Both the position numbers and the translations under genes were made by a program. The notes below the pieces were generated by a model, which saw only the letters and a program-made list of their open reading frames with translations, did not search any database and had not been told where the DNA came from. Below are positions 1 through 64,000 of a DNA stretch of 64,000 bases, in pieces; the first letter of the stretch is position 1, and each line of letters begins with the position of its first letter. Origin of the DNA: an uncultured Pelagibacteraceae bacterium (GTDB taxonomy: Bacteria > Pseudomonadota > Alphaproteobacteria > Pelagibacterales > Pelagibacteraceae); contig CACIYQ010000002.1 in NCBI GenBank assembly GCA_902590915.1, positions 1 through 64,000 on the forward strand, written 5' to 3'.

Positions 1-908
1 ACATTAGCAATTAAATAACCACATATAATAATCGATACATTAAAAATACTTATTACTAAGAAGGTATTTACATGTGAGTTTTGCATTTTCTCAAATATAA
101 TATGATGAAAATGTATTTTATCTGCAGCATAAAATTTATTTCCTTTTACAATTCTATATAAAGTAACATATAAAAAATCATAAACAGGGTACCAACATGT
201 CCAAATTAGAAATGCTGGGTGAATGCTGCTTGATTTAAATAAAAATATTATTAGAAAGCTCATTAGAAAACCTATGAAAAGGCTTCCAGAATCTCCAGTG
301 AATATTTTAAAATAACTCGTACCTGGGAAAAAATTGAAAATTAAATTTATGATTAATGGAATAATTATAAGAGTTAATAATTTTATTACTTGTTCATTGT
401 TTTCTAAAAAAATTAAATAAATTATTCCTATTATAGTTATCCCAGATAATAATCCGTCTATACCATCAATATAGTTATAACTGTTAATTAAAAGCCCTAC
501 AGATAAAAATGTAAAAATTATGCCAAATTTATTTAATTCAATTTTATTTATAAATTCATACGTTCCAAGATTTTGAATTACGTAACCATTAAAAATTAAA
601 TAGCTAGCAGGCATGAAAATTAAAATTAATTTCATTCCGGGCGTTAAATTAATCCTATCATCTAAAAAACCAGTTATCACTACAGCTGAACCAACAACAA
701 TAATATTTTCTATTTCATAAGATAATTCGTTAGCTGTGACTATCAATGCCAAATAAATATATAGCGCTACACCGGCTGTATTTGGTATTTTATGTTTATG
801 AACTTTCCTTTGATTCGGATTGTCGTAAAATTCAAGCTTTTTTGATAAAAATATTATTAAAACTAATATTGTTATATACAAAATTGTAAATAATAATAAA
901 TCCAACAT
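1..908 (-). CDS. Polyprenyl-phosphate sugar-1-phosphate transferase, WecA/MraY family (C-terminus cut by window)
   Basis: Reading leftwards from the ATG at 908, 302 codons are open to the window edge, so the C-terminus is missing. The protein is a multi-pass membrane protein with the family motifs in order: FLDDR (D83, D84), NYIDGIDGL (about 145-153), FTGDSGS (about 203-209) and DKIHFHH (about 263-269). Enzymes of this family transfer a sugar-1-phosphate from a UDP-sugar to undecaprenyl phosphate on the inner membrane, the first step of O-antigen or related glycan assembly. MraY is unlikely because the HxHH motif and the O-antigen ligase neighbour fit the WecA/WbpL branch. The sugar specificity cannot be read. 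It is divergent from the ligase gene, with a 61-bp gap that must hold both promoters. Confidence 0.85.
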   Translation of the reverse strand, partial: MLDLLLFTILYITILVLIIFLSKKLEFYDNPNQRKVHKHKIPNTAGVALYIYLALIVTANELSYEIENIIVVGSAVVITGFLDDRINLTPGMKLILIFMPASYLIFNGYVIQNLGTYEFINKIELNKFGIIFTFLSVGLLINSYNYIDGIDGLLSGITIIGIIYLIFLENNEQVIKLLTLIIIPLIINLIFNFFPGTSYFKIFTGDSGSLFIGFLMSFLIIFLFKSSSIHPAFLIWTCWYPVYDFLYVTLYRIVKGNKFYAADKIHFHHIIFEKMQNSHVNTFLVISIFNVSIIICGYLIAN

Positions 909-969
909 AATTTAAAATAATAAACCATATTATTTTATAATAAAAGCCAGATTTTGTAAGAATGAAAAA

Positions 970-2226
970 ATGAATATGGATAAAAAAAAAAATATTTTTA
1001 AATATGAAAGAAATATTTTTTTCTTTTTATTATCTATTTATCCATGGCTATTAATTACCGGTCCATTTCTTTCGGATAGTTTTGCTATAATCTTTTCATT
1101 TTATTACATTATAAAAAGAATAAATGAGAAAAATTACGAAGATTTTAAAACAATACCATTTGTTATATTTTGTGCTTTCTGCCTTTATATTTCTATCAAC
1201 TCAATTTTTGTAGCACAAAACTTGGTTTCACTTAAATCATCTTTATTTTTTTTTAGGTTTGGAATATTTGCTTTAGCCATATGTTATTTGTTAAATCAGA
1301 ATAAGAAAAGACTAAATTATTTCTTTTTTAGTTTGACACTTGCTATGTGTTTACTTTTTTTTGATAGTATTTTTCAAAAGATATTTGGATTTAATATCAT
1401 TGGTATAGAAAAAGCGCACTCGATAAGAATTAGTTCTTTTTTTGGTGATGAGCTTATATTAGGTTCTTTCACTTTTAAGATAATGCCATTAATTTTATCT
1501 TTTTTGTATTATCTTTACCATGATAAAGCTAACAAATATTCTTTAATATTTATCTTTATTAGTTTGATAATAATATTGTTGAGTGCTGAAAAAGCTTCTT
1601 TTGCTATGATAATTTTATTTTGTTTGTTATTTTTTATTTCAATTAATTTTAAAAAAAGAATAAAAATTTTTTTAACTTTAATATTTTTTTCAATAATCGT
1701 CTTGATGTTGTTTTTAAATAAACCAATTCAAGATAGATTGTATCACCAATTTTTATCAAATTCTGCAAGTGGAAAGTATATTTATTCAGCAATTCACGAT
1801 AGTCATTTTAGAACAGCATATAAAATGTTTAAAGATAAACCTATATTTGGTCATGGTCCCAAGATGTACAGATTTAAATGTGGAGAAAATAAATATAAGA
1901 TTAACGAGTTTTCTTGTTCTACTCACCCTCATAATTTTGTTCTTCAAATTTTATCTGAAACAGGCGTAGTAGGATTTATATTTTATTTACTATTTTATTT
2001 AAGCTTATTTAAAATTTGTTTTAAAAGTTTTTATTTTGATAATTTATTTAAGCAAAAATTTTTACCAAATTATATTTTGACTTCCTCTTTATTGGTAATT
2101 TTTTTTCCACTAGCCACTTCAGGAAACATATTTAACAATTGGTCTTCATGTCTTCATTTTTTGACTATAGGAATTTTAATTTTTTTCTTAAAATTGAATA
2201 AAAATAATACTAAAGTTAACGTTTGA
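970..2226 (+). CDS. O-antigen ligase / polymerase-like membrane protein (Wzy_C family)
   Basis: A 418-residue, strongly hydrophobic protein with about ten or more membrane segments. Near residues 275-330 there is a periplasmic-loop signature: FRTAYKMFKDKPIFGHGP, then a cysteine pair region and STHPHNFVLQILSETGVVG. The H-x-x-N/H-N and E-x-G pattern is typical of O-antigen ligases (WaaL) and related Wzy polymerases. Such proteins join undecaprenyl-linked glycans to lipid A core or to each other at the periplasmic face. Ligase and polymerase cannot be told apart from sequence alone. It lies beside a WecA-type gene, which supports a surface glycan role. An alternative ATG lies two codons downstream. 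Confidence 0.8.
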   Translation: MNMDKKKNIFKYERNIFFFLLSIYPWLLITGPFLSDSFAIIFSFYYIIKRINEKNYEDFKTIPFVIFCAFCLYISINSIFVAQNLVSLKSSLFFFRFGIFALAICYLLNQNKKRLNYFFFSLTLAMCLLFFDSIFQKIFGFNIIGIEKAHSIRISSFFGDELILGSFTFKIMPLILSFLYYLYHDKANKYSLIFIFISLIIILLSAEKASFAMIILFCLLFFISINFKKRIKIFLTLIFFSIIVLMLFLNKPIQDRLYHQFLSNSASGKYIYSAIHDSHFRTAYKMFKDKPIFGHGPKMYRFKCGENKYKINEFSCSTHPHNFVLQILSETGVVGFIFYLLFYLSLFKICFKSFYFDNLFKQKFLPNYILTSSLLVIFFPLATSGNIFNNWSSCLHFLTIGILIFFLKLNKNNTKVNV

Positions 2227-2339
2227 AATAATATTTAACACCATCATAGTGTTTATAAGTGAATAAAAGTTACATAAGTTTTAGTTTTAGATTGTGTATA
2301 TTATCCTTTACAAACTCATTTTTACAAGTTAGAAAGCGG

Positions 2340-2457
2340 TGCCTGGTGATTATTGCGAAAGTGTGATACCCGATCCCATTCCGAACTCGGAAGTCAAGCC
2401 TTTCAGCGCCAATGGTACTTTGTCTTAAGACATGGAAGAGTAGGACATTGCCAGGCT
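2340..2457 (+). rRNA. rrf: 5S ribosomal RNA
   Basis: The ends pair as GCCTGG (2341-2346) with CCAGGC (2451-2456), and the interior carries the conserved CCGATCCCATTCCGAACTCG block of helix III/loop C and the GGGAGAGTAGG-like segment (GGAAGAGTAGGAC). Length is about 117 nt, normal for 5S. No 16S or 23S lies within reach, so the gene is separate from them and must have its own promoter or a long read-through. A TATATT hexamer at 2297 is a possible -10, but no convincing -35 is visible. The epimerase gene begins only 12 nt after the 3' end, with no terminator between. Confidence 0.95.
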
Positions 2458-2469
2458 AATTCATATTAA

Positions 2470-3357
2470 ATGAAAAATATCATTGTAGTGACTGGTGGGG
2501 CTGGGTTTGTTGGATCAAATCTTATTGAATTTTTACTAAAAAAAACGAAATATAAAATAATAAGTATAGACAATTATTCTTCTGGGACTAAAAAAAATCA
2601 TATAAAAGATATAAGAGTCAATTACATCAACGCAAATACATCAAAAATTAAAAAAATACTTGATAATAAAAGAAGAAAAATTAAATCAATATTTCATTTT
2701 GGTGAATTTGCTAGAATATTTCAAAGTTTTAAAAAATTTGATGAATGTTATCAATCTAATACTATAGGAACAAAAACAGTATTTAAATTTTGCTTAGATA
2801 ATAATATAAAATTAATTTATTCTGCTACCTCTGCTAGTTTAGGTCATAAAGGTAACGATAAAAATCTTTCGCCTTATGCATTTACAAAATCGAAAAACTT
2901 AGAACTTTTAGAAAATTTAAAAAAATGGTTTGATTTTGAGTTCGAGGTTGTTTTTTTTTACAATGTTTATGGACCTAGACAAATTAAGATTGGAGATATG
3001 GCAACTGTGATTGGTATATTTGAACATCAGTATGAAAAAAAAAAACCATTGAGTGTTGTTAAGCCTGGGTCTCAAACAAGACGTTTCACTCATATTACTG
3101 ATACTGTTAAAGTTTGTTATGAGGCATTTAGGGCAAATAAATGCAGATATTATAGTATTACAAGTAAAAAGTCTTATTCGATTCTTGATGTGGCAAATTT
3201 GTTTAAAAGTAAAGTGGTGTTTTTAAAACCTAGACTTGGAGAGAGATATGCTTCAGCACTAACAAAAATATCCAACAAAAATAAGATAATTAGAAAATAT
3301 GGAAAATTACAATTGAAAGATTACGTAAGTTCCTTTATTAAATTTCACAAATTATGA
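2470..3357 (+). CDS. NAD-dependent epimerase/dehydratase (extended SDR)
   Basis: A 295-residue extended short-chain dehydrogenase. The N-terminus holds the NAD-binding TGGAGFVGS loop (residues 8-16), and the active site is Y136-x-x-x-K140 preceded by a serine-rich strand (SATSAS). The FYNVYGPRQ stretch near 165-175 is typical of UDP-glucose/UDP-glucuronate epimerases. It is somewhat shorter than GalE (about 330 residues). Family members act on nucleotide sugars in the cytoplasm, consistent with the glycan genes just upstream. The substrate cannot be decided. The gene starts 12 nt after 5S rRNA, and its stop overlaps the rpmJ start (ATGA). Confidence 0.85.
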
Positions 3358-3479
3358 AAATTAAAAGCTCATTAAAATCTATAAAAAAAAGAGACTTAAA
3401 TTCTAAGCTGGTTAGAAGAAGAGGTAGAGTATACGTAATAAATAAAAATAACCCAAAATTTAAAGCAAGACAAAAATAA
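3354..3479 (+). CDS. rpmJ: 50S ribosomal protein L36
   Basis: A 41-residue, very basic protein with the alphaproteobacterial L36 pattern: [14 protein letters not shown], then [24 protein letters not shown]. It is the cysteine-less form, without the zinc ribbon C-x2-C of many bacteria, which is the usual form in this class. It is a component of the large ribosomal subunit. The ATG overlaps the epimerase stop in an ATGA arrangement, so it is probably translated by coupling with an accessory-type gene, an odd partner for a ribosomal protein. The 5S rRNA just upstream puts two large-subunit components together. Confidence 0.93.
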
Positions 3480-3484
3480 TTTTT

Positions 3485-3595
3485 ATGGATAATAAAAACC
3501 ATAAGAATACCTGGATAAATTTTACAAAATTTGTTTTGTGGGGAACTGTCGCAGTAATCTCTGTTTTAGTTTTAATGGCGATATTTCTTTTATAA
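3485..3595 (+). CDS. Small membrane protein, aa3-type cytochrome c oxidase subunit IV-like
   Basis: A 36-residue protein: a short polar N-terminus (MDNKNHKNTW) followed by one transmembrane helix that ends LVLMAIFLL. Alphaproteobacteria carry a very short aa3-type cytochrome c oxidase subunit IV-like protein with the same ending, often directly in front of the transhydrogenase genes, as here (21 nt before pntA). The call rests on this shape and position. With so few residues the family assignment is tentative. The gene starts 5 nt after the rpmJ stop. Confidence 0.65.
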   Translation: MDNKNHKNTWINFTKFVLWGTVAVISVLVLMAIFLL

Positions 3596-3615
3596 TATAT
3601 TAATTTATCTTTATT

Positions 3616-4704
3616 ATGAATTTAGCTTCAATTTCAGAACACAGAGATATTGAAAAGCGAATTGCAATTACTCCACAAATTGCAAAAAAATATATCAATT
3701 TGGGGTTTAATTTAATATTACCAAATAATTATGGAACCCACTTAGGATTTAGTGATGAAGATTATAAAAATCTAGGAGTTAATTTTTTAGATAATGAAAA
3801 TGAAATAATTAAAAATTCTGAGATTATAGTTCAATTAGGATTACCTGTTGAGGAAAAATTATCATTGTTTGAAGAAAATCAAACTTTAATTGGTTCATTA
3901 AACGCTTTTATTAATAAAAAAAAATTAGAGAATTTAACTTTAAACAAAATAAATTGTTTTTCTTTAGAGTTGCTACCAAGAATAACGAGAGCACAAGCAA
4001 TGGATATTCTATCATCACAAGCTAACCTCGCTGGTTACAAAGCTGTTGTAGAAGCTTTCCAAGTTTATGAAAGAGCAATTCCGATGATGATGACTGCAGC
4101 TGGAACAATTCCTGCAGCAAAAGTATTAGTGGTTGGAGCAGGAGTTGCAGGATTACAAGCTATTGCAACAGCTAAAAGAATGGGAGCAGTTGTGTTTGCA
4201 ACGGATGTTAGAATGTCTTCAAAAGAACAAGTTGAGAGTTTAGGTGGTAAATTTTTAACTGTTGATGGATCTGAGAATTTAGAAACTAAAAGTGGCTATG
4301 CAAAAGAAGCTTCAGATGAATTTAAAAAGAAACAAGAAGAATTACTTTCTGAAACATTAAAAAAAATAGATATCATAATTTGTACAGCTCTAATTCCAGG
4401 TAGAGAAGCTCCAAAAATAATTAAAGATGAAATGTTTAAAAATTTAAAATCGGGTTCAATTATTTATGATCTAGCAGCTGTTCAAGGAGGAAACACTGTA
4501 TTTACAAAAGTTGATGAAATCGTTGAAATAGATGGTGTTAAAATTTTAGGAGAGGCAAATATATTAAACAAATTACCCGTATCAGCTTCTAATTTGTATG
4601 CAAAAAATGTATTTAATTTTATTTCTAACTTATATGATAAAGAAAGTAAGAAATTAAATATTAATTTAGAAGATGAAATCATAGAGAAAACACTTATTAA
4701 ATAG
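3616..4704 (+). CDS. pntAA: Proton-translocating NAD(P)+ transhydrogenase, alpha subunit part 1 (NAD-binding domain dI)
   Basis: A 362-residue cytoplasmic domain. It starts with the AlaDh/PNT signature (residues 1-30, SEHRDIEKRIAITP) and has a Rossmann loop VGAGVAGLQAIATAKRMGA near residue 172. The split form, with dI on its own polypeptide, is typical of Alphaproteobacteria. dI binds NADH and passes hydride to NADP+ on domain dIII of PntB, driven by the proton gradient, to make NADPH. The next gene follows after 4 nt, so pntAA-pntAB-pntB are a three-gene operon. A transhydrogenase is a plausible main NADPH source in a streamlined marine cell. Confidence 0.95.
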   Translation: MNLASISEHRDIEKRIAITPQIAKKYINLGFNLILPNNYGTHLGFSDEDYKNLGVNFLDNENEIIKNSEIIVQLGLPVEEKLSLFEENQTLIGSLNAFINKKKLENLTLNKINCFSLELLPRITRAQAMDILSSQANLAGYKAVVEAFQVYERAIPMMMTAAGTIPAAKVLVVGAGVAGLQAIATAKRMGAVVFATDVRMSSKEQVESLGGKFLTVDGSENLETKSGYAKEASDEFKKKQEELLSETLKKIDIIICTALIPGREAPKIIKDEMFKNLKSGSIIYDLAAVQGGNTVFTKVDEIVEIDGVKILGEANILNKLPVSASNLYAKNVFNFISNLYDKESKKLNINLEDEIIEKTLIK

Positions 4705-4708
4705 TAAT

Positions 4709-5017
4709 ATGGAAATAGATCCTTTTATATTCAGATTAAGTATATTCATATTGTCAATATTTGTTGGTTACTATGTCGTATGGAGTGTAACACCTTCTTT
4801 ACATACTCCTTTGATGTCAGTCACAAATGCAATCTCTTCAGTAATTATAGTTGGTGCAATAATTGCAGCTATATCTGGAGGTGATGGAATAATTTTTTCA
4901 TCATCTAGTCTTTTTGGATTTTTAGCGATTATTTTAGCAGCAGTGAATATTTTTGGTGGTTTTTTAGTCACTCAAAGAATGCTTGCTATGTATAAAAAAA
5001 AGAAAAAGGAAAAATAA
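4709..5017 (+). CDS. pntAB: NAD(P)+ transhydrogenase, alpha subunit part 2 (membrane domain)
   Basis: A 102-residue protein with three to four membrane helices and a lysine-rich C-terminus. The VWSVTPSLHTPLMSVTNAIS stretch (residues 25-44) is the conserved start of the membrane domain dII of transhydrogenase. It forms the proton channel together with the N-terminal half of PntB. It lies 4 nt after pntAA and 3 nt before pntB, as expected for the split alphaproteobacterial enzyme. Confidence 0.93.
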   Translation: MEIDPFIFRLSIFILSIFVGYYVVWSVTPSLHTPLMSVTNAISSVIIVGAIIAAISGGDGIIFSSSSLFGFLAIILAAVNIFGGFLVTQRMLAMYKKKKKEK

Positions 5018-5020
5018 TTA

Positions 5021-6415
5021 ATGTCAGCAAATTTATCTGCAATATTATATTTGGTATCCGGGGTATTATTTATCTTAGCTTTAAGAGGTTTGTCATCTCC
5101 TGAAACTTCAAGACAGGGAAATTTATTTGGAATTATTGGAATGTTAATAGCCGTGACTGTTACATTTCTTTCAGTTGGAAATTTTTCTTTAGGATTTATT
5201 TATGTTCTTATATTTTTAGCTATTGGTGGAAGCATTGGTGCTTTCATAGCATACAGAATACCAATGACAGCAATGCCAGAATTAGTGGCTGGCTTTCATA
5301 GTTTAGTTGGTCTTGCAGCAGTATTTGTTGCAATCTCAGCATTTATAAATCCTGCAGCCTTTAATCTTGGCACACCAGGGAATATTAAACTTGCAAGTTT
5401 AATAGAAATGGCGATCGGAGCAGCAGTAGGTGCAATTACTTTTTCTGGTTCAGTTATTGCATTTTTAAAATTACAAGGAATAATGTCTGGGGCACCTATT
5501 ACTTTCAAAGGTCAGCATTTAGTAAATGCATCATTGTTAGTATTAATTGTAATAATAACTGTTTATCTTTCTTCAACTCAATCATCTAATTTATTTTGGA
5601 TATTAATTGCAGTTTCTTTTTTAATTGGATTTTTAATTATTATCCCAATTGGTGGTGCTGATATGCCAGTTGTAATTTCAATGTTAAATTCTTATTCAGG
5701 TTGGGCTGCAGCTGGAATTGGATTTACATTAGAAAATACAGCCCTGATCATAACTGGTGCATTAGTAGGATCATCTGGTGCTATCCTTTCATATATTATG
5801 TGTAAAGGAATGAATAGATCATTCTTTAATGTAATATTAGGTGGTTTTGGTGCTACTGACCAAAAAACTAGAGATCAAAGTAAAGAGCAAAGACCTGTAA
5901 AAAGTGGTAATGCTGAAGATGCAGCTTTCTTAATGAAAAATGCTTCTTCAGTCGTAATTGTTCCAGGATATGGTATGGCGGTAGCACAAGCACAACATGC
6001 CTTAAGAGAAATGGTAGATACATTAAAAAAGAACGATATAAAGGTGTCTTATGCAATTCACCCAGTAGCAGGAAGAATGCCTGGACATATGAATGTCTTG
6101 TTAGCAGAGGCAAACGTTCCATACGACGAAGTTTTTGAATTAGATGAAATAAATAATGATTTTGCAAATGCAGATGTTGCATTTGTTATTGGTGCAAATG
6201 ATGTCACTAACCCCGTAGCGAAAACAGACCCTCAGAGCCCAATCTATGGAATGCCAGTTTTAGATGTTGAAAAATGTAAGTCCGTTTTATTTGTAAAAAG
6301 AAGCTTATCGCCTGGATATGCAGGAATCGATAATGATTTATTTTATAAAGAAAATACATTGATGTTATTTGCAGATGCAAAAAAAATGACAGAAGATATT
6401 ACAAAAAATTTATAG
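5021..6415 (+). CDS. pntB: NAD(P)+ transhydrogenase, beta subunit
   Basis: 464 residues. The first ~270 are membrane helices (rest of dII). The soluble C-terminal domain dIII binds NADP(H): VPGYGMAVAQAQHALREM near 317-334, HPVAGRMPGHMNVLLAEA near 345, and a GANDVTNPVA motif near 390. Length matches the family (about 460). It completes the inner-membrane proton-driven transhydrogenase with PntAA and PntAB, which lie directly upstream. All expected motifs are intact. The transaldolase gene follows after 5 nt and is probably cotranscribed. Confidence 0.95.
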   Translation: MSANLSAILYLVSGVLFILALRGLSSPETSRQGNLFGIIGMLIAVTVTFLSVGNFSLGFIYVLIFLAIGGSIGAFIAYRIPMTAMPELVAGFHSLVGLAAVFVAISAFINPAAFNLGTPGNIKLASLIEMAIGAAVGAITFSGSVIAFLKLQGIMSGAPITFKGQHLVNASLLVLIVIITVYLSSTQSSNLFWILIAVSFLIGFLIIIPIGGADMPVVISMLNSYSGWAAAGIGFTLENTALIITGALVGSSGAILSYIMCKGMNRSFFNVILGGFGATDQKTRDQSKEQRPVKSGNAEDAAFLMKNASSVVIVPGYGMAVAQAQHALREMVDTLKKNDIKVSYAIHPVAGRMPGHMNVLLAEANVPYDEVFELDEINNDFANADVAFVIGANDVTNPVAKTDPQSPIYGMPVLDVEKCKSVLFVKRSLSPGYAGIDNDLFYKENTLMLFADAKKMTEDITKNL

Positions 6416-6420
6416 ATTTA

Positions 6421-7119
6421 ATGAATACAAAAATTTTTTGCGATATTGCAGACATATCTTCAATAAAAAAATATAATAATAAAAAAATTGTAAAAGGATT
6501 TACAACTAATCCAAGCTTAATGAGAAAAGCTGGGGCAAAAGATTATAAATCATACTCTAAACAAATACTTAAATTTTGCAAAAATAAACCGATTTCTTTT
6601 GAAGTTTTTGCTGATGATCAAAAATCTATGATTCAGCAAGGAGAAAAAATAAATACTTGGGGCAAAAATGTATATGTAAAAGTTCCTGTAGTAAACTCAA
6701 GAAAAAAATTTTCAGGATATGTTATTAAAGAGCTAAATAGTAAAAATATTAAGTTGAATATAACAGCAGTATACACCGCTAGGCAAACTGCAAAAATACT
6801 TAAAGTAATAAATAAAAAAACAAAAGTAATAATATCTATTTTTGCTGGAAGAGCAGGAGATAATGGAAAAGATCCAGTTCCTGAATTTGCTAAAAGTATA
6901 AAGCTAGCAAAGAAATTTAAAAACGTAGAAATTTTATGGGCCAGTGTTAGAGAACCATATAATTATTTACAAGCTAAACAATTGGGATGTCATATAATCA
7001 CTATCCCACCAACTTTGATTGAAAAAATTGAAAAATTCGGAAAGTCTTTCAATCAGCTAACTGTTGAAACAGTTAAAGCATTTTTAGTTGATAGTAAAAA
7101 ATCTAATTTTAAATTATAG
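6421..7119 (+). CDS. tal: Transaldolase (small, fructose-6-phosphate aldolase-like family)
   Basis: A 232-residue TIM-barrel enzyme. It begins with FCDIADISSIKKY and has the TTNPSLM motif near residue 30. The Schiff-base lysine is in VYVKVPVV near residue 92, and LNITAVYTARQ and IFAGRAGDNGKDP follow. Transaldolase exchanges a dihydroxyacetone unit between sugar phosphates in the non-oxidative pentose phosphate pathway; small relatives can act as fructose-6-phosphate aldolases. With tkt at 13419-15377 it completes that branch. Placement after the transhydrogenase genes suggests cotranscription. Transaldolase is more likely than aldolase given the metabolic context, but this is inference. Confidence 0.82.
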   Translation: MNTKIFCDIADISSIKKYNNKKIVKGFTTNPSLMRKAGAKDYKSYSKQILKFCKNKPISFEVFADDQKSMIQQGEKINTWGKNVYVKVPVVNSRKKFSGYVIKELNSKNIKLNITAVYTARQTAKILKVINKKTKVIISIFAGRAGDNGKDPVPEFAKSIKLAKKFKNVEILWASVREPYNYLQAKQLGCHIITIPPTLIEKIEKFGKSFNQLTVETVKAFLVDSKKSNFKL

Positions 7120-7125
7120 TTAAAT

Positions 7126-7202
<77 letters not shown>

Positions 7203-7208
7203 GTATAC

Positions 7209-7415
7209 TTAAATTCTATTTTTAAGTTTATTTAATTTTTTAACTCTTTTAATATTTTCTTGAAGAATTCTTTTCTTTTTTTCTGAGGGTTTTTCATAAG
7301 TATTTTTTAACTTGATAACTTTAAAAAAACCGTCTCTTTGGAGTTTTCTTTTTAAAACTCTTAAAGCTTGTTCAACATTATTATCTTTGACTTCTATTTT
7401 AATAACTACCTCCAA
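7209..7415 (-). CDS. rpsU: 30S ribosomal protein S21
   Basis: 68 residues, rich in lysine and arginine. It begins MEVVIKIEVKDNNVEQALRV and has the family core LKRKLQRDGFFKVIKLKNTYEKPSEKKKR. S21 binds the small subunit near the anti-Shine-Dalgarno region and helps initiation. Length and motif match alphaproteobacterial S21. It is placed between the trcR gene (51 bp upstream) and the initiator tRNA (6 bp downstream), so two translation-initiation components are neighbours. Confidence 0.93.
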   Translation of the reverse strand: MEVVIKIEVKDNNVEQALRVLKRKLQRDGFFKVIKLKNTYEKPSEKKKRILQENIKRVKKLNKLKNRI

Positions 7416-7466
7416 AAAAATAGTTGACTACCATTTTTATGAATTTATGTCTATTTATTTTATTCA

Positions 7467-8048
7467 TTATACAGAGGGTTGGTTCGCCTTGTTTTGTTTT
7501 TCTTTTTGTTTCTTTTCTCTTTTAATTCTTCTCTCCGCTTTTTCAACAGCTTCCAATAAATCTTTCTGCAAAAATAGATTTAATGCTACTGGATCTTTTG
7601 GATTTAAATTATTGTAGTTCCAATAACTTTTGTTTCTAATTGATGTTACAGAATTTTTAGTAATTCCTACCAATTTAGCTATTTGAGAGTCTTTCAATAG
7701 GTTGTATTGTTTTAAAAGCCACAAAGCAGAATCTGGTTTATCTTGTCTTTTTGAAAGTGGGATATATTTTTTTATTTTCTTTTCTGAATTTGAAATTTCA
7801 ATATCTCTACTTTTAATTTGTAATGGTCTGCTTTCATCTTTTGAAGATAATTCAATTTCCTCTCTTGATAACTGACCTGATATTATAGGATTGTAAGCTT
7901 TAATACCTTTTGCTACCTCACCATCTGCTATACCTTGAATCTCCACTTCGTGTAATTTGCAAAAATCTGCAATTTGTTTGAATGTTAATGTTGTGTTTTC
8001 AACTAACCAAACAGCAGTAGCCATTGGCATCAGGGGTGCATTTGACAT
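7467..8048 (-). CDS. trcR: Cell cycle transcriptional regulator TrcR-like (DUF1013)
   Basis: 193 residues. The N-terminal block SNAPLMPMATAVWLVENTTLTF, a helix-turn-helix-like QIADFCKLHEVEIQGIADGEVA (about 23-45) and a second such element DSQIAKLVGITKNSVTSIRN (about 118-137) are the conserved parts of the DUF1013 family, nearly confined to Alphaproteobacteria. In Caulobacter the family member is a cell-cycle transcription regulator. The C-terminus is a lysine/glutamate-rich helix. The gene abuts rpmE with no gap, so they are read together. The regulatory role in this organism is inferred from the family. Confidence 0.85.
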   Translation of the reverse strand: MSNAPLMPMATAVWLVENTTLTFKQIADFCKLHEVEIQGIADGEVAKGIKAYNPIISGQLSREEIELSSKDESRPLQIKSRDIEISNSEKKIKKYIPLSKRQDKPDSALWLLKQYNLLKDSQIAKLVGITKNSVTSIRNKSYWNYNNLNPKDPVALNLFLQKDLLEAVEKAERRIKREKKQKEKQNKANQPSV

Positions 8049-8279
8049 TTAATTTTTTTTTTCTGATTTAAAATTTTGAAATTTTTTATTAAATTTACTT
8101 ATTCTACCTTTATCCATTAATTTTTGTTTTCCGCCTGTCCAAGCAGAATGGGATTTAGGATCAATCTCTAATTTCAATAAGTCTCCTTCAGCGCCCCATG
8201 TGGACTTGGTTTCAAACTGACTACCATCTGTCATTTCTACTTTTATTTTATGGTAGCTAGGGTGGATATTTTTTTTCAT
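8049..8279 (-). CDS. rpmE: 50S ribosomal protein L31
   Basis: 76 residues. It begins [20 protein letters not shown], with the family segment [24 protein letters not shown] in the second half. It is the C-minus form without zinc-binding cysteines, as in other Alphaproteobacteria. It is a large-subunit protein contacting 5S rRNA and the inter-subunit bridge. It is followed immediately by trcR and lies 35 bp after suhB. Confidence 0.93.
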
Positions 8280-8314
8280 AACGAGACTTATAGCAAAGGA
8301 AATTTAGAAAACAA

Positions 8315-9055
8315 TTAAAAGTTCTCTAATTCTTTAAGCATTTTATTGCTAATTCCGTCACTTGAGGCTCTAATATTAATTCCATTATTGCTAAATTTAT
8401 TTAGATCATTTACGATCCCACCAGCTTCTCGTACCAGCAGTGATCCAGCTGCTACATCCCAAAGATTAATATCATTGTGAAAAAAACCATCAAATCTTCC
8501 GGCGGCCACATAAGCTAGATCTAAAGCTGCACAACCAGTGTAGCGCATATTAAAATTACTAAATTTTACTCCATCATGATTACTCGAAAACAAACAATCA
8601 TCTATGACATTTTTTTTTGATACTCTTAATCTTTGGTTATTGAGATAAGAACCTTTATTTTTTTCAGCAAAAAACATTTCGTCTTTGATAGGATCAAAAA
8701 TTAAACCACTGACTATTTCTTCATTTGACTGTAAAGCAATACAAATTGCAAAATGTGGGATACCATGAAGAAAGTTTGTTGTCCCATCAATTGGGTCGAT
8801 AATCCATATATTTTCCTCATCTTTATTTTTTATTTTTCCAACCTCTTCAGAAAGGAAAGAGTAATTTTTTTTAGTCTTACTAAGTTCCTCAATAATAATG
8901 TTTTCAACACGTTTATCTGTTTTAGTAACAAAATCTCGAGGACCCTTTTTAGATATTTGTAATTTTTCAACTTCACCAAAATCTCTAATTACCAACCTTG
9001 ATGCTTTCTCCACAGCCTTTACCATAACATTAAGATTTGAAGATATTGAAATCAT
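8315..9055 (-). CDS. suhB: Inositol monophosphatase family protein (SuhB-like)
   Basis: 246 residues with the full metal and substrate motifs of the family: SEEVG near residue 69, WIIDPIDGTTNFLHGIPHFA near 85-104, and WDVAAGSLLVREAGG near 199-213. These Mg-dependent enzymes dephosphorylate inositol or other sugar/nucleotide phosphates; SuhB also takes part in rRNA transcription antitermination in Escherichia coli. Which activity matters here cannot be seen. It starts 3 nt after the efp stop, at the end of the central-carbon run. Confidence 0.88.
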   Translation of the reverse strand: MISISSNLNVMVKAVEKASRLVIRDFGEVEKLQISKKGPRDFVTKTDKRVENIIIEELSKTKKNYSFLSEEVGKIKNKDEENIWIIDPIDGTTNFLHGIPHFAICIALQSNEEIVSGLIFDPIKDEMFFAEKNKGSYLNNQRLRVSKKNVIDDCLFSSNHDGVKFSNFNMRYTGCAALDLAYVAAGRFDGFFHNDINLWDVAAGSLLVREAGGIVNDLNKFSNNGINIRASSDGISNKMLKELENF

Positions 9056-9058
9056 ATT

Positions 9059-9619
9059 TTAAATTTTTTTTACGTATTCTAAATTTCTTGTATCAATTAT
9101 TACTTCGTCTCCTGACTCAATAAACGGAGGTACTTGAATATTTAACCCATTGTCAAGAGTTGCAGGTTTATATGATGATGAGACTGTTTGTCCTTTTAAA
9201 GATGCATCAGTTTTTTCTATTTTACACTTTACTTGGTTAGGAAGTTCAACCGAAATTGGATCTTCATTATAGAAATTTACAGAAACTTCAAGATTTTCTG
9301 ATAAAAGTTTTCCCTGATCTCCGACTACATTTTTTTTAATTTCTATTTGTTCAAAACTTTTTGGGTCCATTAAAAAATAATGATCTTCATCCTCATAAAG
9401 GTAATTAAATTTCACTTCCTCTAAAGAAGCCTTTTCAACAGTTTCACTTGATCTAAATCTTTCATTCAACTTTGTATGTTTTCCCACACTTTTCATTTCA
9501 ACTTGTGCAAAGGCACCACCTTTACCTGGTTTAACATGCTGGGTTTTTAGAACTTGCCATAAATCATTCTTATACTCTAAAAGCATCCCAACTCTTATCT
9601 CACCAGCATTAATTTTCAT
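9059..9619 (-). CDS. efp: Translation elongation factor P
   Basis: 186 residues, normal for EF-P. The N-terminal KOW-like domain contains the loop KTQHVKPGKGGAFAQVEMKS; the lysine in the PGKGG loop (about residue 34) is the position that carries the post-translational modification in other bacteria. The C-terminal OB domain ends with SGDEVIIDTRNLEYVKK. EF-P relieves ribosome stalling at polyproline. The ATG overlaps the thiE stop by 4 nt. No EF-P lysine ligase (epmA) is seen in this window. Confidence 0.95.
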   Translation of the reverse strand: MKINAGEIRVGMLLEYKNDLWQVLKTQHVKPGKGGAFAQVEMKSVGKHTKLNERFRSSETVEKASLEEVKFNYLYEDEDHYFLMDPKSFEQIEIKKNVVGDQGKLLSENLEVSVNFYNEDPISVELPNQVKCKIEKTDASLKGQTVSSSYKPATLDNGLNIQVPPFIESGDEVIIDTRNLEYVKKI

Positions 9620-10230
9620 TTTAATCTTTCCAACGCCTCCAATGGTTTATATTTTTTATTACTCCAAATATATCCCGAGATAGCTAAAAAATTTGCATTG
9701 TTCAATAACAGATTTTTATAATTTTTAGAATTAATACCTCCAATGGCTACAATTGGGGTTTTAGTAATTTTTTTAATCTTTTTTAAAATTTTGATATCCG
9801 CCACATGATTAGTTTTTTTAGTTTTAGATGAATAAAAAGCTCCAAAAGCTAAATAACTTGCCTTAGCTTTAATAGCTTTACGTGCTAAATTTAACGAATT
9901 GTTGCAGGTGATACCTATAATTTTCTTGCCTATTAACTTCCTTGCTTCCTTTATATCCATATCTTTTTGACCTAAATGACAACCATCAGCACCCAATCTC
10001 TTAGCAAGTATTGGATCGTCATTGATTAAAAATTTTACTTTATTTTTTTTACAGATATATTTTATCCTTCTTCCAATTAAAGTTTTATGTCTTAATGAAT
10101 ATTTCTTAAGCCTCAATTGAAAAAAACAAATTTTTCTTGTTTCTAGTAATTTTTGAAGATCCTTGAAGAATTTTTTATATAATTTGTTAGGAGAAATAAG
10201 ATAAATAAATTTCTTTTTATTTACTCTCAA
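9616..10230 (-). CDS. thiE: Thiamine phosphate synthase
   Basis: A TIM-barrel enzyme joining HMP pyrophosphate to the thiazole phosphate. Motifs: FLINDDPILAKRLGADGCHLGQ (Mg/pyrophosphate region, about 68-89), LAFGAFYSSKTKKTNHVAD, and VAIGGIN near 167. The frame is open to 10308 but that would overlap fba by 92 nt. I place the start at a TTG at 10230 (204 residues, the usual family length), giving a 14-nt overlap with fba. The start is uncertain because no ATG or GTG lies nearby. SAR11 bacteria are known to lack thiC and need external HMP, while keeping thiE and thiD, which fits both being in this window. Confidence 0.82.
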   Translation of the reverse strand: MRVNKKKFIYLISPNKLYKKFFKDLQKLLETRKICFFQLRLKKYSLRHKTLIGRRIKYICKKNKVKFLINDDPILAKRLGADGCHLGQKDMDIKEARKLIGKKIIGITCNNSLNLARKAIKAKASYLAFGAFYSSKTKKTNHVADIKILKKIKKITKTPIVAIGGINSKNYKNLLLNNANFLAISGYIWSNKKYKPLEALERLK

Positions 10231-11227
10231 GTTCTCTCGCCCATTTACCCTGAGCAGCCAATGTACACATTTTAGCTCTATGATTAAAAAGTTTTTGAGT
10301 TGCTCCAATGTCGTTCAAATTTTTAGACCATACTTTAAGTGCGCTTTGTTGAAGAGCTCTTCCATATGAGTACGTCATAATAAAATTGGTGTTATTATTT
10401 TTATTTATCAAATTTAAATTTTCTGTAGCCTCTAATTCAGATTGACCCCCTGATAAAAAGGCAATCCCAGGCACATCACTTGGTACTGAATTTTTAAGAC
10501 AATCAATTGTTTTAACTGACACTTCCTCACCGGGGATCTTTTCTTTTGATTGATTACCAGGTAATATCATATTTGGTTTTAAAATAATTCCTGAAATATC
10601 AACTTTATGTAAAATTAATTCCTCGAAGCATTTTTTTATAACCTCGGACGTTTTACTTAAACAAACATCTGCTGAATGTTCTCCATCCATTAATACTTCG
10701 GGCTCTACTATTGGGACCATTCCACTTTCTTGAGCTAGTGCTGAGTATCTCGCAAGTGCATGAGCATTACTATTTATTGCTAGCTTAGTTGGATATTTAT
10801 TATTGATAGAATAAACGCCTCTCCATTTTGTAAATCTTGCTCCAAGTTCGTAATATTTTTTCAATCTATTTCTAAGGCCATCCAAACCCTCAGTAATTTT
10901 TTCTTCAGGAGAGTTTGCTAATTCTACAGCACCTGTATCAACTTTTATTCCAGGCACAGCTCCTGATGCTGAAATTAGATCAGGGATTAATTTTCCAGAA
11001 CTTGTAGTTTGATTTATTGTTTCATCATAGAGAATGACCCCTCCAATACAATCTTTCATGCATTCAGATGAGAAAAGAATTTCCCTAAACAACAGTCTAT
11101 TTTCTGGAGTAGAATTTACATTTACTGCTGTAAGTCTTTTAGTCATAGTACCAGTGCTTTCATCTGCAGCAAGTATACCTTTACCTTTAGAAATTATTTT
11201 TAGTGCAATTTTATTTAGTTCTGACAT
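10217..11227 (-). CDS. fba: Class I fructose-bisphosphate aldolase
   Basis: 336 residues of the animal/plant-like class I family. Active-site pieces are in order: GILAADESTGTM (about 16-27), TKWRGVYSI (lysine near 136), VEPEVLMDGEHS (about 172) and the Schiff-base lysine in ILKPNMILPGNQ (about 214). It interconverts fructose-1,6-bisphosphate with dihydroxyacetone phosphate and glyceraldehyde-3-phosphate without a metal. It follows pgk directly (adjacent bases) in the run tkt-gap-pgk-fba, so these steps are coexpressed. Gluconeogenic use is likely because SAR11 strains generally lack the standard phosphofructokinase glycolysis (background knowledge). Confidence 0.94.
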   Translation of the reverse strand: MSELNKIALKIISKGKGILAADESTGTMTKRLTAVNVNSTPENRLLFREILFSSECMKDCIGGVILYDETINQTTSSGKLIPDLISASGAVPGIKVDTGAVELANSPEEKITEGLDGLRNRLKKYYELGARFTKWRGVYSINNKYPTKLAINSNAHALARYSALAQESGMVPIVEPEVLMDGEHSADVCLSKTSEVIKKCFEELILHKVDISGIILKPNMILPGNQSKEKIPGEEVSVKTIDCLKNSVPSDVPGIAFLSGGQSELEATENLNLINKNNNTNFIMTYSYGRALQQSALKVWSKNLNDIGATQKLFNHRAKMCTLAAQGKWARELESK

Positions 11228-12409
11228 TTATTGATTCAGAGCTGTTATACCAGGAAGATTTTTACCTTCAAGATATTCTATAAACGCTCCACCTGCAGTT
11301 GAAACAAAATTAAAACTATCTACAGCTTTAATGCTATTTAATAATGATACCGTATCTCCTCCACCAGCAACTGAAAAAATTCTGTTTAATTTATTATTTT
11401 TAATTATTGTCTTTGCTATTTCAATACTGCCGTTTGCAAAGTTTGGGTTTTCAAAATATCCAGCAGGTCCATTCCATAATATGGTCTTACTTGAATTAAT
11501 AACACTTTTTATTTTATTTATAGTTTTTGGACCGATGTCTAAAATCATTTCATCGTTCAAAATTTCATTTAATTTTTTTTTTTTGCTTGATCCATTTAAA
11601 TTTCTAGATACTAGCACATCTTCTGGATAAGTTATTTCACACTTTTCTTTTTCTGAAAATGAAATAATTTCTTCAATTATTTTTTTACAATTTTTTTCTT
11701 TAATGGATTTTCCAATATTGTGACCGAAGTACTCAATAAAATTATTAGCCATACCGCCAACAATAATAATATTGTCAAATTTTGGTATAAGATTTTTAAT
11801 AATTTCAATTTTGGTTGAAATCTTAGACCCTCCAATTATACAGGATATTGGTTTTGTGATTTCAGATGTAATTTTAGTAAGAGCATCAACCTCTAAATCT
11901 AGTTGTAATCCAGAAAATGAAGGCAAGAATTTAGAAACTTCAACAATTGATGTATGTGATCGATGAGAACAAGAAAAAGCATCATTAACATAAAGATCAC
12001 CAAGATTTGCAAGGTGTTTTGCAAAATTATTATCATTTTTTTCTTCTTCTGGATAAAACCTTATATTTTCTAGCATTAAAATTTCCTCGTCAAATTTATC
12101 GAAGAAATCTTTTTTTTCAATTTCATTGATATTTTGTGTAATCAGTCTCACATTTAAACCTAATTGGTCTTGTAAATTTTCACAAATTGGCTTTAATGAA
12201 AGCTCTTTTGAAATTTTACCTTTTGGCCTACCTACGTGAGATAAAATAATAATTTTAGTTTTTTGTTTATTTAGAAATTTTAAAGTAGGTAAAATTTTAT
12301 CTATTCTAGTTGTGTCACTTATTTTTCCTTTAATTAAGGGAACATTTAAATCCAATCTTAATAGTATTTTTTTATCACGTAGATTTGTTTCGTTCCTGAT
12401 ACTTTTCAT
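11228..12409 (-). CDS. pgk: Phosphoglycerate kinase
   Basis: 393 residues, normal for the family. It begins with LLRLDLNVPL (about 16-25). Later come the hinge and nucleotide-binding motifs WNGPAGYFENPNFANGS (about 315) and VAGGGDTVSLL (about 352). The enzyme interconverts 1,3-bisphosphoglycerate/ADP and 3-phosphoglycerate/ATP in the cytoplasm. The ATG at 12409 overlaps the last base of the gap stop, and the gene ends right where fba begins, showing tight translational coupling. Confidence 0.96.
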   Translation of the reverse strand: MKSIRNETNLRDKKILLRLDLNVPLIKGKISDTTRIDKILPTLKFLNKQKTKIIILSHVGRPKGKISKELSLKPICENLQDQLGLNVRLITQNINEIEKKDFFDKFDEEILMLENIRFYPEEEKNDNNFAKHLANLGDLYVNDAFSCSHRSHTSIVEVSKFLPSFSGLQLDLEVDALTKITSEITKPISCIIGGSKISTKIEIIKNLIPKFDNIIIVGGMANNFIEYFGHNIGKSIKEKNCKKIIEEIISFSEKEKCEITYPEDVLVSRNLNGSSKKKKLNEILNDEMILDIGPKTINKIKSVINSSKTILWNGPAGYFENPNFANGSIEIAKTIIKNNKLNRIFSVAGGGDTVSLLNSIKAVDSFNFVSTAGGAFIEYLEGKNLPGITALNQ

Positions 12410-13416
12410 TAATAGAATTTATGCAAATTTTCTGCGATATCACACATTCTATTAGAAAAGCCCCATTCGTTATCATACCAAGCGGAAATTTTACCCATAT
12501 TGGCTCCAACCACATTTGTTAAAGACGCATCAATAATTGCTGAGGCTGAATTATGATTGAAATCAACTGAAACTAATCTTTCATGTGTAACTTCTAAAAT
12601 TTCTTTTAATTCTTTTTTTGAAGCTATTTCAAATACATTGTTTATACTTTTTATATTAATTTTTTTTTTAGTACAAAAAACTAATTCTACAAGTGAAACA
12701 TTCGGTGTCGGTACTCGCATCGCCACACCTTCTAACTTTCCTTTCAGACTTGGAATTATTTCACCTATCGATTTTGATGCTCCTGTGTATGTAGGTACAA
12801 TCGATTGGCTTGCAGATCGTGCTCTTCTTGGATCTTTATGAGAATTATCTAAAATTCTTTGGTCACTTGTAAATGAATGAATTGTTGTCATAAAACCTTT
12901 TTCAATTACAAATTTTTTGTGAATAACATTTACAATCGGTGCCAAACAATTCGTAGTACATGAGGCAGCTGAGATTATTTTATCTTTTTTAGACAAGGTA
13001 TTTTGATTAACACCAAAAACGATCGTTTTGTCTGCATTTTTGCAAGGAGCGGAAACAATTACTTTTTTCGCACCATTTTTTATATGGGCTTCAAGTTTTT
13101 CTCTTGAGTTAAATTTACCAGTACATTCTAAAACATATTCAACACCATATTTTTTCCAATTGATTTTTTCGATCTTAGGCTCTTGAGAAAATGAAATTTT
13201 TTGATTATTTATTATTAAGTGATTTTCATCAAAATTAATATCAGCATTAAATTTTCCATGGACAGAATCGTATTTAATTAATCTACTTGTACTCTCTGAA
13301 TTTGATCTATTATTAATGTGTTGAATTTTCAAATTTTTGTTTTGACTTTCAAAAATTGATCTAACAATCATTCGACCAATTCTACCCAATCCATTGATCC
13401 CAATTTTGACCACCAT
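12409..13416 (-). CDS. gap: Glyceraldehyde-3-phosphate dehydrogenase
   Basis: 335 residues. N-terminal NAD loop INGLGRIGRMIVRS (about 7-20), catalytic cysteine in SAASCTTNCLAP (about 150-161) and the C-terminal WYDNEWGFSNRM motif are all present. It oxidises glyceraldehyde-3-phosphate to 1,3-bisphosphoglycerate. It starts 2 nt after tkt and overlaps pgk by 1 nt. A leucine/isoleucine-poor, lysine-rich composition reflects the AT-rich genome rather than any change of function. Confidence 0.96.
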   Translation of the reverse strand: MVVKIGINGLGRIGRMIVRSIFESQNKNLKIQHINNRSNSESTSRLIKYDSVHGKFNADINFDENHLIINNQKISFSQEPKIEKINWKKYGVEYVLECTGKFNSREKLEAHIKNGAKKVIVSAPCKNADKTIVFGVNQNTLSKKDKIISAASCTTNCLAPIVNVIHKKFVIEKGFMTTIHSFTSDQRILDNSHKDPRRARSASQSIVPTYTGASKSIGEIIPSLKGKLEGVAMRVPTPNVSLVELVFCTKKKINIKSINNVFEIASKKELKEILEVTHERLVSVDFNHNSASAIIDASLTNVVGANMGKISAWYDNEWGFSNRMCDIAENLHKFY

Positions 13417-13418
13417 AA

Positions 13419-15377
13419 TTAATTTCTTAGCATCTTCTTAGTTTTACTAACAATATTTGAAACTGTTAATCCAAAATGATTAAAAATATCTTTGTAGGGT
13501 GCACTCTTACCAAATTCGTTAATTCCGAAAGTTAAACCTAAACTTCCTACATATTTTTTCCAATAATCGCTTGATCCAGCTTCAATTGAAATTTTAAATT
13601 TAGTTTCGTTTAAAATTTTATTTTTATATAATTTTGACTGTAGATCAAAAAGCTCCATCGATGGCATAGATATAACTTTTGAATATATTTTATCTTTGGC
13701 TAATTTATGACTGGTTTCAATTGCCAAATTAACCTCTGAGCCACTTGCAAATATTGTTAAAATAATTTTATTATTAGTTCTCAAAACTTCATAAGCTCCT
13801 GAAGAACATTTATTTACACTTGTATAAGATTTTCTTATTGGATTTAGACTTTGTCTTGTTAATGATAAAATACTTGGTGTTTTTGAACTTTTTAAAGCAT
13901 GTTCCCAACATTCTATTGTTTCAACTCTATCTGCTGGTCTAAAAACATTTAAATTTGGAATAGATCGTAATCCTGATAGCTGCTCAATTGGCTGATGGGT
14001 TGGTCCGTCCTCTCCAAGCCCTACTGAGTCATGAGTCATTACGTAAATTACTCTTTTTTGCATCAACGCAGACAATCTAATAGAGGGTTTACAATAATCG
14101 GAAAATATTAAAAAAGTACCACCGTAAGGAATTAAATCACCATAAAGTGCAATACCATTCATAACTCCACTCATTGCATGTTCTCTTACTCCGTAGTGGA
14201 TATAATCTCCACTAAAATCTCCAGGTTTAATTATTTTTTGATGTTTTGTTTTTGTATTATTTGATCCTGCCAAATCAGCAGAACCACCAATTAAGTTATG
14301 GTTTTGGCTTGTTAATGCCGTCAAAGTAATTTCAGAACATTTTCTTGTAGCTAAATTTTTAGGTTCTTTAATTGCAGCTCTTTTCTGCTGTTTGAATATA
14401 TTTGAAAAATTATTTTTTTTTATTTTTTTTAATTTTTTTTTATTTTTGTTAAATTTTTTAATCCATTTTTTTTCTATAATTTCACCCTTTTGACCAATTT
14501 TTCTCCACTCCTTTAAAAGTTTTTTAGGAATATAAAAAGGCTTACTTTTCCAATTTAGATTTTTTCTAACAAGTTTAATTTCTTCCAAACCTAAAGGGCT
14601 TCCATGAGAAGATGCTTTGCCTGATTTATTTGGTGAGCCATATCCAATTTTTGTTTTACATGAAATAACAGTTGGTTTTTTTGATTTTTGCACATTTTTT
14701 AAAGCTTTAAATATTTCTTTTTCATTATGTCCGTTTATTAAAATATAATCCCAACCATAACTCTCAAATCTTTTTTTAAAATTATCTGAAACAGCAAGAT
14801 CAGTAGGCCCATCAATTGAAATTGAATTGTTATCGAAAAGCACTACTAAATTTTTAAGCTTCAAGTGACCTGCTAAGCTCATTGCCTCATGACTTATTCC
14901 TTCCATTAAACAACCATCTCCAGCTAAAACATAGGTTTTGTGATCAATTAATTCATTTCCTAATTTTTTTTTTAAAATTTCTTCTGCGAATGCAAATCCT
15001 ACTGCGTTGGCAATTCCTTGCCCAAGAGGTCCTGTTGTTGTTTCTATACCAGAATTTGCGTGGTATTCAGGGTGACCAGCACAAATTGAGTTTAGCTGTC
15101 TAAAATTTTTTATATTATTCAATGTAATGCTCTTATATCCGGTTAAAAACAGCAAAGAGTACAATAGCATTGATCCGTGACCTGCAGACAAAACGAATCT
15201 ATCTCTATTCATCCAATTTGGATTTTTAGGATTAAATTTTAAAAAACTCTTAAATAGTACAGTTACAACATCAGCCATACCCATTGGCATGCCTGGGTGA
15301 CCAGAATTGGCCTTTTGAACTGCATCAATTGACAAAAATCTTATACAATTTGCTAAATCATTATGTAGTTTATTCAA
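13419..15377 (-). CDS. tkt: Transketolase
   Basis: 652 residues, close to the usual 660. The thiamine diphosphate domain has SGHPGMPMGMADV near 25, AGDGCLMEGISHEAMSLAGH near 153 and the LFDNN metal ligand near 186. The pyrimidine domain has the GVREHAMSGVMNGIAL motif near 398 and HDSVGLGEDGPTHQPIEQL near 450. It moves two-carbon units between sugar phosphates. It heads the minus-strand run of central-carbon genes, with the promoter presumably in the 51-bp gap shared with the divergent coiled-coil gene. A lysine/asparagine-rich insert around 305-330 links domains. Confidence 0.96.
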   Translation of the reverse strand: MNKLHNDLANCIRFLSIDAVQKANSGHPGMPMGMADVVTVLFKSFLKFNPKNPNWMNRDRFVLSAGHGSMLLYSLLFLTGYKSITLNNIKNFRQLNSICAGHPEYHANSGIETTTGPLGQGIANAVGFAFAEEILKKKLGNELIDHKTYVLAGDGCLMEGISHEAMSLAGHLKLKNLVVLFDNNSISIDGPTDLAVSDNFKKRFESYGWDYILINGHNEKEIFKALKNVQKSKKPTVISCKTKIGYGSPNKSGKASSHGSPLGLEEIKLVRKNLNWKSKPFYIPKKLLKEWRKIGQKGEIIEKKWIKKFNKNKKKLKKIKKNNFSNIFKQQKRAAIKEPKNLATRKCSEITLTALTSQNHNLIGGSADLAGSNNTKTKHQKIIKPGDFSGDYIHYGVREHAMSGVMNGIALYGDLIPYGGTFLIFSDYCKPSIRLSALMQKRVIYVMTHDSVGLGEDGPTHQPIEQLSGLRSIPNLNVFRPADRVETIECWEHALKSSKTPSILSLTRQSLNPIRKSYTSVNKCSSGAYEVLRTNNKIILTIFASGSEVNLAIETSHKLAKDKIYSKVISMPSMELFDLQSKLYKNKILNETKFKISIEAGSSDYWKKYVGSLGLTFGINEFGKSAPYKDIFNHFGLTVSNIVSKTKKMLRN

Positions 15378-15428
15378 AATTATCCTGACTAGACTAAGAA
15401 GAATCTATTTAATACTATATCTATATAT

Positions 15429-15752
15429 ATGAATTCTATAAACGAAAAAGAAAAAAAACTAATTTCACTTTTAGATCAATTAAAAAATTTAGACCTCACT
15501 AATCCAGAATTGCAAAATAATATTGAAAATTTAAGTAAACAAAAAAATCAATTAGAAATTGAAAAAAATGAATTTGAAAATAAATACAAGGCACTGATGG
15601 AGGAGCATGAAATTCTATCAAAAAAACTTGAGGAAATTAAAAAAAAAGAAAAAAAAGAGGAGAGAAAACAAATCGAGTTTTCTGAAAAAATTGATGAATT
15701 AAATCAAGAAACAGATACTTTATTAGAAGAAATTGATAAATGGCAAATGTAA
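15429..15752 (+). CDS. Small coiled-coil protein preceding zapA (DUF4164-like)
   Basis: 107 residues, almost entirely charged coiled coil (E, K, L, N heptads from about residue 20 to 105), with no catalytic motif and no signal peptide. In many Alphaproteobacteria a short coiled-coil protein of this kind sits directly before zapA; the overlap of 13 nt with zapA here supports coexpression and a possible role with the division ring. The function is not established and the family name is tentative. Confidence 0.65.
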   Translation: MNSINEKEKKLISLLDQLKNLDLTNPELQNNIENLSKQKNQLEIEKNEFENKYKALMEEHEILSKKLEEIKKKEKKEERKQIEFSEKIDELNQETDTLLEEIDKWQM

Positions 15753-16186
15753 GTATAAAATTCAATAATAAAGAATTCATATTGTCCTGTGACGATGGAC
15801 AAGAGGAACATTTAGAGGAATTACTAATTCAAATTAGCAAAAAGTTTAACAATTTAAAAAATGATTTAGGCAATTTGGGAGAGAATAAGCTTCTGTTAAT
15901 TACAGCAGTGAAAATAATGGATGAATATTATGAGACTAAAAAGAAGGTTGAGCAAAGAAAAAATGAATTTAAAGATTTGTCAAATAAATTTAAAGAACTT
16001 AAATCGTTAATTTATGAGTATCGAGATAAAAAAGAGGGTGAAATAAAAAAACTTAAGTTAAATCATGATGATTTTAAAGTTGAAATTGAGAATAATCAAA
16101 AAAAATATGAACAGTTAATTGATGAAGCGGCTGATCAAATATCAAATTTTGTCAAAAGAGCAAAAATAAACAACCTATCCCAATAA
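15740..16186 (+). CDS. zapA: Cell division protein ZapA
   Basis: 148 residues. The N-terminal globular domain (about 1-65) has the ZapA pattern ANVSIKFNNKEFILSCDDGQEEHL, then a long KFNNLKND helix and LLLITAVKIMDEYYE. The rest (about 66-140) is coiled coil used for dimer/tetramer formation. ZapA stabilises FtsZ bundles at mid-cell. It is longer than E. coli ZapA (109) but similar to alphaproteobacterial ones. It overlaps the upstream coiled-coil gene and ends 4 nt before fthC, leaving no room for the 6S RNA that often occupies that slot. Confidence 0.88.
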   Translation: MANVSIKFNNKEFILSCDDGQEEHLEELLIQISKKFNNLKNDLGNLGENKLLLITAVKIMDEYYETKKKVEQRKNEFKDLSNKFKELKSLIYEYRDKKEGEIKKLKLNHDDFKVEIENNQKKYEQLIDEAADQISNFVKRAKINNLSQ

Positions 16187-16190
16187 ATTT

Positions 16191-16733
16191 GTGATTAAAT
16201 CAAAGTTAAGAGATTCAATATTAAAAGTAAGAAAAAATAACTCAAAAAAAAAAATCAATTTAAATCCAAGTAGTATCTATTCGTATCTAAGCAAAAAAAA
16301 ATATAATTTAAAAATTGTAGGTGGATATTATGCAACAAATTTTGAGATTGACGATTTAAAAATTTTAAATTTTTTTTTTAAAAAAGGTTCTACAATTTCA
16401 CTTCCAAAAATTAAAAAAAAAGGTCAAATGGATTTTTATAAATGGTACAAAAATGAACCCTTGATAATTAATAAATATGGTATCCCAGAACCAGGGAGCA
16501 ATTACAGAATTTATCCTGACATTTTATTTGTTCCATTGGTGGCATTTGATAAAAAATTAAATAGATTAGGTTATGGAGGTGGTTTCTATGACCGTTATAT
16601 TCAAAAAATATCAAAGATTAAAAAAACAGTAAAAGTTGGCCTTGCTTTTTCTTTTCAAAAATTAAAAACCATACCAGTTAAGAAACATGATAAGAAACTA
16701 GATATAATTATAACCGAGAAAGATATTATTTAA
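16191..16733 (+). CDS. fthC: 5-formyltetrahydrofolate cyclo-ligase
   Basis: 180 residues starting at GTG (16191); no ATG lies nearby in frame upstream. The N-terminal basic segment KSKLRDSILKVRKNNS is the usual ATP-phosphate site, and the C-terminal motif RLGYGGGFYDRYI (about 124-136) is the diagnostic loop of this family, preceded by DILFVPLVAFDKK. It converts 5-formyl-THF to 5,10-methenyl-THF using ATP. Neighbours: zapA 4 nt upstream, ymdB overlapping by 1 nt downstream. Confidence 0.88.
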   Translation: MIKSKLRDSILKVRKNNSKKKINLNPSSIYSYLSKKKYNLKIVGGYYATNFEIDDLKILNFFFKKGSTISLPKIKKKGQMDFYKWYKNEPLIINKYGIPEPGSNYRIYPDILFVPLVAFDKKLNRLGYGGGFYDRYIQKISKIKKTVKVGLAFSFQKLKTIPVKKHDKKLDIIITEKDII

Positions 16734-17533
16734 TGAAAATATTATTTTTAGGTGATGTTGTGGGTGTTGCAGGTTGTTCAAAGCTAACTAATAATCTTTT
16801 AAATGAAATTAGATCAAAAAATATTGATTTTGTAATTGTAAATGGTGAAAATGCGTCTTCCCAAGGGGTAGGACTTACAAAAGAAATATGTAAAGATTTT
16901 TTTAATTGTGGAGTAAATGTTATCACAACAGGAAATCATGTTTGGGATCAAAAAGAAATTATGGAGTATATTGATAAAGAAGAGAGATTATTGCGTCCTA
17001 AAAATCTTTTTGAACCTGCGCCTGGAAAAGGATTTAATATTTATAAAACAAACAACAATATAAAAATTGGTGTTTTAAATTTGATGGGAAACGTCTTTAT
17101 GAAAAAGTGTGAGGATGTTTTTCAAGCATCAAAGAAATTTTTGAGCGAAAACAAATTAAAAGAAGATTATGATATACTTATTGTTGATTTTCATGGTGAA
17201 ATTACAAGTGAAAAAAATGCTATCGGCCATTTTTTTGATGGCAAAGCTACCCTCGTTGTTGGAACTCATACCCATATTCCAACCAATGATGCAAGAATTT
17301 TAAAGAGTGGTACAGGATATCAAACTGATGCTGGTATGTGCGGTGACTATGACTCTGTTATTGGTATGAACAAGGAAAATTCATTAAATAGATTTTTTAA
17401 AAAAAACTCCACTAAACATTTTCCAGCTGTTGGTGAAGCCACTTTAAGTGGTGTTATGATTGAATGTAATATAGAAACTGGCTTAGCAAAGAACATTCAG
17501 AGCTATATATATGGAAATCTTATTAAAAATTGA
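16733..17533 (+). CDS. YmdB-family metallophosphoesterase
   Basis: 266 residues with metal-binding motifs of the calcineurin-like fold: FLGDVVG (residues 4-10), NGENASSQGVGLT near 39, TGNHVWDQKEI near 65, DFHGEITSEKNAIGHFFDG near 145 and VGTHTHIPTNDARIL near 170. Bacillus YmdB is a cyclic-nucleotide phosphodiesterase that affects RNA turnover and cell differentiation; the role in Alphaproteobacteria is not established. Its ATG overlaps the fthC stop by one base, and yebC follows after 10 nt. Confidence 0.88.
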   Translation: MKILFLGDVVGVAGCSKLTNNLLNEIRSKNIDFVIVNGENASSQGVGLTKEICKDFFNCGVNVITTGNHVWDQKEIMEYIDKEERLLRPKNLFEPAPGKGFNIYKTNNNIKIGVLNLMGNVFMKKCEDVFQASKKFLSENKLKEDYDILIVDFHGEITSEKNAIGHFFDGKATLVVGTHTHIPTNDARILKSGTGYQTDAGMCGDYDSVIGMNKENSLNRFFKKNSTKHFPAVGEATLSGVMIECNIETGLAKNIQSYIYGNLIKN

Positions 17534-17543
17534 GTAATTACCT

Positions 17544-18269
17544 ATGGCAGGACATTCTCACTGGGCTGGTATCAAGCATAAAAAAGGAAAAGCAGATAAA
17601 CAGCGTTCTAAAATTTTTTCAAAATTATCAAAAGAAATTACAGTCGCCGCAAAACTTGGCGATAAAGATCCTTCGATGAACCCTCGGTTAAGATCCGCTA
17701 TCCAAGCTGCAAGATCTGCAAATATGCCTAAAGACAACATTGAGAGAGCAATTGATAAATCTTCAACAACATCTGGATCAAATTTTGAGAATTTAAGATA
17801 TGAAGGATTTGGACCAGATAAAATTGCTGTTATTATTGAGACATTAACAGATAATAAAAATAGGACAGCCTCAAACATAAGAACAATTTTTCAAAAAAGC
17901 GGAGGAAGTTTAGGAACACAGGGATCAGCTTCACATAATTTTAAACAATTGGGAATTATCAAGATTGATCAAAAAGAAATTTCTGATGAAAATATTTTGG
18001 AATTAGCAATCGAAGCTGGAGCTGATGAATGTATATCACACAACGATTTTCATGAAATTCATTGTCCAGTCAGTGAGATCTATAATGTAAAAAAAAATTT
18101 AGAAAAAACAATAGTTGATTTTATTTCAACAAAAATTGAATGGATACCTCTAAATAGCATAGATATCGATAATGAAAAAAAAGATCAAGTTATAGGATTT
18201 CTAGATAGTTTAGAAGATGATGAAGATGTACAAAACGTTTTTTCTAATGTAAATTTAGAGGTTAATTAA
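17544..18269 (+). CDS. yebC: YebC/PmpR family DNA-binding / translation regulator
   Basis: 241 residues with the invariant N-terminus AGHSHWAGIKHKKGKADKQR and the NPRLRSAIQAARSANMPKDN segment. The second domain has YEGFGPDKIAVIIETLTDNKNRT. YebC proteins were named as transcription regulators; recent work on some members points to a role in translation of proline-rich stretches. It lies upstream of ruvC in the order found in many bacteria, with the stop overlapping the ruvC start. Confidence 0.93.
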   Translation: MAGHSHWAGIKHKKGKADKQRSKIFSKLSKEITVAAKLGDKDPSMNPRLRSAIQAARSANMPKDNIERAIDKSSTTSGSNFENLRYEGFGPDKIAVIIETLTDNKNRTASNIRTIFQKSGGSLGTQGSASHNFKQLGIIKIDQKEISDENILELAIEAGADECISHNDFHEIHCPVSEIYNVKKNLEKTIVDFISTKIEWIPLNSIDIDNEKKDQVIGFLDSLEDDEDVQNVFSNVNLEVN

Positions 18270-18760
18270 TGCTTATAATAGGAATTGACCCAGGAGTCTC
18301 AGGATCAATTTGTTTTTTTCAAGATGGAGTTATAAAAGATGTGGTTGAAATGCCAACTATGACTGATGGAAAAAAGAACAAGAAGCAAGTAAATGGATCT
18401 CAGATATTCAATGAAATATCAGAGAAAATAAAAAAAATTGATAAGAAAAATATAAAAGTAGTCATAGAGCATGTTACAGCAATGCCAGGCCAAGGAGTTA
18501 CTAGCATGTTCAATTTTGGTCAATCTTTTGGAATACTTAAAGGAATTTGTAGTGCCATGCAGCTTTCAGTCTATTTTGTTCGACCTGCAAAGTGGAAAAA
18601 ATATTTTAATTTAATTAATTCTGAAAAAGATGCAAGTAGAACAAGAGCAATTGAAATTTTTCCATATTATTCATCCTATCTTTCAAAAAAAAAGGATTCT
18701 AATAAGGCAGATGCTATTCTAATTGCTAGTTTTTTTTTTGAAACATTTAAAGAAGAGTAA
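18269..18760 (+). CDS. RuvC-like Holliday junction endonuclease, phage-type
   Basis: 163 residues of RNase H-like fold. The acidic residues are D7 in IGIDPG, E67 in VVIEHV and D148 in NKADAILIA. The centre reads HVTAMPGQGVTSMFNFGQSFG (about 68-88), a pattern I know from phage and plasmid RuvC-like proteins rather than from chromosomal RuvC. Position three before D148, where RuvC has its other aspartate, is N145, with D143 nearby. It sits at the normal yebC-ruvC position, but ruvA and ruvB do not follow; tolQ comes next after 53 bp. It probably resolves branched DNA; whether it works without RuvAB is unknown. Confidence 0.8.
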   Translation: MLIIGIDPGVSGSICFFQDGVIKDVVEMPTMTDGKKNKKQVNGSQIFNEISEKIKKIDKKNIKVVIEHVTAMPGQGVTSMFNFGQSFGILKGICSAMQLSVYFVRPAKWKKYFNLINSEKDASRTRAIEIFPYYSSYLSKKKDSNKADAILIASFFFETFKEE

Positions 18761-18813
18761 AAACAGAATAATTTAAGTCAAATTCATGACACATTTAAGT
18801 GTGAAAGATAATT

Positions 18814-19488
18814 ATGGAAGCAGATATTGCAGCAAAAGCTATCGAATTAGGGACTAGCACAGATTTTTCTTTATTTAGCTTATTTTTAAGAGCAGATATA
18901 ATCGTAAAATCAGTGATGATTATATTAATTCTTTGCTCGGTATACTCTTGGGCGGTGATTATAGATAAATTTAGATTGTTTAAAAAAATAAACAAATCCT
19001 CTGAGGAATTTGAGGAAAAATTTTGGAATTCCAAGTCTGCTGAAAATTTATATAACAGCTTACCATCGAAACTTGAGGATCCGATGGCCTTAGTTTTTCA
19101 AAATGCGATGGAAGGACTGTTAAAAAAAAAAACAAGACATAATTTAAGTGAAAGAACTAGCGCTCTTTTGGAAAGTGGTATCGAAAAACAAATGTCAAAA
19201 ATTGATAAAGGCTTTACTTTTTTAGCAACTGTTGGTTCCACGGCTCCATTTATAGGTTTATTTGGAACTGTTTGGGGCATCATGAATTCTTTTCAATCAA
19301 TTGCAATTTCAAGAAATACTAGTCTTGCAATAGTAGCACCAGGAATTGCCGAAGCATTATTTGCGACGGCATTAGGTTTACTAGCAGCAATACCTGCAGT
19401 TGTTGCTTATAATAAATTTAACAACGATTCTAAGAAATATTCTGAAAAATTAGAAAATTTTTCGAAAAGATTTTTAACTATAATCTAA
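18814..19488 (+). CDS. tolQ: Tol-Pal system proton channel subunit TolQ
   Basis: 224 residues with three membrane helices (about 22-45, 128-155, 170-195). Conserved family segments are FTFLATVGSTAPFIGLFGTVWGIMNSF and IAPGIAEALFATALGLLAAIPAVVAYNKF (VAPGIAEAL). TolQ with TolR forms the inner-membrane proton channel that energises TolA to keep the outer membrane attached during division. It begins the operon tolQ-tolR-tolA-tolB-pal-cpoB. The 53-bp gap before it holds the likely promoter. Confidence 0.94.
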   Translation: MEADIAAKAIELGTSTDFSLFSLFLRADIIVKSVMIILILCSVYSWAVIIDKFRLFKKINKSSEEFEEKFWNSKSAENLYNSLPSKLEDPMALVFQNAMEGLLKKKTRHNLSERTSALLESGIEKQMSKIDKGFTFLATVGSTAPFIGLFGTVWGIMNSFQSIAISRNTSLAIVAPGIAEALFATALGLLAAIPAVVAYNKFNNDSKKYSEKLENFSKRFLTII

Positions 19489-19905
19489 ATGGCATTTAAA
19501 TTAAATCGCTCTTCAAAAGAACCCATGAGCGAAATTAATGTTACCCCATTTGTTGATGTAATGTTGGTATTACTTATTATTTTTATGGTAACAGCACCTT
19601 TATTAACTGTCGGTGTTCAAGTAGATTTACCTGAAAGTTCTGCTGACTCTCTTCCTGAAGAAACAGAACCATTAACACTATCCATAAATGCAAAAGGTGA
19701 AATTTTTATACAAGAATCTAAAGTAGAATATAAAAACATTATTGCAAAAGTTTTGGCAGTCTCAAAAAATAGAACGGATACAAGAATTTATGTTAGAGGT
19801 GACAAAACTATAAATTATGGACGAGTTCTTGAAATAATGGGACTTCTTTCAGGATCAGGTTTTACAAAGGTAGCATTAATTTCGGAACCTTACAAACAGA
19901 GATAG
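19489..19905 (+). CDS. tolR: Tol-Pal system protein TolR
   Basis: 138 residues. The N-terminal MSEINVTPFVDVMLVLLIIFMVTAP stretch contains the channel aspartate (about residue 23) and the single membrane helix; the rest is the periplasmic ExbD/TolR domain (IYVRGDKTINYGRVLEIMG). It starts directly after the tolQ stop, and tolA follows after 5 nt. ExbD is excluded by the operon context. Confidence 0.94.
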   Translation: MAFKLNRSSKEPMSEINVTPFVDVMLVLLIIFMVTAPLLTVGVQVDLPESSADSLPEETEPLTLSINAKGEIFIQESKVEYKNIIAKVLAVSKNRTDTRIYVRGDKTINYGRVLEIMGLLSGSGFTKVALISEPYKQR

Positions 19906-19910
19906 TTAAA

Positions 19911-20771
19911 GTGAATAGTAGTATACTTATCTCTTCTATTTTTCATGCAGTATTGATAATTGTCACTGCGTTGAGCTTACCCTTTTTATCAAAAAAACCT
20001 TTGAATATTCCTCCTATAGTATCTGTTGAATTAATCCAGATCGCTGAAAAAACAAATATTCCTTTTGCTCCAAAAGCAAAAAAAATATTAGAGAAAGTTA
20101 AAGAAAAAGAAAAGCTGGTTTCTGAACAAGCTCCACCAAAAAAAGTAAAAAAAACAAAAACTAAAACTGTAGTTTCTCCTGATCAAAAGAATAATAAAAT
20201 TGAAAGTCAAACTCCAGAGGCAATTCCGCTCCCAGATAAAACAGTTAAGAAAGTTCAAACAAAAGAGGAAAACAAACAAAATCCAGAAAAAGTTGATAAG
20301 GAAGTGAAGCAAGTTTCAGAGTTTGAAAAAAAAGATTTATTTGATCCAAATAATATTGCAGCATTAATTGACAAATCTAAAGAGGAAAGTGCAGAGTTAG
20401 TAAAAAAAAATAACGATATTACTCAAGATCAAGAAAGAAATATTGAGAACACAGGTCTTACATTAAGTGAAGAAGATGCTCTTAAAGCTCAAATTTTTGG
20501 ATGCTGGAGTATTCCTTTGGGCTTACCTTACAATGAAAATCTGTTAGTAAGAATTAAATTAAAATTAAAACCTGATGGATCGGTTACAAAAACAGAAATT
20601 CTGGATCATGCAAGGATGAATAAACCAGGGCAAGGTTTCTACAAAGTGTTAGCTGAAAGCGCATTAAGAGCTGTAAAGTTATGTCAGCCATTACGAGTTC
20701 CTACAACTGGTTATGAAAGATGGAAGGAATTACAATTAAATTTTGATGCAAGAGAGATGTTAGAAGGATAA
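19911..20771 (+). CDS. tolA: Tol-Pal system protein TolA (periplasm-spanning)
   Basis: 286 residues starting at GTG. One membrane helix (about 5-27) is followed by a long lysine/proline/glutamate-rich linker (about 40-175) and a C-terminal globular domain (about 180-286) starting SEEDALKAQIFGCWSIPLG, the TonB/TolA C-terminal pattern. It spans the periplasm and links the TolQR channel to Pal and TolB. The linker is the most variable part of TolA, so only the ends are recognisable. Position between tolR and tolB settles the call. Confidence 0.88.
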   Translation: MNSSILISSIFHAVLIIVTALSLPFLSKKPLNIPPIVSVELIQIAEKTNIPFAPKAKKILEKVKEKEKLVSEQAPPKKVKKTKTKTVVSPDQKNNKIESQTPEAIPLPDKTVKKVQTKEENKQNPEKVDKEVKQVSEFEKKDLFDPNNIAALIDKSKEESAELVKKNNDITQDQERNIENTGLTLSEEDALKAQIFGCWSIPLGLPYNENLLVRIKLKLKPDGSVTKTEILDHARMNKPGQGFYKVLAESALRAVKLCQPLRVPTTGYERWKELQLNFDAREMLEG

Positions 20772-20783
20772 TATAAATTATTT

Positions 20784-22124
20784 ATGATAAAAAAAATTAT
20801 AACATTAATTTTAATTTTAATTCCAATAAAATCCTTCGCATTAATTGAAGTCGATATTACCCGAGGTAATCTGGATCCTCTTCCCATAGCAGTTTCTCCT
20901 CTGTCTATCGATGAAAAATCTAAAAAAAGTTTTAAGAAGATTTTAAATAAAAAAAACATTGGAGAAGAGATTTCAAATATTGTTGAAAATAATTTAAGGA
21001 CATCAGGATTGTTTAATCCTTTAAGTAAAGAAGCTTTTTTACAAGCCCCAGATATTGCTAACCTAAAACCAAGATTTGAGGATTGGAACTTAATCAAAGC
21101 ACAAGCACTTATCACAGGAAAGGTAAGTAATGTAGATCAAAAATTAAGAGTTGAATTTAGACTTTGGGATGTACTAGCTGCTAAAGAAATGTTGGCATTA
21201 GCATTTACAACAGTCCCAGATAATTGGCGAAGAGTAGGCCACATAATCTCTGATAAAATTTATGAGAGGCTGACAGGAGAAAAAGGATATTTTGATACTA
21301 GAATTATTTATGTTGCTGAGGAAGGCCCAAAAACACAAAGAATAAAAAAATTAGCAATTATGGATCAAGATGGTTTCAATAACAAATTTTTAACTTTAGG
21401 TAATGAATTGGTGCTTACCCCAAGATTTAATCCTACAAGTCAAATGGTTACTTATTTATCTTACTTTAAAAATCTTCCTAGAGTTTACCTATTAGATATC
21501 GAGACAGGGACCCAGGAAGTTGTAGGAGATTTTCCTGGTATGACATTTGCACCAAGATTTTCTCCAGATGGAAAAAAAATTATTATGAGTTTAGCAAAAG
21601 ATGGAAAATCAGATATTTATACTATGGACTTAGAGAATAGAATTGTGGAAAAAATTACAAATCATCCATCTATTGATACCTCACCCTCTTACTCACCTGA
21701 TGGAGAATATGTGACGTTTAACTCTGACAGAAGTGGTTATCAGCAAATTTATATCATGAAAAGTGATGGTAGTGATGTCAAAAGAATTTCATTTGGGAAT
21801 GGACTTTATGGAACTCCAGTTTGGTCACCTAGGGGAGATTTAATTGCCTTTACCAAGTTACATAAAGGTAAGTTTTATATCGGTGTTATGAGAACAGATG
21901 GAAAAGGTGAAAGGTTGTTAACTGAAAATTACTATCAAGAAGCTCCTTCATGGTCACCAAACGGCAGAGTGTTAATTTTTTACAGAGAAACAAAGACTGA
22001 CGACAAAGGAGAGGGTTTTACTGCAAAGTTGTGGTCTATTGATTTGACGGGTTACAATGAGCGTCAAATAAAGACACCAACGGACGCGTCTGACCCATCA
22101 TGGTCATCTTTATTAAGTAATTAA
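20784..22124 (+). CDS. tolB: Tol-Pal system periplasmic beta-propeller TolB
   Basis: 446 residues with a signal peptide ([19 protein letters not shown], cleavage after about 19). The N-terminal alpha/beta domain spans about 25-165; the C-terminal propeller contains repeated PD40/WD-like units, each with an F/W-S-P-D/N-G turn ([34 protein letters not shown]). TolB binds Pal and TolA in the periplasm. Length matches the family. It is the fourth gene of the tol operon; a 105-bp gap before pal may hold a second promoter. Confidence 0.95.
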
Positions 22125-22154
22125 TAAATTTAACCTTAGAATTATTGAAATTTC

Positions 22155-22183
22155 TTGATTTTTACACTTGAAACCTCTAATTA
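22155..22183 (+). promoter_or_regulatory. Possible sigma-70 promoter for pal
   Basis: TTGATT at 22155-22160, 17-nt spacer, TAATTA at 22178-22183, 46 bp before the chosen pal start. It matches spacing but both hexamers are imperfect, and AT-rich sequence makes chance matches common. A separate promoter for pal is plausible because this is the largest gap in the tol run. Confidence 0.3.
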
Positions 22184-22229
22184 GTTGTGAAAAAGTAAAA
22201 CTTTGAAATTAGCAGCAAGGAGCAATTTA

Positions 22230-22721
22230 ATGACATTAAGCAAAATTTTTAAAAACTCACTTTTGGTATTAACAGCATGCTTGGTCCTAACAGCGTGTGC
22301 AACAAAAAAAGAAATTGCAACTGATATTAAAGGTTCAATGCAAGGTGATGTTTATACTGGTACAGACACAGTTGAATATTTAGCTGAAGGTGTTCCAGAC
22401 AGAGTTTTCTTTGCAACAAATGAGTCAATATTAACCACAGCTTCTAGAGAAACTTTAAGAGCACAAGCAGCATGGTTAAGAAAAAATTCAGGTATTAATA
22501 TAGTGCTTGAAGGCCATGCCGATGAAAGAGGAACTAGAGAATACAATTTAGCCCTTGGAGAGAGAAGAGCTAATGCAGCTAAAGATTATTTAATGACTTA
22601 TGGTATATCTTCTGACAGAATTACAGTTTTAAGTTATGGAAAAGAAAGACCAGTTGACTCTGGTTCAAATCCATTGTCTTGGTCAAAAAACAGAAGATCA
22701 GTTACTGTTAAAGCAAATTAA
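22230..22721 (+). CDS. pal: Peptidoglycan-associated lipoprotein Pal
   Basis: 163 residues from the ATG at 22230, chosen over an upstream in-frame TTG at 22203 because an AAGGAG ribosome-binding site lies 7 nt before it (22217-22222). The lipoprotein signal ends LTAC (the second of two such motifs, ACLVLTAC), and the lipidated cysteine is followed by ATKKE. The C-terminal OmpA domain (about 60-163) has VLEGHADERGTREYNLALGERRA and the DRITVLSYGKERP segment. Pal anchors the outer membrane to peptidoglycan and binds TolB/TolA. The strong Shine-Dalgarno, rare in this window, suggests high expression. Confidence 0.95.
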   Translation: MTLSKIFKNSLLVLTACLVLTACATKKEIATDIKGSMQGDVYTGTDTVEYLAEGVPDRVFFATNESILTTASRETLRAQAAWLRKNSGINIVLEGHADERGTREYNLALGERRANAAKDYLMTYGISSDRITVLSYGKERPVDSGSNPLSWSKNRRSVTVKAN

Positions 22722-22733
22722 AAATTTAGGTAT

Positions 22734-22774
22734 AAAGACCCCAGCTACGTCAGTGGCTTTGGGGTCTTTTTTTT
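22734..22774 (+). terminator. Intrinsic terminator after pal
   Basis: AAAGACCCC (22734-22742) pairs with GGGGTCTTT (22761-22769) across an 18-nt loop, followed by a run of eight or more T. It lies 12 nt after the pal stop. It is the clearest rho-independent terminator I see in the window and separates pal from cpoB, probably partially, so that Pal is made in excess. Confidence 0.9.
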
Positions 22775-22805
22775 GCCATTTTTATACTCATAAAGTAATC
22801 TACAG

Positions 22806-23813
22806 ATGAGATTGGTATTTAAATTAATTGTATTAAAAATTATTTTTGTTTTTAATTTTGCCATAATAAGTAATTCCTTTGCAGACAATCACAATATCTA
22901 TGAAACTTTAGAGATTATTAAAAATGACCTTAAAACTCTTGAGAGAGCGGTCTACTCTGGATCAATAGAGGTAGAAAATTCATCAGCAAGTACCTCAGAG
23001 TTAAAAATTGATCCAAATTCAGAAGATGTTCTAACAAGACATTTACTCAAATTATCTGAAATCGAAGAACAGTTCAGAGAATTAACAAACAAATTTGAAG
23101 AGATAAATTTTAAATTAGATAAACTTTCTAATAGATTGTCAAAAATTCAAGCTGATAATCAAGTAAGATTTCAAGACATTGAATCATCACTTAACTCAGA
23201 AACATTAAGTGAAAGTTCGTCTAAATTAAGCTTAAAACCTAAAATAGATGAAAACAAAAATCTTCCAGGAAGTTCTCAGCCCCAAGATCTTGGTTCAATA
23301 TCATATAAAGATACAGAAACTTCAGATACATCTCAACGAATTCAATCAGTTGAAACTACTGCCACAATTGTAACGGAAAGTTTTCAATCAGAAGATAAAC
23401 TATTACCCCAAGATGTTTCACCAGAACAACAGTATGAATTTGCAACTAGTTTTTTAAAAGTGGGAGACTATAGTACAGCTGAGAGAGCTTTTAGAGAATT
23501 TGTTCTATCAAATACAGATCACGAACTAGCGGGAAGTGCTCAGTATTGGTATGCAGAAACATTTAGGATAAGACAATTATATACTGATGCTGCAACTGCA
23601 TATTTAGAGGGATATCAAAAATATCCAAAAGGAAAGAAGGCCCCAATAAACTTATTAAAACTAGGTGTATCAATGGTACAAATTGGAGAAAAAGATCAGG
23701 GATGTAAAATGATTAATGGTGTAGCGCTTCAATATCCTAAAGCAAATCAATCAGTATTACAAAAAGCAAAATATGAGTCCAAAAAATTTGAATGTATCAA
23801 ACAAGACTCATAA
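22806..23813 (+). CDS. cpoB: Tol-Pal associated periplasmic protein CpoB (YbgF)
   Basis: 335 residues. Signal peptide about 1-26 (ends NSFADN). An N-terminal coiled coil (about 30-120; RHLLKLSEIEEQFRELTNKFEEINFKLD) is followed by a low-complexity Ser/Thr/Gln linker (about 120-200) and a C-terminal TPR domain: EQQYEFATSFLKVGDYSTAERAF, SAQYWYAETFRIRQLYTDAA. CpoB coordinates outer membrane constriction and septal peptidoglycan synthesis. The gene is downstream of pal but beyond a terminator, and its 3' end overlaps tilS by 41 nt. Confidence 0.9.
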   Translation: MRLVFKLIVLKIIFVFNFAIISNSFADNHNIYETLEIIKNDLKTLERAVYSGSIEVENSSASTSELKIDPNSEDVLTRHLLKLSEIEEQFRELTNKFEEINFKLDKLSNRLSKIQADNQVRFQDIESSLNSETLSESSSKLSLKPKIDENKNLPGSSQPQDLGSISYKDTETSDTSQRIQSVETTATIVTESFQSEDKLLPQDVSPEQQYEFATSFLKVGDYSTAERAFREFVLSNTDHELAGSAQYWYAETFRIRQLYTDAATAYLEGYQKYPKGKKAPINLLKLGVSMVQIGEKDQGCKMINGVALQYPKANQSVLQKAKYESKKFECIKQDS

Positions 23814-24807
23814 AAATTTACTAAACAAATTAAGAGATAAAAGAATATTTCAAATTTATAGAAAATTTGAAAATGTTCTTAAATTGAAACAGGATTTTAT
23901 TGTTGGGGTTTCTGGCGGTCCAGATAGCTTGGCTCTATGTTTCCTAACAAAAATTTATGCAATTAAAAAATCATGTAATGTTTATTATTACATAATCGAT
24001 CATAGACTAAGAAAAAATTCAACCTCTGAAGCACAATTGGTAAAAAAGTTGTTAAAAAAATATAATATAATGTCAAATATTTTAAAGTGGTATGGAAAAA
24101 AACCTAAGAGTAATATCCAGTCTTTAGCTAGAAATAAAAGATATAGTCTTTTGATTAGTCAAGCTAAAAAATTGGATATAAACACTATTTTAACAGGTCA
24201 TCACTTAGACGACTTGTATGAAAATTTTTTTATAAGAATTTTAAGAGGAAGTGGGCTTAACGGCTTAGTTTCTTTTAGTGAAAAAACTTTTACAAATGAA
24301 GTAAATTTTCTTAGACCGTTGATAAGTTTTGAAAAAAAACATTTAAGTTACGTTACCAAAAATGTTTTTAAAACTTATATTGAGGACCCTTCTAATGAGA
24401 ATAATAAATTTAAAAGAGTTAGGATAAGAAAGTTAATAAAACATCTTCAGAACGATGGATTGGATAAGAACAAGTTTTTATTAACAATTAAAAATTTAAA
24501 AGACTCTAATGAAACTATTAAATTTTATGTTGCAAAAAATTTAAAAGATAATTCATATATTTATAAAGACAAAAGCAAAATCATTTTAAATGAACAATTT
24601 TTTAACCAACCCCATGAAGTAACTTTTAGATCGTTAACAGAAATAATTAAATTTGTTGGAAAAAAATATTATCCTGTTAGAGGTAAGAAAATTAGTACTA
24701 TTATAGATAAATTAAAAAGAGATAAGAGTATTTCTCTTAAGTTTACACTTGGGAATTGCATTATTTATAAAGTGCATCAGTCAATAATAGTCCTAAAAGA
24801 GCACTAA
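23773..24807 (+). CDS. tilS: tRNA(Ile)-lysidine synthase
   Basis: 344 residues. The ATP pyrophosphatase P-loop is VGVSGGPDSLALCF (about 43-56), followed by the family's IIDHRLRKNS and TGHHLDDLYENFFIRILRGSGLNGL (about 139-163). It replaces C34 of tRNA-Ile(CAT) with lysidine so that it reads AUA, a codon used heavily in this AT-rich genome. The ATG lies inside cpoB (41-nt overlap). A start further in cannot be excluded since the conserved part begins about residue 35. Confidence 0.9.
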   Translation: MSPKNLNVSNKTHKNLLNKLRDKRIFQIYRKFENVLKLKQDFIVGVSGGPDSLALCFLTKIYAIKKSCNVYYYIIDHRLRKNSTSEAQLVKKLLKKYNIMSNILKWYGKKPKSNIQSLARNKRYSLLISQAKKLDINTILTGHHLDDLYENFFIRILRGSGLNGLVSFSEKTFTNEVNFLRPLISFEKKHLSYVTKNVFKTYIEDPSNENNKFKRVRIRKLIKHLQNDGLDKNKFLLTIKNLKDSNETIKFYVAKNLKDNSYIYKDKSKIILNEQFFNQPHEVTFRSLTEIIKFVGKKYYPVRGKKISTIIDKLKRDKSISLKFTLGNCIIYKVHQSIIVLKEH

Positions 24808-24870
24808 ACATAATATTTTCATTGATATTTTGTCACTTGTTTAATTGATAATAATTCTTATTTTAATGTA

Positions 24871-26763
24871 ATGAATTTAAAAAATCTAGCAATGTGGGGA
24901 ATAATAGTTTTCTTAACTATAGGTCTCTACAATATGTTCAAGAGCCCTCAATCGAGTCCTAGAGGAGGCAATCAAATAATTTTTTCTGATTTTTTAACGT
25001 CAGTTGACAATGGAGAAGTTTTAAAGGTTGAGATACAAGGTAACAACATCAAAGGGGTTTACTCTAATGGAAATTCGTTCTCTACTTACTCTCCCAACGA
25101 CCCAAATTTAATTGAAAAATTATCAGAAAAAGGAGTAAGCATTTCAGCTGCTCCTTTAGAGGAAAAAATGCCATCTTTATTTGGCGTATTACTATCTTGG
25201 TTTCCTATGCTACTATTAATTGCTGTTTGGATTTTCTTCATGAGACAGATGCAAGGTGGAAGAGGTGGAGCAATGGGATTTGGAAAATCAAAAGCAAAAA
25301 TGATGAATGAGCTTAAGGGAAAAGTTACATTCAACGATGTTGCAGGGGTAGAGGAAGCTAAAGAAGAAGTTGAGGAAATTGTAGAATTTTTAAAAGATCC
25401 AAAAAAATTCAGTAGGCTTGGAGGTAAAATACCGAGAGGTGCATTATTGGTTGGCCCCCCTGGAACAGGAAAAACTCTTTTAGCTAGAGCAATTGCTGGA
25501 GAAGCAGGAGTACCTTTTTTTACTATTTCAGGTTCAGATTTTGTTGAGATGTTTGTCGGTGTTGGTGCATCAAGAGTAAGAGATATGTTTGAACAGGGAA
25601 AGAAAAATTCACCATGCATAATTTTTATTGACGAAATTGATGCTGTTGGAAGAAGTCGTGGAGCAGGTTTGGGAGGTGGCAATGACGAGAGAGAACAAAC
25701 ATTAAACCAATTATTAGTCGAAATGGATGGTTTCGATACTAACGAAGGAGTTATTATAATTGCTGCAACTAACAGACCAGATGTTTTAGATCCTGCATTA
25801 TTAAGGCCAGGTAGATTTGATAGACAAGTAGTTGTCTCCAATCCAGACATAATAGGAAGAGAAAAAATTCTAAAAGTTCATGTTAAGAAAATTAAGATGG
25901 CTCCAGATGTTAACTTAAGAACTGTTGCAAGAGGCACGCCAGGATTTTCAGGTGCAGACCTTGCAAACCTTGTAAACGAGGCAGCTCTATTAGCAGCTAG
26001 AAAAAATAAGCGGATTGTTACATTAACAGAATTTGAGGATGCGAAAGATAAAGTAATGATGGGATCTGAAAGAAGATCAATGGTAATGACTGAAGAAGAG
26101 AAAACTTTGACAGCTTATCATGAAGCTGGACATGCAATTGTAACTATTAATGAGAGTGCAGCATATCCAATTCACAAAGCTACTATAATTCCAAGGGGAA
26201 GAGCTTTAGGTATGGTTATGCAACTACCTGAAAGAGATGAATTATCGCAAACACGTGAGCAGCTACATGCCCAACTTGCTATTGCAATGGGTGGAAGGGT
26301 AGCAGAAGAAATAATATTTGGTGAAGATAAAGTTACTACTGGAGCATCTAGTGATATCGAACAAGCAACTAAAAGAGCTCGAGCAATGGTCATGAGAGCA
26401 GGATTAAGCAAGGAGCTTGGACCGGTCGCATACGGAGAAAACGAGGAAGAAGTTTTCTTAGGTAGATCAGTTGCAAGACAACAAAATATGTCAGAAGAAA
26501 CTGCACAAAAAGTTGACTCTGAAATAAGAAAAATAGTTGATAAAGGTTATGAAAGAGCAAGAAAAGTACTCACTGAAAAAATTGACGATTTGCACAAGTT
26601 AGCTAAAGCACTTTTAACATATGAAACTCTCTCAGGAGAGGAAATAGAAAATCTGATAAACAAAAATCTTTATCCAAAAGACAAAGAGGATATTAAGGTT
26701 GAGGATAATGATAAAGGTTCTGCACTAAGTTCATTAGGACTTAAACCAAAGATAGTACACTAA
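24871..26763 (+). CDS. ftsH: ATP-dependent zinc metalloprotease FtsH
   Basis: 630 residues. Two membrane helices (about 5-22 and 105-125) flank a short periplasmic domain. The AAA domain has Walker A GPPGTGKT (about 198), the pore motif [13 protein letters not shown], Walker [16 protein letters not shown] and the second region of homology [18 protein letters not shown]. The protease site is HEAGHA (about 420). It degrades membrane proteins and short-lived regulators such as sigma-32, whose gene is at 31258-32151. The HflK and HflC partners are at 55165-57141. It follows tilS, as in many Proteobacteria. Confidence 0.97.
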
Positions 26764-26771
26764 ACTAATAA

Positions 26772-27824
26772 ATGACGAGATATTACACAAGAGTGTGTAA
26801 TTTCTATTATGGTGTAAAGTCTAAAAACCTTGTTGAGAAAAATAAATCTCTAGCACTTCACGGTATTAAAGAAATTTCTTTTGATCAACTTGAAATAATT
26901 ACAAGAAAATCCAAAAAAATAGTATTTATCAATCAAATTAATAAATTATCACATTCATTAAGAAAAAAAATTAATTCTGATTTAAAGAATATAACTTCAA
27001 AAAAAAAAAATTTTAGTAATTTTAAATTTAACTTAATTCCTAATTTGTTAGGAGTGTTAAATTTGACACCTGACAGTTTTTCAGATGGAGGAAAATTTAA
27101 TAGAAAAGATAAAGCTATTCAACAAGCTATAAATTTGTTTAATTCAGGTGCGAACTTAATTGATGTTGGTGGAGAGTCTACGAGACCAGGATCCAAACCC
27201 ATAAATGAGAAGTTAGAATGGAGTAGAATAAATAAAATTTTAAAACTACTGAACAAAAAAATACCAATATCTCTAGATACAAGAAAATCAAATATAATGA
27301 AAAAAGGAATTCAACTTGGGGTAAAATTAATCAATGATGTTTCAGGTTTGGAATATGACCAAGAAACTACAAATGTATTGAAGCTTAATAATACTCCATT
27401 TGTATTGCAACACTCCCAAGGCCGTCCTGAGGATATGCAAATTAATCCTTCTTATAAAAATGAATTGTTAGATATTTACGATTTTTTTGAGAATAAATTA
27501 AAATTTTTAAGATCCATTGGAATAAATCACAATAAAATAATTATTGATCCAGGAATAGGTTTTGGAAAAAATTTGAAACATAATATGAATTTAATTAAAA
27601 ATATTTCTATTTTTCATTCACTTGGTTTTCCTATACTTGTGGGAAACTCAAGAAAAAGGTTTATAAAAGAAATATCTAAATATAATGATAGTAAATTAAG
27701 GATTGGAGGCACAGTAGCTTCCTCAGTTTATATGATGACCCAAGGTGTTCAAATTTTAAGAGTCCACGATGTTAATGAAATTATGCAAGGTATAAAAGTT
27801 TATAAAGAGATAATTAAAAATTAA
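26772..27824 (+). CDS. folP: Dihydropteroate synthase
   Basis: 350 residues. The TIM-barrel core begins at about residue 90 with LLGVLNLTPDSFSDGGKF, followed by IDVGGESTRPGSKPI (about 136) and the late motifs IIDPGIGFGKN and VGNSRKRFI. It condenses p-aminobenzoate with dihydropterin pyrophosphate. The extra N-terminal ~85 residues (MTRYYTRV, then a lysine-rich part) resemble the N-terminal extension seen in other alphaproteobacterial FolP proteins, so this is probably lineage-typical. It lies between ftsH (8 nt) and glmM (1-nt overlap). Confidence 0.92.
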   Translation: MTRYYTRVCNFYYGVKSKNLVEKNKSLALHGIKEISFDQLEIITRKSKKIVFINQINKLSHSLRKKINSDLKNITSKKKNFSNFKFNLIPNLLGVLNLTPDSFSDGGKFNRKDKAIQQAINLFNSGANLIDVGGESTRPGSKPINEKLEWSRINKILKLLNKKIPISLDTRKSNIMKKGIQLGVKLINDVSGLEYDQETTNVLKLNNTPFVLQHSQGRPEDMQINPSYKNELLDIYDFFENKLKFLRSIGINHNKIIIDPGIGFGKNLKHNMNLIKNISIFHSLGFPILVGNSRKRFIKEISKYNDSKLRIGGTVASSVYMMTQGVQILRVHDVNEIMQGIKVYKEIIKN

Positions 27825-29155
27825 TGCCAAAAAAATACTTTGGAACTGATGGAATTAGAGGTGCGATAAATAGCAAAATTATAAATGGAGATATGTTTTT
27901 CAAGTTTGGTCTAGCATCAGGAACCTTTTTTAGAACACAAAAAAAAAACAAACGAGTTGCCGTAATTGCCAAAGATACAAGACTATCAGGCTATATGCTC
28001 GAACCAGCTTTAGTATCAGGATTAACTTCAGCTGGTATGCACGTCTACACTTTGGGACCTCTACCAACAAATGGTTTAGCGATGCTTACTAAAAACATGA
28101 AAGCTAATATGGGAATTATGATAACTGCATCACACAATCCACATTATGATAATGGATTAAAATTATTTGGCCCAGATGGGATGAAATTATCTGACAAAAT
28201 TGAAAAGAAAATTGAACATTTAATAGATCAAAATATTGAAAAAAATTTATCTAAGCCTGAAAAATTAGGAAGGGTAAAAAGATTAGAAACAGGAACTAGA
28301 GATTATATTAAAATTTTAAAAAAAAACTTTTCTGAGGAGTTTAATTTAAGAGGACTTAGGATTGTTATAGACTGCGCAAATGGAGCAGGTTACAAAGCTG
28401 GCCCTGAGTTATTAAAATCATTAGGAGCGAAAGTTATTGCTATTGGAGTGGAGCCTAATGGCACGAATATTAACAAAAATTGTGGATCAGTCTATCCACA
28501 GAATATTCAAAGAGCAGTGAAAAAATATAAAGCTCATATTGGTATTTCATTAGATGGTGACGCTGATCGAATTATAATGTGTGATGAGAAAAGCGATATA
28601 ATTGATGGCGATCAAATTATCGCTGCTTTGGCCTCAAGATGGAAAAATAAAAAAATGTTAAAAGGGGGGGTGGTTGGTACCTTAATGTCTAACTATGGTC
28701 TAGAGCAATACTTTAGAACTCTTAATATTAATTTTATTAGAGCAAATGTTGGTGACAGGTACGTGAAAGAAAAAATGCAAAAACATAAATTTAATTTAGG
28801 AGGTGAACAGTCGGGTCATATTATTCTTGGAAAATTTGCAACCACTGGAGATGGTTTGTTAGTTGCGTTAGAGGCTTTATTTGCACTGAGAAAAGGAAAA
28901 AAAGCTAGCGAATTTTTTTCAAAATTTAAAAAAATTCCGCAAATATTAAAAAATGTAGATGTAAAAGATAAAAATATAATTAATAAATTAGATATAAAAA
29001 ATTCTATTAAAATCGCAGAAAAATTAATTAAAGGACAAGGAAGAATTTTAGTTAGAAAATCAGGAACAGAGTCAAAGATAAGAGTGATGGGTGAAAGTGA
29101 AAATAAAGATCTTTTATCAAAGTGTATAAACATAATTACAAAAAAAATTAAATAA
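27824..29155 (+). CDS. glmM: Phosphoglucosamine mutase
   Basis: 443 residues, the family norm. It starts KKYFGTDGIRGAIN; the phosphoserine loop is GIMITASHNPHYDNGLK (about 97-113), the metal site SLDGDADRIIMCDE (about 244), and the sugar-binding GGEQSGHIIL (about 326). It converts glucosamine-6-phosphate to glucosamine-1-phosphate for UDP-GlcNAc, feeding peptidoglycan and lipid A. The ATG overlaps the folP stop. The order ftsH-folP-glmM is conserved in Proteobacteria. Confidence 0.96.
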   Translation: MPKKYFGTDGIRGAINSKIINGDMFFKFGLASGTFFRTQKKNKRVAVIAKDTRLSGYMLEPALVSGLTSAGMHVYTLGPLPTNGLAMLTKNMKANMGIMITASHNPHYDNGLKLFGPDGMKLSDKIEKKIEHLIDQNIEKNLSKPEKLGRVKRLETGTRDYIKILKKNFSEEFNLRGLRIVIDCANGAGYKAGPELLKSLGAKVIAIGVEPNGTNINKNCGSVYPQNIQRAVKKYKAHIGISLDGDADRIIMCDEKSDIIDGDQIIAALASRWKNKKMLKGGVVGTLMSNYGLEQYFRTLNINFIRANVGDRYVKEKMQKHKFNLGGEQSGHIILGKFATTGDGLLVALEALFALRKGKKASEFFSKFKKIPQILKNVDVKDKNIINKLDIKNSIKIAEKLIKGQGRILVRKSGTESKIRVMGESENKDLLSKCINIITKKIK

Positions 29156-29156
29156 A

Positions 29157-29969
29157 TTGAAGACAAAATCAAAAGTACTAATTATCGCTGGATCTGACTC
29201 TTCTGGTGGTGCAGGCGTTCAGGCGGATATAAAAACTGTTACTGCATTAGGTTCATATGCGATGACTGCTATTACAGCTGTAACAGTTCAAAATACTACT
29301 GGTATCAAATCAATTTTTCCAATCAATCCGAAGGAAATTTATAACCAAGTTACATTTTCCTCAAATGATATTAGGCCAGATGCTGTAAAGATTGGAATGT
29401 TACATTCGGTAAAGGTAATCAAATCAGTCATTAAGTCATTAGATGAAATTAAAGTTAGAAATATTGTTTTAGATCCGGTGATGGTTGCAAAGGGTGGTGC
29501 AAAATTAATTGATAATAAGGCAATAAATTTACTTAAATCTATCTTGATAAAGAAAGTTTTGATGATAACTCCAAATATTCCTGAGGCAGAAATTTTAACT
29601 AATACCAAAATAAAAACAAAACAGGACATGATTGTTGTTGCGCAAAAGTTAATTGAAATAGGTGCAAATAATGTTCTTATTAAAGGTGGTCATTTAAAAG
29701 GAGAATTTGTTCATGATATTTATGCAAACAATAAAGATATCAAAATTTTTAATAGCAAAAGAGTTAAAACTAAAAATACCCATGGAACTGGTTGTACTTT
29801 ATCCAGTGCTGTAGCAACATTTTTATCATGTGGAAAACCAGTAAAGAAATCTTGTGAGCTTGGAATTAAGTATGTAAGTTTGGCTATTAAATCTAATCCT
29901 AATTATGGCAAGGGTCACGGTCCTATAAATCATCTTAACTCTATGAACATAAATAAAATATTTAAATAA
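29157..29969 (+). CDS. thiD: Hydroxymethylpyrimidine / phosphomethylpyrimidine kinase
   Basis: 270 residues starting at TTG one base after the glmM stop; no other start fits. Motifs: [18 protein letters not shown] (about 11-28), [24 protein letters not shown] and the anion hole [16 protein letters not shown] (about 208-223). It phosphorylates HMP twice, the substrate for ThiE (9616-10230). SAR11 strains reportedly depend on external HMP, so retention of both genes fits salvage. It overlaps purA by 1 nt. Confidence 0.92.
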
Positions 29970-31261
29970 TGAGCAATGTAGTAGTCGTTGGATCGCAATG
30001 GGGTGATGAAGGAAAGGGTAAGATAGTTGATTGGCTATCCGAACAGGCTGATGTCGTGATAAGATTCCAAGGAGGACACAATGCCGGACATACACTTGTT
30101 ATTGATGGTGTAACTTATAAATTAAGATTACTACCGTCAGGAATAGTAAGAAAAAAAAAAATTTCAATTATTGGTAATGGAGTAGTTGTTGATCCCTGGG
30201 CACTATTAGACGAAGTAGAGGAAATAAAATTAAAAGGAGTTGATGTTAATGTTAATAATTTTATTATTTCAGAGTCTGCAAATTTAATTTTACCATTTCA
30301 TAGAGAAATGGATGAAATAAGAGAAGATGCAGCTGGAGAAAGTAAGATTGGCACTACAAGACGGGGAATTGGACCTGCTTATGAGGATAAAGTTGGCAGA
30401 AGATCTATAAGAGTAATGGATTTAAGATCTGAACAAAATTTAGATCATAGGTTAGAATCAGTTTTGTTACACCACAATGCTATTAGAAAAGGTTTAGGAA
30501 AAAAAATTTTTGAAAAAGAACAATTAAAAAAAGAACTGTTAAAAATTGCCCCTAAAATACTTCAATTTTCTCAACCTGTATGGCTTAAAATTGATCAATT
30601 TAAAAAACAAAAAAAAAAAATTTTATTTGAAGGGGCTCAAGGAATCTTATTAGACGTAGATCATGGCACTTATCCCTATGTTACTTCTTCAAATACTGTA
30701 GCATCAAATGCAGCAACAGGAACTGGTTGTGGACCAAATTCAATTAATTATGTATTAGGAATAACCAAAGCATACACTACTCGAGTAGGAGAAGGACCTT
30801 TTCCAACTGAATTAAAAGATGATATAGGAGAATTATTAGGCACAAGAGGAAAAGAATTTGGAACTGTTACCAGTAGAAAAAGAAGATGTGGTTGGTTTGA
30901 TGGTGTTCTAGTTAGGCAAACTATCAAAATTTCTGGAATTGATGGGATTGCACTTACTAAACTAGACGTATTAGACGAATTGGATGAAATTAAAATGTGT
31001 GTTTATTATGATTTAGACGGAAAAAAAATTGATTATTTGCCAGCAGCTGTTGAGGATCAATTAAAAATAAAACCGATATTCAAAACTTTTCCAGGATGGA
31101 AATCTTCAACAAGTGGAATAAAAAATATGGTTGAATTACCAGAAAATGCAAAAAAATATATTTTTGCAATTGAGGATTTTATTGGTGCAAAGATTTCAAG
31201 TATATCTACTAGTCCCGAAAGAGAAGATACAATATTAGTTGAAAACCCTTTTGATATTTAA
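29969..31261 (+). CDS. purA: Adenylosuccinate synthetase
   Basis: 430 residues. The N-terminal loop is [22 protein letters not shown] (GTP/IMP site, catalytic D13 and K16), followed by [23 protein letters not shown] and the C-terminal [17 protein letters not shown]. It makes adenylosuccinate from IMP, aspartate and GTP. Length is normal. Its stop codon overlaps the stop of the convergent rpoH gene by 4 nt, so the two transcripts must overlap. Confidence 0.97.
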
Positions 31262-32151
31262 TTAGCCGGCAATAAATTTTTAGATTTTGCTAAAAGAAGC
31301 ATATGTTTTTGAAGTTTTTCGAAAGCTTTATTTTCAATTTGTCTTACTCTTTCACGGCTAATTTTATATTTCTGACTTAAATCTTCTAGTGTTGTTGGAT
31401 TATCGTTCAGTCTTCTTGAGTATAAAATTTCTCTTTCTCTATCGTTCAAGACTTTAATTGAATCTTTTAATAAATCTTTTCTTTGCTCCATTTCCTCATG
31501 GTGAGCAAACTTTAGGTCATGGTCTAACTCTTTATCAACCAACCAGTCTTGCCATTCATCTCCATCTTCACCGACTTGAGCATTTAGAGAAAACTCTTTA
31601 CCAGATAATCTTCTGTTCATTGAAACAACTTCTTCTTTACTTACATCAAGCTTGTTAGCAATATGATCAACATGTTCATCTCTTAAATCACCCTCTGTTT
31701 GAGGAGCAATTTGATTCTTAATTTTTTTCAGATTAAAGAACAATTTCTTCTGAGCTGTTGTAGTTCCAATTTTTACTAGGCTCCAGGATCTTAAAATATA
31801 CTCTTGAATTGAAGCTTTGATCCACCACATAGCATATGTTGCTAGTCTAAAACCTTTTTCAGGTTCAAATTTTTTAACAGCCTGCATCAAACCCACATTA
31901 CCTTCTGAAATCATTTCATTAATTGGCAAACCATAGCCTTTATATCCCATTGCAATTTTGGCAACCAATCTAAGATGGCTTGTAACTAATTTTTCTGCAG
32001 ACTTAATATTTCCTGTAGTTTTCCAGTTTTTTGCTAGCATATACTCTTCCTCAGCAGCTAGCATTGGGAATTTTTTAATTTGATCTAAGTATGCAGACAA
32101 ACCTCCTTCATTAGATAGGGAGGGTAAATTATTACTTACAGTTGTGTTCAT
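31258..32151 (-). CDS. rpoH: RNA polymerase heat-shock sigma factor (sigma-32)
   Basis: 297 residues. Region 2 has [35 protein letters not shown] (2.3/2.4, about 83-118). The RpoH box [10 protein letters not shown] (about 134-143) distinguishes it from RpoD and RpoS. Region 4.2 ends [20 protein letters not shown]. It directs heat-shock transcription, and its level is normally set by FtsH proteolysis (ftsH at 24871). The 41-bp gap behind it before rluD gives little space for a promoter. Convergent with purA. Confidence 0.95.
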
Positions 32152-32192
32152 AACGAATTTTATTTAGTTAATTTAAAATAATTTTCAATGTT

Positions 32193-33173
32193 TTATTTAT
32201 TACTGTTTCTAAGCATTTCTAAAATAATATTTAGCTCATGTGGCAAATTTGAGGAAAAATGCATTTTTTTGTTATTTTTTGGATGTATGAAACCAAGAGT
32301 TTTAGCGTGTAAAAATTGTCTAGTTAAATTAGATATCAAATTTTGGATTTTTAAATCTATATTTTTTATTTTTTTGTATTTTTTTTTGTATTTATCATCA
32401 CCAACTATACTATTTCCCTTATAATTCATATGAACCCTAATTTGATGGGTGCGACCTGTCTCTAGTTTGCACTCCACTAAACTTAATGTAGGTATCCTTT
32501 CATTTTCAAAAATTTCAAGAGTTTTATAATTTGTAATTGCTTCCTTTCCTTTGGAGCGACTAACCTCCATTAGCTGTCTATTTCTTGAACTTCGTGTTAA
32601 TAAAGTAATTATTTGTCCTTTTGATGGTCTTAATTTCCCCCATATCAATAGCTGGTATTCTCTTAAAATAGTATGTTGGCTAAATTGTTTTGATAAATTT
32701 TCATGAGATATATTATTTTTTGCAATTACTACTAATCCTGATGTATTTTTGTCAATTCGATGAACAATTCCTGGTCTTAATTCGTCACCGATATTAGACA
32801 AGGAATTTTTATCATAATGCATTAAAGCATTAACAATTGTTTGATCATAATTACCTGCACCAGGGTGCATGATTATACCAGCTGGCTTGTTTATCACAAT
32901 TAAGTCTTCATCTTCATGAATGATTTCTAATTCATAATTATAAGGTTTTAACGATGCTACTTCTGGTTTTGGTATTTCCAGAACAACTTGATCACCTGCA
33001 TTAACTTTTTTAGAGGGATTATTTATAATTATATTATTCAATTTGAGTTTGTCTCTTAATATTAAATTTTTGACTCTAGTTCTGCTAATTAACTTATTTC
33101 TTTGGTAAATTAAAATATCAACTCTTAAATTATCTTCATTCTTATCAACTATAAAATTAATGTTTTTTTCCAT
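32193..33173 (-). CDS. rluD: 23S rRNA pseudouridine synthase RluD-type
   Basis: 326 residues. An N-terminal S4-like domain (about 15-70, RVDILIYQRNKLISRTRVKNLI) is followed by the catalytic domain with VHRIDKNTSGLVVIAKN (active-site aspartate about 139) and the QIRVHMNYKGNSIVGDDKY motif. RluD makes pseudouridines 1911, 1915 and 1917 in helix 69 of 23S rRNA; RluC cannot be excluded without alignment, but the order with rpoH is typical of rluD. It reads with rpoH on the minus strand. Confidence 0.88.
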   Translation of the reverse strand: MEKNINFIVDKNEDNLRVDILIYQRNKLISRTRVKNLILRDKLKLNNIIINNPSKKVNAGDQVVLEIPKPEVASLKPYNYELEIIHEDEDLIVINKPAGIIMHPGAGNYDQTIVNALMHYDKNSLSNIGDELRPGIVHRIDKNTSGLVVIAKNNISHENLSKQFSQHTILREYQLLIWGKLRPSKGQIITLLTRSSRNRQLMEVSRSKGKEAITNYKTLEIFENERIPTLSLVECKLETGRTHQIRVHMNYKGNSIVGDDKYKKKYKKIKNIDLKIQNLISNLTRQFLHAKTLGFIHPKNNKKMHFSSNLPHELNIILEMLRNSNK

Positions 33174-33196
33174 AAAATATAATATTAATACTATAT

Positions 33197-33273
33197 GCGC
33201 TTGTAGCTCAACTGGATAGAGCGCCTGACTTCGGATCAGGAGGTTCTAGGTTCGACTCCTAGCAGGCGCACCA
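33197..33273 (+). tRNA. tRNA-Arg (TCG)
   Basis: A 77-nt cloverleaf with encoded CCA. The acceptor strands GCGCTTG and CAGGCGC pair (one G:U), the anticodon stem is CCTGA/TCAGG with loop CTTCGGA, giving anticodon TCG, and the T-arm carries GGTTCGACTCC. It reads CGA and, by U34 wobble, possibly other CGN codons. Most bacteria use ACG (read as inosine) for these. It lies between rluD and a probable glycan gene pair and could be an integration landmark. Confidence 0.93.
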
Positions 33274-33307
33274 AAATTAGCTGAAATTTATCTATAAAAT
33301 TCCAAAA

Positions 33308-34972
33308 TTAATTTGAAAATATATAATAATCTTTAAATTTCTTTATATCGATACTTTTTGGAACTTCATGAGAGCAAATCAATTTTGTATAATAACATAA
33401 ACCACTTTGCTTTGGTTTTAAAAATAAAATTTCATAATTATTTGATATTTTAAATTCTTCAAGATTTTCATAAAAAGATGTTTTTGGGAATAAAGAATTA
33501 TTCGAATCATACATTCGTAAAATATTTTTTGATAAAAAAAATATAATACATATACTAAAAATTATTTTATAAAATCTGATTTTCAATGATTTTTTTAAAT
33601 CAAAGAATAAATTTAATAATATAATGTATGAAAAAATAACTATAGATATAATATAAAAGCTTCCAAATCTAAAAACTGGAGTTTTATAAAACCATATTAT
33701 CAACCCTACAAAAATTGAAATCCAAAGATAAATGTATGTCTTATTAAAATGAAATATTTTTTTTTTTAGACATTTATCTTTATTCAAGAATATATATGTG
33801 GAAAAAATAAAAATAATTAATATAAGGGGTGAGATTATTTCTAAAATTTTTAAAAAATGACTTGCAATCCATGTTTGCACCCAATTGAGTCCACTTGCAT
33901 AATTTTTTAGATTTATATTCTGCCAGTCAGGATGAGCCATAAATCCTTTAGCCCATATTTCAGTCAACCAAGAGGCATTTTCAGCAGCTGCTATTCCATT
34001 TAATTGAAATAATGAGTTAGAAAAACAACTAGATACGATAGGATATGCCAGACAACTGGTAGTAATATAATTTTTTATTAGCCAAGGAATGATCAATAAT
34101 ACAAAAATAAACAACGAAAAAATGTTTTTTTTATCAACTGATCTTTTTTGAAAATTTATAAAAATAGGTAAGAAAATTAAAAAAGCAAATATATATGAAA
34201 GTTTATGCATAAACATGAATGCAACAAACGGTAAAAATAAATTAATCAGATTGTCCTCTGATAATGAATATTTACCTTGTATATTAATAATATTTATTAA
34301 AAAATATATTGAAACTAATAGAGGTATTAAATCATTACCATATTCTCTATATCTTGTAAATTTAATTAACAAAAAACAAGAGAACAAAATTAAAATCAAT
34401 AAATTGTAATTGATTGTTTTTGCCTCAAATATTTTGCTTGAAACAAATATTAAAAATGAAAGATAAAATATTATATTTATAGTTGCTAGAGAAATATTGT
34501 GAAGGTAATCACTAGTAAGTGCTGCTTGAACATATTGTAAAAAAGAAATATGTCCAAATCTAAATTGAATATTGGCAATACCAAAAATTATTTTTTCTGA
34601 TTTTAAATATGAAACATATGGGTGGTGATACATGTTTGCATCTATTGGGTGATCTGAATAAGCAAATAAAAAAAAACATGATAAAATAATAATTACTAGA
34701 GGTAAAAAATATTTTTTTTGTGAGATAAACAGACGCTTGAAAATAAAAATTATTAAGCCAATGATTACAACGACCATTGAAAAAATATTATTTATTTCAA
34801 AAAAAAAATGAGAAATTACAGTGATAAATCCAACAAAAGCATATCCTGTAAGAATTTTAAAAAAAATATCTATATTTGAATTATTTAAAATTTTTTGAGA
34901 TAGAACTGATCCGTAAGAGTAAAGAGTAGTGAATATGATAAAAAAAGTAAATATAGAAAAAATTATTTGCAT
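33308..34972 (-). CDS. Large multi-pass membrane protein, possible GT-C type glycosyltransferase
   Basis: 554 residues with about 11-13 hydrophobic helices and unusually high Phe/Ile content. An early luminal loop, DHPIDANMYHHPYVSYLKSE (about 106-125), has acidic and histidine residues in the place where GT-C glycosyltransferases keep their catalytic acid, followed by QFRFGHISFLQYVQAAL. There are a few cysteines in the C-terminal soluble tail. I do not recognise a named family; GT-C transferase acting on polyprenyl-linked sugars is an inference from topology and from the divergent GT2 gene next door. Codon use is even more A/T-biased than its neighbours. Confidence 0.5.
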   Translation of the reverse strand: MQIIFSIFTFFIIFTTLYSYGSVLSQKILNNSNIDIFFKILTGYAFVGFITVISHFFFEINNIFSMVVVIIGLIIFIFKRLFISQKKYFLPLVIIILSCFFLFAYSDHPIDANMYHHPYVSYLKSEKIIFGIANIQFRFGHISFLQYVQAALTSDYLHNISLATINIIFYLSFLIFVSSKIFEAKTINYNLLILILFSCFLLIKFTRYREYGNDLIPLLVSIYFLINIINIQGKYSLSEDNLINLFLPFVAFMFMHKLSYIFAFLIFLPIFINFQKRSVDKKNIFSLFIFVLLIIPWLIKNYITTSCLAYPIVSSCFSNSLFQLNGIAAAENASWLTEIWAKGFMAHPDWQNINLKNYASGLNWVQTWIASHFLKILEIISPLILIIFIFSTYIFLNKDKCLKKKIFHFNKTYIYLWISIFVGLIIWFYKTPVFRFGSFYIISIVIFSYIILLNLFFDLKKSLKIRFYKIIFSICIIFFLSKNILRMYDSNNSLFPKTSFYENLEEFKISNNYEILFLKPKQSGLCYYTKLICSHEVPKSIDIKKFKDYYIFSN

Positions 34973-35104
34973 ATTTTGAAATTAATATTTTTTAGTAAAG
35001 ATTATTATCAAAAGTAAATTAAATAATACTTATTTATATGTAATAATTCTATATTTTATTGATCATAGTAAATATAATAAGTTATTAAAAATAAATAAAT
35101 ACTC

Positions 35105-35794
35105 ATGAAATTAAGTATAATAATACCAGTATTTAATGAAGTTAAAACTTTAGAGGAAATTTTAAAAAGAATTAAAAATCAGACTCACATAGATAAAGAA
35201 ATAATTCTAATTGATGATTATTCAACGGATGGAAGTCGAGAATTAATTGAAAACAAACTGAAATTACAAGTTGATAAGTTTGTATTAAACGAAAAAAATT
35301 TTGGAAAAGGTTACTCAGTAAGACAAGGTATTAATGCAGCTGAAGGAGATATAATTTTAATTCAAGACGCAGATTTAGAATATAGCCCCTCTGATTATGA
35401 CAAATTAATAAATCCAATACTAAAAAATAATGCTGATGTTGTTTATGGATCAAGATTTATAGGGTCAGATGAAAAAAGAGTACTTTTTTTTTGGCACACA
35501 ATAGGAAATAAATTCTTAACTTTATTGTCAAATATTTTTACTAATCTTAACCTCACTGATATGGAAAATTGTTTTAAAGTTTTCCGATCTAATATTGTCA
35601 AAAATATAAGATTAAATGAAAATAGATTTGGTTTTGAACCAGAAATTACAGCCAAAATATCAAAAAAAAACCTTAGAATTTACGAGGTGGGTGTTAAATA
35701 TTATGGCCGGAAATACAAAGATGGAAAGAAGATTACCTGGAAAGATGGTTTTAGTGCTATAAGATGTATTATTTATTATAATCTCTTTAAATAA
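35105..35794 (+). CDS. Glycosyltransferase family 2, dolichyl-phosphate mannosyltransferase-like
   Basis: 229 residues, a single GT-A domain with no membrane helices. IIPVFNEVKTLEEILKRI at the start, ILIDDYSTDGSRELI near 37, and the metal-binding IQDADLEYSPSDYDKLI near 88-104, then VVYGSRF. This is the DPM1-like branch that loads a sugar onto a polyprenyl phosphate for later use by GT-C enzymes, which suits the divergent 554-residue membrane protein. Sugar and lipid are unknown. The 132-bp gap between the two is very A/T-rich and must hold both promoters. Confidence 0.85.
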   Translation: MKLSIIIPVFNEVKTLEEILKRIKNQTHIDKEIILIDDYSTDGSRELIENKLKLQVDKFVLNEKNFGKGYSVRQGINAAEGDIILIQDADLEYSPSDYDKLINPILKNNADVVYGSRFIGSDEKRVLFFWHTIGNKFLTLLSNIFTNLNLTDMENCFKVFRSNIVKNIRLNENRFGFEPEITAKISKKNLRIYEVGVKYYGRKYKDGKKITWKDGFSAIRCIIYYNLFK

Positions 35795-35806
35795 AAATTT
35801 AATTTT

Positions 35807-36598
35807 TTACTCACCAATATTAATCAAAGTTCCTTTATCACGAGCTTTTTCAAAAGAGTAATAAAATATTAAAATTGCTAAAATTAAATATGTCAAATTT
35901 AAATATAAAGCATCAATAATATTTTCATAATTTACAATTTGATTTACCATTATGTTTCTTGTTTCTTCAAAAATGTATACCAATGGTAGTGAATATGCGA
36001 ATGATTGGAAGATTTCAGGTAATATTTCTACTGGGTAATAAATACAACCAAAAGGGGCCAATAAAAACATTGTAGACCATGCAATATTTTCAAATGAAGG
36101 TCCAAATCTTAATAGTCCTGCTGAAACTAATAAACCTAAAGTGATTCCAAAAATATATAAACTGAGAAAAAGAAATGCTAAAGGTAAGCCAAGTTCAAAT
36201 AAAGATATACCAAATAGTGGAGAGGTGAGTAATATTGCTGGAACTAGTCCAATTAAGGCTCTTATTAAAGCAGTAAAGACTAAAGAAATAATAATTTCAC
36301 TAATTTTCATGGGAGCAATGAAAAGGTTAGTAAAATTTCTACTCCATATTTCCTCTAAAAATAACATGTTGAATCCTATACTTGTTCTGAATAAAAAATC
36401 ATAAAGAATTGCACAAGATAGAATTACACCTACAGCGCCACTATAGTAAGTGCTGTACTCTGCAAAAAAATTCGAAATAAATCCCCACAAAGTTATTTGA
36501 ATTGAGGGCCAATATATTAAGTCAAGTATTCTTGGAAATGACCTTGTGATTAAGTAAAAATGTCTTAAAAAAAGTCCATAAATTCTAGTAAAATTCAT
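35807..36598 (-). CDS. ABC-2 type transporter permease
   Basis: 263 residues with six membrane helices and the ABC-2 pattern: LSCAILYDFLFRTSIGFNMLFLEEIWSRNFTNLFIAPMKISEI, then LLAPFGCIYYPVEILPEIFQSFAYSLPLVYIFEETR. ABC-2 permeases export polysaccharides, lipids or drugs. It overlaps the ATPase gene upstream by 4 nt, so the two form an exporter. The substrate cannot be told; the neighbouring glycosyltransferases hint at a glycan, but only by position. Convergent with the GT2 gene, 12 nt apart. Confidence 0.85.
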   Translation of the reverse strand: MNFTRIYGLFLRHFYLITRSFPRILDLIYWPSIQITLWGFISNFFAEYSTYYSGAVGVILSCAILYDFLFRTSIGFNMLFLEEIWSRNFTNLFIAPMKISEIIISLVFTALIRALIGLVPAILLTSPLFGISLFELGLPLAFLFLSLYIFGITLGLLVSAGLLRFGPSFENIAWSTMFLLAPFGCIYYPVEILPEIFQSFAYSLPLVYIFEETRNIMVNQIVNYENIIDALYLNLTYLILAILIFYYSFEKARDKGTLINIGE

Positions 36599-37323
36599 CT
36601 CTTATTTCTCGCTATTTCCAAAAAAACTTCTTCTAAATTTTTTCTTCCATGTTTCAATATTAAATCACTAGGTGTTCCACTATCTACAATAATTCCATCT
36701 TTCATCATTAAAACAGAGCCGCACAATCTTTTAACTTCATCCATATTATGCGAAGCAAGTAAAACTGAAATTTTTTTTTCTTTTTTATAATTTTCTAAAA
36801 ATGTTCTTACAAAATCTCCTGTTTCAGGATCCAATGATGCAGTTGGCTCATCTAGTAGCAGTACAGATGGATCATTTATCAAAGCTTTTGCCAAACTGAC
36901 CCTATTTTTTTGTCCGGAAGAAAGTTCACCTGTTATTTTATCTAAAAGATCAGACAGCCTTAGTTGATCTGAAAGATAATCAATTCGATTTTCTAAATCA
37001 TCTACGTTATATAATTTTCCATAAACAATTAAATTTTGTCTAACTTTTAATTTTTTAGGAAGCTCAATATAAGGAGATATAAAATTCATTTTATGTAATA
37101 AAGATATCTTATTTGTCTCTATATTTTCTCCATTAATTAAAACCTCACCGTTAGAAGGTTTTAATAATCCTAATATCATTCCAATCGTGGTTGTCTTTCC
37201 ACATCCATTAGGACCTAATAAGCCGACAATTTCATTTTCACCAATTTTAAAATTTATATTACTGACAGCATTTTTTGATTTATATTTTTTAGAGAGGTTT
37301 ATTACCTCGATCGAATTTGACAT
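36595..37323 (-). CDS. ABC transporter ATP-binding protein (ABC-2 exporter)
   Basis: 242 residues. Walker A GPNGCGKTT (about 38-46), signature LSSGQKNRVSLAKAL (about 138), Walker B SVLLLDEPTASLD (about 157-169) and switch His in LASHNMDEVKRL are intact. It is the cytoplasmic ATPase of the permease at 35807-36598. It starts immediately downstream of the tsaC stop (0-nt gap), so it may be read from the tsaC promoter. Confidence 0.9.
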   Translation of the reverse strand: MSNSIEVINLSKKYKSKNAVSNINFKIGENEIVGLLGPNGCGKTTTIGMILGLLKPSNGEVLINGENIETNKISLLHKMNFISPYIELPKKLKVRQNLIVYGKLYNVDDLENRIDYLSDQLRLSDLLDKITGELSSGQKNRVSLAKALINDPSVLLLDEPTASLDPETGDFVRTFLENYKKEKKISVLLASHNMDEVKRLCGSVLMMKDGIIVDSGTPSDLILKHGRKNLEEVFLEIARNKR

Positions 37324-38256
37324 TTAATATTTTGATGCCCTTTCTAACCGATCATTAATTGTTTGTCCTATCCCAATATTAGGAATTTTTTCAACAGCAA
37401 TTTTTTTGTATCCTTTATTTTTAATTTTCCTTATGAGTGGATATAAATTTCTTGCAGCTTTGATCAGATTTTTATTCTTGCTAAGAAAGAAATAATTTTT
37501 ATGATTTATTTTTCTCTTTTTTATTAATACAAATGCTTCTCCTTTATTTGGTTTTTTTACATTCATCCTTAATGGTATTCCAGGAGAATAATGAAGAGAA
37601 AACAATCCTGGTGAAATCTTATTTTTAGATTTATTCTTAATTGATATTTGTTTCTTCATAATTTTTTTAATTTTTGAGACACTTAAACCTCCAAGTCTTA
37701 ATATTGATAAATTATTTGCAAGGTTTATAATTGTAGACTCTAACCCAATTGAGCATCTTCCACCTTTTAATATATATTTTAATTTTTTTCCAAATTCTTC
37801 TTTAACATCTGAGGGCTGGACAGAGCTCAGTTTTGAGGAAATATTCGCACTTGGTGCAGCTAAGGGATAATTTAAAATTTTAAGTAATCTTCGCAGCAGA
37901 GGATGTTTTGGAAACCTGATAGCAACTGTGTTTTTATTATTGGTCACAAATTTTGATATTTTTGAATTTTTCTTTAATTTTAGAACATATGTAATTGGAC
38001 CAGGTGAAAATTTATTATACAGTTTTTTAAAATCTTCATTAATAATACAATCTTCTTTGAGACCCTTTAGATTATAGTAGTGAACAATTAGAGGGTTGTT
38101 TGCAGGTCTATTCTTTAATTTAAATATTTTTTTTACTGTGGAGTCAGAATAAGCATTACCAGCTAATCCATAAACTGTTTCTGTTGGTACTGCTATACAC
38201 TCGTTACTGTCTAAATACTTTTTTGCTTTTTTGATATTTGATTGATTAGATTTCAT
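37324..38256 (-). CDS. tsaC: Threonylcarbamoyl-AMP synthase (Sua5/YrdC family)
   Basis: 310 residues from an ATG at 38256; a longer reading frame to 38295 would run over the divergent xseB start and is rejected. YrdC domain: NECIAVPTETVYGLAGNAYSD (about 17-37), KNRPANNPLIVH, PGPITYVLK, VAIRFPKHPLLRRLL, APSANISSKLSS and the SIGLESTIINL loop. The C-terminal ~100 residues form a Sua5-type extra domain. It makes threonylcarbamoyl-AMP for t6A37 of ANN-reading tRNAs. Two ABC genes follow without gap. Confidence 0.9.
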   Translation of the reverse strand: MKSNQSNIKKAKKYLDSNECIAVPTETVYGLAGNAYSDSTVKKIFKLKNRPANNPLIVHYYNLKGLKEDCIINEDFKKLYNKFSPGPITYVLKLKKNSKISKFVTNNKNTVAIRFPKHPLLRRLLKILNYPLAAPSANISSKLSSVQPSDVKEEFGKKLKYILKGGRCSIGLESTIINLANNLSILRLGGLSVSKIKKIMKKQISIKNKSKNKISPGLFSLHYSPGIPLRMNVKKPNKGEAFVLIKKRKINHKNYFFLSKNKNLIKAARNLYPLIRKIKNKGYKKIAVEKIPNIGIGQTINDRLERASKY

Positions 38257-38273
38257 GTAATAATTATTAATAT

Positions 38274-38516
38274 ATGAAAGAAAAAAATTTACCACTTGAT
38301 TATCAAAACAACTCCTTGGAGAAGCTCACTGAAAAAGCAAATAGAATAATTGAGTTATTGGAGAATGAAAATAATTTAAGCAATTCAATTGATAGTTATC
38401 GAGAGCTATTAAAGTTAAATAATCTTATCGAAAAAAAATTTCAAAAAAATTTTAAATTTATAAGTGAAAAAACAGATAATAAAATTAAGGAAATTATAAA
38501 AAAAAATGAAAAATAA
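38274..38516 (+). CDS. xseB: Exodeoxyribonuclease VII small subunit
   Basis: 80 residues, mostly helical, with the XseB pattern NSLEKLTEKANRIIELLENENNLSNSIDSYRELLKLNNLIEKKF. It pairs with XseA (not in this window) to degrade single-stranded DNA. Order xseB-ispA-dxs is widespread in Proteobacteria; it overlaps ispA by 11 nt. Only 17 bp separate its start from the divergent tsaC start, so promoters must overlap coding sequence. Confidence 0.8.
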   Translation: MKEKNLPLDYQNNSLEKLTEKANRIIELLENENNLSNSIDSYRELLKLNNLIEKKFQKNFKFISEKTDNKIKEIIKKNEK

Positions 38517-39378
38517 GATTAACAAAATTGCAAAAGATACAAATTATTTTCTAAAAAAATTTATTAAAAATCAAAATAGTTCTCAGCTTGTCAATGCAAT
38601 GAAATATGGTTTATTTCCTGGAGGAAAGAAAATTAGATCAAAAATACTAGTAGATTTTGGTTCTTTATTTTCTATTAGTTACAAAACGTTGATACAGATT
38701 GGTGCATCAGTAGAATGCATACACGCTTACTCTCTTATTCATGACGATTTACCTTGTATGGATAATGATAAAATTAGACGAGGAAAAGCATCTACACACG
38801 TAAAATATGGCGAGTCTACAGCTGTGCTAGCTGGGAATTCATTACTGACAATGGCATTTGAAATTTTATCAAACCAGAATTTAGAATTATCTGAAAAAAC
38901 AAAAGTTTATTTAATAAAAAAATTGTCTGAATGTTCAGGTCATCTGGGTATAGCTGGTGGACAATACTTAGATTTGAATTATGAAAAAAAAAAAGTTTCA
39001 AAAAATAAGATTATTGAAATGGAAATAAAAAAAACAGGAATGTTATTTAGTTTTTGTTGTGTGGCCCCAGCAATAATAAAAAATAAAAAAAATTTAGAGC
39101 TCAGGTTCTTTGAAAATATTGGATCAGATATAGGCTTGTTATTTCAAATTTCTGATGACCTAATTGACCACAAAGGAAATTCAAAAATTGTAGGTAAAAA
39201 AACAGGAAAAGATCAAAAAAAAGGTAAAGCAACACTTATTAGTTTACTTGGTTATAATAATGCAGTTAAATATTCTGAAAATTTAATTATAAATATTAAC
39301 AAAAAATTGCAAAAATATGGTTCTAATTCAAAAAAAATAAAACAGACATTAGAATATATTTTATATAGAGATAGATGA
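38506..39378 (+). CDS. ispA: Farnesyl diphosphate synthase
   Basis: 290 residues. First aspartate-rich motif [20 protein letters not shown] (about 81-100), second [15 protein letters not shown] (about 217). The KYGEST segment and the basic [11 protein letters not shown] at the start are also typical. It builds farnesyl diphosphate from IPP and DMAPP for quinone and undecaprenol synthesis. It overlaps both xseB and dxs (4 nt). Confidence 0.92.
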
Positions 39379-41291
39379 CAAACAAAAGCACATTTTTAAA
39401 AGATATAAATTTCCCCTCAGATTTAAAAAAAATTTCTGAAAAGGATTTACCGAAAGTTGCAAATGAAGTTAGAAGTGAAATGATAGATGCTGTTTCTCAA
39501 ACAGGTGGCCACCTAGGTGCAGGTTTAGGTGTTGTAGAACTAACTGTGGCCCTTCACTATGTGTTTGACACTCCAAATGATAAATTAATTTGGGATGTAG
39601 GACATCAATCATATCCACATAAAATTTTAACGGGAAGAAAAGATAAAATTAGAACATTGAGACAAGGCAATGGATTATCAGGTTTTACAAAAAGAACTGA
39701 AAGTGAATACGATCCTTTCGGTGCTGCTCACAGTTCAACATCAATTTCTTCTGCGCTAGGAATAGCTGAGGCAAATAAATTGGAAAACAAATCTTCAAAC
39801 GTTATAGCAGTAATAGGTGACGGTGCAATAAGTGCTGGTATGGCTTATGAAGCAATGAATAATGCAGGTGCCTCGAAAACCAAAATGATTGTTATTTTAA
39901 ACGACAACGATATGTCAATTGCAAAACCTGTCGGAGCGATGAGGACATATCTTGCAAAGTTATTAACTGGAAAAATATATTTTAGTCTTAGAGAAACTAT
40001 AAAATTAATTACCTCAGCATTTTCAAAGAGATTTAGTGCAAAAGCAGGAAAAGCAGAAGATTTTTTAAGATCGGCATTCACTGGTGGCACTATGTTTAAT
40101 TCATTAGGTTTTTATTATGTGGGACCAATTGACGGACATGATTTATCAACTCTCATTCCAATCTTAAAAAATGCAAGGGACTCAAATCATGAAGGTCCAA
40201 TTATGATTCATATTAAAACACAAAAAGGGAAAGGATATAGTTTCGCAGAAGAAGCTAAAGACCATTATCATGGTGTTTCGAAATTTAACGTAGACACTGG
40301 TGAACAGAATAAAAGTGGATCTAATTTTCCTTCATATACAAAAGTATTTGCAAATACTCTTGTGAAACATGCCAAAAAAGATAGCAAAATTGTTGGAATA
40401 ACAGCTGCCATGCCTGGTGGAACAGGAATGGATATTTTTGGTAAAGAGTTTCCAAAAAGAATGTTTGATGTTGGTATAGCTGAGCAACATGCAGTCACAT
40501 TTGCTGCTGGAATGGCTACTGAGGGATACAAGCCTTATGCTGCAATATACTCAACTTTTTTACAAAGAGCATATGATCAAGTTGTTCATGATGTTGCTAT
40601 ACAAAGCTTACCAGTGAGATTTGCAATTGATAGAGCTGGATTAGTTGGTGCTGATGGATCAACACACGCTGGTTCATTTGATATCACTTATTTATCAACT
40701 TTACCGAATTTTATCGTAATGGCTGCGAGTGACGAAGCTGAATTGGTTAAAATGATTAATACCTCAGTAGATATTAATGACAGACCAAGTGCAATTAGAT
40801 ATCCAAGAGGAGTAGGTGTTGGAGTTGAACTTCCCTCAATAGAGGAAAAAGTTGAAATTGGAAAAGGAAGAATAATTCAAAATGGTAGTCAAGTATGTTT
40901 GTTAAACTTGGGTACAAGGTTAGAAGAGTGTAAATTAGCGGCAGAACATTTAAAACAAAAAGGAGTTTCAATTACTATTGTTGATGCAAGGTTTGCTAAA
41001 CCCTTAGACGAAGAGTTAATTATAAAATGTGCTAGAGAACATGAAATTTTAGTCTCTATTGAAGAGGGGTCAATTGGCGGTTTTGGTTCACATGTCAAAA
41101 ACTTACTTGCAGAGAAAGGGATATTTGACAAAGGTCTAAAGTTTAGATCAATGAATCTACCAGACAAGTTTATTGAACAAAATACCCCTGAAAAGATGTA
41201 TGAAATTGCTGGGTTAAATGCTTCTCAAATTTCAGAGAAAATTTTAGATATTTTATTTAACAAAAATTCAATAAAAGTTGTTAAAAATTAA
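39375..41291 (+). CDS. dxs: 1-deoxy-D-xylulose-5-phosphate synthase
   Basis: 638 residues. [15 protein letters not shown] near 74, the thiamine/Mg motif [19 protein letters not shown] near 147, [12 protein letters not shown] near 252, and the transketolase pyrimidine motif [15 protein letters not shown] near 424 are all present. It makes DXP from pyruvate and glyceraldehyde-3-phosphate, the entry to the MEP isoprenoid pathway. It overlaps ispA by 4 nt. Its 3' end faces aroC across 6 nt with no terminator visible. Confidence 0.97.
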
Positions 41292-41297
41292 ATTATT

Positions 41298-42380
41298 TTA
41301 ATGACATTGTGCTTTGTTCATCAGATAGTGATCCAATAAAACACAATTCATCATTGCCTCACCAACAGGTACAGCTCTTATGCCAACACATGGATCGTGT
41401 CTTCCTGTTACAGATATTGTTGTGTTTGTCCCAAATTTATCAATTGTTTTTCTTGTTGTTAAGATTGAAGACGTTGGTTTTACAGCAAATGAAGCAATAA
41501 TTTCTTGTCCAGTTGAAATACCACCCAAAATTCCACCAGCATTATTTGAATTAAACTTAAGTTTTTTACCTTTTTGTGAAATTTCATCTGAGTTTTGCTC
41601 ACCACTAAGTTGTGCAGAGTTCATCCCTGCCCCAATATTAACTCCTTTAACAGCATTAATACTCATAAAACTAGATGCAATATCAGAGTCTAGTTTTGAG
41701 TAAATAGGTGCGCCCAATCCTACTGGAATTCCCCTTGCTCTTATTTCAATCACTGCACCACATGAAGATCCAGATTTTCTAACCCCTAATAAATATTTTT
41801 CCCAAAGTTTTATCATTGATTTATCAGGACAAAAAAAAGGATTTTTTGTAATTATTCTGTCATTCCATTTGTCAGTATCACATCCTAATATACCTAATTG
41901 AGTGACAGCACCAATAACTTTGAATTTTTTACCTAATTTTTTCTGTAAGACCAACTTTGCTATTGCACCAGCTGCAACCCTTGATGCAGTTTCTCTTGCT
42001 GAAGATCTTCCACCACCTCTATAGTCTCTAATTCCATATTTTTTGAAATAAGTAAAGTCAGCGTGCCCAGGTCTAAATTTATCCTTAATATTTCCATAAT
42101 CCTTTGACCTCATATCTTTATTGTAAATAATTAAAGATATGGGTGTACCTGTGGTTCTTCCATCAAAAACTCCAGATAATATTTGAACTTTATCATCTTC
42201 TTTTCTTTGAGTTGTAAATTTTGATTGACCTGGTTTTCTCTTATCAAGTTCTTTTTGTATATCTTTTTCACTCAAATTAATATTTGGGGGACATCCATCA
42301 ACGATACAACCAATTGCAGGACCATGAGATTCACCCCAAGTAGAGAAACGAAATAGCTTTCCAAATGTATTAAATGACAT
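41298..42380 (-). CDS. aroC: Chorismate synthase
   Basis: 360 residues. [22 protein letters not shown] near 11-32, the [21 protein letters not shown] motif near 118-138, and [18 protein letters not shown] near 337 are the three family signatures. It converts EPSP to chorismate with reduced FMN. Convergent with dxs (6-nt gap) and divergent from pdxH (33-bp gap). Confidence 0.97.
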
Positions 42381-42413
42381 TATTTATATTGTATAGATTA
42401 TTTTGTTTAAATT

Positions 42414-43040
42414 ATGAATCAAAAAAATTCACTTGGGCTTAATAGCTGTTTTCTGGATTTAGATGATCCAATTGATTTATTTGATACTTGGATGGAAGAA
42501 GCAAAAAAAACAGAGCCAAACGACCCCAATGCAGTAGCGCTAGCAACATCTAACAATAATAATATCCCATCTGTAAGGATGGTCTTGTTAAAAGACTTTA
42601 ATCAAAATGGATTTGTATTTTATACAAACTTGGATAGTCAAAAAGGACATGAACTTAAAGAAAATCCAAATGTAGCAATGTGCTTTCATTGGAAAAGTTT
42701 GCTAAGACAGATTAGAGTTAGTGGGATCGTTTCATTGGTACCCGATGAAGTTGCAGATGAGTATTATAATTCAAGAAGTTATGGAAGTAGAATAGGAGCA
42801 TGGGCATCCAAGCAGAGCAAAGAACTTAAAAATAGAGATCAGCTAGATAATTCTATAAAAGAATATAAAAGAAAATATACAGACAAGAATAAGGTTCCAA
42901 GACCAAATTTTTGGTCAGGTTGGAATTTATCTCCCTCAAGCATTGAATTTTGGCTTGATGGAGACAACAGAATACACGAAAGATTAAAATATACAAAAAA
43001 TTCTAAAGGAGAATGGATCAAATCTCTTTTAAGTCCTTAA
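42414..43040 (+). CDS. pdxH: Pyridoxamine 5'-phosphate oxidase
   Basis: 208 residues. Substrate and FMN motifs: SVRMVLLKDFNQNGFVFYTN (about 52-71), CFHWKSLLRQIRVSGIV (about 93), SYGSRIGAWASKQSKEL and the C-terminal WNLSPSSIEFWLDGDNRIHERLKY. It forms pyridoxal 5'-phosphate with FMN and oxygen. The first ~25 residues are variable, so the exact start is not certain. Its stop overlaps the convergent ispB stop by 4 nt. Confidence 0.93.
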   Translation: MNQKNSLGLNSCFLDLDDPIDLFDTWMEEAKKTEPNDPNAVALATSNNNNIPSVRMVLLKDFNQNGFVFYTNLDSQKGHELKENPNVAMCFHWKSLLRQIRVSGIVSLVPDEVADEYYNSRSYGSRIGAWASKQSKELKNRDQLDNSIKEYKRKYTDKNKVPRPNFWSGWNLSPSSIEFWLDGDNRIHERLKYTKNSKGEWIKSLLSP

Positions 43041-44050
43041 AAATTTCTAGATAAGCTAAATGTTGTAAGATTTTCTAAAATTTCTTTTTCTTTTGTATCT
43101 TTAAAAACACTCAATGAATTTGAAGCAAGATTAATATAATGTTGTGCTTTCTGGTAACACTCATTTATAATTTTGTGTTTATTAATTAAAGCAATTGTTT
43201 TATCTAAATCATCTTTATCTCTAGTATTTTTACTAAACATTTTAATTAAATTATTTTTTTTATTCGTATCCAGCTTTTGATAAAGTAAAATTATTGGAAG
43301 TGTAATTTTTCCTTCAAAGAAATCTTGTCCTATTTTCTTTCCAAATAATTTAAGTTCAGCATTATAATCAAGGGTATCATCAGCAATTTGAAAAGTAAGT
43401 CCAAGATTCCTACCATAAAATTCAAGTGCATCTTTTTCTTTTTTATTACTATTTGATAAAATTGCACCAACCTTTGTAGCCGCTGCAAACAACTCTGCAG
43501 TTTTTGCAGAAATAATTTTTAAATAAGTTTCTTCTAACATATCAACTTCACCTTTATGCTGAAGCTGTAAAACTTCTCCTTGAGCTATTTTAGATGAGGT
43601 AGATGATAATAATTTAAGAACTTCTATATTACCATCTTCAACCATCATTTCAAAACACCTGCTTAGCAAATAGTCACCTACTAATACTGATGAATGATTA
43701 TTCCAAACTTTATTTAAGGTTTCTTTTCCTCTTCTAACCATACCTTCATCTATAACGTCATCATGCATTAAAGTTGCGCTATGAATTAATTCAACACATG
43801 CAGCCAAATTCACATCTCTTGAACCCTTTATATAGCCACATAATTTTGCAGTTCCTAAAGTTAGTAGAGCTCTCAACCTTTTACCGCCGGTTTTCATATG
43901 ATAGGCAGTCATTTTTTGAACTAGCTCTACATCGCTAATTAATTTATTTTTAATTTTTTCTTCAGTTAAAATAAGCTTATCTTCAACAGAATCTTTTAAT
44001 TGAAAATAAGAATTACTTATCTTATTTCTAAGCTGAACAACTGATCCCAT
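43037..44050 (-). CDS. ispB: Long-chain polyprenyl diphosphate synthase (octaprenyl-type)
   Basis: 337 residues. First motif LMHDDVIDEGMVRRGKETLN (about 91-110), second QIADDTLDYNAELK (about 216). The spacing and length match all-trans polyprenyl synthases that make the ubiquinone side chain rather than IspA or UppS. It uses farnesyl diphosphate from IspA and IPP. It starts 115 bp from the divergent sppA-like gene. Confidence 0.88.
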   Translation of the reverse strand: MGSVVQLRNKISNSYFQLKDSVEDKLILTEEKIKNKLISDVELVQKMTAYHMKTGGKRLRALLTLGTAKLCGYIKGSRDVNLAACVELIHSATLMHDDVIDEGMVRRGKETLNKVWNNHSSVLVGDYLLSRCFEMMVEDGNIEVLKLLSSTSSKIAQGEVLQLQHKGEVDMLEETYLKIISAKTAELFAAATKVGAILSNSNKKEKDALEFYGRNLGLTFQIADDTLDYNAELKLFGKKIGQDFFEGKITLPIILLYQKLDTNKKNNLIKMFSKNTRDKDDLDKTIALINKHKIINECYQKAQHYINLASNSLSVFKDTKEKEILENLTTFSLSRNF

Positions 44051-44096
44051 ATTAAATCCAAACTAGTATAATTAACTTTTATTTATTACTTATCAA

Positions 44097-44124
44097 TTGA
44101 CGCACCCTATTCTTCAATTATAAG
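44097..44124 (+). promoter_or_regulatory. Possible sigma-70 promoter for the S49 peptidase-glyQS-ppdK run
   Basis: TTGACG at 44097-44102, 16-nt spacer, TATAAG at 44119-44124, 40 bp before the S49 peptidase ATG at 44165. Both hexamers are one or two bases from consensus and the -35 stands out in an otherwise A/T-only gap. A weaker minus-strand -10 (TATACT, 44070-44065) could serve ispB. Confidence 0.45.
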
Positions 44125-44164
44125 TAGTCTTTATATTCAAATAATAATTCTATAAGAAATATTT

Positions 44165-44968
44165 ATGTTCTCTCTTTTTAAAAAGAAAAAAATAGTAGCT
44201 CATCTAAAGCTGAGTGGTGTGATTGGAAATGTGGGAAAATTCAAACAGGGGATAGACTTTGCTGGCCAAGAGGAGTTAATTAAAAAAGCTTTTTCATTGA
44301 AAAAAGCCAAATGTGTTGCAATTACCATAAATTCACCAGGGGGATCACCTGTTCAATCTCACCTAATTTATAGTTTTATTAGACAGCAAGCCAAAAAAAA
44401 TAATAAGCAAGTAATAGTATTTGCAGAGGATGTTGCTGCATCTGGAGGTTATCTTATAGCATGTGCTGGGGACGAAATTTATGCAAATTCAAGTTCTATT
44501 ATCGGATCCATTGGAGTTATTTATTCATCATTTGGTTTTACAGAATTAATAAGAAAAATTGGTATTGAGAGAAGAGTTCATACAGCTGGTAAAAATAAAA
44601 GTACTCTCGATCCCTTTCTCGAAGAAAAGAATGAAGATATAGAGAGACTTAAAAATATTCAATTAGACTTACATAAAGATTTTATTGATGTTGTAGAAAA
44701 AAGTAGAGGTAGTAAATTAAAAAAATCTGATATCGAACTTTTTTCTGGTGAATTTTGGTCAGGAAGTAAATCAAAAACCTTAGGATTAATAGATGGAATA
44801 GGAAACGCTCACGAAATATTGAAAGAAAAATATGGAGATGATGTAATAATTAAAAAATTTGAAAAGACTAAAGGATGGTTAAGTCAAAAGCTTTCTTCCT
44901 CTAATCAAGTAGATCAATTTGCAAATATTTTAGAGGAGAGGTCAATCTGGCAAAGATATGGTTTCTAA
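44165..44968 (+). CDS. S49 family signal peptide peptidase-like protease (SppA/SohB type)
   Basis: 267 residues. ClpP-like fold motifs: [22 protein letters not shown] (about 57), the nucleophile in [30 protein letters not shown] (serine about 95), and the catalytic lysine region [15 protein letters not shown] (lysine about 146). S49 enzymes cut leftover signal peptides in the membrane. It has no clear N-terminal membrane helix ([21 protein letters not shown]), unlike E. coli SppA. It overlaps glyQ by 11 nt. Confidence 0.88.
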
Positions 44969-45848
44969 AAATAAAAATAAAAAAAAACAAAGACCAAAAT
45001 TTCAAACCTTTCAAGAAACTATTTTAAATCTCCAAAAATTTTGGAGTAAACAAGGATGTATTATTCTTCAGCCATATGATATGGAAGTTGGAGCTGGTAC
45101 GTTCCATCCTGCTACAACCCTTAGATCGTTGGGCATTCAACCATGGAAAACCGCTTATGTTCAACCATCAAGAAGACCAACGGATGGTAGATATGGTGAA
45201 AATCCCAATAGACTTCAACATTATTATCAATTTCAAGTTTTGATTAAACCCTCTCCTGAAAATATAAAAAGGCTATATTTAAATAGTCTTACTACGATTG
45301 GAATTCATCACAATGATCATGATATCAGATTCGTTGAAGATGACTGGGAAAGTCCTACATTAGGTGCAGCTGGGTTAGGTTGGGAAGTTTGGTGTGATGG
45401 AATGGAGATTACCCAATTCACTTACTTTCAACAGATGGCAGGTTATGAATGTAAACCAGTTTCAGTAGAAATTACTTATGGTTTAGAGAGGATTTGCATG
45501 TTTACCCAACAACAAAAAAATGTTTACGATTTATTATGGAATGATGAGGATATAAAATACAGAGAAGTTTTTCATCAGGCTGAAAAAGAGTTTTCTGCTT
45601 ATAATTTCGAGCATGCTAATGTTGAACAATTATTCAAAATGTTTGATATGCATGAATCAGAAGCAAAATCATTAGTTGAAAAAAAAGTTTCACTACCTGC
45701 ATATGATCAATGTTTAAAAGCGAGCCACGTGTTTAACATTTTGGATGCGAGGGGAGCAATAGGTGTTGCACAAAGAGCAGGGTATATTGGAAGAATTCGT
45801 GACATCACTAAGTCTGCTGCTGGGATTTGGATAGATAGTCAAAATTAA
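44958..45848 (+). CDS. glyQ: Glycyl-tRNA synthetase alpha subunit
   Basis: 296 residues. After a lysine-rich start comes the class II core: [65 protein letters not shown] and [12 protein letters not shown]. Forms the alpha2beta2 bacterial enzyme with GlyS, whose gene follows after 2 nt. The chosen ATG (44958) is inside the protease gene; the first ten residues are not conserved. Confidence 0.95.
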
Positions 45849-45850
45849 AA

Positions 45851-47920
45851 ATGGCTGAGTTTTTTTTAGAACTATTTAGCGAGGAAATACCTGCGGGTCT
45901 TCAAAAAAATCTAAGGGAAAATTTATTGAAATCTTTTAATGATTTCTTTAAAGAGAAATTTATTACATTTAAAAAAAGTTCTTCTTATTCAACGCCAAAT
46001 AGATTGGTAATATTATTTGATGGCCTTCAAAAACAAACAATTCTAAAGTCTGAGGAAATAAAAGGTCCCAGCACAAAAGCCCCAGATCTAGCTATAGAGG
46101 GCTTTATACGATCAAATCAAATTTTAAAACAAAATCTTTATGAAAAAGAAACAGAAAAAGGTAACTTTTTCTTCTTTAAAACAAAATCAAAAAAACTTTA
46201 TACCCACGAGTTATTAGAAGAGTTTGTACCAAAAATATTAAATAAAATTCAATGGAAAAAATCAATGCGCTGGGGGGATTTTGGTTTAAATTGGGGTAGA
46301 CCACTAAAGTCTATTTTGGCAATATTTAATAAAAAGACATTAATATTCAAGTTTCATCATATTCAGTCATCTAATTTAACTTTTGTAGATAAAGATTTTG
46401 AAGAAAAGAAAAAAAAATTTTCTGATTTTAAGAAATATAAAAATTTCTTTAAAAAGAAAAAAATAATAATTGACCCTGTTGAAAGAAAAAAAATTATTGA
46501 AAAAAAATTTCATTTACTTTTAAAAAAAAAAAATATTGTTATTGATCAAAATCCAAAGCTGTTGGAAGAAGTTGTTGATTTAATAGACCAGCCCAATGTT
46601 CTTGTTTGTCAGTTTGATAAAAAATTTTTAAAAATACCCAAAGAGATTTTAATAATTACCATGCAATACCATCAAAAATATTTTCCTACTTTTGATAAAA
46701 AGGGGAGTATTACGAACGAATTTTTAGTTGTTTCAAACAAAAAAGATTTAAAAGGATTAATAAAGCTAGGTAACGAGAGAGTAGTAGAAGCAAGACTTAC
46801 TGATGCCAAATTCTTTTGGCAAAAAGACAAATCTCAAAACCTCGTAAAACAAGTCTCAAATTTAAAATCGATGAATTATTTTAAAGGTTTGGGAAGTTAT
46901 TTTGATAAAGTTCAAAGAATGAGAAAGCTTGGAGGAATGATTTCAGATGAACTATTAATAAGTAAAGAAAAAGTAGAATTATCAGCATCAATCTCTAAAG
47001 TCGATTTATTATCTGAACTGGTGGGTGAGTTTCCTGAACTTCAAGGGATAATGGGTGGTTATTTTTCTGAGGCACAAGGTTTTGACAAGGATGTAGCACT
47101 ATCAATAAGTGAACAATATTTACCTTCAGGGTCTGGGTCTAAGGTTCCCAAAAAACCTTTTAGTATTGCACTAGCTCTATCTGATAAAATAGATACCCTT
47201 GTAGGCTTTTTTGGAATTAACCAAAAGCCAACAAGCTCCAAAGATCCGTTTGCTATTAGAAGATTAACTTTAGGAGTAATTAGAATAATTGTTGAAAATA
47301 AAAATCATATTAAAATAAGAGATTTGATTAACTATTCAGCTTCACTTTATATAGATCAAGGCTTCAAATTTGAAAATAAACTTCTTCAAAAAGAACTTTC
47401 TGAATTTCTAATGGACCGACTAAAATTCTATATGAAGGAAGAAAATATTCGAAATGATATTATTCAAGCATCTATCAATTCACATAATTTAGATCAACTT
47501 GTAGTAATTTTTGAAAAGGCAAAACATTTAGACAAAATAATTTCTAAATCAAATGGATACGAAATAATATCAAGTTACAAAAGAGCCTCGAATATCTTGG
47601 AAAGTGAGTTGAAAGGACAGAATTTTGATCATTCAAATACAACCGACCCTGGTATTTTTAAGACAGATTTTGAAAAAAATTTGTTTAAAAAAATAAATGA
47701 TTTAAGAAAATATTTTTCTTCAATTAATAAAGATGAAGTTTATTCTGAAAGTCTAGATAACTTATTAGATGCCAAAAAAGTAATTAACGAATTTTTTGAC
47801 AATGTTATAGTTAATGATGTTGACCCAGGTATTCGAAAAAATAGACTAGAACTTATTCAAATCTTATGTAAAACCTTCAATAACTATGTTAACTTTTCTT
47901 TAGTAGACTCCCAAAAATGA
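45851..47920 (+). CDS. glyS: Glycyl-tRNA synthetase beta subunit
   Basis: 689 residues. N-terminal FFLELFSEEIPAGLQKNLRENL, central MRWGDFGLNWGRPLKSI, an HD-like core with LTDAKFFWQKDKSQ and GIMGGYFSEAQGFDKDVALSISEQYLP, FGINQKPTSSKDPFAIRRLTLG, and a C-terminal anticodon-binding helical part. The basic insert at about 190-225 is lysine-rich. It overlaps ppdK by 4 nt. Confidence 0.94.
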   Translation: MAEFFLELFSEEIPAGLQKNLRENLLKSFNDFFKEKFITFKKSSSYSTPNRLVILFDGLQKQTILKSEEIKGPSTKAPDLAIEGFIRSNQILKQNLYEKETEKGNFFFFKTKSKKLYTHELLEEFVPKILNKIQWKKSMRWGDFGLNWGRPLKSILAIFNKKTLIFKFHHIQSSNLTFVDKDFEEKKKKFSDFKKYKNFFKKKKIIIDPVERKKIIEKKFHLLLKKKNIVIDQNPKLLEEVVDLIDQPNVLVCQFDKKFLKIPKEILIITMQYHQKYFPTFDKKGSITNEFLVVSNKKDLKGLIKLGNERVVEARLTDAKFFWQKDKSQNLVKQVSNLKSMNYFKGLGSYFDKVQRMRKLGGMISDELLISKEKVELSASISKVDLLSELVGEFPELQGIMGGYFSEAQGFDKDVALSISEQYLPSGSGSKVPKKPFSIALALSDKIDTLVGFFGINQKPTSSKDPFAIRRLTLGVIRIIVENKNHIKIRDLINYSASLYIDQGFKFENKLLQKELSEFLMDRLKFYMKEENIRNDIIQASINSHNLDQLVVIFEKAKHLDKIISKSNGYEIISSYKRASNILESELKGQNFDHSNTTDPGIFKTDFEKNLFKKINDLRKYFSSINKDEVYSESLDNLLDAKKVINEFFDNVIVNDVDPGIRKNRLELIQILCKTFNNYVNFSLVDSQK

Positions 47921-50574
47921 AAAAACTAATTTTAAATTTTAAATCTAAAGATAGCAAAAAAATTAAAATCCCCAAAAATTTTTTGGGTGGAAAAGGTGCT
48001 AATCTTTCAGAAATGGGTCGAATGGGATTACCAGTTCCACCTGGATTTACTATTTCTACAAAAGTATGTGATTTATTTTATAAAGATAAAAAAAAACTTA
48101 ATAAAAATATAATCACATCAATTAAAAAAGAATTAAAAGCTGTTGAAAAAGAAGTTTCAAAAAAATTTGGTGATTTAAAAAATCCATTATTACTTTCAGT
48201 CAGATCCGGAGCGAGAGTTTCTATGCCTGGTATGATGGATACAATTTTGAATTTAGGATTAAACGATAAAACTGTCAAAGCCCTGGCATCAAAAACCTCT
48301 AATGGTCGATTTGCCAAAGATAGCTACAGAAGGTTTATTCAAATGTATGGCAATGTAGTAATGGGCATTGAAGGATATCATTTTGAGGAATTAATCGAGA
48401 ATTACAAACTTACAAAGGGTGTTTTGTTAGACACTGATTTAGATGAAAATGACTGGGATGGACTAATCGAAGATTTTAAAAGAACAGTTAAGGAAAAAGC
48501 AAATAGAGATTTTCCTCAAGATGTTAACGAACAGTTGTTGGGAGCAATCAGTGCAGTATTTTTGTCTTGGGAGAGTAAGAGAGCAAAAATTTACAGAAAA
48601 TTAAATCACATACCTGCAGAGTGGGGTACAGCGGTTAATGTCCAATCAATGGTTTTTGGAAACATGGGAGACAACTGTGCAACTGGTGTTGTTTTTACGA
48701 GAAATCCATCAGGCGGTGAAAACGAAATTTATGGAGAATATTTAATCAATGCGCAAGGAGAGGATGTTGTGGCTGGAACAAGAACTCCACAATATATAAC
48801 TAAAAAAGCTAGACAAAATGCTAAAGTTAATGCCTCATCAATGGAAGAGTCTATGCCTAAAGTTTATAAACAACTTTGTAAGATACTAAAAAGACTAGAA
48901 AAGCATTACAAAGATATGCAGGATGTAGAGTTTACAGTTGAAAATAAAAAGCTGTGGATGCTTCAAACACGTTCTGGAAAAAGAACTGCAAAATCTGCAG
49001 TTAAAATTGCAGTTGATATGGTTAAAGAAAAATTAATTTCAAAAAAAGAGGCCGTGTTAAGAATTGATCCACACTCACTTGATACCCTTCTTCATCCAAC
49101 TCTGGATGAAAAAAGCACAATAAATGTAATTGCAAATGGCTTGCCTGCTTCACCAGGTGCTGCGAGTGGTAAAGTTGTATTCACTTCTGAAGAAGCAGAA
49201 AGGCTAACATCCATGATGCAGGACACAATATTAGTTAGAGTAGAAACCTCTCCAGAAGATATACAAGGAATGCATGCTGCTAAAGGAATATTAACTGCAA
49301 GAGGTGGGATGACAAGCCATGCAGCAGTTGTAGCAAGAGGAATGGGAAGGCCTTGTGTTTCTGGATCAAGTGAAATTGATATCAATTACGAAAATAAGTC
49401 TTTTAAAACAACATCAATAGAGATCAAAGAAGGAGACATAATAACGATAGATGGATCAACTGGAAGAATAATTGAAGGTAGTGTAGCTACTGTAAAGCCA
49501 GAAATTTCTGGTGATTTTTCAAAATTAATGAAGTGGGCAGATAATTATAGAAAATTAGAAATAAGAACTAATTCTGAAACTTCAAAGGATACTAAAACTG
49601 CTAAAGACTTTGGTGCCCAAGGAATTGGACTTTGTAGGACTGAACACATGTTTTTTGATGAAAACAGAATTTCATCTGTTAGGGAAATGATTCTTTCCAA
49701 AACCAAAGAGGACAGAGCTAAAGCTTTAAATAAACTTTTGCCATATCAAAAAAAAGATTTTACTGAAATTTTTAAGATTATGAATGGTTTACCAGTTACA
49801 GTAAGATTGTTGGATCCTCCTCTACATGAATTTTTACCTAGAACAAGTAAGGAAATTAATGAATTAGCAGAAATTGTTAACCTTTCGATAAAAGAGGTTG
49901 AAACAAGAATAGAGGAACTTCATGAACAAAACCCAATGCTAGGTCACAGAGGTTGCAGATTAGCCATATCATTTCCTGAAATATATGAGATGCAATGCAG
50001 AGCAATTTTTGAAGCGTTATGTGAGCTTAAAAAAAATAAAATCAAATCAGCTTTCCCTGAAATAATGATACCTCTGGTTTCTACAGAGGAAGAAATTAAA
50101 ATAATGAAAGAATTAGTGAAAAGAATAGCTAATATTGTTCAAAAAGAAAATAAAATAAAAATAGACTTTATGGTTGGGACAATGATTGAGCTACCAAGAG
50201 CAGCTATAAAGGCAAAAGAAATAGCAAAACACGCAGAATTCTTTAGTTTTGGAACAAATGATTTAACTCAAACTACTTTTGGAATAAGTAGAGATGATAG
50301 TGGAAAATTTTTAAATGATTACTTGGAAAATAAAATATTTTCTATTGATCCTTTTGTATCAATTGATGAAGGTGTTTCAGATTTAGTTGAGATTGCTGTT
50401 GCAAAAGGTAAGAGCCAAAATAAAAAGATCAAACTAGGGATATGTGGAGAGCACGGAGGTGATCCCAAAAGTATTTCTTTTTGTGCGAAAGTAGGACTTA
50501 ATTATGTTTCTTGTTCCCCTTATAGAGTTCCAGTCGCTAGATTAGCGGCAGCACAAGCAGAGTTAAAAAAATAA
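47917..50574 (+). CDS. ppdK: Pyruvate, phosphate dikinase
   Basis: 885 residues, full length. The ATP-grasp part begins FLGGKGANLSEMGRMGLPVPPGFT; the phosphohistidine is in ARGGMTSHAAVVARGMGRPCVSG (about 453-475); the PEP-binding TIM barrel contains IGLCRTEHMFFDE, RLLDPPLHEFLP and the cysteine loop GICGEHGGDP near 842. It interconverts pyruvate/ATP/Pi and PEP/AMP/PPi, here probably for gluconeogenesis. Position right after glyS is common in Alphaproteobacteria. It is followed by a 319-bp gap. Confidence 0.97.
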   Translation: MKKLILNFKSKDSKKIKIPKNFLGGKGANLSEMGRMGLPVPPGFTISTKVCDLFYKDKKKLNKNIITSIKKELKAVEKEVSKKFGDLKNPLLLSVRSGARVSMPGMMDTILNLGLNDKTVKALASKTSNGRFAKDSYRRFIQMYGNVVMGIEGYHFEELIENYKLTKGVLLDTDLDENDWDGLIEDFKRTVKEKANRDFPQDVNEQLLGAISAVFLSWESKRAKIYRKLNHIPAEWGTAVNVQSMVFGNMGDNCATGVVFTRNPSGGENEIYGEYLINAQGEDVVAGTRTPQYITKKARQNAKVNASSMEESMPKVYKQLCKILKRLEKHYKDMQDVEFTVENKKLWMLQTRSGKRTAKSAVKIAVDMVKEKLISKKEAVLRIDPHSLDTLLHPTLDEKSTINVIANGLPASPGAASGKVVFTSEEAERLTSMMQDTILVRVETSPEDIQGMHAAKGILTARGGMTSHAAVVARGMGRPCVSGSSEIDINYENKSFKTTSIEIKEGDIITIDGSTGRIIEGSVATVKPEISGDFSKLMKWADNYRKLEIRTNSETSKDTKTAKDFGAQGIGLCRTEHMFFDENRISSVREMILSKTKEDRAKALNKLLPYQKKDFTEIFKIMNGLPVTVRLLDPPLHEFLPRTSKEINELAEIVNLSIKEVETRIEELHEQNPMLGHRGCRLAISFPEIYEMQCRAIFEALCELKKNKIKSAFPEIMIPLVSTEEEIKIMKELVKRIANIVQKENKIKIDFMVGTMIELPRAAIKAKEIAKHAEFFSFGTNDLTQTTFGISRDDSGKFLNDYLENKIFSIDPFVSIDEGVSDLVEIAVAKGKSQNKKIKLGICGEHGGDPKSISFCAKVGLNYVSCSPYRVPVARLAAAQAELKK

Positions 50575-50893
50575 TCATTTTAAGTGGGTTCACCCAAAAA
50601 TTGTTACGGTGTTGATGAAAATGAATGTTTATTATACTAAAAAAAAACAATCCATAATTAGACCGATTAAGATATCTAGAAAGAAAGAAATTTTTATAAT
50701 AAGATTTTTTAAAGTATTAACCAAGTCTAAACGTAAAAATTTCTAAATATTGATTACTTAATTTATCTAAATAGAAAGCACCATTTCATAAATTGAAAAG
50801 ATTATTAGACGCAATATATACATCGTAGAATTACCTTTAAGTATCTGATAAAAAAAACTTTGTTATTAATGATAATTCTATTATGACTTTTAT
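50575..50893 (+). other. Intergenic gap with one small basic open frame
   Basis: Between ppdK and the FkbM gene I see no RNA gene and no strong terminator. The short inverted repeat TGGG-TTCA-CCCA just after ppdK lacks a T-run. A 43-codon frame at 50615-50746 would encode a lysine-rich peptide starting MKMNVYYTKKKQ; it has no ribosome-binding site or recognisable family and is likely chance. The remainder is A/T-rich. Confidence 0.5.
50615..50746 (+). CDS. Doubtful 43-residue basic peptide
   Basis: ATG to TAA, 43 residues, about a third of them lysine or arginine (ends LTKSKRKNF). No domain, membrane segment or signal is seen. In DNA of this composition a lysine-rich frame of this size arises easily. 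It is listed only because it is the longest frame in a 319-bp gap at the edge of an accessory stretch. Confidence 0.15.
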   Translation: MKMNVYYTKKKQSIIRPIKISRKKEIFIIRFFKVLTKSKRKNF

Positions 50894-51757
50894 ATGTTAA
50901 AAAAATTTTCTTTTATTTGTTTTAATTTACTTGTTTTTTTAGATAATATTTTTAAAATTTTAACCAAAAGAAGCATTTTAATTTATTTTTATGATTTTAT
51001 TCAGGAGCGGTCATATAAATCTATTAAAATTTTAGATAAAGAAATAAAGTTTTTTGTACCTAATCAAATTTCTAATTGGAGAGTTGATACATATTTTTCT
51101 AAAGAACCTGAAACACTTGAGTGGATCGATGGTTTTGAAAAAAAAGATAACTTAATTTTTTGGGATATTGGAGCTAATGTTGGCTTATATTCAATATATA
51201 ATTCTTTAAAAAATCCTAAATCCACAACTATTGCTTTTGAACCCTCAAGTTCTAATTTAAGAGTTTTAACAAGAAATATATCAATTAATAATTTAGAAAA
51301 AAATATAAAAGTAGTTCCCATGCCACTAACAAATAAAGAAAATATTTTTCAAGATATGAATGAGGGGCATTTTCTTGAGGGTGGAGCGTTGAATATATTT
51401 GGAGAAAGATATGATTATGAGGGAAAAGACTTCAAGCCAAATATGAAATACAATTTACTTGGAACAACAATGAATTATTTTATTGAAAATTCAATTTTGG
51501 ATATTCCAGATTATATTAAAATTGATGTAGATGGCATTGAGCATTTAATACTTGAGGGTGGTGATAAGTTTTTAAAGAATGAAAAAGTTAAGAGTTTATC
51601 TGTAGAAATAAATGAAAACTTCAAAGAACAATATGATAACATTCAAAATTTAATGAAAAAATATGAATTTAAATTTCATCATAAAAAACACAATGAAGAT
51701 ATGTTTTCAGATCAAAGTAATTTTAAAAATACTTACAATTATATATTTAAAAAATAA
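50894..51757 (+). CDS. FkbM family methyltransferase
   Basis: 287 residues. The SAM-binding core starts IFWDIGANVGLYSIYNSLK (about 91-109, motif D-x-GANxG), followed by IAFEPSSSNLRVLTRNI (about 114-130, F-E-P motif), and IDVDGIEHLILEGG (about 210-223), the FkbM acidic turn. FkbM enzymes are O-methyltransferases acting on glycans, lipids or polyketides. It stands alone between ppdK and a non-coding stretch, with the accessory look of a surface-modification gene. The first 40 residues are hydrophobic and might attach it to the membrane. Confidence 0.85.
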   Translation: MLKKFSFICFNLLVFLDNIFKILTKRSILIYFYDFIQERSYKSIKILDKEIKFFVPNQISNWRVDTYFSKEPETLEWIDGFEKKDNLIFWDIGANVGLYSIYNSLKNPKSTTIAFEPSSSNLRVLTRNISINNLEKNIKVVPMPLTNKENIFQDMNEGHFLEGGALNIFGERYDYEGKDFKPNMKYNLLGTTMNYFIENSILDIPDYIKIDVDGIEHLILEGGDKFLKNEKVKSLSVEINENFKEQYDNIQNLMKKYEFKFHHKKHNEDMFSDQSNFKNTYNYIFKK

Positions 51758-51866
51758 AATAAGACTAACTATAGCCTAATCTCCACATATCTTCTAATTT
51801 AGTTTTCAACTATTTTTATTTTTAAGATTAAAAAACTATTGGTTTGTAATGATTATTTTTTCTATA

Positions 51867-51888
51867 GGGGCGTTCTGTTTCTCGTCCC
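51867..51888 (-). repeat. tmRNA-type hairpin, copy 1 (diverged)
   Basis: On the plus strand GGGGCG (51867-51872) pairs with CGTCCC (51883-51888), with one G:U, around loop TTCTGTTTCT. It keeps the first 13 bases of copies 2 and 3 (GGGGCGTTCTGTT) but differs in the second half. The second half still closes a stem, so the fold, and not just the sequence, is preserved. Same orientation as the tmRNA. Confidence 0.65.
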
Positions 51889-51995
51889 TTGATTAATAAT
51901 ATACAGAAAATAACACTTTTTCAAAAACTTCGTGTAAAACTTCGTGCTGTTCATTATTTAATATTTGAATTGGAATAAAGGTTTCCGTTGGTTAA

Positions 51996-52020
51996 GGGGC
52001 GTTCTGTTGCCAGGTGCCCC
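51996..52020 (-). repeat. tmRNA-type hairpin, copy 2 (exact)
   Basis: 25 bp identical to the hairpin at 53061-53085 inside the tmRNA gene, in the same orientation. GGGGC (51996-52000) pairs with GCCCC (52016-52020); the loop contains the minus-strand sequence CCTGGCAACAGAA. Bases on either side are not the same as at the tmRNA apart from a short CAAA stretch, so the shared unit is close to 25 bp. Confidence 0.85.
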
Positions 52021-52152
52021 GAACTTTGTTTCAATAATCCTTATATTGTAACACTTAACAATAATCAAATTACGTAATTTATAGAATAATTCCGAATAGA
52101 TGCCGAGCAAAAACGACTCGTAATAGATTACTTGATTTGTTAACCTTCGATC

Positions 52153-52977
52153 ATGAAAAAGATTTTAATGATCATTGTTTTGTCTTTGTTATGGAGTGGA
52201 AATTTATATGCTAACCATTACGATGACTTTTTTGACATGTTTAATAAGTGTTTAATTAAAGAAAACAAATATCAAGACGCAGATAATCGAACCAAAGATG
52301 GATATCTTTATGAATTTTGTAATTTAGAGTTTGATGAAAAGAGAAAATTTAATAGTGAGATTGGGACTATTATAAAGTGGAAAACAAAAAGGTTTTCACC
52401 TGCACAAGATTTAAAAGCTGACGAAGAGAAATCACATTTATTTGAAATTTTAGAATCTGATATCAAACTACTGAGTAGAGCACTAAATATTGAAATTTTT
52501 GCAATTGAGGAAAATAATTCTATAGGCTTAATGAGTATTCGTAATGATTTGAATTACACCATAGAAAATTTAATGGGGGTAACTAGTCATCATGTTGTAA
52601 AAAATGTAGATAAAGATTTATGTAACTCTATAATTTTAAAGCATGCAGATATATTATCAGAAAAATATCTGCTTAAAAAAAAGAATTGGAAAAAATCATC
52701 AGAAATTTATAAGTCAAAAAGAAACTCATATCCAAATGGAAATCCAATTATCACGTATCGAAAGGGTCTTGTGTATAAATTACCTGACAATAAAGAAATT
52801 TATTTATCTTGCGATTATAGACCAGAAGTTTCAACAAAAAGTATTATGTGGAATGTAAATATTTATTATGCAGATTCAGATTTTTTAACTTATTTTAAAA
52901 AATTAAACTGGAAAAAATATTCTAAATTAAATTTAAAAATTATTTGGAAAAAAATAAATGCAGAGTTATATAGTTAA
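52153..52977 (+). CDS. Unrecognised secreted/periplasmic protein
   Basis: 274 residues starting with a good signal peptide (MKKILMIIVLSLLWSGNLYA, cleavage about residue 20, then NHYDD). The mature part is charged and lysine-rich, with four scattered cysteines (CLIKENK, FCNLEFDE, KDLCNSI, LSCDYRPE) that could form disulfides in the periplasm. No domain is recognised. It lies alone between two exact copies of the tmRNA-type hairpin, which suggests an inserted gene. I can give no function. Confidence 0.7.
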   Translation: MKKILMIIVLSLLWSGNLYANHYDDFFDMFNKCLIKENKYQDADNRTKDGYLYEFCNLEFDEKRKFNSEIGTIIKWKTKRFSPAQDLKADEEKSHLFEILESDIKLLSRALNIEIFAIEENNSIGLMSIRNDLNYTIENLMGVTSHHVVKNVDKDLCNSIILKHADILSEKYLLKKKNWKKSSEIYKSKRNSYPNGNPIITYRKGLVYKLPDNKEIYLSCDYRPEVSTKSIMWNVNIYYADSDFLTYFKKLNWKKYSKLNLKIIWKKINAELYS

Positions 52978-53060
52978 AAATAATTCCGAACATAGGCCGA
53001 ATCCCTAGGTTGTATTTTTTAATTAACGTTGATATTGTAAACTAATTTAATAAACGAGTA

Positions 53061-53085
53061 GGGGCGTTCTGTTGCCAGGTGCCCC
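53061..53085 (-). repeat. tmRNA-type hairpin, copy 3 (within tmRNA gene)
   Basis: GGGGC and GCCCC close the hairpin, loop with CCTGGCAACAGAA on the minus strand, at the 3' end of the tmRNA coding piece. The position fits the terminal pseudoknot/hairpin of alphaproteobacterial tmRNA coding pieces. Copies 1 and 2 lie 1.1-1.2 kb to the left. Confidence 0.85.
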
Positions 53086-53318
53086 AGACCCCGTTTGCTT
53101 AATTAACAAAGTTAATTAGGCAGCAAGTGCGTAACTTTCGTTAGCAATTATAAATTAGCCCGTTACGGTGGAACAATCCCGAACGAAAGAATAACTTTTA
53201 GTCATTCGTCGAATCTAGTTCACCCCCATAAGTTGTAGTGGTGGAGGTGGTGGGTACTGCCCCCACGTCCGCAATGGTTATTACGAAATTCGTTTATCGT
53301 CGTAGTTGGAAAACCAAC
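53061..53318 (-). ncRNA. ssrA: Two-piece (permuted) tmRNA
   Basis: On the minus strand the acceptor piece comes first (about 53318-53239) and ends CACCTCCACCA; after an 11-nt spacer (53238-53228) the coding piece starts GGGGGTGAACTAGATTCGAC (53227 down). The two ends pair as a 7-bp acceptor with G3:U70, the alanine identity pair. AATG/CATT and GTTATT/AATAAC pair to form helix 2. The tag frame runs 53145-53119 and encodes ANESYALAA, then TAA (53118-53116). The T-arm is GTGGG-GGCAGTA-CCCAC, lacking the usual TTC. The coding piece probably ends with hairpin 53061-53085. Mature ends are approximate. tmRNA rescues stalled ribosomes with SmpB (not in this window). Permuted tmRNA is standard for Alphaproteobacteria. 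Confidence 0.92.
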
Positions 53319-53324
53319 ATTATT

Positions 53325-53352
53325 AATATAAAAGGAAATACAATAGATTCAA
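53325..53352 (-). promoter_or_regulatory. Possible promoter of the tmRNA gene
   Basis: Read on the minus strand: TTGAAT (53352-53347), 16-nt spacer, TATATT (53330-53325). Transcription would begin near 53318, where the precursor opens with a GTTGG-TTTT-CCAAC hairpin. The -35 lies 9 bp from the thyX start codon on the other strand. Confidence 0.5.
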
Positions 53353-53360
53353 TAACATTC

Positions 53361-54308
53361 ATGAAACTTACCAAAGAACAAGCTGAAGAAATAAAGAATC
53401 AACAATCTCAAAGCAATCAAACTAAAAGAGTTACAGTTCCAGAACTTGAAAATATACTATACGAGGCAATTCCTGCTTTAGACCATGGTTTTGTTCGAGT
53501 AATTGATTATATGGGGGATGATACTTCAATTGTTCAATCTGCAAGGGTCTCATATGGAAAAGGAACTAAGCAAGTTTCAACTGACAAAGGCCTGATAAAA
53601 TATTTAATGAGGCATTGGCATAGTACTCCATTTGAGATGTGTGAAATAAAATACCACATAAAGTTACCAATATTTATTGCCCGACAATGGATTAGACATC
53701 GAACTGCTAATGTGAATGAGTACTCTGCAAGATATTCTATTCTGGATAAAGAATTTTATTTACCTACACAAGAAAATTTAGCTGCTCAATCAAAGAGTAA
53801 TCGACAAGGTAGAGGAGATGTATTGGAAGGGAAACAAGCAGAGGAAGTTTTAAAACTTTTAAAAAGTGATGCTGAGAGAACCTATAATAATTATGAAACA
53901 ATGCTCAATGAAAGATTTGATGGCTCAACAATAGATGAAAATAAAAAAGGCTTAGCAAGAGAACTTGCCAGAATGAATTTAACTTTAAATACTTATACTC
54001 AATGGTACTGGAAAACTGACCTTTTAAACTTAATGAATTTTTTAAGATTGAGGGCTGATAGTCATGCACAATATGAAATAAGGGTTTATGCAGATATAAT
54101 GTTAGATACCGTTAAAAAATGGGTTCCAATAACTTATGATGCATTTATGGATTATAGGGTTGGAGGCACAGAAGTTTCAGCTAAAGGAAAATTAATTATT
54201 CAAAAACTTATTAAAGGTGAAAATGTTGATTTAGATAGCTCAGGTCTATCAAAAAGAGAGTGGAATGAGCTAATGATAGCCTTTGATCTTAAAGATAAGT
54301 TGATTTAA
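53361..54308 (+). CDS. thyX: FAD-dependent thymidylate synthase
   Basis: 315 residues from the ATG at 53361. A frame extends left to 53238 but that part lies over the tmRNA acceptor piece and is rejected. The ThyX signature [19 protein letters not shown] is at about 112-130 (R-H-R-x7-S), with the substrate residues [36 protein letters not shown] region ([15 protein letters not shown]) near 208. It makes dTMP from dUMP with FAD and methylene-THF. Its 3' end overlaps the convergent mrp gene by 20 nt. Confidence 0.95.
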
Positions 54309-55113
54309 TTTTTTTTGCAAAATCTAAATATATTTTTGAAATTTCATGATCTGGATTTGCTTCCACTATTGGTTTTCCTTCATCCGAAGTTTTACCCACT
54401 TCTGGATTAATTGGAATTTCGCCTAAAAATTCTTTTTCAAAGTCTTCTGCAGTTTTTTTTACACCACCTTCGCCAAATATTTTATATTTTTTACCATCAT
54501 CTCCGGTAAAAAAACTCATATTATCAACTAATCCGAGAATTTTTACTCCAAGCTTATCAAACATTTTAATACCTCTTTTAACGTCCAAAAGAGCAACTTC
54601 TTGTGGGGTGGAAACTATTATTGCACCATCCATTTTTATTTCTTGTGAAAAAGTTAATTGTGTGTCTCCTGTGCCTGGTGGCATATCAACAATAATAAAA
54701 TCTAAATCTTTCCAATTAACTTTTTGAGTAAAAGTTTTTATTGCGCTGGTAACCATTGGGCCACGCCATATCATAGGGGTCTGTTGGTCAGCTAAGAAGC
54801 CAATCGACATACATTGAATATCATATTTTAAAATAGGTTCTAATTTTTGGCCATCACTCTTAGGTTTTTCATTAATGTTGAACATTTTTGGAATTGAGGG
54901 ACCATAAATGTCTGCATCCAATAATCCAACTTTGCAACCAACTTGTTTTAAGGCCAAAGCTAGATTTGTAGCGAAAGTAGATTTGCCAACACCACCTTTT
55001 GCACTCGAAATAGCTATTGTAAACTTAGTTCCTAATATAGGATTTTTTGTGAATTTCTTAGGCTCAAGCTTTTGCTTCATTGCGGCACTAAGTTCAGGCT
55101 TTTTATCTGACAT
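54289..55113 (-). CDS. mrp: Mrp/NBP35-family iron-sulfur cluster carrier ATPase
   Basis: 274 residues. Deviant Walker [21 protein letters not shown] (about 36-55), [14 protein letters not shown] (about 67), and [14 protein letters not shown] (about 145-158). It lacks the N-terminal DUF59 domain of longer Mrp proteins, starting almost directly with the ATPase. A CxxC pair, used for cluster binding by many members, is not seen; a few short family members also lack it. The overlap of 20 nt with thyX is the largest convergent overlap here. Confidence 0.88.
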
Positions 55114-55164
55114 AGAACTATCATTACTTGTTTTTTATAATAAAAACACTATATACTTTTGCAT

Positions 55165-56268
55165 ATGTCAGATGATTTCAGAGGCAGAGGTGGAAGTCCT
55201 TGGGGGTCACCTCCAGGAGGTGGAAATAATAATGGTTCAGGAAGAGGTCCTACACCTCCAAATATTGATGAGATCTTAAAAGAAATTCAAGATAAGATTA
55301 AAAAATTTTTACCTGGTGGCAAATCATCAGGAGGCAAATCTGTTGGATTAATAATATTAGTTTTAGCTTTTGTTTGGTTAGCAAGTGGACTTTATAGGGT
55401 TCTACCTGATGAACAAGGTGTTGTATTAAGATTTGGTAAGTTTGTTAAAACCACTCAACCAGGATTGAATTATCACATACCTTTCCCAGTAGAAAATGTG
55501 CTTACGCCTAAGGTTACCAAAGTTAATAGAATAGACATTGGTTTTAGATCTGAAAGAGACAGCGGTTTTTCAACTGGTGGAGGAGTTGCTGATGTTCCTC
55601 AAGAAAGTTTAATGTTAACTGGGGATGAAAATATTGTGAATATAGATTTTTCTGTATTTTGGGTAATTAAAGATGCAGGAAACTTTTTATTCAAAATTCA
55701 AGACCCTGAAGGAACCGTTAAAGCCGCGGCAGAGACTGCAATGAGAGAGGTTATTGCAAAAAGTAATATTCAACCGATTTTAACTGAAGGTAGATCTAAA
55801 ATTGAGGTTGAAACTCAAGAAATTATTCAAAATATTTTAGATGATTATGAAAGTGGAATTCAAATTACACAAGTGCAAACCCAAAAAGCAGATCCACCAG
55901 ATCAAGTTATAGATGCATTCAGAGATGTACAAGCTGCAAGAGCAGATATGGAAAGATCTAAAAATGAAGCTGAGGCTTATGCTAATGATGTGATCCCAAG
56001 AGCTCGAGGGGAAGGTCAAAAAATATTACAAGCTGCTGAAGCATATAAAAAAGAAGTAGTAGCAAAAGCAGAGGGTGAAGCGAGTAGATTTGTGTCCATC
56101 TATAACGAGTATAAAAATGCAAAAGTAGTAACTCAGGAGAGAATGTACCTAGAGACAATGGAAAAAGTATTAGCAGATATTGATAAAGTGATAATAGAAA
56201 AAAATGCAGGTTCAGGTGTAGTTCCTTACTTACCACTACCCGAATTAAAAAAGAAAGCGACTAATTAA
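55165..56268 (+). CDS. hflK: Membrane protease regulator HflK
   Basis: 367 residues. The glycine/proline/asparagine-rich start (GGSPWGSPPGGGNNNGSGRG) is typical of HflK. One membrane helix follows (about 62-80), then the SPFH/prohibitin domain (LPDEQGVVLRFGKFVKTTQPGLNYHIPFPVE) and a long helical tail (AEAYANDVIPRARGEGQKILQAAEAYKKEVVAKAEGEASRF). The ATG at 55165 is preferred to a TTG two codons upstream. With HflC it forms a cage around FtsH. A perfect TATAAT lies at 55136-55141, and TTGTTT-18-TATACT ends at 55157. Confidence 0.93.
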   Translation: MSDDFRGRGGSPWGSPPGGGNNNGSGRGPTPPNIDEILKEIQDKIKKFLPGGKSSGGKSVGLIILVLAFVWLASGLYRVLPDEQGVVLRFGKFVKTTQPGLNYHIPFPVENVLTPKVTKVNRIDIGFRSERDSGFSTGGGVADVPQESLMLTGDENIVNIDFSVFWVIKDAGNFLFKIQDPEGTVKAAAETAMREVIAKSNIQPILTEGRSKIEVETQEIIQNILDDYESGIQITQVQTQKADPPDQVIDAFRDVQAARADMERSKNEAEAYANDVIPRARGEGQKILQAAEAYKKEVVAKAEGEASRFVSIYNEYKNAKVVTQERMYLETMEKVLADIDKVIIEKNAGSGVVPYLPLPELKKKATN

Positions 56269-57141
56269 ATGAAAGCTGGAAAAATTTTAGGAGGGTTAAT
56301 TATTGCATTAGGTGTTTTAGCTTTTTTATCAGTAATTATTGTTAAGGAAGTTAATCAGGCAATCATTCTTCAATTTGGAGATCCAAAAAGAATAATAACC
56401 ACACCTGGATTAAATTTCAAAATTCCATTCATTCAGAACGTAGTCTATTTAGATAAGAGAATATTAAACTTAGATACTCCCCCTGAGGAAGTAATTGCAT
56501 CTGATCAAAAACGTTTAATTGTTGATGCATTTGCCAGATTTAAGATTGTTGATCCATTAAAATTTTATATTTCCGTTGGAGATGAAAGGGTTGCAAGATC
56601 AAGATTGTCTACAATTATTAATTCAAGAATAAGAAATGTTTTAGGTCAGGAAGAATTACAAACTTTACTTTCTCAAGATAGATCAAAACAAATGGCATTA
56701 ATAAAAGAAGGTGTAAACAATGAAGCACAAAATTTTGGAATAACCATTGTTGATGTAAGAATTAAAAGAGCTGACCTTCCACAGGCTAACAGTGATGCAA
56801 TTTATCGAAGAATGCAGACAGAGCGGGAAAGAGAAGCAAAAGAATTCAGAGCAAAAGGCGCAGAGATGGCAGTTACTATTACTTCAACTGCAGATAAAGA
56901 AGTTACGGTTATTTTAGCAGAATCACAAAAGCAATCGGAGATTATGAAAGGGGAAGGTGATGGTTTGAGAAACAAAATCTTTGCTGATGCCTTCGGTCAA
57001 GATCCAGAATTTTTTGCATTTTATAGAGCAATGCAGGCCTATGAAAAAGCGCTAATTGGAGGAGAAACTTCTCTGATTTTATCTCCTGATAGTGAATTCT
57101 TCAAATTTTTTGGAAATATAAAACCTGAAATTCAACAATAA
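56269..57141 (+). CDS. hflC: Membrane protease regulator HflC
   Basis: 290 residues starting immediately after the hflK stop. One N-terminal membrane helix (about 7-26), SPFH domain (NQAIILQFGDPKRIITTPGLNFKIPFIQNVVYLDKRIL), and helical region with RIKRADLPQANSDAIYRRMQTERERE. It associates with HflK and FtsH (gene at 24871) in the inner membrane to control substrate access. Confidence 0.95.
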   Translation: MKAGKILGGLIIALGVLAFLSVIIVKEVNQAIILQFGDPKRIITTPGLNFKIPFIQNVVYLDKRILNLDTPPEEVIASDQKRLIVDAFARFKIVDPLKFYISVGDERVARSRLSTIINSRIRNVLGQEELQTLLSQDRSKQMALIKEGVNNEAQNFGITIVDVRIKRADLPQANSDAIYRRMQTEREREAKEFRAKGAEMAVTITSTADKEVTVILAESQKQSEIMKGEGDGLRNKIFADAFGQDPEFFAFYRAMQAYEKALIGGETSLILSPDSEFFKFFGNIKPEIQQ

Positions 57142-57148
57142 TCTTTAA

Positions 57149-57334
57149 ATGAATGAGCTAGTCATAGCTTTTGGTTTATTCTTATTCATTGAAGGAATTT
57201 TGTATGCCATATTTCCATCAAAAATGAAAAATATGTTAATAAAATTAGAACTTGTAAAAGATAGTCAGTTGAGATCAGGAGGTCTTATCTTTGCAATTAT
57301 CGGATTTATAATTATTTATTATATAAAAAGTTAA
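57149..57334 (+). CDS. DUF2065 family small membrane protein
   Basis: 61 residues with two membrane helices (about 3-22 and 42-59) and the motif EGILYAIFPSKMKNML between them, then QLRSGGLIFAIIGFIIIYYI. This matches the DUF2065 (YjeT-like) family, whose gene often sits between hflC and degP in Proteobacteria, as here. Function unknown. Confidence 0.8.
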   Translation: MNELVIAFGLFLFIEGILYAIFPSKMKNMLIKLELVKDSQLRSGGLIFAIIGFIIIYYIKS

Positions 57335-57335
57335 A

Positions 57336-58745
57336 ATGAAAAAATTCAAAATTATCTTTATAGCTATAATGTTATCATTGAGTCCCCTAACTCAATCTTA
57401 TTCCAAGCCCGTTCCAGAGTCGTTTGCTGATCTTGCTGAAAAATTAATGCCATCTGTTGTAAATATTTCGACTTCAACAACAGTTGTTACTAAGTCTAAT
57501 CCACTTCCATTTCAATTTCCTCCAGGATCACCGTTTGGAGATATGTTTAAAGAGTTTGGCGACCCTCAAGAAAGACAATCATCCGCATTGGGTTCAGGGT
57601 TTATAATTGATGAAAAAGGAATTGTTATAACTAATAATCACGTAATTCAAGACGCAGACGACATAATCGTTAGAGTAAATGGCGATCAAGAGTTTAAGGC
57701 AAAAGTTTTAGGAGCAGATCCATTAATGGATATAGCTGTTTTGCAATTAGAAACTAATGAAAAGTTTATACCGGTCGCTTTTGGTGATTCTGATAAAGCT
57801 AGAATAGGTGATTGGGTAATTGCTATTGGAAATCCATTTGGTTTAGGAGGAACCGTTACAGCAGGGATAATCTCAGCAAGAAACAGATCTATTGGACTAT
57901 CTAGATATGAAGATTTTATTCAAACAGATGCCTCAATTAATTCTGGAAATTCTGGTGGCCCTTTATTTGATATGGAGGGAAATGTGATCGGGATTAATAC
58001 TGCCATTTTAGGTCGAAATGGTTCAATTGGTATTGGATTTTCAATTCCATCAAACAGTGCTCAAATTGTAATTGATCAATTAATTGAATTTGGAGAAACA
58101 AAAAGAGGATGGCTTGGAGTAAGAATACAAGATGTAACTAAGGAAATTGCAGAAGTTGAAAAATTAGATAAACCAAGAGGTGCTCTTGTTGCAAGTGTTG
58201 CAGAAAATAGCCCATCAGAAAAAGCAGGTATTAAAGCTGGGGATATTATTTTAGAATTTAATGGTCAAAGAATTAATCAAATGAAAGAATTGCCAGCAAT
58301 TGTTGCCAGAACACAAGTTGGTAAAAAAGTAGAAGTCAAAATTTGGAGAAATAAAAAAGAAATTATTAAAAATGTTCTTTTAGGAAGACTTGAGACATCA
58401 GAAGACTTTAAAGTAAGCGAGAAACAAAAACCAAAAGATAGAATAGATCAGATTGAGGATTTAAAAATAACTGTTAGAACTTTAAATAAAGAGGACATCA
58501 AAAATCGTAAATTACCTAATCAAACCACTGGGCTTGTCATCACTGGAATTCAAAATAATAGTCCCTTAGCTGGTTCAGTTCAGGTGAATAGTATTATTGT
58601 TGAGGCTCAAAAAGAAAGAATTAAAACTATTGATGATTTAAAAAAGATTACGAAGCAAGTTTTAAATTCAAATCAAAAAACAATATTGCTTGCAATTTAT
58701 AATAATCAAAATCAGAGAAGATATATTGGAATTAAGTTAGACTAA
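57336..58745 (+). CDS. degP: Do-family periplasmic serine protease (DegP/DegQ-like)
   Basis: 469 residues with a signal peptide (about 1-24, ends QSYSKP). Trypsin-like domain with the triad: NNHVIQDADD (His about 99), DPLMDIAVLQLE (Asp about 132), and INSGNSGGPLFDMEG (Ser about 209). Two PDZ domains follow (about 260-350 and 375-465, GVRIQDVTKEIAEVEKL and TTGLVITGIQNNSPLAGS). Acts in envelope protein quality control. It lies 1 nt after the DUF2065 gene and 2 nt before miaA. In several Alphaproteobacteria serB sits between degP and miaA; it is absent here. Confidence 0.94.
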   Translation: MKKFKIIFIAIMLSLSPLTQSYSKPVPESFADLAEKLMPSVVNISTSTTVVTKSNPLPFQFPPGSPFGDMFKEFGDPQERQSSALGSGFIIDEKGIVITNNHVIQDADDIIVRVNGDQEFKAKVLGADPLMDIAVLQLETNEKFIPVAFGDSDKARIGDWVIAIGNPFGLGGTVTAGIISARNRSIGLSRYEDFIQTDASINSGNSGGPLFDMEGNVIGINTAILGRNGSIGIGFSIPSNSAQIVIDQLIEFGETKRGWLGVRIQDVTKEIAEVEKLDKPRGALVASVAENSPSEKAGIKAGDIILEFNGQRINQMKELPAIVARTQVGKKVEVKIWRNKKEIIKNVLLGRLETSEDFKVSEKQKPKDRIDQIEDLKITVRTLNKEDIKNRKLPNQTTGLVITGIQNNSPLAGSVQVNSIIVEAQKERIKTIDDLKKITKQVLNSNQKTILLAIYNNQNQRRYIGIKLD

Positions 58746-58747
58746 TC

Positions 58748-59656
58748 ATGGGTTTTAAATCCAAGATTATATTAATTTCAGGACCAACTGCTTCTGGAAA
58801 ATCAAGTTTTGCTATTAAACTTGCAAAAAAAATTAATGGAGAAATTGTAAATGCTGACAGCATGCAAGTTTACACGCAATTAAAAATTCTGTCTGCAAGA
58901 CCAGATCCCAAAAAATACTTAAAAATAAGACATCATTTATATGGCTTTCAAGATGTGAGAAAAAATTTTTCAACTGGAAATTGGTTGAAATTAGTATTTA
59001 AAAAAATTGAAGAAATAAAAAAAAGAAAAAAAATACCAATCCTTGTAGGAGGCACTGGATTATATTTTAAGGCATTAACTGATGGATTAGTAAAAATTCC
59101 AAATATACCGATAAAGATAAGAAATCAAATAAGAGCTCAACAATTAAAGATTGGTCAAAATAAGTTCTTTAAAAAACTTTTAAAAATTGATCCAGTTTCT
59201 AAAAATAAAATTAATCCAACTGACACCCATAGGTCGATAAGAGCTTATGAAGTAAAAACATACACTCAAAAATCAATTCATGAATGGTATAAAAATACAA
59301 AATCAAATTTTAAAGAAAATGATTTTTTTAAAATTTACATTGATTTTCCTCGTACTGAGTTAATTGAGAGGATAAATGTTAGATCCAAGTATATGGTTGA
59401 AAATGGGGCCGTTAAAGAAGTAAAAAATTTTTTAAAACTAAAGGTGCGAAAAGATAAAAGTGTTAACAAAGCGATCGGCATCAATGAAATTAGACAATAC
59501 TTAAATAATAAAAAGGAATTGGAAGAAATTATTGAAAATATATCAATAAAAACTAGACAATACGCTAAAAGGCAAAGTACTTGGGCAAGAGGCAATATGA
59601 ACTCTTGGTTCAAATTGAAACCAGGTGAGTTAAATAATTTTTTAAAAAAAATTTAA
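58748..59656 (+). CDS. miaA: tRNA dimethylallyltransferase
   Basis: 302 residues. P-loop ISGPTASGKSSFAIKLAKKI (about 9-28), INGEIVNADSMQVYTQLKILSARP and VGGTGLYFKALTDGL (about 98-112), and the C-terminal RQYAKRQSTWAR. It adds dimethylallyl to A37 of tRNAs reading UNN codons. It lies between degP and ilvB; the 51-bp gap behind it may hold an ilvB promoter. Confidence 0.95.
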   Translation: MGFKSKIILISGPTASGKSSFAIKLAKKINGEIVNADSMQVYTQLKILSARPDPKKYLKIRHHLYGFQDVRKNFSTGNWLKLVFKKIEEIKKRKKIPILVGGTGLYFKALTDGLVKIPNIPIKIRNQIRAQQLKIGQNKFFKKLLKIDPVSKNKINPTDTHRSIRAYEVKTYTQKSIHEWYKNTKSNFKENDFFKIYIDFPRTELIERINVRSKYMVENGAVKEVKNFLKLKVRKDKSVNKAIGINEIRQYLNNKKELEEIIENISIKTRQYAKRQSTWARGNMNSWFKLKPGELNNFLKKI

Positions 59657-59672
59657 ATATCTCAATCAAAAC

Positions 59673-59701
59673 TTGACCAATCAGCACAACTTCAGCTAGA
59701 T
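59673..59701 (+). promoter_or_regulatory. Possible promoter of the ilvBHC genes
   Basis: TTGACC (59673-59678), 17-nt spacer, CTAGAT (59696-59701). The expected start of transcription is near 59708, which is the ilvB ATG itself, so the message would be leaderless or nearly so. No attenuator-like leader peptide or hairpin fits in the 51-bp gap. Confidence 0.35.
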
Positions 59702-59707
59702 TGCGAA

Positions 59708-61474
59708 ATGTCAAAATTATACACGGGAGCAGAAATTGTATTTAAATGCCTTGAGGATCATAAGGTAGAGCATATTTTTGGATATCCTGGTGGTGCAGTT
59801 TTGCCAATTTATGATGAACTTAAAAATCATACTTCTATTAAACATATTTTAGTGAGACACGAACAAGGCGCAGGTCATGCTGCTGAGGGCTACGCAAGAT
59901 CATCAGGCAAACCCGGGGTTGTTTTAGTTACCTCTGGACCTGGTGCTACCAATGTTGTTACCGCTTTAACAGATGCGTACATGGATTCTATTCCTTTAGT
60001 TTGTATTTCAGGTCAAGTTCCAACACATTTAATTGGAACAGATGCATTTCAAGAATGTGACACTACAGGTATTACAAGACCCTGCACAAAACATAATTGG
60101 TTAGTAAAAGACATAAATGATTTGTCAGAGATAATGCATGAAGCATTTAAAGTTGCAACCACAGGAAGACCAGGCCCTGTTTTAGTTGATATTCCAAAAG
60201 ACATTCAATTTGCTAAAACCAAATATAAAAAACCCCAAAAAGAAAAAAAATTAAATGGGAAATCAAAAAATGAATTTTCTCAAAAACAAATGGATAAATT
60301 AATTGATTTATTAAAAAATTCAAAAAAACCAGTTATTTATAGTGGAGGTGGAGTAATTAATTCAGGTCCTAAGGCAAGTGAGGGCTTAAGGGAGTTTGTA
60401 GAAATAACAGGATTTCCAATTACTTCTACGCTTCAAGGTTTAGGGGCATATCCAGGTGATAATAATCAATTCCTTGGAATGTTAGGCATGCACGGAACTT
60501 ATGAAGCAAACAATGCAATGCATGATTGTGATCTTTTAATAAATATTGGAGCAAGATTTGATGACCGTATTACTGGAAAAATAGATGAATTTTCACCCAA
60601 TTCAAAAAAAGTTCATATTGATATTGATCCTTCATCAATCAATAAAATTATTAAAGTTGATCTTGCAATCGTAGGAGATGTTGCAAAAGTACTTAATAAA
60701 ATAAATAAATCAATTTTGAAGAAAAAAAATGGACATAGCAAATCCAACAAATCGAATATTGCTAAGTGGTGGGAACAAATACAAAAGTGGAGAGGTAAAG
60801 ATTCTCTTAATTTTGTTAATAGCAAAGATAGTATTAAACCTCAACATGCTGTTCAAAGATTATACGAGTTAACAAAAGATAAAGATACTTATGTAACTAC
60901 TGAAGTGGGTCAACATCAAATGTGGGCTGCACAACATTACAAATTTAACAAACCTAATAGATGGATGACATCTGGAGGTTTAGGTACAATGGGTTATGGT
61001 TTGCCAGCAGCAGTTGGAGTACAAATTGCGAATCCTGACAAGTTGGTCATTGATATTGCTGGTGAAGCCTCAGTGTTAATGACTATGCAAGAAATGTCGA
61101 CTGCGGTTCAATACAACTTGCCGATTAAAATTTTTATTTTGAATAATCAATACATGGGAATGGTAAGACAGTGGCAAGAGTTATTACATGAAAAGAACTA
61201 TTCTGAGAGTTACTCTGAGGCACTTCCTGATTTTTTAAAAATGGCTGAGGCTTATGGTTGTAGAGGAATTAAAGCTGAAAACCCATCTGAATTAGATGAA
61301 AAAATTCAAGAGATGATTGATTATAATGGCCCAGTTATTTTTGATTGTCACGTTGATCCAAATGAAAATTGCTTTCCTATGATACCGTCAGGAAAACCAC
61401 ATAATCAAATGATATTAGGACCAAAAGATCAAGAAGACAATAAAATCAAGGGAAAAGGCAAAGCCTTAGTATAA
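59708..61474 (+). CDS. ilvB: Acetolactate synthase large (catalytic) subunit
   Basis: 588 residues. [14 protein letters not shown] near 23-36, [21 protein letters not shown] (catalytic glutamate about 51), [15 protein letters not shown] near 155, [10 protein letters not shown] and the thiamine motif [29 protein letters not shown] (about 449). It makes acetolactate or acetohydroxybutyrate for valine, leucine and isoleucine. Residues [16 protein letters not shown] are intact. Gene order ilvB-ilvH-ilvC-leuA forms one run. Confidence 0.96.
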
Positions 61475-61479
61475 AAGTA

Positions 61480-62028
61480 ATGCCAAAATCAAAATCAGCT
61501 TATAGTGTTCCTACTAAAAAAGAGAAGTCAGACACATATATATTTGTGGTGTGGGTTGATAATGAAGCAGGTGTTCTTGCAAGAGTTGTTGGACTATTTT
61601 CTGGTCGAGGATATAATATTGAATCTTTAGCCGTTGCAGAAGTGGATGCAGCTAAAAATATTTCTAGAATTACAATTGTTTCAACAGGAACACCCCAAGT
61701 TATTGATCAAATTAAACGGCAATTATCTAAATTAGTCCCCGTTCACAAAGTTGCAGAATTTAAAAGAGAGGACAAAAATGTCATATTTAAAGAAATGGCA
61801 TTATTTAAAATTGTTGGAAAAAAAAAGAAAATGGAAAAGTGTTTAAATGTTTGTAAAAAATTTAATCCAGTTATTTTAGATGAAACTAAAAAATCTAAAG
61901 TAATACAAATAACAGCACTTAGAAGAGAAATCGATAAAATAAGTAAGAAATTAAAACCTTGGGGACTGATTAGCGCTTCTAGAACCGGGGCAGTTGCAAT
62001 GACAAGAGGTGCCAAAATATTTAACTAA
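61480..62028 (+). CDS. ilvH: Acetolactate synthase small (regulatory) subunit
   Basis: 182 residues. N-terminal ACT domain VVWVDNEAGVLARVVGLFSGRGYNIESLAVAEVD (valine-binding face; first half about 24-58), then the LSKLVPVHKVAEF segment and a C-terminal domain ending in GAVAMTRG. It binds valine for feedback control and activates IlvB. It lies 5 nt after ilvB. The first 20 residues are lysine-rich and variable. Confidence 0.94.
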   Translation: MPKSKSAYSVPTKKEKSDTYIFVVWVDNEAGVLARVVGLFSGRGYNIESLAVAEVDAAKNISRITIVSTGTPQVIDQIKRQLSKLVPVHKVAEFKREDKNVIFKEMALFKIVGKKKKMEKCLNVCKKFNPVILDETKKSKVIQITALRREIDKISKKLKPWGLISASRTGAVAMTRGAKIFN

Positions 62029-63069
<1,041 letters not shown>

Positions 63070-63173
63070 ATTTTGATAAAAGCCCAAAAGTGACTTAAAA
63101 TTTAGTATAAATTTAACATTTATTTTGCAATATCACCTATAGATTGTAATATAAATTTTTCTAAAATTTAGTT

Positions 63174-64000
63174 ATGAGCAACAAAGATAGAGTTATAATT
63201 TTCGATACTACCATGCGAGATGGTGAGCAATCACCAGGTGCGTCTATGAGTTTGGAGGAAAAAATCCAAATTGCAAGGGTATTTGATGAATTAGGAATAG
63301 ATATTATTGAAGCAGGCTTTCCAATTGCATCCCCTGGAGATTTTGAAGCAGTAACTGAAGTTAGCAAGATTTTAAAAAAATCTATCCCTGCAGGATTATC
63401 TAGACATTCCAAGAAAGATATTGATAGAGCCTATGAAGCTTTAAAACATGCTCCAAGATTTAGAATTCACACATTTATTTCAACAAGTCCTCTTCATATG
63501 AAGCATAAGTTAAATATGTCTCCAGATGATGTGTACGAGTCTATTGGACAGCATGTTGCCTATGCAAGAAAATTTACTGATGATGTTGAATGGTCATGTG
63601 AAGATGGCACAAGAACAGATATGGATTTTATGTGCAAGACCGTGGAACTAGCTATTAAAAATGGGGCAACAACAATAAATATTCCTGATACGGTTGGTTA
63701 TACTATTCCATCTGAGTTTACCAAAATAATTGAAACATTATTAAATAAAGTTCCAAATATTGATCAAGCAATTTTATCAACACACTGTCATAATGACTTA
63801 GGTTTAGCAGTTGCAAACTCTTTAGCTGGCGTACAGGCTGGAGCTAGACAAATTGAATGTACCATCAATGGGTTAGGAGAAAGAGCTGGAAATGCTGCAC
63901 TTGAAGAAGTTGTGATGGCAATCAAAACGAGACCAGATTTGATGCCTTATGAAACAGGCATTAACACAACCCTTCTAAGTAAAGCTTCTAAAATTGTTTC
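63174..64000 (+). CDS. leuA: 2-isopropylmalate synthase (3' end outside the window)
   Basis: 275 codons are visible and the frame is open at the window end. [21 protein letters not shown] (about 10-30, DTTLRDGEQ-type), [26 protein letters not shown] and the metal-binding [22 protein letters not shown] near 200 match the LeuA family. It condenses 2-oxoisovalerate with acetyl-CoA, the first step to leucine. It follows ilvC after 104 bp; the C-terminal leucine-binding domain is not in view. Homocitrate or citramalate synthase is excluded mainly by context. Confidence 0.92.

Follow-up and report, generated by a model that had tools for sequence, protein, structure and literature searches.

The repeated hairpin at 51867–53085 of the window (the whole stretch of DNA that was analysed, 64,000 nucleotides) is best read as a series of att-site junctions that arose as one element after another inserted site-specifically at the 3′ end of a permuted tmRNA gene, the inserted cassettes being mostly non-autonomous and mobilised in trans; the probability of this reading is put at roughly 0.78. 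The outer half of the hairpin that ends the tmRNA would be present as a copy in each element, with the core GGGGCGTTCTGTT. Because the element brings this core copy, insertion would leave the former tmRNA end beyond the element and put an identical new one in its place, and the tmRNA would remain whole. New elements would enter at the tmRNA-proximal core and push older ones outward, giving an array in one orientation. Cassettes without an integrase would be mobilised by the integrases of tmRNA-specific elements, and transfer between cells would occur via phage particles or DNA uptake. The comparison set consisted of several hundred Pelagibacteraceae genomes; these are draft single-cell genomes, and sequence comparison was used throughout. 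At that level the set shows core-bounded presence and absence, constant orientation, conserved ends, shared repeats, spread between hosts, cargo free of integrases and two integrase-encoding elements; excision, a circular form and attP were not seen in this comparison of draft genomes.

The target gene was called by ARAGORN at 53025–53334 on the minus strand as permuted. Since the gene is permuted and lies on the minus strand, the hairpin at 53061–53085 forms the 3′ end of its coding piece; in plus-strand reading the 25 bp are GGGGCGTTCTGTTGCCAGGTGCCCC. The exact repetition of this hairpin at 51996–52020, noted in the original prediction, was confirmed: the 25-mer occurs at both positions on one strand, and none of 100 dinucleotide shuffles contained a match. 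All three copies read the same way, as had been claimed, with the core on the plus strand at 51867, 51996 and 53061. The predicted folding energies are −20.5 kcal/mol for the tmRNA hairpin and −14.1 kcal/mol for the exact copy. The third copy had been described as diverged and still foldable; its first 13 bp are exact, but the remainder is the end of an element family and not a decayed hairpin, and its fold is weak (−5.7 kcal/mol, z −2.1, with 7 of 200 shuffles equally good). It is a hybrid junction rather than a diverged hairpin copy. Genomes sharing the 25-mer, among the matches listed, are assigned to Pelagibacteraceae, Pelagibacterales or Candidatus Pelagibacter and fall within the genus or family of the window genome, and no match within three mismatches was found in 24 genomes from another family of the order. 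A 16-bp pattern was found in 153 of 197 genomes of the family and in 13 of its 14 genera, where a single match may be the tmRNA itself; arrays with several cores at the tmRNA were read in genera g1, g5 and g15. The features of the window are collected in Table 1.

Table 1. Features of the tmRNA-proximal array, in positions of the window.
Feature	Position	Strand	Remarks
Permuted (two-piece) alphaproteobacterial tmRNA, target gene	53057..53356	−	Tag ANESYALAA; Rfam RF01849 (alpha_tmRNA), 223.7 bits
Terminal hairpin of the tmRNA coding piece	53061..53085	+	Proximal (attL-like) junction; core GGGGCGTTCTGTT at 53061–53073
Family E element, 1,065 bp core to core	51996..53060	+	Ends, not cargo, common to L210, L103 and L151
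Left-arm matching repeat of E, AATAATTCCGAACATAGGCCGA	52979..53000	+	Pairs with 52085–52106
Cargo ORF of E, 274 aa	52153..52977	+	Hydrophobic N-terminus
Right-arm short repeat of E, AATAATTCCGAATAGATGCCGA	52085..52106	+	Repeat D12; 86% to 52979–53000
Exact hairpin copy	51996..52020	+	Junction shared by E (distal) and A (proximal)
Family A element, 129 bp, without cargo	51867..51995	+	96.9% to the 129-bp element in L089
Tandem ~12-bp repeats of family A, AAACTTCGTGTA	51925..51946	+	
13-bp core GGGGCGTTCTGTT	51867..51879	+	Junction between the decayed element on the left and element A
Third element, probably older and decayed	50665..51866	+	FkbM-type methyltransferase ORF 50894–51757, Pfam PF05050

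The window contains one cargo cassette (E), one cargo-less element (A) and a decayed third element. The original prediction had read the interval as tmRNA, cargo gene, att-like copy, spacer and older att-like copy; the array stands, but the supposed spacer is itself element A. The cargo protein of E gave no match in Pfam (E ≤ 1), NCBIfam (E ≤ 0.1) or, among the matches listed, PHROG (E ≤ 0.001). The left core of the third element was not found in the window. Its right end (51813–51879) matches the ends of elements in L209 (92.5%) and L077 (89.6%), its left portion (50665–50830) aligns at 72.7% with 172 bp close to the opposite end of the L077 element, and the whole is probably an older element in decay. 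The right-to-left order tmRNA, E, A, third element would fit repeated insertion at the tmRNA end, with the oldest element farthest away.

No integrase had been seen in the window at the outset, and this held: the elements in the window carry none, and none of 152 cargo ORFs matched a profile built from 45 tyrosine integrases, which recovered both of two controls. Virion genes are likewise absent from the window elements, E holding one ORF of unknown family and A none. As in a tmRNA genomic island, the window elements are bounded by a direct repeat of the tmRNA 3′ end and the gene is left intact; the integrase of such an island is lacking from them and was found only in the elements of G185 and G266. 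As in CIMEs, they keep both att-like ends and have no integration genes. Because both ends are kept and an integrase is absent, they are filed as att-bounded, integrase-dependent CIME-type cassettes with putative mobilisation.

Searching 168 SAR11 loci (1.75 Mb) gave 228 exact cores, and the reversed-sequence control gave none; the loci overlap slightly, and the cores represent 220 distinct contexts. Mixed orientation was found in none of the 44 loci with at least two cores. Within 3 kb of the tmRNA, further cores lay downstream in the same orientation in 25 of 70 loci, which is not an unbiased rate because loci L046–L091 had been picked for carrying the hairpin, often more than once; the opposite orientation was found in 0 of 70, and cores on the upstream side in 0 of 83. 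In the subset of genome contigs, 20 of 51 had extra cores downstream of the tmRNA. When all collected cores were compared, the 13 bp were constant and both sides modular: a given left flank can precede the tmRNA, a pnp-type end or another element, and a given right flank can follow differing left flanks. This is the pattern expected from exchange inside the core. The contigs of L056, L060, L079, L081 and L088 stop no more than a few hundred bases from a hairpin copy, suggesting that the assembly broke at the repeat; arrays are under-counted because contigs frequently end near hairpin copies.

Homologous empty and filled sites support insertion. It had been proposed that the interval be aligned across relatives to see whether repeat-bounded units come and go, and they do. 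In 18 loci tRNA-Leu is joined to the tmRNA core by 17–35 bp, whereas in three loci it is followed by a short spacer, a core, an element and then the tmRNA core (28 bp and 662 bp in L102, 16 bp and 1,370 bp in L077, and 24 bp and 4,556 bp in L186). A further pair, L184 and L087, has a common left flank (∼220 bp), and L087 has an additional 1,645 bp that start and end at a core. Integration at the tmRNA as the origin of the hairpin copies, the central claim of the original prediction, is therefore supported by core-bounded presence and absence, together with integrase-encoding elements at the same site in two other genomes.

In total, 104 core-to-core intervals were listed when up to two core mismatches were allowed. 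The 67 elements with an exact distal core range from 124 to 5,810 bp (median 895 bp), and 59 of them are no longer than 2 kb. The whole hairpin is kept at the distal end in 47 and the 13-bp core only in 20; the longest ORF lies on the plus strand in 45 and on the minus strand in 15, and seven have none. Minus-strand and cargo-less elements were included in these statistics, L160 and L180 (chance cores) were left out, and one L120 interval was left out of the cargo list. Cargo ORFs of at least 85 aa (n = 124, from 77 elements) matched 64 Pfam families, each hit by at least one ORF; the best 25 of the 64 include DNA methylases, a Tsp45I-type restriction enzyme, a polysaccharide lyase and glucose dehydrogenase domains.

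Comparison of elements with each other by blastn resolved families in which the ends are conserved and the middles are unrelated. The shared ends extend over roughly 60–145 bp after the distal core and 40–100 bp before the proximal core. Family E comprises window element E, L210, L103 and L151; family A comprises window element A, L089 (129 bp, without cargo), L064, L099 and L167. The ends of element A also flank a Type I restriction–modification system in L064, where the cargo encodes HsdR-like and HsdM/S-like proteins. Short repeats lie inside both ends, ∼11–12 bp apart where tandem: AAACTTCGTGTA in family A, ACTTCAATGTAA in family B and ATCCCGTACAT in family H. A word of at least 9 bp (with at least three G/C) was common to both ends in 24 of 56 elements, compared with an average of 2.0 and a maximum of 6.3 when the ends were permuted (200×), a control that is conservative because permutation does not separate families. 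The other 32 have no shared 9-bp word, and 25 of these score zero. Within family E, CCGA occurs twice in each end of three members and in neither end of L210; for CGTA only a gain in the left end is informative, because it is present twice in every right end of the family. In family F, GTGATC is found in both ends of L105 (first element) and GAGTCC in both ends of L176; L199 and L207 are mixed and L119 carries different motifs in its two ends. The end repeats are putatively arm-type binding sites of tyrosine integrases, and their specificity to families suggests several arm-binding integrases.

Two elements at the tmRNA encode such an enzyme. In L378 (G185) exact cores lie 6,173 bp apart with the right core inside the tmRNA, and an integrase ORF (343 aa, PF00589, 6.7e-21) ends beside this core. 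The closest relative of this integrase among 399 genomes (G266, 52% identity) also adjoins a tmRNA core, and the aligned proteins conserve R, K, HxxR, H and Y positions, the motif expected in tyrosine recombinases. L378 also encodes a 733-aa protein resembling phage primases; integrase and primase are the only functions shown by its ORFs. The element may be a phage satellite, since two of its small proteins have similar counterparts in the G036 prophage (48% over 64 aa and 36% over 67 aa). Relatives of the integrase (E ≤ 1e-10) occur in 21 genomes, of which only the two closest are at the tmRNA; among the distant ones (≤34%, full-length matches) none lies beside a tmRNA core. For eight of the others a tRNA gene falls in the retrieved flank, an exact core was found beside none of the others, and the G277 locus has two chance-like cores inside coding sequence, with two mismatches each. 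The integrase-free 4.56-kb element of L186 shares an arm with the G266 element, with which it aligns over 214 bp through the core and tmRNA start (90.2%) and has a 27-bp repeat in common (96%); this is the most direct apparent link found between an integrase and an integrase-free cassette. An integrase-encoding partner with family A or E arms was not found among the genomes compared. The prophage integrases of G028, G080 and G088 were rejected as helpers, being sited at tRNA-Leu with no core within two mismatches, as was that of G036, which lies among prophage genes and also has no core within two mismatches.

Elements are in several cases more alike than their hosts. The L067 element is 96.2% identical to that of L102 over 661 bp and 92.7% identical to that of L161 over 1,593 bp, with 78.9 and 77.4% identity, respectively, in thyX; window element A and its L089 counterpart (96.9%) reside in hosts with 80.3% identical thyX, and the L067 and L204 elements are 99.7% identical over 661 bp with differing right neighbours. 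Element identity in excess of host identity shows, as far as such comparisons reach, that elements have spread between diverged hosts. These values weigh against the view that the elements are eroded remnants only, once-complete islands or prophages that have lost their integrases and of which nothing is now mobile. The decayed third element and the cargo-less 129-bp form in the window would suit this view, as would L186 and G266, which have the same end without and with an integrase; but near-identity of integrase-free elements in diverged hosts and unrelated cargo between identical ends do not, and we consider it unlikely. The partly eroded island array of the original prediction accordingly survives as an insertion array, but its elements look like integrase-free cassettes with maintained ends and not only like eroded islands.

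A host enzyme, the conserved ∼325-aa SAR11 tyrosine recombinase, could instead move the cassettes as a chromosomal integron integrase does; this is rated as quite unlikely. In its favour, PF00589 gave at least one match in 216 of 300 genomes of the genus (mostly one, and mostly of 307–326 aa among the matches listed), serine resolvases (PF00239) were found in one of 151 genomes, and the single-contig genome G322 has a cassette pair at the tmRNA and one PF00589 match. However, the arm repeats are family-specific and six of 44 near-complete genomes have no PF00589 match. In the window genome the only PF00589 protein found (G000:C9, L338:6491-7462, about 323–325 aa) is encoded among surface-polysaccharide (glycosyltransferase-type) genes, with no core within two mismatches in the surrounding 14 kb. 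It may be the counterpart of the probable phage integrase listed for HVR2 in the available portion of Wilhelm et al. (2007; PMC2217521), where attC sites are given as not found with SAR11 hypervariable regions. IntI was absent among the matches listed in the PF00589 survey of the genus, and the window-genome protein scored 26 and 15 bits against integron models (cut-offs 265 and 435). It also lies far below the XerC/XerD cut-offs (72 bits compared with 330 for XerD); genomes of the same order from another family mostly have two strong matches each, among those searched.

SAR11 bacteria are among the most abundant marine cells and have small, thrifty genomes, which variable genes have been considered to enter mostly through homologous recombination, at a small number of hypervariable regions. 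A docking site would give such a genome a spot for swapping genes. As the site can be read from sequence, SAR11 gene flow, including that of restriction–modification genes, would become countable in single-cell genomes and metagenomes, and the site provides a concrete way to test whether helper integrases move the integrase-free cassettes. Beyond this, and only as a tentative proposal that we hold to be somewhat short of even odds, SAR11 may have an integron-like economy without an integron, in which integrase-free cassettes, mostly of one to three genes, share a universal tmRNA-end core and use arm repeats as helper addresses. If so, a concerted change of the arm repeats at both ends would document cassettes changing helpers. 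The elements resemble integron cassettes in being small and mostly single-gene, in forming same-orientation arrays beside a hairpin-forming site and in their very diverse cargo; unlike integron cassettes, they occur without an integron integrase, each unit is armed on both sides, and their core, a short hairpin, differs in layout.

Related systems are compared here on the basis of the portions of the source papers available. The ssrA-specific islands of Dehalococcoides are tandem downstream of the tmRNA, with short direct repeats of its 3′ end, and 15 of them are reported to lack an integration module and proposed to be cis-mobilizable (PMC3146451). The SAR11 elements are likewise tandem, repeat-bounded and downstream of the tmRNA, mostly without an integration module; whereas the Dehalococcoides islands depend on a serine recombinase of the CcrB-like type and sit at the T-loop of a standard tmRNA, those of SAR11 have tyrosine integrases, sit at the hairpin that ends a permuted tmRNA and have a median size of 0.9 kb. 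With CIMEs (PMC5704250) they share both att ends without integration genes and tandem accretion at a shared gene end; CIMEs are described there as decayed ICEs or IMEs, whereas the SAR11 families combine the same ends with unrelated cargo in diverged hosts. Tycheposons and additive flexible genomic islands (PMC10872708) also integrate at RNA-gene ends in streamlined plankton, the additive islands being recognised through recurring 20-bp tRNA-end repeats; tycheposons, however, are of 4–200 kb, encode a tyrosine recombinase and target tRNA genes. The phenomenon is thus of a known kind: ssrA islands and cis-mobilizable elements were already known, but in these portions of the literature the site, size and breadth found in SAR11 were not. 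A description of a SAR11 tmRNA array was not found in the open-licence PMC literature, subscription papers lying outside this scope.

Hairpin copies also occur away from the tmRNA. On contig C1 of the window genome, a 90-aa ORF located between fabI and pnp has a further exact hairpin on one side and a copy with three mismatches on the other. The original prediction had taken repeats at many unrelated sites as grounds for its refutation; copies away from the tmRNA do exist, yet these too flank a gene. At least one hairpin match was found in 29 of 36 genomes of the same genus, several of which carry two to six. G028:C12 (L047), a contig that lacks the tmRNA of that genome, carries five hairpin cores within 7 kb; all of them bear the ACCCGG variant of G028's own tmRNA, and the shared stretch continues for ∼43 bases past the hairpin. 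L385 (G497:C4), with seven cores in 2.4 kb, several intervals of less than 0.5 kb and no tmRNA in the 13 kb read, is by its layout an array at another site. Thirty pnp loci were retrieved, and in 24 of them the sequence at the end of pnp could be read: hairpin and ORF are present in the window genome, L350 and L370 have a hairpin-like (tmRNA-type) remnant directly after pnp in place of the usual terminator-like hairpin, and the remaining readable loci have no hairpin in the 200 bases examined. The fabI–pnp and G028:C12 copies are not explained by tmRNA targeting alone. A dispersed terminator hairpin, spread or reused at gene 3′ ends with the intervening elements incidental, is nevertheless very unlikely: the pnp remnants and the minus-strand longest ORFs (in 15 of the 60 ORF-bearing exact-core elements, several ending 20–55 bp from the hairpin) speak for it, but a terminator would not tolerate the bare 13-bp core at 20 of 67 distal ends, and it is opposed by end conservation that reaches past the hairpin, by the arm repeats that both ends share and by the exact empty sites. 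A terminator role may help to keep hairpin copies, since the minus-strand gene of some cassettes ends at the hairpin.

The suggestion that the 25 bp would be found as attP in pelagiphages came out negative in viral contigs, where neither attP nor an arm was found. Three arm patterns each gave no matches there, blastn of 51850–53085 against phages gave none, and the window cargo protein has no relative in viral contigs; the integrase profile found two relatives, at only 23%. AGGGGCGTTCTGTT occurs in 96 viral contigs, none of them presenting it in an AT-rich intergenic setting like that of the element arms (contexts judged by eye). A phage origin of the window elements was rejected, the 25-mer being found in eight viral contigs (L004–L011) and in all of them within phage-borne permuted tmRNA genes. 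These viral tmRNAs are complete, with the ARAGORN tag ADENLALAA in seven, and one of the contigs is 242 kb in length.
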